In this document: positions 1-32,577 of the stretch, in pieces | How the letters are laid out: each line of letters opens with the position of its first letter | Numbering within the stretch: position 1 is the first letter of the stretch | Assembly: GCF_000003605.2 (NCBI RefSeq) | Contig: NW_003112969.1 | Coordinates: forward strand, 74,554 to 107,130 | Length of the DNA stretch: 32,577 bases | Reading direction: 5' to 3' | Source: Saccoglossus kowalevskii | Taxonomy: Eukaryota > Hemichordata > Enteropneusta > Harrimaniidae | Notes under the pieces: generated by a model | The model's database searches: none | Told to the model about the DNA's origin: nothing | What the model saw: the letters and a program-made list of their open reading frames with translations, nothing else | Program-made: the position numbers and the translations under genes

Positions 1-33
1 TCTTAGCCCGTACTTCGTGTAACGTGAACACAA

Positions 34-134
34 CTTATGTCAATACAGCACTCAAATTTGTCCGTAATTGGATTATTCACTAGTGTGATGGTGCTGTTTC
101 GGGTTCTATGTTGAACCCTTCATCAGTACTTGAC
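34..134 (-). ncRNA. Hammerhead-ribozyme-like motif in PLE tail
   Basis: Seen on the minus strand: the core CTGATGA (126-120); an extra A (119); helix II GGGTTC/GAACCC (118-113 with 106-101) capped by AACATA; the core GAAA (100-97); helix III CAGCAC/GTGCTG (96-91 with 51-46), six perfect pairs plus A97-T45; a 39-nt loop; the cleavage-site-like T45-A44; and helix I of five pairs (GTCAA 134-130 with TTGAC 43-39). All three helices and both core boxes are in type I hammerhead order. Odd points: three unpaired bases (129-127) lie between helix I and the core, one extra A sits between core and helix II, and helix III has a long loop. Known: metazoan PLEs carry hammerhead motifs in their flanking repeats, and an extra base at the A9/helix II junction is known from the CChMVd viroid ribozyme. 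Activity is not shown by sequence alone. Confidence 0.66.
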
Positions 135-151
135 CGAATCGTTCGATTTAT

Positions 152-2860
152 TTAGCTTTCAGAATATTCGACGTTATTACTTTCATTATACAATTTAGTT
201 AAAATAGAAAGTAATTCTTCGTCGTTTGGTATGTCGTTTTTCACGAGTTTGTCGGTACGTAGAGTAGAACTTGCAAGTTTTTTTTTCAAGTTGGTATTTC
301 TACGAAATGCAATAAGGGGATGATTTGGAAAATGTTACAGAGTAATAGATCATTCCGGATTAAGTCCCAGTTTTTTAATGGTGCTCTTTTGAGCCTGTAC
401 CCTTGTATATAAGGGTTGAATGTAGTTGTGAATATTGTTTGCCCTTCATTATTAGGCATTGATTCACGTAAATGTGAGATACAATTGTTATGTTCATTAA
501 TTAAAGTGTATTTTTCGATATCGTTATCTGTGTAATCTCTTTCACGCATTTTTTCAGTAAATAAATTACGTTTATGTAAGAAATCGTTTATATTATTACA
601 TGTGCGAGCATACCGAATAGTTTCGCTTTTGAAAAATCCTTTGAATACTGATGTAGGGTGACAAGAATTACGTTTCAAATATTGAAAATATATTCAAGTA
701 TATTCAGATCATGGAAGCGTTGTCCTTTATATAGGTCAAGGTACGTGACTTGTGTCATGGAGTATTCAAATGTGAGCCAGTATTTGTGATGAATCATATT
801 GGCATCCTGAACAAATTTGTGTAATTTAAGTACGGTATTTTTGAATACCATGAAGATGTCATCTCGAAAACGATACCATGTTTTAATATAACGAGCACCA
901 AGTAGTAAAATCTGATTTTCCAGTAGGTGGAATGTAATGTCAGCAATCTCAGGTGAAGACGGTGATCCCATGCTAACTCCACATGTTTGGGTATAATATT
1001 CATTATTAAACTCGAAAGTATTTCTTTTCAGAATGATTTCAAGGAGCTTAATTATATATTCCAAAGGTAGTGGTTTCAAAGGACTATCACTGTGTAATTC
1101 GATTGCATTGCATTAGCGGTTGCTCGGATCGCTTCTTCGTGAACAGTATTAGTATACATTGATACAACATCCAAGGTTACTAGGACGTTATTATCAGATA
1201 CTTGTATATTTTCGATTTTGTTAATAAAATCTGTAGTATCTTTGATATAGCTATGTTGCCTTTTAACGATTGGAATTAAAAAAGTGGTCAATAAATTCTG
1301 ATATTTTCTCTGTGGGGCCAGAGCAACCACTGATTATCGGGCTACCGACAAATATACTGCCCTCTGGTGGTGGTTTGTGTACTTTAGGCAGTAAATACCA
1401 CCGAGGCGTTCTAACTTTGTAGTTAAATGGGTCTGTATATTTATACGTGTCTTAATCGATTAATTCCAGATTGTACATTTCTGTAACGAGCTCATGGACC
1501 AAATTAGCTGTAGTAACTATAGTAGTAACTATAGTATCGTTACCACTAATTTTAGTATAGTATTGCTCGTTGTTTAATTGACGAAGGCTTTCATATATAT
1601 GGTCAGTTGTATTCATGATTGCAATGCCTCGACCCTTGTCGAATGGTTTTATTACAATTATGTTATCATGACGTAATCTATTTATTGCTGCTCTTTCGGC
1701 AGAATTCATGTTTTGTTTGGGTTTATTGGTAGTAATTTTGGATATCTCAAATTTGATTGCCTCAATGTAATTTTCGAGGCTACTGTTATTCGAGTCTGGT
1801 GGGTTCTATGTTGATTTCATTTTGAAAGGATGTTGTTGAGATTATTTATTGCATTAAATATTTGATACGCATTCTCCTAGATAGCATAGACATGTCATTG
1901 AGCAAAGTGTGATAGGTTGGCTTAGGTGGGGTTGGTATAAATTTGAGTCCTTTGCCAAGGGCATTGACCTCTGTTGGGGTAAGAATTCTACTCGAAAAAT
2001 TCCAAATAAAACTTGAGACCAACCGAGCTAGATCAGCCAACCGTTTACTTTTATCCAGTTTAGCATTGTAATTCTTTCTTCGTTTGCATCTTGCAATGTG
2101 TTTCTTACGTTTTGTGTTATTGATTGTATGGACAGAATCCTTAGTAATAACGGTACTTCTCTTTTTGGAGGATGTGGTGGCCCTAAAAAGGGCCGTCTGG
2201 TTAGTGTGCCGAAGCACTGGTTTATTTGAGGCTAGAAGTACGTTTCCTGCCCTTTCGGGAGTCCTGCACTCTTTTCCTCGATTGTTTAAGGAATTGCCTC
2301 AGTTTATTAACAGTCAGAGCCTGATGTTCGTCTCCAGCCAGACATTTGATATCTTCAAACGCTCCCTTCTCTTCCTTTACCAGAACGGCCTGAAATTGTT
2401 TCACATGTGTCGGCAAATACATATCCAGTAGTTTAGTGTACTGTTTCGATGCCTGGTTTGAGATAAGTTCCCACTTTTGTAGGAATGCCGTAGACGGCTT
2501 CAAACCAGGTATAACGTTCTCTTTAAAACCACTAAATCCTTAGGAATTTGTCCCGATAATGAAAATTTATTGATCGATCTAATCTGATTAACAATAGAAG
2601 ACTCAATCCGGTAACATTTGGATAAAGATTTAACCTTACCCTTGATTTCAGAGAAGAGAGCATCTGGTAAACGTCTATGTGCTGGCGGCGTTGGTGCAGA
2701 ATGACAGTTTGGCTGTCTGTAGTCAGGTCGAGCATATGCGTATCAAACACCACGTCAAAATCTTCGATAGTGCTGATATCTTCTGCTGCAGACATGTTGA
2801 CATAGGCTTTCTTCGTATTCAGTTTCGTATTCCAATATTGTTTCCGTGTTCACTTCTATC
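152..2860 (-). pseudogene. Broken reverse transcriptase ORF of the PLE
   Basis: Read on the minus strand, the ORF opens before the Met codon at 2795 (open from about 2855). Lesions follow: a frameshift plus stop near 2532-2505, a frameshift near 2222, a TAA at about 1848, a TAG near 1809 inside 'KST*NPPD', an in-frame TAA near 1452 between 'LELID' and 'DTYKYTDP', a frameshift near 1275 between 'EFIDHF' and 'LIPIVKRQ', a shift near 1076, an apparent deletion near 690-675 (motif C region runs straight into 'RNSCHPTSVF'), and a frameshift near 290. The last segment reads 'RNTNLKKKLASSTLRTDK' and stops at 152-154. The catalytic Asp of motif A and the Asp pair of motif C are still present. There is no GIY-YIG endonuclease motif between the thumb and the final stop. 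Family assignment is strong; the exact lesion positions are hand-read. Confidence 0.85.
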
Positions 2861-3470
2861 GATCTCACATCTGAATTATTTTAACACGGAATGATACGTC
2901 TGTTACGTATTTAGTTAGCTAATGCAATACTGCCCTCAGTCGGTAAGATGTTCGTCAATCCACCCCCCCCCCCCCATCGATATAAGAGTTGAAAACAAAT
3001 TATAGGTTTTTTGAATTTCCCCTGAGATAACAACGTAAATTGGGACCAAAACGTTATTTGCAATATTTCAGGGACAGCAGTGACATGGCATAACGTACGG
3101 GACTTAACCATTGTTTACCCTTGAGGGGAACTGAAATTACTCGCATTTGAGGTGTCATCATAAGCGGATGGTGAAAACCTTGTTTATGCAATGAAAAAGT
3201 AAAGAACTTGAACGTACTTTAGCACAAATTCATTGTTTGTTTGATTGATTGCATTAGTCTTTAGTGCACAAACCTAAGCGGCCGTCCCTCACCAAATGAT
3301 TTAGCCCACGCATCTTCCGTTTTTATGCAAACTGGAAAGTTCGAATTACTAAACGATGTACATTACGGCGAAGCTGAAATATCCAAGAACCAACAAATAC
3401 CAACAATTATATCTCAAAAATAAATATTCGTGGTATATTTTAAGTCTAACCGGACCGAAAAAGAGATTTT
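2861..3470. other. Flank between PLE and GCNT-like 3' UTR
   Basis: No coding gene is seen. The stretch holds a run of 13 C at 2963-2975 and AT-rich unique sequence. A 66-codon minus-strand frame at 2911-3111 spans the poly-C run and has no recognisable content. No second copy of the hammerhead motif and no terminal repeat matching 34-134 was found here. Confidence 0.5.
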
Positions 3471-3476
3471 TTTATT
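3471..3476 (-). terminator. Candidate polyadenylation signal for GCNT-like gene
   Basis: The minus strand reads TAATAAAAAA here, with a canonical AATAAA about 506 nt past the stop codon of the GCNT-like gene. The distance suits a 3' UTR, but the region is AT-rich and such hexamers arise by chance. No cDNA evidence is available. Confidence 0.35.
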
Positions 3477-3565
3477 ACTCTAAATATCCAAACATATTTT
3501 AATATAAGGTAGTAATAATAATCACTGTTCATTCTCTAGATATTCAACTTTGCATTCGTATCATC

Positions 3566-3584
3566 ATGGAGGTAATACCTCCAT
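3566..3584. repeat. Perfect 9-bp inverted repeat, 1-nt centre
   Basis: ATGGAGGTA and TACCTCCAT flank a single A, giving a near-perfect palindrome of 19 bases. It lies in the presumed 3' UTR of the GCNT-like gene, so it could fold in RNA, or it may be a dyad protein-binding site. Function unknown. Confidence 0.6.
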
Positions 3585-3722
3585 AGTATTATCATATAAT
3601 CCACCATCTTGATTCTCCAGCAATGGGTTATGGGTAAAGTATGATATCATAGCCGGTGTTGTAAAAATGTATGTATATTATTATAACATTAACTATTATT
3701 ACTCGATTGAAAAAAAGTACAC

Positions 3723-3757
3723 AAAAGACGGAAATATATGTCAACCTTCCGTCTTTT
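3723..3757. repeat. 11-bp perfect stem-loop in presumed 3' UTR
   Basis: AAAAGACGGAA (3723-3733) is exactly complementary to TTCCGTCTTTT (3747-3757), with a 13-nt loop. It sits about 230 nt after the stop codon of the GCNT-like gene on the transcribed strand. It resembles a bacterial terminator in shape, but in this animal context it is more likely a 3' UTR structure or the relic of a small palindromic element. Confidence 0.6.
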
Positions 3758-3981
3758 TAATTACCAGATGCAACTTACGCTGACACAACCTCATTCTAAT
3801 GAGAAAACGGTAATAGCCGATGATAGTAGTGTCACCATGACAAATATCGAAGCAATCGATGTACGTACAGATGGAATATGAAACTTTGGACGTTTCTTGC
3901 ATGTTTGTTTTTCATATAACGTTCCCCCCTTTCGTTCTGTGCCGCCTATAGTTGGATTGTCGGATCGACCCATCATCGATA

Positions 3982-5340
3982 TCAAGTTGCACCTTTAACG
4001 TGTGGTAATTTGTTATAGTAGCTGGGATCAAACCGCACTGGGTGCTTAGTACGATGACGTAACAACTCTTCCTGGCAGTCTATCACCAGCGAATCAAATC
4101 GTCTGTCAAACTTATTGACGAAAAGCTGAGGTTGCTGAACAAGGCGTGGGAGATCCCCGAGAGAGAACACACATATTGAGCGAACGGATCGGCCATGACA
4201 CGCAGTATTACGAAAGTTAGACTCCCAAAGTTTTGATCTCGATATAATTGTTTTAGTATCACCTGGGTACCCACCGGCAACACCTGCTAGACGGTTCAGA
4301 GATGAGAAGAAATGTTCATCAGGGCATTTCGTATCGGATAACCAGGAGAAGAACTCCTTCGCTAGTTTATCATTAAGAGTGAAATTAACAAACTCTCTGG
4401 TGAGAAGAACGTGGAACTCGCCTTTATATACAGTTATGTTACTCGGCGGGGCTTCTTTAAATTTTGACGGGTATATAGGGCTTATTATATTGTTGTTAAT
4501 CGTATGGGAGTACAGGTGACGACTTGGGTCACTATTCCTTATAGAATGAACGTCGTTTTTCCCCTTCAACGTTTTTAACACTTGTACGATTTCATAGTTG
4601 GTTTTGAGAGGGAAATCCTGACCGCAGAGATTGATAAAATACTTCCATTTGTACTCGCTATTAATTAAGTCTCGCATACAGTTCATCTCTGCCTGCAACA
4701 CACTGATTGAGCAGTGGGTAACCATTTCTAATTGTGATGCGAGAAAAACGTTGTCAAAGCAACGGGCTACGCTCTTCATCGCTTTGTGCGTCTCCCACGG
4801 CGACTTGGCATCGACATGGATACAGTAGACGTTTTGTGGCATGTAAATCATTCTCATCAACTGAGTAACTTGCTGCACAGACTTGTACATTAAAATACTG
4901 TACGCAATAGGGAAGCTCGCTTCCATCTTTGACAGTGGTTTGCTGTAAAACCCCTCATTTTCTCTGAAACTCGCACACTCCTTGGTAATTTCCAAATAGT
5001 TCAAGTCAGGAATCCAATGGTATTTGGAATATAGTTCATTTCTCTTACTAGTAAGTATGGCGTTGATTCTTGATCTGTTCAACGGAGTTGTGTTCGAACA
5101 TGTTAACTGTACTCCGGCCTTGCGCCGCTTATCTTGTAAAAGCAAAATTGCGTTGTCAGCATCCCTAAATGCATAATCATTGATGAGTTTCCCCGGTGTC
5201 CAGGTTTGTATCGTGTCTTTAATATACCAGAATTGTACGCCAGTCACCAGTAACACAACGATACACAATAGTTTGAGGTCGTTCCGATATTTCGTTGCTT
5301 TCTGAAACTCGATCGAGGACATCTTGACGTTTTTCACCAA
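3982..5340 (-). CDS. GT14 core-2/I-branching beta-1,6-GlcNAc transferase-like
   Basis: The predicted protein has 452 aa in one uninterrupted exon, as is usual for vertebrate GCNT coding regions (human GCNT1 is about 428 aa). Role by family: Golgi transfer of GlcNAc in beta-1,6 linkage onto O-glycan core 1/3 or poly-lactosamine; the exact acceptor cannot be read from sequence. Seen: a short cytosolic tail, a signal anchor at about residues 22-40, then a lumenal domain. Family blocks include 'IHVDAKSPWETHKAM' (175-189), 'FINLCGQDFPLKTNYEIV' (235-252), 'CPDEHFFSSL' (339-348) and 'RSICVFSLGDLPRLV' (387-401). E342 in the PDE block matches the catalytic base of mouse core-2 GnT. Many lumenal Cys (81, 122, 173, 194, 210, 221, 239, 339, 381, 390, 422) fit the family's disulfides. 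Possible N-glycan sites are at 83, 88, 301 and 319. Start: Met1, with Met7 as an alternative. No lesion is seen; it appears functional. Confidence 0.93.
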   Translation of the reverse strand: MVKNVKMSSIEFQKATKYRNDLKLLCIVVLLVTGVQFWYIKDTIQTWTPGKLINDYAFRDADNAILLLQDKRRKAGVQLTCSNTTPLNRSRINAILTSKRNELYSKYHWIPDLNYLEITKECASFRENEGFYSKPLSKMEASFPIAYSILMYKSVQQVTQLMRMIYMPQNVYCIHVDAKSPWETHKAMKSVARCFDNVFLASQLEMVTHCSISVLQAEMNCMRDLINSEYKWKYFINLCGQDFPLKTNYEIVQVLKTLKGKNDVHSIRNSDPSRHLYSHTINNNIISPIYPSKFKEAPPSNITVYKGEFHVLLTREFVNFTLNDKLAKEFFSWLSDTKCPDEHFFSSLNRLAGVAGGYPGDTKTIISRSKLWESNFRNTACHGRSVRSICVFSLGDLPRLVQQPQLFVNKFDRRFDSLVIDCQEELLRHRTKHPVRFDPSYYNKLPHVKGAT

Positions 5341-5424
5341 TATTCAATCATAGGCGGTTCATTGCTGACTGCAGCATAGTACTTATTGACAACATACTGG
5401 TTTATTTCATTTAAAATTTCTAAT

Positions 5425-5441
5425 CACGTGACGTGACGTAA
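5425..5441 (-). promoter_or_regulatory. E-box plus CRE-like composite upstream of GCNT-like gene
   Basis: CACGTG (5425-5430, canonical E-box) is followed at once by TGACGTAA (5434-5441, CRE/ATF-like), with the TGACG core nearly repeated. It sits 85-101 nt before the start codon of the GCNT-like gene, in otherwise AT-rich sequence. A promoter-proximal role is inferred; no transcription start is known. Confidence 0.35.
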
Positions 5442-7319
5442 TTATACCCCCTAACTTAAAAAGTAATCATTGTGTTGACTACCCTGCTGTTAATTGTGAC
5501 CTATGTCTAGGCGAATTGATTCGATCGTCTCAATGCATTAGGTCATTTATCCATACATTACTAGATTTGTTATGTGTCACCCCAACATATCGTGTTTTTT
5601 AAAGAATTATTACAGCATAAATAGTCAGTGTGTGTCACCATTTTCTGCGATACGAGTTTCATATGCATATGATATGTTTCATATCAGTTCAGCAACGATA
5701 CCAGTAAGTTTATTAGTGAAAGCATTGAACAATGCGTCGATTACTGCCACGACCGCGAGAATAATCCGCTGGGCAATGTTGCAATTTACATCGATGTTTT
5801 GCTAACAACATTGCTATACGTATTGTTTATCAATGAATCAAGCTATAACAACATATTGCAACAATGTATGTAACCATATCCAATTTGACGACACCCTGGC
5901 ACATTCCATTATCATTACAGAGGACGGAAAACTAGTCAAATGCAAACACATCCGGCAAAACGAGTATTTTGACCTGAAATGTTGCAACATTGCAAATTGG
6001 ACCATCCTCGCGATGACAGTAAAGCATCAATGGCTGTAAACATTGATTTTTTTCTTCGATTTTTATTTTTAATAAAACCTTTCCTGTGTCATTTGTAACG
6101 GCCATTGTAGAAAAGTTGTACATTCAATAACTTGCAAGTGAAAAAAGACGGCCACGATGTTGGCGCCATCTATTGAAACATAATTTTGTCAAGTGAACCT
6201 CAGGGATTACTATACAATATGACAACTTACAAAGACTTGGACCATAATCATTAGTCTTTTGCGGTGCATTGACGTACTCCCACGTGTGATAACTAAACAC
6301 TGGTAATGTTAATATGCAAAGTTACATTATCTCATGATAGTTTCATCGCGTATATCAGCAGAAAATGAATGGACAATTACTGTACCCGTATCTCTAGTCT
6401 CTTACTTGCTAAAAAGTTGAGGAAATGTGTTGAACTGGTTGCTATGGTCATGGTTGCTAGGGATACTACTACAAAATACCCCCAAATGTTTGCAATATGC
6501 ATGCACATGTGACAGATATACACAGTTACTGGTGTGGAGCAGCATCAATTTATTGTGGAACTTTCACATCTCAAATCTGTCACTAAACAACATGATAAAC
6601 AGCGCCCTCTACCATCTGCAGTAAACGCTGAAGTATACCTGTTATATTTACAATCTGAAGCCATATTTTAGATTGAGAATAAATAATCATAAACAATTCA
6701 TTTGTTGTTATCTAAGTAAAATAACTTTATTTTTCAGGTAGTTTACAAGAACCATATTACAGACAGCAAAGATTGTCTGAATCTGGTCAGTTTTCCTGGC
6801 CAGTATTGTTTTGCTAAAATATACATATTACATGTCATTAAGTTAAAACTGAAAAAAATGGTTGTTGCTGTTGTCCATTAAAGTACAGTACCACAGACGA
6901 CTTCAAAAGCATAATGTATGAAAACGTACAGGGATAGTGAGGGACTGTTTGATGTCAAACCATAACACGGAAACCAACTGCAAGAGCGCCCTCTATTGAG
7001 TATATCTAAGCAACTTTCAGACTTTAGTAAGACGCAGAAAGGACTTATTTCAACAATATGGTGGATGCCAGTAATATTGCTAAAACACAATAACTTAAAC
7101 TGAGCTTTGATTATCACCATGGGTACATGCAGCATGCCACTGATAGGGGGAAAACATTTTGTTTCAATAGGGACGTCTATAAAATTACCATTTGTTACAT
7201 ACTGGTTGGATCCACAAAGACTTAAAATAAATAAAAAGAACAGGAAATACATCATTTACATATTTTTAAAATCAACTCAATATGAGTCAAAAGAGGTTAT
7301 TTCACTAAACCATAAGTAT
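5442..7319. other. Intergenic region between GCNT-like and GLCE
   Basis: No gene is recognised. Short plus-strand frames at 5572-5805, 5833-6039 and 6427-6624 have no family signature, and I read them as chance. Several close variants of a CTCF-like string occur: GGCGCCATCTATTG near 6162, AGCGCCCTCTA at 6601-6611 and again at 6985-6995. Confidence 0.5.
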
Positions 7320-7660
7320 GTTGCAACTCATGAATATTCATATACAATAATATATGCGACTGTATATGAATATTCATATATGCTAATGCACATTGCTATA
7401 TGAATATTCATTTATGTTAATGTACATTGCCATATGAATATTCATATACACTAACACGTATTGCCATATGAATATTAATTTGTTAATGATATGCATGTTA
7501 CCATATAAATATTCATACGTTCAAACACATGTTGATATATGAATATTCATATATGTCAATACATGTTTCTATATGAATATTCATTTATGCTAATGTATGT
7601 TGCTATATGAATATTCATATTTGCTAATGCATGTTCCCATATGGATATTTATATGCATTT
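7320..7660. repeat. Array of AT-rich palindromes, ~34-bp period
   Basis: About ten copies of a unit built round the perfect palindrome ATATGAATATTCATAT recur every 33-38 bp, at about 7332, 7368, 7401, 7434, 7470, 7508, 7541, 7573, 7609 and 7639. Linkers are variants of TATGCTAATGCACATTGC. Some copies are point-mutated in the palindrome (for example GAATATTAAT, GGATATTTAT), mostly toward the right end. It lies between the two glycan genes, downstream of GLCE. Confidence 0.85.
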
Positions 7661-8850
7661 CCATAGGATGTATAACCCATATGAGGCCATGTATGTTATT
7701 TTTACACTTGCACATAATTTTATTTGTAATTAAGTGTGTTTTTGCATGTTGTGATTTACTTGGAATAACATGATTGTTTGGAGTAGATCAGACGTGTTGA
7801 TGACTGTGTTCTAGTTTGAATTCCACCACCAATGTTTGTCCACATTTTATCAGCATTATTAATATTATAAATTATTATATTTCATAAATCTAATTTAAAT
7901 GCACCAAATTTAAGAAGAACTGAAGAATATGTTTATCTCAGAATATAATTAATAGTACAATATTCCTACCCACACAAATATAACAAGGGTTCATAGCGTG
8001 GAACCAAAAAATACATAAAAGACTCAAAATCACCAACACCAATATTAAATAGAAACATATAATAGCTGATAAACCCTATAAGAGGTGAATTCCCTTCGAC
8101 AAACACAGTGCAGATTTGCATCGCTGTACAACAGATTCATACTAGACTTCTCCATTAATGACAAAACTTCAACGAAACAAAGAAATTAACATAGAGGGCA
8201 AAAACTTTGGTTGTGTTATGTCCTTTGTTATATATATACTTCATTTTAACAGAAACATTCGTTAAAAGAGGTGAAACTATTTAGAGGTGACTGTCTTTTA
8301 TTAACTCTTTGAATGCCGTCATTTTTCTCACTGAACTTTTGAGACAACATTTTTATATTCAATGTATGAATTTTTGAACCAAACTTCACAAGGTCTACAA
8401 TGTCTTGGTCAAAATAAAAAAAAAAAAATATTGGAAAAATGACGCAGGCATATTTTGTGAAAAGTGAAAGGTCAAAATAGATCATTAATTACGCTCACTA
8501 CAGAGAAAAAATTTGTTTCATTTTTCATTCAATCGATTCGATTATAATAGTCAACTCACCTCTATGTTGTCTTAACACCTTGCCTACTGATGTCGTAACC
8601 ACATTCATCATGTGATGAGTTAAATAGAGATATGTTGTCAGAAGTGTAGAAGCAAACAAACAAAAATAACTTTTACAATATCTACATGTTTTGCACCAAA
8701 AATGTGACTTTGTACTGAATAGCATAAAATAACCATGAAATATACACCACTGAAAACGAATATAGCAATGAACCCATAAAAACAAAAGTTTCTCCATGCC
8801 CAACCACTAGAGAGCGCTACACCTAGAAAACATAAATGAATGTAATTTTT
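7661..8850. other. GLCE 3' flank and probable 3' UTR
   Basis: No coding gene is seen. Minus-strand frames at 8246-8485 and 8525-8803 are low-complexity, without a family signature, and probably part of the GLCE 3' UTR or flank. The CTCF-like string CCACTAGAGAGCGC is at 8804-8817. Confidence 0.45.
8297..8302 (-). terminator. Candidate polyadenylation signal for GLCE
   Basis: An AATAAA on the minus strand about 550 nt past the GLCE stop codon. It is plausible by distance, but AT-rich sequence gives many chance matches. Not confirmed. Confidence 0.28.
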
Positions 8851-9872
8851 TTAATTATGCTTGGCTCTCTTGCCTTTCATGTACTCGATCCATCTTTCAA
8901 GAGTGTTTTGAAATAAAGAGTTTTTTTCTATACTGCTTAACAATTGCAGCTGGCTGATATGTGTGGTATGGTAGTCCCATCTAGCAAGCTTAGGCGCGAC
9001 ACCTGTTGTGATATGCCGCAGATCATAAACAGTCCCTGAGCCAGTGTCGTAGAGTGGCAGTAATGCTTTTAACGATGTCAATCCTTCGCGGTACAATCGT
9101 TCGGCTTCTACTCTGTCTTCATCTGATGCAGTCATCATCAGATCATATAGACCAATCAGGCTGTAGATAAAACCGTTTAAAACAAACGAACTTGGATTGG
9201 TGGGATATTCCTCATACCAAGGGTACTTATCTAAAAATACTGCTTTAACTCCACCTTGAGATGAAAGTTTATTAAAAGGATACGTTGCTTTTAATGCTGC
9301 TTTGAGGTATTCTGGTTTTCCAGATTTACGATATGCACGTACAAGTACAGACATGGCATGGCCCTGCGCCATTGCCGAGTACCACCCTGGAGGCAGTTCA
9401 CCCATCTCATCAATTAAAATACGTGTGATCCAAATGGGCCAACCTCCTTTCTTGTCCTGGTTATTCAACAGCCAATTAGCTGCGTCATAAAAATGAGCCA
9501 TGTGTGCCGTGGTTGAAAGCTTAACATTGTCAATTCGGCCAAATCCTTGTACAGACAGCTTCACGATGCTTCGTAGACTCACTTTGGCTTTCTTCACCGA
9601 CTTGCCATTTGTTTGCCCAACACCCTTTCTCAAATCGTTTAGCAAATCTCTGGTAAACGTTCTCCATGATCTGCAGCTGCCCAGCCCATAATAAATATGC
9701 GTTCCTCTACGACTGATCGCTTCTCTGCTTGTCGTGTAATGAATATGAAAATACTTGTCTTTATCACTAGTGTCCAAGATAACCAATATTGTGCAGTTAT
9801 CAAAACATTTAAAATCAAAGGACAGCTCAAAATCTTCTGAATTTTTCAAATTCAAAGTTACCGAAGGACTTC
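8851..9872 (-). CDS. GLCE: GLCE coding exon 3 (catalytic domain)
   Basis: The terminal exon encodes the last 339 aa, with most of the catalytic domain; the stop TAA is at 8853-8851. Two AG acceptors six bases apart (exon start 9872 or 9878) both keep the frame. The second adds two residues after the split codon, so that the sequence begins Asp-Thr-Gly-Ser instead of Gly-Ser. The block after the junction, 'SVTLNLKNSEDFELSFDFK', aligns with human. Confidence 0.95.
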
Positions 9873-12800
9873 CTGTATCTGTGTGAGAATAAAAAGTAGA
9901 TTTTACTTATCGATAAAAAAATAGTGAATTTCAACTGTAGTTTGGAGCATGTACTGTGAAATACTTTATTTTAGCTGGAATTAATTTTCGCTGAAAATAC
10001 TTTTTTGGTGTTTTTTTATATGGAATTTATTTTCACTGTATTTTGACGAGTTGAATGTAAAATATAGGGAAAAAAAGTATACTCGCTGAATTTTTTTTTT
10101 CACTGAATCATTCATATAGCGAAAATTAATTCCAGTATGTGAAAAGTGAATGCTCTCCAGAAAAGTGAAAAACAAAAATGTCGCCCTCTTGAGTTGTGTT
10201 TCTACTTAAAAAATCATAGTGAACTCTAGAGGGAGACATGTATAGCAATGAAACCATTGATTAATTTGGTACATGTACATGCAGCTTACATAAATTCTAT
10301 AGAAAACACACTAATTCTGAAATCTCCCATGAAATAAACATAAGACTTCCATTTTTAAAGTGGTTGAAGTTAGTTGGCCACAGATTCATTTTTCAAAATT
10401 ATGATTTGCTGCACCTTGACCTATGTATATGTACATGTATGCCCTTACCTGTAATAAATTCTATAACTCGACTTCCTTTTTCTTCATCTAATACATTTTC
10501 AACATGGCTTTTTGTATTACCTAGCAACCATCCTGGCATGGCAGTATTCTCACCATTTTCATACACAATAACTCTTGGCTCCTGTTCTGTTAAATTTTTA
10601 CTGTAGTGACTCAGTCCAAATTGAGCAATCTGAATTGGATAGAAGTACCCTTGAGGACCCCACTGTGTGGAGATAGGAACACCTGTAATTTAAACATAGA
10701 TATACACAGTAAGTCCAAAAACAAATAAGCAATGGTGGCGTCACATATTGACTGTGTTCCTAACATTGAGCCAGACACACAGTATAGAGTGCTGTGATGT
10801 TATTCGTTTACATCTTTTTCAAACCAGTACATGTATGTCGATTTCTGATAAAATGTCATCAGCACTATTTTTCAGTTTGTTGAAATTTGCGTATCTATGC
10901 AAATAAACACTGGTTCAATGCTTCAATAAGGCAAAAGTTATTTTTTTTTTAAATATATTTAATGTTCATGCTGGTTTGGCTGTTGTGGTAATGGTTTCAG
11001 CTTTGTGGCACATTACACAAAAACACGGCTGTTTAAGTGAAACTATTGCTGCACATTTGCAGTTAATTCCCCATTTTGAAATAAACATACAGTCGGCATT
11101 AGTCTAAGCGCAAAAAGGGATCCAATCTGAAATTATATACTGTATAATACTTTATTTTCACTTGGAATTTATTTTTGCTGAAGGAATGATTGAGTGAAAA
11201 TAAAATCTAGTGAAAATACTTTTTTTTTCTATATTCTACATTCAACTCATCAATTACCAGTGAAAATAAATTCCACTGAAAACACTCGAAAGTCTTTTCA
11301 GCAAAAATTAATTCAAGGTAAAATAAAGTATTTTACAGTATACATGCATGCTTGTAATAAAAATGGTGCAGTCACGTGATTGCATTTTCTCCATACATAG
11401 TTGTGACGTTTACCGCACCATATCATGTATTTTATGTTGAACGACATAATTGTAAATGGCATGAACCGTGGTTATCTGACAAATACATGAATATGTACCA
11501 TGAAATTTCTCATAATAATGTACCAGACCCCAGGGCAGATAACTTCCAAATTTTAACACCCCAGTAAAAAATTTTTAACACAATGCCTACTAACATTCCC
11601 AGCATGCAATGTGTTCAAATATATTGTTCATTGTTTGTGATTTTAGCGTCATCCATCAGAAGAGGTTAGCGTTCAACTTTATCCAATAACATTATTTAGT
11701 ATTATTTAGTAAAATTGGAATATTTTATTTTTTATTAAAGTGGACAATGACAATTTTTTACCAGACTACATATGATGTTGATGTTTTTTAGACTGGAAAG
11801 TTACCCATCCTGGGCATTTGGGCAGTAATTTCACAGGGTCCATAGCACCAAGAGCCAAATGATTTCCAAGACTTTTCCAGACCTTTGCTTGTACAGCTAC
11901 AATTATGAGAGGACGATAAAAATTGATTCAAATTTTTTAAAATAAATCTATAAAGAAATTTGTTTTTTAACAAGATCGTATAAAATTTGAGATGTTGAAA
12001 ATGGATATTTTTCCAAAATTGTTCATGGCATTTCAGACAGTTTCTCAAAAAATTGCATGACGTTAGAACCCGATTTCTTGTTTCAGCTCAAGGTATTCTG
12101 ATGACATGAACCAATAATGAAGCATGAAGAAGATGAAATCTAATCTTCAGTTTGTTCCGAACCTCTTTAAAGAGTGCATAGTGTTACATAACTTGCTTGC
12201 TCATGTGTTTATGCGATAATCCTATTGGTATTTTTTTGAATTCATAACAATTATCTCGACATTCCTGCAATCAGGACAGCATACATATACAGGCTGTATC
12301 TTGTTACTGAAGAGAGGAGGGTCAGTGACTATTTTGTTAATACAGAAATATTATGGTAATATACTGTAAAACATGTTTAAATAGCTACACACCATTTTAG
12401 CGAATTTGAATCCATGCATGAATTAACTGAATTTTAATTTAGCTGAAGTACCAACAATCTCATTGCGAGAATATACTTTATTTTATTATTAGTGACATCT
12501 TGAATTACCGTAGTGTAATTACAGATTAGCTAAATTAGCTAAAATAACATGCTAGCTAAAAAGACATGTTTCACAGTAGTTCAAACAGAGTTTAATGTTT
12601 ATATAATTGTTTATATAATACAGTAAAAAGCAGAAAACTGGGGATGTTATTAATGTTTTATAAATATCTATTTTTATCAATCAAAATGGCTGTTAGATTT
12701 CAAATTGACTAATCCAGCACTGTCCAATCAGCAAGCGCTTCATTGGGCAGTCAAACTTTCTATTAGGGCCATTAAAAATGTTGAGCTTTTGAGCCAATCA

Positions 12801-15800
12801 ATATTAAATATTTGAATTTGAATGAAAGCCGATGAACGGTATTTTTTTCAATTTGTTATAATAATAACTTTATTGTTTTCTTGTAAATAATTTACATTAC
12901 AAAAAGTGATATTTTATGAACGGTTTTATAGTTTGATAGTTAATAAATATCGACATATATAAATAAATAAATAATATTATTTTGAGAGCCTATCTGTTTT
13001 ACATATATTTAGGTAAATTCTTAATAATGTCTGTATCTCTACTTAAAGTAAATATGTGAATAGATTTTTACTATCTTTAATCTGTTAAATATGTTCATAA
13101 AACTAAGGTACAACAGGATTTCTGCCTTTCGCTGTAATGCAGTTAACATCACAATATTTGAAAGCAGTCTTGCTAAGAAATAGAACTTATATAATACTTA
13201 GAATCAACTGTTTAGACATTCAGAGAGCGACCACCATAGCATGCATGTCAAATTAAATACAATTGACATGGACGGACTTGAATTTACTGTCAGTGTGACG
13301 AAAAATAAAAAAGAAGCTTTTATTCACTTTGTGGGCACAAGTTACAAGATTCCATCACATTTTCTTGAAAAAAAACACAGGAAAAAAATGTTTCCTTTTC
13401 TTTATAGAGCAGTCACCATCGCTATGAGACTAGAATATCTAACGATTCTGTTGCATTCTGACCCCTCTATTGGTATGCACCCCACACATAAATCACACAT
13501 TTCCTACCAGCATTTTATTCAAGACTTAAGTTAAAAGAACACAGTGTGCATATTTCACATTTACTACCTCTCTTAAAAGTTTATTGTGTGTCATCCACAC
13601 ATGGCACCTCAGTCTGTCAGAGACCCATTATATTAAATCAAATTTCAATCATTAACAAAACACATGTCACAAATGTGGCAAAATAAATATTTATTGAAAA
13701 TGCAACAAATTCACAATTAGTGAAGTAATATGTACTTGTTATATTAAATATACAGTCCTTGTAACAGGTGTGAGGCAGTACTACATAGAGGGCAGCCATT
13801 AGAGACAGCAATATCAATCTCACACTGTGAATATATTGATTTACAAATCCCATAATATTTCCCCTTAGTTTGACATCAGGAGTCATGAATATTCATGAGA
13901 TTGCTGCTACTCTGGCAACAATCATTAATTTGTTTTTTAATATCACACACACAAAGTGTTAAATAACGACAGACAATTACTGATCTAATACCGAGTAACA
14001 ATATATCACCTAAAACACGCTTCATATGCAAATTTTTTTCAGGCTATTATGTTTTATCACCAGTGAACTATCAACGTAAGCTGTATGCTGACACATGTTC
14101 AAAAAGAATTTTTTTCTGAACGATTGAGCAATAATTCTGAAAAAAAGCCTACATGGTTAAAGTTTATCATATTCCAGAGTTATCACACCCAGAAGCTCCT
14201 TGCAGTAAAAATTACTAACAACACGTGCTAGGTCATACTCCGGTGATATGGATTTGTTATGCTGTCTAACGTCACACTTTACTTACAAATACTGAACTAA
14301 GTATTCTATGACTTTATTGACAGTTCTTATATAGATATTGCCATGGCAACAGCAAGTGCCATGACACATCCAAATAACGGTATTTAATCAAATTCAGGGA
14401 ATGTTAATTGCGTCAATGCACATTTATCACTGCATTTTCCAATGTATTCACAATAAGAAATTACAAACAAACAACACATACAGGGTAATCAAGAGTGCAT
14501 TTATATATAAGGGCTTGCCACTTAAAATTGAAATCACACTTAATTTTCAGCTCTTGATTACATTATTATAAAAATCTCATTCAAATATTTTTAAATATCC
14601 ATTAGTTTTTATGTAATTGTAGGAATATTGTATCTATCTTTGAAAATCTGGTGAACCATAAATGCAAGGTCTGTTTTGCATGTGGTTTTTTAATAATCAA
14701 GAGCAAATACGCTAGGTTTCAGATAAACATCCAGGTGTTTATATGTGTTTTGCATACCTAAGCAGAGGAACTAGTCATCTAGTGTAAAGTGTGTGAATTA
14801 CTGTTGGACACAGTGAATGGTTTAGAATAAGTGGAAAGCGAACAGTATCATTAATTTGAATGGCACTTTTGAAATTATCAGCTGTGACCATATATTGTAC
14901 AGAGGTTGATTTTAACATACAGTGTGTGTACTTATACATTGTATGTGACCATATATCATACACATACAGTATGTGTGTGTTTACTTAAATTCAATATGAA
15001 GTGCAATGTACATTTACCATATTTGGTCTACTATGCGCTTATGTAAATTACAGAATGTTTATTTCTTTGGTGGAAATAAGTAAAACTTTAATATACGATT
15101 CAATATACAACAAATGTCATTTTTGGTTTATTTAAACTTCTATCAGAGAAATGCTCCTCATAGAGCAGTACGCTATATTCCTTCAGTTTGTCATGGTAAC
15201 GACCAAAAGTGTGCATTAACAACCGTAAATTTACATAGTTGTGAAGTTTCCAATATTGCATGGCCCAAGCAATGGATCAATTGAAATGGTTTCAGATTCC
15301 ATTAAACTCTGTGAAATTAATATACTTAGGGATTTTAACATTCAATATCAGATAAAAGCAACTGGAGGTTTGCAAGCTATCTAATTACATGTATATTACA
15401 GTATTATCATTTTCAGTATATATTGGGAAAATATCAAAGAATTCAGCTCCATGGTACTTGCTCATGTCTTGTAACTAGACCCCATAGAATTATTAGCTAT
15501 TACTGATGAATTTACATCAGACGATATGCTCTACAAAATAGAAAAGACTCTTGTCTAACACTGTCTCTAAGTCAAACATTGCAACTCATCAGTCTCTTGA
15601 AGATGTATTCTTCTCATGTTTTGAAAAAAAAGGTCAAATCATTGCATGGCAGGTGTGCGGTGAAAATAATCTCTTAATCTTTGCCTCATCTTTATCTTGT
15701 GTATCTAAGCAACCATTTTATACTCCATCATTTGTCACCATAGTGACCAGCACAGAATGTAAATGTGTACTATTAATTTTGATAAAATGATGCTATGAGA

Positions 15801-17682
15801 TATAAATGTAGTAAGCAGATTGAAGAGAACATGTGGATCTAGGATAAGCCTCCAGTCTTACATTCTCATCACGAACCAAGGTACAACAAATTTTTTTTTT
15901 TTTTCTGAACCAAATAACCACAATTTTTTTTCATAAATGATACGCATGAATTAGACACTAAGAAGGTATTTTGTTTTTTGTAATTATGTTTGCATAACGA
16001 TTTATTTCACATTTATCAAGCCTTGTATTTGAACCTAAAAAAAAATTTAAGTTACTAGATTTTTCCAAGAAAATCGCTTGCGGACTGAAAAAAAATTTCA
16101 ATCGCGACACACCATCAATTGAGTTAACAAAAATCTACATCAAAATTTGCTCTCCAGTGATAAAATATCAACATATTAGTCAAGAAAAATGGTGAACTAT
16201 ACTTGTAATGGCCCTGGATATTCGCCTAGTGTCATTAAAAAAAAAATTGAAAAATTTATCTCAATTTGCGGCTGATCTGCACTGGCTCGGAAGATGAATT
16301 CTGATTGGCTAAAAAAACAAAAAAACTTGTGGCGTTGAATGCACGTTCATTGTCAGTATTGTTATGCAAATTCAAACTAGCTAATCATTTACAACCTTCC
16401 GAGCCAGTGCAGATTAGCCCTCAATTTGTTGAGGTACAGGTAACATTTTATGCATTTCTAGGCAATGGCCCATTTATTTAATGAAAAGATAAATTTTTAA
16501 TATATGCCACACAGTCACAGCCACCAGAACTAACAAATTTAATAATTCTATTCTATTTAGGACTTGCAGTGATTAATTCTCTAGGCTAGATCCCATAGGA
16601 CTTGCAGTGATCAATCCTCTAAGCTAGATCCCATAGGACTTGGAATGATCAATCCTCTAGGCTAGATCCCATAGGACTTGCAGTGATCAATCTAGGCTAG
16701 ATCCCATAGGAATTACCGAAATCAATCCTCTAGGCTAGATCCTATAGAACTTGAAGTGAACTGTACTCTAGGCTAGATCCCATAGAACTTGCAGAGATCA
16801 ATGCTCTAAGCTAGATCCTATAGAACATGCAGTGATCAACCCTAGATCCCATAGGACTTGCAGAGATCAATCCTCTAGGCTAGATCCTATAGAACTTGCA
16901 GTGATTCGCACTCTAGGCTAGATCCTATATAACTTGCAGTGATCAATCCTCTAAGCTAGATTCCATAGGATTTGCAGTGATGAACCCACTAGGATAAATA
17001 CTACACTGCAGCTGAAGCAAGTGTCAAGGGTAAAATTTTGCTCTGGTCCAATTAGCCAGTAATACATGTACACTAAAAACAGAATGTTTTGCACTTCTAA
17101 AAATTTTTTTTTGTGTGTGTGTGGGATAAGAGATTATGAGATATATCTACCAATAATTGTTTTTTATTTCTTACCTTCTATTCCGCTTATACACTTGACT
17201 CTGTCTCTCAGTTCAACGTTGTAATGATCAAATGACATAAAGATACCATCTGGTTTATACTGTTCTTTTGGATAATAGATTTTAGAATAGCTATGCTGCC
17301 ATTCAAATCGTTCATATCCATCATACTCAGCAATTTTCCCATAAACTTCAAAATATTTCTCGATAAAAGAAAACGGCAAAAACACTTCAGCACCTTCCCT
17401 GCGTCCTTCGATGGTATAGTCACTATTGATTACACACTCAATCGGTTGGTAGCGTAAAATACTCCCACCATTTTGGTTATTTAGCGAGAGTTCATGTCCA
17501 CCACCGCTGTCTTCTAGCCGACGCCCTCCAGGGTCATGGTCATGGCTAATAAGCGGGAAACTATCCATGGATTGTGGCCTTTCATTGTTACATTTGGAAT
17601 ATAAAACAAGTATTACAAGTGCAAACAACAACGATGCCACTGATAGGTGCTTGAAGTTAGCTCTGTAACTGAATACACGCAT
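8851..17682 (-). CDS. GLCE: D-glucuronyl C5-epimerase (three coding exons)
   Basis: The enzyme converts D-glucuronic to L-iduronic acid in N-sulfated heparan sulfate/heparin in the Golgi. Exons on the minus strand are 17682-17175 (508 nt), 10682-10449 (234 nt) and 9872-8851 (1022 nt), joined in phase 1 at both introns with GT/AG ends. They total 1764 nt, giving 587 aa (human GLCE is 617). Seen: a type II signal anchor at about residues 12-29; 'GRREGAEVFLPF' and 'DGYERFEWQHSYSKIY' in exon 1; 'STQWGPQGYFYPIQIAQFGL' in exon 2; and in exon 3 'GGWPIWITR' (about 390), 'WYSAMAQGHA' (about 411), 'WYEEYPTNPSSFVLNGF' (466-482), 'LYDTGSGTVYDLRH' (521-534), 'ARWDYHTTHISQLQLL' (544-559) and the ending AKHN. 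The conserved Tyr-rich catalytic blocks are intact and there is no stop or frameshift, so it is probably functional. The linker after the anchor is shorter than in human. A 5' UTR intron is also indicated. Confidence 0.96.
9952..10135 (-). mobile_element. MITE family 1, copy A (one end lost)
   Basis: Lies in the GLCE intron between coding exons 2 and 3. It begins TACTGTGAAATACTTTATTT and has inner boxes ATTAATTTTCGCTGAAAA and GCGAAAATTAATTCCAG. It is inverted relative to copies B-D and lacks the terminal GAAAATAAAGTATTTTACAGTA at its right end. Confidence 0.7.
10449..10682 (-). CDS. GLCE: GLCE coding exon 2
   Basis: The acceptor TTACAG|GT and donor ACAG|GTAAGG bound a 234-nt exon open throughout. 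It encodes 'VPISTQWGPQGYFYPIQIAQ' and runs to 'GSRVIEFIT'. It keeps the vertebrate GLCE block around STQWGPQGY. Confidence 0.95.
11138..11340 (+). mobile_element. MITE family 1, copy B (complete)
   Basis: About 203 bp in the large GLCE intron. It has inverted ends TACTGTATAATACTTTATTT and AAATAAAGTATTTTACAGTA, with internal inverted boxes around TTTTGCTGAA/TTCAGCAAAA. A TA flanks each end, suggesting a TA target duplication. There is no coding capacity. Confidence 0.8.
12362..12578. mobile_element. MITE family 2 (TACTGTRAAACATGT ends)
   Basis: About 217 bp in the large GLCE intron. Inverted ends are TACTGTAAAACATGTTTAAA and AAAAAGACATGTTTCACAGTA, with inner TAGCTA-rich boxes. It shares only the outer TACTGT(A/G)AAA with family 1. 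No ORF. Confidence 0.65.
16271..16418. mobile_element. Inverted-repeat element (23-bp arms)
   Basis: GCTGATCTGCACTGGCTCGGAAG (16271-16293) is the inverse of 16396-16418 with one mismatch. An inner pair TGATTGGCTA/TAGCTAATCA continues the fold. This suggests a short non-autonomous DNA element in the GLCE intron. Target duplication was not resolved. Confidence 0.6.
16561..16990. repeat. 38-bp minisatellite, about 11 copies
   Basis: The unit is about GACTTGCAGTGATCAATCCT followed by CTAGGCTAGATCCCATAG. The core GCTAGAT recurs at about 16585, 16622, 16660, 16694, 16733, 16772, 16810, 16843 (shortened), 16879, 16917 and 16956. A few units carry 4-6 bp deletions. It lies in the GLCE intron about 185 bp downstream of coding exon 1. 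Confidence 0.9.
17175..17682 (-). CDS. GLCE: GLCE coding exon 1
   Basis: Encodes the cytosolic tail, membrane anchor, variable stem and the start of the lumenal domain up to 'VKCISGIEG'. The donor is GAAG|GTAAGA, with the last exon base at 17175; the Gly codon is split (G|GT). The start Met at 17682 is supported by an in-frame TGA 15 nt upstream (17697-17695) and by alignment of 'MRVFSYRANFKHL' with the human start. Confidence 0.95.
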
Positions 17683-17710
17683 TTCACTCAGTCTTCACAT
17701 CGGGATAACT
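17683..17710 (-). other. GLCE: GLCE 5' UTR segment behind a splice acceptor
   Basis: The minus strand reads a long T run then TTTCAG|AGTTATCCC, a good acceptor with AG at 17712-17711, followed by 28 nt that include an in-frame TGA and then the start codon. This indicates at least one further, non-coding 5' exon to the right, which I could not locate. Confidence 0.65.
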
Positions 17711-18694
17711 CTGAAAAAAAAATATAGAGAAATAATCATAAGCTTAAATTTTATATGACAATGTCATAAATCCACGTATTACTGAGACTTATAAATTGCC
17801 CTTTATGACTTTTGTTACCATATCTACACTTTCGGCTTTACTTTTCAGGCATCAGATTAAACTCCTTTTCATTTTAATATAAAAATTAAAAGTAAAAACA
17901 GGAGTGCTTGCTATCTATTCATGTTCTCAGTATATGTTTCTTTACTTTATTTGAATTTTAAACTAAGATGAAACAGATCTATGCCTAAGTTGATCTTATC
18001 AGTATCAAATTGCATCCAATTATACTGTTGGTTTCATTTTTCCTCTCAGAGACAGACATCTTGTTACATTCTTCAATTACAAACTACTCTTAATAGCCAC
18101 ACCAATCATGAACTGCACCAAAATTATACATTAATTGATAATATTGAGATAAAAACTTGAGTAATCAGGCCACAACAAAGTGTTAACAATGACGACGACA
18201 ACAACAACAATCATGGTATACTATGAGCAAGTTGAAAAACAACACAAATGAAATGGAAAAAAAAAAAAGACTTTGGGAACAAATTTCCCCATGAACTTAC
18301 AGCATTGAAAAGATGTAATCTACTTGTGAGTGCATAGTGGTGATATTTAAGTGTATCCGTAGCCATAACATAGTACACAAATTACTTAGCTTCATCTCAT
18401 CTCCTCATACGTCAAAAATAATGCACAGACGGCACCTTAAAATGCAATTTAATTGTCTCATTGTCTGACCTTTTCATCTTGTTAACCCCCGGATGAATAT
18501 TTTATACATGTCATCGGCCACATGTGCCACTGTTGTATTGTTTCCATTGTGTTGCACAACTAGGAAATTTAAACGGTTTATCTTTGGGCATCTTCTGGTA
18601 AAGCAGTATGCAGTAGATGCATCTTGGGAGCTGATCTCAATGTGCCAACATCTTTGAAATCTCAGACAAAATATCAGGACATACTGTATAAGGA
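17711..18694 (-). other. Probable 5' UTR intron of GLCE, left part
   Basis: AT-rich sequence upstream of the GLCE acceptor. No gene, RNA or element is recognised. Confidence 0.5.
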
Positions 18695-21555
18695 TCTGAT
18701 TCTATATTTCCCAGATTTCCATTGTACAATAATTTGTAAGGTTCCATTGTACAATATTTCCCAGGGTTCCATTGTACAATATTTCCCAGGGTTCCATTGT
18801 ACAATATTTCCTAGGGTTCCATGCTAAAATACTTCCCAGGGTTTCATTTTACAATATTCCATTCTACAATGATGTGTATGGTTCTATTCTACATTATTTC
18901 CCAGGGTTCCATGCTACAAAACTTCCAGGGTTTCATTTTACAATATTTCATTCTACAATGATGTGTATAATTTCATTCAACAATATTTCCCAGGGTTCCA
19001 TTCTACAATATTTCCCAGGGTTTCATTTTACAATATTCCAGGTTACACAAATTTGCAAGGTTCCATTCTACAATATTTCCCAGGGTTCCATGCTACAATA
19101 CTTCCCAGGGTTTCATTTTACAATATTCCATTCTACAATAATTTGTATGGTTCCATTCTACAATATTTCCCAGGGTTCCATTCTACAACATTTCCCAGGG
19201 TTCCATGCTACAATACTTCCAGGGTTTCATTTTACAATATTCCATTCTACAATAATTTGTATGGTTCCATTCTACAATATTTCCCAGGGTTCCATTCTAC
19301 AACATTTCCGCGGGTTCCATTCTACAATATCTCCCAGGGTTTTATTTTACAATATTCCATTCTACAATAATGTGTATGGTTCCATTCTACAATATTTCCC
19401 AGGGTTCCATTCTACAATATTTCCCAGGGTTCCATTCTACAATAATTCCCAGGGTTTCATTTTACAATATTCCATTCTACAATAATTTGTATGGTTCAAT
19501 TCTACAATATTTCCCAGGGTTCCATTCTACAATATTTCCCAGGGTTCCATTCTACAATACTTCCCAGGGTTTTATTTTACAATATTCCATTCTACAATAA
19601 TGTGTATGGTTCCATTCTACAATATTTCCCAGGGTTCCATTCTATAATAATTCCCAGGGTTCCATTCTACAATAATTCCCAGGGTTTCATTTTACAATAT
19701 TCCATTCTACAATAATTTGTATGGTTCAATTCAACAATAATTCCCAGGGTTCCATTCTACAAAACTTCCCAGGGTTTTATTTTACAATATTCCATTCTAC
19801 AATAATGTGTATGGTTCCATTCTACAATATTTCCCAGGGTTCCATTCTACAATATTTCCCAGGGTTCCATTCTACAATATTTCCCAGGGTTCTATTCTAC
19901 AATATTTCCCAGGGTTCCATGCTACAATACTTCCAGGGTTTCGTTTTACAATATTCCATTCTACAATAATTTGTAAAGTTCCATTCTACAATATTTCCCA
20001 GGGTTCCATTCTACAATAATTCCCAGGGTTTCATTTTACAATATTCCATTCTACAATAATTTGTATGGTTCAATTCTACAATATTTCCCAGGGTTCCATT
20101 CTACATCATTTCCCAGGGTTCCATTCTACAATACTTCCCAGGGTTTTATTTTACAATATTCCATTCTACAATAATGTGTATGGTTCCATTCTACAATATT
20201 TCCCAGGGTTCCATTCTATAATATTTCCCAGGGTTCCATTCTACAATAATTCCCAGGGTTTCATTTTACAATATTCCATTCTACAATAATTTGTATGGTT
20301 CAATTCTACAATATTTCCCAGGGTTCCATTCTACAAAACTTCCCAGGGTTTTATTTTACAATATTCCATTCTACAATAATGTGTATGGTTCCATTCTACA
20401 ATATTTCCCAGGGTTCCATTCTACAATATTTCCCAGGGTTCCATTATACAATATTTCCCAGGGTTCTATTCTACAATATTTCCCAGGGTTCCATGCTACA
20501 ATACTTCCAGGGTTTCGTTTTACAATATTCCATTCTACAATAATTTGTAAAGTTCCATTCTACAATATTTCCCAGGGTTCCATTCTACAATAATTCCCAG
20601 GGTTCCATTCTACAATAATTCCCAGGGTTTCATTTTACAATATTCCATTCTACAATAATTTGTATGGTTCAATTCTACAATATTTCCCAGGGTTCCATTC
20701 TACAAAACTTCCCAGGGTTTTATTTTACAATATTCCATTCTACAATAATGTGTATGGTTCCATTCTACAATATTTCCCAGGGTTCCATTCTACAATATTT
20801 CCCAGGGTTCCATGCTACAATACTTCCAGGGTTTCGTTTTACAATATTCCATTCTACAATAATTTGTAAAGTTCCATTCTACAATATTTCCCAGGGTTCC
20901 ATTCTACAATATTTCCCAGGGTTCCATGCTACAATACTTCCAGGGTTTCGTTTTACAATATTCCATTCTACAATAATTTGTAAAGTTCCATTCTACAATA
21001 TTTCCCAGGGTTCCATTCTACAATATTTCCCAGGGTTCCATTCTATAATATTTCTCAGAGTTCCATTCTCTAATACTTCCCCAGGGTTTCATTTACAATA
21101 ATCCATAGAATTTTAATGCACAATATTTTTTCATGATTCCAGTGTACAATATTTCCAGGGTCCCAATTCTTCAATATTTCCCAGTGTTCGATTCTACAAT
21201 ATTTCCCAGGATCCCATATTTCAATATTTCCCAGGGTTCCATCTTACAATTTTTCCCAGGGTTCAATTCTACAATATTTCCGAGGGTTCAATTCTACAAT
21301 ATTTCTTAGGGTTCCATCCTACAATTTTTCCCAGGGTTTCATTTTTACAATATTTCTCAGGGTTCGATTTTTACAATATTTCCCAGGGTTCCATTCTACA
21401 ATATTTCCCAGGGTTCCATTCTACAATATTTCCCAGGATCCCATCCTACAATATTTTCTTGACTTTCTTTCTATGATGTTACCTAGAATTCCATGCTATA
21501 ACATTTTCTAGGATTCAGTGCAATAACATTCCACAGGATTCCATTTTATCAGGGT
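18695..21555. repeat. 25-bp minisatellite array, ~2.8 kb, higher-order
   Basis: The unit is GGGTTCCATTCTACAATATT + TCCCA, in roughly 110 variant copies. Variants include GTTTCATTTTACAATATTCC, a short 15-bp unit ending AATAATTTGTAT or AATAATGTGTAT, and AATAATTCCCAG forms. The variants form a higher-order repeat of about 115 bp, itself arranged in longer blocks. Units at both edges (before about 18900 and after about 21050) are more diverged than the middle. It probably lies in the 5' UTR intron or upstream DNA of GLCE. Plus-strand open frames across it are a product of repetition, not genes. Confidence 0.95.
19491..20638. repeat. Two 574-bp tandem blocks within the minisatellite
   Basis: Block 1 (19491-20064) and block 2 (20065-20638) match almost base for base. 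Landmark units (GTATGGTTCAATTC) occur at 19491 and 19721 in block 1 and at 20065 and 20295 in block 2, with the same 230-bp step. A third, partial block starts with the same landmark at 20664, 369 bp on instead of 344, which fits one extra 25-bp unit near 20589-20613. Confidence 0.8.
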
Positions 21556-23039
21556 TCCAATCCATGGCAAAATAGTCAGAAACTTAGCAGAAAGAAAAGG
21601 TTTCTCCAAAAATACAAATATTTGACAACTAAATTCACACCTAACCTGAACACCTTTCAGCTAATGATACAACTATCCTGCTATGGACAAAGTAGTCGCC
21701 TTAAAGAGAAAAACAAATGCAATAATGCAAAAAAAAGTGCCATAAATCACGGCTTACAAACTGTGTATATATGGGTAGTGCTTTGTGAGTTGCTTTCATA
21801 CAGGCCAGTAACCTCATTGATGGTTTTAAAACGCAATGATCCATACACCCATCAAGACATAAGCACAATCTAGTGATAGATGAAAGCATGACATATCCAT
21901 CATGCACATTGAATTATCCTGTTGACAAGTCACTGTAAGTGCTTGCAAGTACACTGTGACAATTTTGTCTTCATAGAACTTACAAATGTCAATGAAAGGA
22001 GCCAGAAAATCAACAAAGTATTCTGAGTGTGGACTGTACATCGTAACATAGGGGTATAAGCACAATATGGCAGCATAAAATTATTAATGTATCCAGTTCC
22101 AACTACTGAGAGAAAGATGGATAATTTCTCAAGGGTGGTTAGATGGTTACAATGTTAAAAAAATTCCTTATTTCTGAGGTACTCATTGGGTATAAGCCCA
22201 CCCCTCACTTTCCTCGATTTTAAATGTTGGACGAGGAAGTACGGTACATCAAAACAATTCACACAACAACAACAACAAAGTATTTACATACAACTCAGAA
22301 ACATGAATTCAAATTCAGCACTAACTAGTGGAATTAAAATGGACATGTTTCCATATTCAACTGTTGTCACCACTTATCAAGATAACTTTAAAATTCAATC
22401 CAGGCAAGAATAGCCTGTAATAAATGGTAATCCAATCTACTATAGAAGTCAGGATGAATCAAATCAACCAAACTGAAAAGACCAATTACCAATAAGATCA
22501 TTACCAGTTCCTCTCAAGGGTGTTCCTTTCGAGGGTATTCATCAGAAATACACAACAGGTACATCAACACTATCAACACCGCAAAGAAATTTAACTGTGA
22601 TTAGGTTTTGTTAAATTTTAAGTTTAGTTTAGTTGTCGAAAAACACATGCATTGGATTGACAAAAAACCACAACCAAAAAAAATGTGAGAGACAGAGGCA
22701 GGTTTTCAAACTGACATGAGGAACGAGGAGAAGGAGAAGCAAAATTAGGCTGAGATGTGTTCATACAAACATGTTACTGTACAAGACACTATTCAAATTA
22801 TACCGTTAATTCATTACATTACAAAATATTTCACAAGATTTTATGAATGAAATAAATAATGAATGAACGACATGTAATCCCATTGGACGTGAAGCGGCTC
22901 AAAAGGCCGTCATAGATGGTCATTCCAACTGTTGACAGCTATAGCGAAGTACATACCCTGTAATCATTTTATGTGTTATTGATTTCCACAACTCATCAAT
23001 AATACATTTATCCAATCAGTTCATTAGTTTCGATGTTCT

Positions 23040-23165
23040 CATTTCCCATGGTACAAACTGGCTGGCTTCTGTCTAGCAATGCCCAACAAGAAACAACCAT
23101 AGTCTTACAACATTTAAATGCGACTCTACAATCCTCAGGATTGAACGAATGCGTCATGGGAAATG
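23040..23165. repeat. 11-bp inverted repeat with ZNF143-like strings
   Basis: CATTTCCCATG (23040-23050) and CATGGGAAATG (23155-23165) are exact inverses. The right arm, read on the minus strand, is TTACATTTCCCATGACGC, close to the ZNF143/Staf motif (ACTACAATTCCCATNATGC). It may be a promoter element or a small inverted-repeat relic. Confidence 0.35.
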
Positions 23166-23962
23166 TAATTTGAATGGCCCGCTTATCGATTAAGTATACA
23201 AACATTACAGGAGGTGTTAATCCTGTCTATACTGTCTGTCTTGAAAAGACAAATTGTCAATAATAATTTGGATTAACACTGTGGTTTGAATAAACCTATG
23301 ATTGACTATAGTTTTGAAGAGCTATGTCTGTATAGACATGAATTCTCGTCAACTTTTAGACTTAATCTTGCCAAACTAATAATAAACTAGTCAATATATG
23401 CATTCTGAAAATTGAAAATAGTGATTTTGAGGAGAACTCCGACCAGATGCATTACTATCAAGTGCAATTTGCATACTGAAATGTGGTTGCCATTTTTCCT
23501 TTTACCCAGAGCAGTGGTTTATGTCTTAGCTTGTATGTCCATACCTCATATTTGAAATAATGAAAAGTTAAAATAAAAGCTATTCTGCTGTACAGAGTTG
23601 TGTGTCTTTTCTGCGTGAGCATATACTATGAATAGAGTATACTACAACTAGTGGGTTGATGCTGAAAGGGTGTACACATTTACGTAACAATCCACAAGTT
23701 TTCTTTTTTATTTCCTGAAACGTATTTTTACTGTTTTCTATAATTTTTGTTAATTTATGACCAAATGCATATTTTTCTATTGATTACAATTCTTGACCCA
23801 AATTTCAGAAATTGATAAAAAAATATTATATAGGTCTGTTTTGTGAAAAAGTTACAACAGTTAAATTTGTTGCTCAAAAGGTTAAAACTTGTTAAGACAA
23901 TTTCCACAAATATAGCTTTATAAGGCATTTTTATGAAGCAGTAACAGTACATGTAACTGAGA

Positions 23963-24149
23963 TACTGTTAAATTTCGCTGATTTACCACTTCAGGCATAT
24001 TCAGTGTGTTTTAAATTCATGGTTTTATCATTTAGATAATGTGTTCTGTGCTAAATTTTACGTATACACTGGGTTTTAATTTAGCGCATTTTCCAGTCAG
24101 CAAAATGAGCAAAATTAAAACCCTGTGAATAATAAACACTTTTACAGTA
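23963..24149. mobile_element. Possible MITE with TACTG/CAGTA ends
   Basis: Bounded by TACTGTTAAATTTCGCTG and CACTTTTACAGTA. An internal hairpin pairs GGGTTTTAATTT (about 24070) with AAATTAAAACCC (about 24112). The outer arms match poorly beyond about 10 bases, so this is less certain than families 1 and 2. Confidence 0.4.
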
Positions 24150-25499
24150 GTTAAAATAAGGTGACTCTCTCCTCAAGCGTGTCAAGTAAACACAAACACA
24201 AAAGTGTTACAACAGTGAAAAGCATACAATAATGATGACATACCAAACATGGACTTTGTGGCTGCTAAAAACATCAAACACATATGATTCAGCAAAAGCG
24301 TCCACTATGTGCGATACTTCGTAGAGTACCGGGGGTAGGTGTGATCAAACAACATGCGATTTAAACTGCTGTAAAAATGTGCATGCATACAACGTGATAC
24401 TAATGCAGAATTTGAGGTTTAAAAAGCATTGTAATTACTGACAGAGACAATCACCTCTGGTAGGGGAGGGGGAAATCGCCTCAGACAATACATGAATCTT
24501 AACAGACAGAGAGGCAGCAGCTGTAAATTACATTAAAACTACTGCCTATAGTTAACACGTTAACAGCTTTGAGTCAAGTTTGGTGAGATTCAATTAAAAT
24601 GAATAACAAAGCCTTTTCAATAAATCACTTCTCAGTATTGGAATTGCCAAGACAAGGTTGCCCAATGTTTCAGATATACCCACATACATGTAAAAAAAAA
24701 AAAAATGCTGGCATGAATGTAACACAAAAAATCCGCCATGGAAACACTGACAGAAACAATATTCAAAATATACACGTGTTTACTTAAAAAGACCAATTAG
24801 ACACAAACAAAGTTCTTGTTAAACAAACAACGCGACTTTGATTTAAAAAAATGCCAGGAATATAATGACATCCCAATAAAGATTGTCATTTTCAATTTAT
24901 AACCTTTGTCCCAGTAGACACGACACAGGCATTAGGTTTTACGTAAGTATGCTACCGATTACATACACGCTATTGCTCAAAAGTTTCCCCTGTGATGCAG
25001 ACTTTATAATAACAGTAAACAAACTGACAGGAGAAAAGTTAGAAAATCTGAGTGAAGCAAACTCACCATACAGTTACACACGTACATGTATGTATGCTGC
25101 TAGCATACATAGCTTGTTATATTGACAGTATAAAATGGCATGTTGTGGTATTGTCAAATACATGTTCAATGCACTCAGCCACTAGTGGTTGAAATACACC
25201 ATACAGGGCACAATGAATACATGACAAACAATACAAACATTCACGGGGATTCATTGAAGAAGCATAAAAAGGCAATCAGAAGGAAGGAATGTGCTGGAAA
25301 TAAAAGAAAGCAGTGCGCATGGAGATTTGTGTACCTTCAACGTCTACTGCTATCGGGTAAAAATAAAGCAAACACGTAAATGGACAGCTACTTGGGTAGA
25401 GTGGGGCTGGATTGTAATAAGTGCTCTCTGCAGCCTACATGTGTACTAATTGGGAACAATACAGAACTCCCCAAAGAAATAGACATTCCAATTGATATG

Positions 25500-25610
25500 G
25501 CTGCTTTTAGAACAGTCACCACGATTGAATCACATTATTGGGACAGTTAGCTGCATTTAGAAAAGTCACTACGATTGAGTTGCAATACTGGGACAGTTGG
25601 CTGCACATGG
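25500..25610. repeat. 50-bp tandem duplication, 2.2 copies
   Basis: The unit starts GCTGCTTTTAGAACAGTCAC at 25500 and repeats at 25550 (GCTGCATTTAGAAAAGTCAC) with a partial third at 25600. Copies differ at several bases. Confidence 0.8.
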
Positions 25611-26123
25611 CGTTAGTGACCAGTGGCCTATGCTCTAATGTCTATTAAATGTGACCTTCCCCACATATTAGCCAAAGGAATCATTATTTAATCCAATTTC
25701 TCTGGAGGGCTCACTTTTACAATAGTGATGGGAACACCCACATGGCAACCAAACAGGTTTGTGGTATCAGAGGCAAATAATTAGAGAGTAAAAAAGTAAA
25801 ATAATAAAACAACTTCCTTTCAGATAAAATGCAGAAATAGTGCAACAAAGACTTATAATGATGTTAACTCTGGTTTCAACTCGCTGAGATAAAGTATTTG
25901 ATCTATAAGAAGTGCATATGTGCTAATGTACATAGTATTAGAAGTTTGTCTATGACCGAAATAATTCATATTTCAACTCTAAGTACACAATGAACACAAT
26001 TTAAGGTGTAGATGCGTTTCTATTGGAGAATGAACACGGTACGTCAAGAAATAACCAGAATTCAGATACCTGTACCTAGCTTGCATAAGAATACGAGTTC
26101 AATGCATCATATCGCACAGTGCT

Positions 26124-26290
26124 GGGTGAACCAGTACAGGTACATACCACGCAGGCAATATTAGTATTATATAGAACAACCCACCTACTACACATCGCAG
26201 GGTGAACCAGTACAGGTACATACCACGCAGGCAATACTAGTATAGAACCACATACCAACCATACAATTCTTGGTGAACCAGCACGATATG
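26124..26290. repeat. 76-bp tandem duplication, 2+ copies
   Basis: GGGTGAACCAGTACAGGTAC followed by ATACCACGCAGGCAATA occurs at 26124 and again at 26200. A degenerate third start, TGGTGAACCAGCACGATATG, is near 26271. Confidence 0.8.
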
Positions 26291-27023
26291 CACCATGGTC
26301 AAGTCAGTACTAGTGGTAGTTTCACACAGTCACATTTACGTAACTGTCCCATGTTACACAATCATATGATTAATGTGTAAATTTGCATTTGAAATGAATG
26401 ATTGGTTAGATATGATTGGTTAGATAAGATTGGAATCCCAAGTAGGTGATTTACAACATGACAAACAAAAGATACTTAAATGGAACAAACCACTGGTCAG
26501 AAGGGGGGGGGTTATACAGTTCCCAGGGAGAACCACTTGCTAAGAAAGTTATGTACAAGTTTATTTTTACTTATACCTAAACTAGCAGTAAATATAGATA
26601 AAGATTGTAAACACATTAAGGCAGGCAGAAGCCAAATTGAAACATGTAGCATTTAACCTATGTCCCCCCTCCATAAAATTGTGCCTTCCGACTTGAGAAG
26701 CTTGTGTCAATATTTTCTCTTGTGAAAAAAAAATTGATATCCATCTCGTGGTATATGCGGTCTTACAATAACCTACACAATCATAAATCTCATACCTCCA
26801 TCTTTTACTGTGAGCGTGAAATCTACTTTTATGACGTGCAGTTAAATTTTATGATATGCTCTCATTTATTGAAAGGTTATTAGGTGCTAAAACATTTTAA
26901 GGCATTTCTAATAAAACCCATTTTGTGTTGAGTTTTAACATGGCAGCATTTTTCTTAAAAATTACAAGCAGTACTGGGGTGTATGGGTATTGTTTTCATG
27001 AAAATTACCTGAAAAATGAGGCT

Positions 27024-27233
27024 TACTGTAAAATACTTTTCGCATGGAATAAATTTTCGGTGGTTTTCGCTGAAGGAATGATTCAGTGAAAATAAAAAAA
27101 CAGTGAATAAACCTTTTTCCCTATATTTTACTTCGGCTTGTCAAAAATCAGTGAAAATAAATTCCATACAAAAACACCCAACAAGTCTTTTCAGCGAAAA
27201 TTAATTCCAGCTAAAATAAAGTATTTCACAGTA
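27024..27233 (+). mobile_element. MITE family 1, copy C
   Basis: About 210 bp with ends TACTGTAAAATACTTTTCGC and ATAAAGTATTTCACAGTA. The inner arrangement is the same as in copy B (GCTGAAGGAATGATTCAGTG, TTTTCAGCGAAAATTAATTC). It lies 115 bp left of copy D. Confidence 0.8.
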
Positions 27234-27348
27234 TTTGAGTCTTGAGAAAATGAATGTTGCATAGCTATGTATGTTTTAATATTGATCTACAGCATGTAAC
27301 TGTGCACACACACACAGGCTGCCATTTTATATCATGTGTGGTGCAATA

Positions 27349-27550
27349 TACTGTAGAATACTTTATTTCGCTTGGAATTTATTTTCGCTGAAGGAATGAT
27401 TCCGTGAAAATAAAATCCAGTGAATATACTTTTTTTCGTATATTTCACATTAAACTCATCAAAAATCAGTGAAAATAAATTCCATACAAAACGCCCAAAA
27501 AGCCTTTTCAGCGAAAATTAATTCCAGCGAAAATAAAGTATTCCACAGTA
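27349..27550 (+). mobile_element. MITE family 1, copy D
   Basis: About 202 bp with ends TACTGTAGAATACTTTATTT and AAATAAAGTATTCCACAGTA, in the same orientation as copy C. The right inner box TTTTCAGCGAAAATTAATTC is identical to that of copy C. Confidence 0.8.
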
Positions 27551-28082
27551 AGCAATGTGCTGCGGTTCTTTCAAATTCAGTAATTTCAAGTAAATGCAAT
27601 TTTCACTATTGCCACTATTTTGTGGTATATCTTCAAGTCATTTCCTTACTAGGTCTTGCAAATGGTTTTAAATTTTGAGTAGAATGTGACAGTCTTCATT
27701 CCAAAAATTACAAGAACATCTAATAGAATGCAACTGTCTTTCAAAAAATTGAGATCTAGTAGAATGCACATAGAACAAAGCAATTTCTAATGTGATAAAT
27801 ATTTGATGTATAGTTTCTATAAGTAGATAATGGAACTTTTCAAATTTAATGATTTTCTTTTTAGTTATTGAACGGATCTCCTGACTCATCTTGATCAATG
27901 CCCACAATATTGTATTAAACAAAAAGTATTTGTATAAACACACATTTTGTTTAAAAAAAATGAAGCAGAAAAGCAAATGACATGCCTTTTGTATAATTTA
28001 TAAAAAACCTATTAGTACTGACATATACTATGTGTATTAAAATTTAAAGAAGAGTTGAAATGAAATTTTCTATTTAAAATTT

Positions 28083-28225
28083 GGCATTTCAACAACTAAC
28101 AATTGAAACCAGGGTTAAATCATAATATGCAAACTGCGCAGAATGAACAGAATTTGTATTTTTTTCATGAAAGCATAACATTTTTTTTTTTTTATTTCAA
28201 TTCGGCATTTCAACAACTAACAATT
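28083..28225. repeat. 22-bp exact direct repeat, 121 bp apart
   Basis: The 22-mer beginning GGCATTTCAACAACTAAC is at 28083-28104 and 28204-28225. The T-rich preceding bases are also similar. It could be a local duplication or flanks of an inserted A/T-rich fragment. Confidence 0.6.
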
Positions 28226-31065
28226 ACGATGTATACAAAAAAAACAACTGGTGGTTCACTTATTTCCATGGTAACTGATTTGGCATAGTTCCCAAATTTC
28301 TAACATGGTTCATATGATAAGGAAAACACAGTATATTAGAAGCTACAAATTAGTCCAGACTGAGTCTAATTAGAAGATATTGATACTATCAAAGTAGTCT
28401 AATCAGCAGATCAATTGTGTGGCGACATTAAACTCAAGACTTGAAATCATTACAGTCTGATGATGTCATACCATCCATGATCTTCCCCTGTATTCATATA
28501 CAGTTGTTATACTCCATATATCACGCAGATACCTACTGTCAGTGAAGACCGACCATACTGGGTAGCACCACATTGGAGTACGGAGATATTGAGTGGTGGC
28601 TGGGTGGGGTGGGTAGTTGATATAATACTATTATCTTGAGGAAAATGGTCATCTTGTTAAAATTGTATTAATGCTGATAGTAGTTTTGCCACTGTCTTGA
28701 GGCTGATACCACATAGTTTTCAACGCGACAGCATGGTTCTGACATGGTATACGACTCAGGTATACATACTGCATCAATCATATGGAAGTGTGTTGTGAAA
28801 ATGAATAAATAACAAATATATAATTGACGCATAATGAGAAGTAACATGTAGGACTTCAAGGAAAGGTTGTTTGCCCACAAACATAATTCCAGTTTGTATT
28901 CAGAATGATCTCTTTAAGATGTACAATAAGGTGCAAGTCAAGCAATCGCATCAAAAGAGTGTATTGTGTTACTTCATGCATTGTACCCTCTCTTGAGATA
29001 CACACCTCATCAATCTTAAATTCCACTCAACAGCTTTTTATATTGTTGTTGTTTTTTTTCAAGGGCAGTCAGTCATTAAATTGACACCTCCGCCATCTCT
29101 ATTAAACCTCATGGTGTCCCTCTCAATTCTACACCATATAATAGTCATGTTCCGGTTACACCAAGTATGGACTAAAGATTTAAGCTAATCTCATATGTTT
29201 ACATATTGGCTATACCCAATTGCATACAAGCACAAGGAAAAAGGAAAACTCAAACTTTGTAAGGTACATATATACAATATTCAGTCTTTTTAACTATGAT
29301 TAATCAGTACAGTAACCGGGAAGGTATATGTGTTATTTCTATGGTACATGTATATAAAACAATTACAGAGAATAATGTTTCTGGATTTGCTTGTGTTGAT
29401 TATCATGTCAGAAATGACCTAACGAAATGAATAGTTATGAAAATAATAGCAAATCTTCCAAATGAACATCAAATACAATGGTGTTTTGGGTACATAATCC
29501 GCGCAAAACATTCAAACACATTTCATTAGCCTGTGCTAAGGGTCTGGACCGGGCCTTAAACACGGATCAGATTTAGCTCATTCTTGTGTTTCTAAGCCTG
29601 TGCTAAGCATTCATACACATTTTCCTAGCAGGAGCTAATGTTTTTGACCTCATAGCCCATGCTGAGCAGCTGTGCGTAAACGTAACTGATGGCATTTTAC
29701 TAGGTCACTGTGTTAACCTAAAGCCTTGGTCAAATGCGTTGACAAACAGAGAGCAATATTGTAAATATTATCAATGAGTGGGTTAAATCTGTGTTATGTT
29801 CACTTGTCACAGTGGTTTATATTTAGCATGGCATTTTTACCTATTCACGCCCTATTCACTTATCATCAGGTCGTTCTTAGAGAGCATTGGTTTAACCTGG
29901 TGACCTTGTTCATATGTATCTCATCCCAGGGTTAAACATGGAATTCTGGGTCAAGACCAGTCCTCTGACTGAAACTAAACTACCATAGCTCCAGTTGACA
30001 TGGGGTTAATCGCTCACACATGTTGTTTAATAGTGAACTAAAATTAACTCTTGGGAGAACCCTCCATTTTGCTAGAGCAAAACTCTACTGTTGAACTGTA
30101 TAATAGGCACTCTACTGCACATGTGTGAGGTACTGTGAAATCAAGATGTCTGTGTTTAACTTGGCAGCAGGTGATAGCAGAGTTAAAGCAATCTCACGGC
30201 TTACATGCCAGTTTTCAGAATGTAGCAGAATCTGGATGTGGTGGGTTATAAAACACATATTGACTGACTTTTATCAGGTAACATCCTATGTCTATGCCTC
30301 TTGCATTCGTGACTCGTCTAAAAAAATATCTATGTGATCAACAACTTCTAAAAGGAAATAGACATACGCTACCATGTTACCTTCATGGCCAGTCGATGTA
30401 CCATGTATATGTGCAGACTATAAAATTTGTGATCATGAGGCATAAATCTAAAATGAAAATGGCGTTAAGTAGATGTTAATATCACAAATAGATCAGAACC
30501 AATCAGAAAATTTAATGTCGATTTTAATGTTTAATATTTAATTGACTCATACTGCAGTACATGAACCACCCAAATATAGCATTAACTATTTCTAGTACAG
30601 TGCAAATAACTGAACAAACAAACAATCTGTCAAACATAGATTCCAATCACCAATAATTGCTAGTATTATACATGTATCACTATTACAACATACTTTCAGA
30701 ATTAAACACACACAAAAAAAAAATATGTTATGCATTACTCCATTTGGAAATTATTTTGGTACAACCTGTTGATGTATTCTACTACAAACCAGATAGTAAA
30801 CTGAACCTTAGCTAGGGAAGCCAAACAAAGTGGTAAACTGAATCAGAGCAGATCTGAGTGTGAACATAGCTAGCTCAGAGGTCATATATGTGAATTAGCA
30901 TCATGTATTTGAAGTATATTAAGTCATCCATATTTATTACATGTGACAGTCTTTTCATTAATGGATTAATGAAATCAACTGTATATACTTGACCACTGAT
31001 AGATATAACCATATAGACAGCTTGTCAGAATTTAATTAATAATAATTTTTAACTTCATTCTCAGG

Positions 31066-31350
31066 GGGCCCTGTCACATATTATCCTCACTGGCCTTCCA
31101 TCCTTTGGGTTCTGTCACACCTGGCCTCCACTAGCCTTCTCTAGGGTCCTGTCACACCTGGCCTCCACTATCTTGCCCTGGGGTTCTGTCACACTTGACC
31201 TCCTCTAGCCTTCTCTAGGGTCCTTTCAGACTTGGCCTTCACTATCTTGCCCCGGGGTCCTGTCACACCTGGCCTCCTCTATAACCCCCCCTCTATGGTC
31301 CAGTCACACTTGACCTCCACTATCTTGCCCTAGGGTTCAGTCACACTTGA
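31066..31350. repeat. ~37-bp minisatellite, about 8 units, partly dimeric
   Basis: Units begin GGGTCCTGTCACACCTGGCC. Their ends alternate between ACTAGCCTTCTCTA and ACTATCTTGCCCTG over several units, so the larger repeat is about 74 bp. The array is more C-rich than its surroundings. Confidence 0.85.
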
Positions 31351-32097
31351 CTCCCCATATCACTGCCACTCTTCTACATCCAATTGTTACAGTATATGAT
31401 CCTATTAACACTTCAGAGAAAAGGCTACAGTAACACTGTATTTACCATTACTGCAAAGATGTGACAACTGCTGGGTTCAAAACACAGACATGTACTAGAC
31501 CATGAATTATTAGACAGTATATTCCAGCATTTCAATCCAAGTCTACGTTGTACATTGTCGCACCATGCATGTCAAAGGTTCTTGTTGATAATCAATATTT
31601 CCTCATAGCCCAATGTGGTCTCCAAGTGGCAGGGTTGGCAGAGGAGTAGAGAGGGGTAGCTTGAGGACTTGTACTCATACAGCTAGCTGCTAAAATGAAA
31701 GTATACATCCTTGCAATGTATACATAAAAAGTGAAGTCATTGCAGTTATTTTAGACCAGCAGAGGAAACCAAAGGTATTATTTGATCCTCTACAATGTAT
31801 GCACACTTCTATGTACATGTACTAGTACATCAAACTACAGGTACAAGCATCAACCATGTGAGCACCAAAGCAGCTATTGTCACCATCCATAAAATAGTTT
31901 ACACAGCAAATGTTTATAATTTTATGATCAAAAATTAGAAGCAATACCACATTCTGTCACTTTGGTCCAAAATTAAATTTTAATTCAGTGAAAATTATAG
32001 AAAATAAAAAAATTTACTCGGTACTCAATTTTGAGCGTGAACAAAAAAAAAAAAAAATAGCTCTCAAAGACCCCAGTCAGTTGATTTGGTTGCTTGT

Positions 32098-32409
32098 TTA
32101 TTGGTGATGCACATATATTTCCCGTTTGTCAGTTTTTAGTTGGTTAAAATCTCCACACATATACAACATACAATATCTGTAATTGTGGCATACAATGACT
32201 GCTGTAATATTCATAGTCACATCTATCAAATTTGCCGTTGAGGAGTGATATAAAAGCTGATGTAAAACGACTTGACTGATACTCGATGGAAGTTGTTTAC
32301 AACAGCTAGACATGAAAGGAAATGATCTACACTGTAAAGATCTGATTTTAAACCCTACATCTACATGTTTCTGTGTATGACAGGCACTACATCTAAGTAT
32401 ACAGAGCAT
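32098..32409 (-). pseudogene. Relic of a LINE-type AP endonuclease domain
   Basis: The 103-codon minus-strand frame contains 'KQLPSSISQVVLHQLLYHSS' followed about 34 residues later by 'LYMCGDFNQLKTD'. Known: non-LTR retrotransposon endonucleases often read LPR-x-ISxVVxAxxYHPP and then GDFNxL at this spacing. The two Pro after YH are replaced by Ser-Ser, and nothing recognisable follows on either side, so this is a short decayed fragment. The clade is not resolved. A chance frame remains possible. Confidence 0.4.
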
Positions 32410-32518
32410 TGGTGCTATAAAAACACAGCTTTATAAACCTGTGTATGACAGGCACATTACTTGTAAGTATACAGTGCACTGGTGCTATAAAAAAGCTGCT
32501 CTATACACCTGTCTGACA
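32371..32518. repeat. 68-70-bp tandem duplication, 2.1 copies
   Basis: CTGTGTATGACAGGCAC starts at 32371 and 32439, with GTATACAG...GGTGCTATAAAAA in each copy and a partial third start at 32509. The left copy runs into the upstream part of the endonuclease relic. Confidence 0.8.
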
Positions 32519-32577
32519 TTAGGAATACATGTAAGAGTAAGATTAATGATTGCAAATGTGTTGGCGACACTATGACA

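What the first reader, a model, noticed from the sequence alone, without database searches (positions are those of the whole stretch)
34..134. Hammerhead-like ribozyme in the tail of a Penelope-like element
Both invariant core boxes (CTGATGA and GAAA) and three complementary helices fall in type I hammerhead order just after the RT stop codon. Helix III has six perfect pairs plus the A-U closing pair; helix I has five. It departs from the minimal metazoan PLE form: a long 39-nt helix III loop, a three-base bulge next to the core, and an extra A before helix II. This may be a variant architecture, or a decayed one.
Basis: partly seen in the sequence, partly recalled or inferred. Interest (0 to 1): 0.75.

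Follow-up and report, generated by a model that had tools for sequence, protein, structure and literature searches.

The report
Decayed hammerhead ribozyme in retrotransposon tail
A self-cutting RNA motif sits at the end of a family of jumping elements; the copy in this window is broken, but better-preserved copies in the same genome show an unusually complete form and marks that fit cutting in living cells.

Summary
Nearly 40 sibling stretches in the same 572-Mb genome show a fuller type I hammerhead after the reverse transcriptase ORF: CTGATGA, an extra A, 6-bp helix II, GAAA, 7-pair helix III, GUA^U, with helix I (CGA/UCG) against the core. Helix III and its 39-nt cap are family features. 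Reviews describe hammerheads of Penelope-like elements as usually minimal, without helix III, so this is a variant of a known kind. Rfam gives no match, and the siblings show no covariation. The strongest new evidence is indirect: of 6 copies of the downstream 178-nt tail that lack the ribozyme (unbiased search), 3 begin within 0-3 nt of the predicted cut, two of them TSD-flanked. This fits cleavage and retrotransposition of the 3' product in vivo; reverse transcriptase stalling or a promoter there remain rivals. The window copy itself is probably inactive.

The parts
36..2979 (-). Penelope-like retroelement copy, frameshifted; 5' end is an inverted copy of the family's 3' tail, and its own direct tail is lost after position 36
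   Evidence: homology to siblings ends at 36 (query 965)
120..126 (-). hammerhead core box CTGATGA (C3-A9)
119..119 (-). extra A between A9 and helix II, in 33 of 36 siblings
101..118 (-). helix II GGGTTC-AACATA-GAACCC
97..100 (-). core box GAAA
91..96 (-). helix III 5' strand CAGCAC
52..90 (-). 39-nt cap of helix III; in well-kept siblings predicted to form two small hairpins (UCAC/GUGA and AUCC/GGAU)
   Evidence: folds
45..51 (-). helix III 3' strand GTGCTG plus U16.1 (T45)
43..44 (-). predicted cleavage site A44^T43 (siblings GUA^UCGAC)
   Evidence: site itself inferred from hammerhead rules
127..128 (-). site of the 9-nt deletion that removed the 5' strand of helix I (siblings ACTGTTCCG)
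39..43 (-). helix I 3' strand remnant TTGAC (siblings TCGAC)
2799..2979 (+). family 3' tail in inverted orientation at the 5' end of this copy; its inner end lies at the predicted cleavage site
675..1112 (-). RT fragment with MGSPSSPEIAD and FRDD motifs (motif meaning recalled)
   Evidence: RVT_1 E 3.4e-4, 20.8 bits, under the curated cut-off 29.6; sibling RT E 2.8e-6

Best explanation
The window holds a decayed copy of a small family of Penelope-like retroelements, apparently without GIY-YIG endonuclease, that carry one type I hammerhead ribozyme per unit, just 3' of the RT ORF. In well-preserved copies the RNA can fold by itself into a complete hammerhead: helix I CGA/UCG against the core followed by a small internal loop, helix II of 6 bp, helix III of 7 pairs capped by a 39-nt two-hairpin insert, cutting after GUA. 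Inferred mechanism: transcripts of tandem units are cut there; the 3' product starts at UCGACAUAGG and carries the 178-nt tail ending in CCACCACCCCCAUC, where reverse transcription starts internally; cDNA of that product runs off at the cut and is inserted alone as a solo tail, or joined in inverted orientation to the front of a longer copy, as in this window. Shown: sequence, family, fold prediction, boundary positions, TSDs. Inferred: cleavage, template identity, RT start.
For: Sibling alignment of 36 copies: both core boxes intact in 24, helix I 3/3 in 30, II 6/6 in 25, III 6/6 in 25, U-H site in 31 of 36. Of the 7 siblings folded over the 112-nt stretch without constraint, C1350's MFE is exactly the hammerhead (z -3.46) and C1848's is the same with one added core pair, C3-G17 (z -4.13). 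Descriptor: 8 copies versus 0 in 8.2 Mb random. Of 47 tails found by a pattern near the tail's 3' end (0 in the reversed-pattern control), 6 lack body and HHR in the upstream DNA fetched; 3 of the 6 (C4776, C3469, window copy) start 0-3 nt from the site. C4776 has an exact 11-bp TSD, C3469 one of 38 bp with 2 mismatches (read). P of 3 or more in 6 is 0.00014 to 0.016 over the nine choices tried, assuming uniform ends. A fourth, C2886, came from a search biased to the site. AC-rich internal RT start and tail parallel the Anolis PLE (PMC11167929, main-text section read).
Against: No Rfam match of hammerhead type for the window or 4 sibling loci; RF00163 over the genome gave 0, uninformative since its control genomes were silent and 73 of 33389 candidates were scored. 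No covariation in 36 distinct rows: paired cells 94.0% against 94.1% shuffled (likewise). Shared variants are not significantly depleted in the catalytic fold (3 of 42 versus 12 of 70 positions, p 0.16). With upstream CGGTC included, the MFE breaks helix I and pairs part of the core. 5 of 7 folded siblings do not show all three helices, and C1848 has G at H17. C4776 starts 2-3 nt past the cut, not on it. The Anolis study found its HHR inactive without protein, dispensable for insertion in vitro, and no reads ending at the site (PMC11167929). Few boundary events.
Confidence: 0.68

Rival explanations
1. The hammerhead is real and folds, but solo-tail boundaries come from reverse transcriptase stalling at helix I, not from cleavage.
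For: RT moving 3' to 5' meets the helix I 3' strand at this place; the fold of C1350 is predicted to be stable; boundaries lie 0-3 nt inside the helix rather than exactly at the cut.
Against: A stall is expected where RT first meets the helix, about 13 nt further downstream (to GGCTT in the fold); only C1003's inverted tail, some 10 to 25 nt after the cut, is near there.
Confidence: 0.3
2. A transcription start site lies at GACATAGG, so the short RNA is a primary transcript and the ribozyme is incidental.
For: PLE pLTRs are thought to carry promoters (PMC11167929 main text; PMC3846280 passages); the tail precedes the next unit in tandem arrays.
Against: It needs a start site to coincide with the predicted cut by chance; promoters were not searched for here.
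Confidence: 0.15
3. The motif is a chance or long-dead hammerhead look-alike with no function in the family.
For: No covariation, no Rfam match, no significant constraint signal.
Against: Full architecture absent from 8.2 Mb of random sequence; MFE of the best-kept copy is the hammerhead; PLEs are reported to carry HHRs generally (PMC6155905, PMC7761336 passages).
Confidence: 0.1
4. One reading: the window copy is an active variant hammerhead with a 3-nt bulge in helix I.
For: RNAfold of the window copy does pair GTCAA/TTGAC (p 0.55-0.80).
Against: 35 of 36 siblings carry the missing 9 nt; the pairing is not conserved; next to the core the window offers one A-T pair followed by T.T and G.G mismatches.
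Confidence: 0.04

Closest known systems
Minimal type I hammerheads of Penelope-like elements (Cervera and de la Pena 2014; Lunse et al. 2017; neither paper seen, known through passages of PMC6155905 and PMC7761336)
   Same: Type I order, same core, carried by a PLE-like retroelement in tandem arrays
   Different: Those usually lack helix III and, by the title of Lunse et al., cleave as dimers; here a 7-pair helix III with a 39-nt cap should allow monomer folding. HHR lies after the ORF stop
Poseidon element of Anolis carolinensis (PAc; PMC11167929, main text)
   Same: Tandem PLE with HHR, tail, and an AC-rich place where reverse transcription starts
   Different: PAc has a C-terminal GIY-YIG endonuclease, its HHR overlaps the ORF start, and its HHR needed protein; here no GIY-YIG was found
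EN-deficient PLEs (Athena of rotifers; abstract and passages of PMC3846280)
   Same: RT without GIY-YIG; more than one ORF (recalled for Athena)
   Different: Athena is associated with telomeres; here dispersed copies, two solo tails with 11-bp TSDs and one with 38 bp
Metazoan non-LTR retrozymes (PMC7229834 passages)
   Same: Type I HHR, tandem DNA repeats, HHR-bounded RNA as likely intermediate
   Different: Retrozymes are non-autonomous repeats of 150-450 bp; here the unit codes for RT and is about 5.2 kb in two arrays
CChMVd plus-strand hammerhead (legend passage of PMC3705267; De la Pena and Flores 2001, title seen only)
   Same: An extra A in the catalytic core; its place next to A9 is recalled
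   Different: A viroid; type III context (recalled)

Membership tests
Type I hammerhead ribozyme | core CUGANGA and GAAA in order | tested here: met
   window yes; siblings 24 of 36 with both CTGATGA and GAAA
Type I hammerhead ribozyme | three helices around the core, helix I abutting it and open-ended | tested here: met
   met in siblings (30, 25, 25 of 36 for I, II, III; MFE of C1350); NOT met for helix I in the window copy
Type I hammerhead ribozyme | NUH cleavage triplet | tested here: met
   GUA in window; U-H in 31 of 36 siblings
Type I hammerhead ribozyme | Rfam covariance model score at gathering | tested here: not met
   so it is not a member of the Rfam families as modelled
Type I hammerhead ribozyme | covariation in helices | tested here: inconclusive
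   one family of decayed copies only; none seen; ORF1 search listed no clear second family
Type I hammerhead ribozyme | self-cleavage | not testable with these tools
   needs bench work
Penelope-like element | reverse transcriptase | tested here: met
   RVT_1 E 2.8e-6 in a sibling, 27.6 bits, under Pfam's cut-off 29.6
Penelope-like element | RT in the PLE/telomerase clade | not tested
   no eukaryotic RT reference set at hand; motif resemblance recalled; PDB search gave only weak retron RT matches
Penelope-like element | tandem or partial tandem copies, inverted pLTR-like piece at 5' end | tested here: met
   C1928, C4654, C4713 arrays; inverted tail in window and C1003
Canonical (EN-containing) PLE | GIY-YIG endonuclease | tested here: not met
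   no GIY-YIG in 4 sibling ORFs at E<=1; leader ORFs only listed, not scanned
EN-deficient PLE (Athena type) | association with telomeric repeats | tested here: inconclusive
   dispersed TSD-flanked tails; a short CCCTAA-like patch in the C4654 leader, not followed up

The most novel reading that the evidence does not exclude
A PLE-type hammerhead that folds as a monomer cuts its transcript in vivo, and the freed 3' product is itself reverse transcribed and inserted, leaving TSD-flanked solo tails and inverted 5' ends whose boundaries are footprints of ribozyme cleavage. The ribozyme would thus help to generate the inverted end structure typical of PLEs.
Probability: 0.35. Interest if true: 0.7.

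Novelty: new variant of a known kind. Interest (0 to 1): 0.45.

Why it matters
[quoted passage not shown] Insertion boundaries piling up at the predicted cut would be a genomic record of cleavage that can be counted in any genome with PLEs, and a family with its own helix III offers a monomer that can be assayed directly. The window copy alone has little importance: it is probably a dead copy.

Tried and rejected
Tried: Rfam in four ways, no hammerhead match. Covariation within the family, nothing, as expected for copies decaying from one source. Depletion of shared variants in the catalytic fold, p 0.16, not significant. ORF1 protein search for a second family to test covariation: 55 of 55 candidates scored, 56 matches; most lie on contigs already known to hold this family, the rest were not fetched, and none is a clear second family. 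Solved structures: only weak retron RT matches, E 0.33 and 0.35. A second HHR upstream of the ORF: none by a core-and-helix-II pattern in the fetched arrays. A covariance model was built (R1) but not used, since this genome is not searched by model.

Rejected before counting: rows C2441 (run of N) and C2261b (helix II deleted) were left out of alignment A1 (38 siblings aligned, 36 in A1); C1497b and C3459 (interrupted or halved HHR), C2617 and C996 were never in it. Tails joined to body by internal deletion (C948, C2070, C4473, C46, C53 at 383 kb) were not counted as solo, judged partly by eye; C3362's tail was not fetched and is taken as HHR-bearing. 'Solo' rests on the roughly 100-250 nt upstream that were fetched. 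C2886 and C1003's inverted tail were kept out of the 6 because the unbiased pattern did not list them (C2886 came by a pattern centred on the site; C1003's was seen in a fetched locus).

Full report
Observation. Rfam gives nothing for the whole window at gathering or for 1-300 at E<=10. The element is a frameshifted copy with an RT fragment (RVT_1 E 3.4e-4, under the curated cut-off) and lies in a 572-Mb eukaryote assembly with 56 matching pieces for its last kilobase and 41 for the ribozyme stretch, the window's own included and one copy split in two; both are lower bounds.

What siblings show. I aligned 38 siblings and kept 36 plus the window in A1. Majority form: AAGTACTGTTC CGA CTGATGA A GGGTTC AACAWA GAACCC GAAA CAGCAC [39 nt] GTGCTG TA^TCGACATAGGCTT. 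The window lacks 9 nt just 5' of the core, between ACTG repeats; 35 of 36 siblings have that stretch ungapped and only C3045 shares the loss. It also reads TTGAC where 30 of 36 siblings read TCGAC. Helix III and its cap, and the extra A (33 of 36), are family features.

Fold. I folded the 112-nt stretch of 7 siblings without constraint. C1350's MFE is a complete hammerhead: helix I CGA/UCG, a small internal loop, then further pairs to AAGU/GCUU; helix II 6 bp; helix III 7 pairs; two hairpins in the cap (z -3.46). C1848's is the same with one added pair between core C3 and G17 (z -4.13); G at H17 should not cleave. None of the other 5 shows all three helices: each has mutations of its own. With upstream CGGTC included the MFE prefers a competing hairpin into the core. 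Descriptor counts: 8 copies in 210 kb against 0 in 8.2 Mb strand-bases of random sequence. No covariation. Rfam also misses the 4 sibling loci tried; the extra A and the long cap may be why, which was not tested.

The element. In arrays C1928 and C4654 (units about 5.2 kb) a unit has a leader with 314-bp repeats, an ORF of about 200 codons overlapping a second in another frame, then the RT, the hammerhead core 34 nt after the stop, and a tail of about 178 nt ending in CCACCACCCCCATC. No GIY-YIG was found in the four ORFs scanned. The window copy has its direct tail cut off after position 36 but carries an inverted tail at its 5' end, 2799-2979; inverted pLTRs at 5' ends are a known PLE trait (PMC3846280, passages). 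Reverse transcription starting internally in an AC-rich place, which explains the PLE tail, is shown for PAc (PMC11167929, main-text section); the AC-rich terminus here suggests the same.

Boundaries at the cut site. A 30-nt pattern near the tail's 3' end with up to 3 mismatches gave 47 places and 0 in the reversed control. Six have no body or HHR in the upstream DNA fetched: C53 at 338 kb (starts 24 nt before the cut), C4776 (+2 to +3, exact 11-bp TSD), C3469 (0 to +2, 38-bp TSD with 2 mismatches, with a 19-nt inverted tail end in front), the window's inverted tail (0 to +2), C2657 (about +105) and C168 (about +125, exact 11-bp TSD). No TSD was found for C2657 or the window copy, and only an 8-bp shared word for C53. 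Three of 6 lie at the predicted cut; P is 0.00014 to 0.016 over the nine window and length choices tried, assuming uniform ends. C2886 also starts at GACATA, without a TSD found, but was met with a pattern centred there; C1003's inverted tail starts some 10 to 25 nt after (by eye). This is a small sample and the choice of window is mine.

Mechanism. Most likely the family's ribozyme cuts tandem transcripts and the 3' product, tail first, can serve as an RT template; run-off at the new 5' end gives solo tails and inverted 5' pieces. Cleavage and template use are inferred. RT stalling at helix I or a start of transcription at the same place would leave similar marks.

Known and new. Hammerheads in PLEs are known; reviews say they usually lack helix III and tertiary contacts (PMC6155905, PMC7761336, PMC7229834; passages). 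In the listings of my seven paper searches I saw no title or opening of an abstract on a PLE hammerhead with a full helix III or on insertion boundaries at its cut; the two primary PLE-HHR papers were not held (2014 paper; 2017 paper), so a described case with a longer helix III cannot be excluded.

Noticed in passing
window 18704-21456: About 2.7 kb array of a 25-bp unit (TTCCATTCTACAATATTTCCCAGGG) with a 115-bp higher-order period, with long ORFs in three frames of the + strand.
   Followed up: no
window 3982-5343 (-): ORF of 453 aa with a core-2/I-branching enzyme domain (PF02485, E 1.2e-47).
   Followed up: no
window 8851-9906 (-): ORF with the domains of D-glucuronyl C5-epimerase (PF06662, PF21174).
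   Followed up: no
window 2963-2975: Run of 13 G in the inverted tail where the other copies listed have 5 or fewer, an expansion at the AC-rich terminus.
   Followed up: no
L012 3453-5678; L009: Leader of tandem units has 314-bp repeats about 85% alike, as in promoter monomers of some LINEs (analogy recalled).
   Followed up: partly
G000:C4713 471-13047 (partly L011): Dense head-to-tail array: seven ORF1 starts within 13 kb.
   Followed up: no
L015, L016, L027, L028, L037, L041, L042, L044: These copies share further sequence after the AC-rich end (like GATAATAAATGCATTGTTAGAGACAG), so another subfamily had a longer tail.
   Followed up: no
L012 about 3930-3970: Short CCCTAA-like patch in the leader, of interest because EN-less PLEs elsewhere are associated with telomeres.
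   Followed up: no
L012 6176-6252: ORF1 and the next ORF overlap in different frames in C4654 and C1928, so a frameshift or two separate proteins.
   Followed up: no
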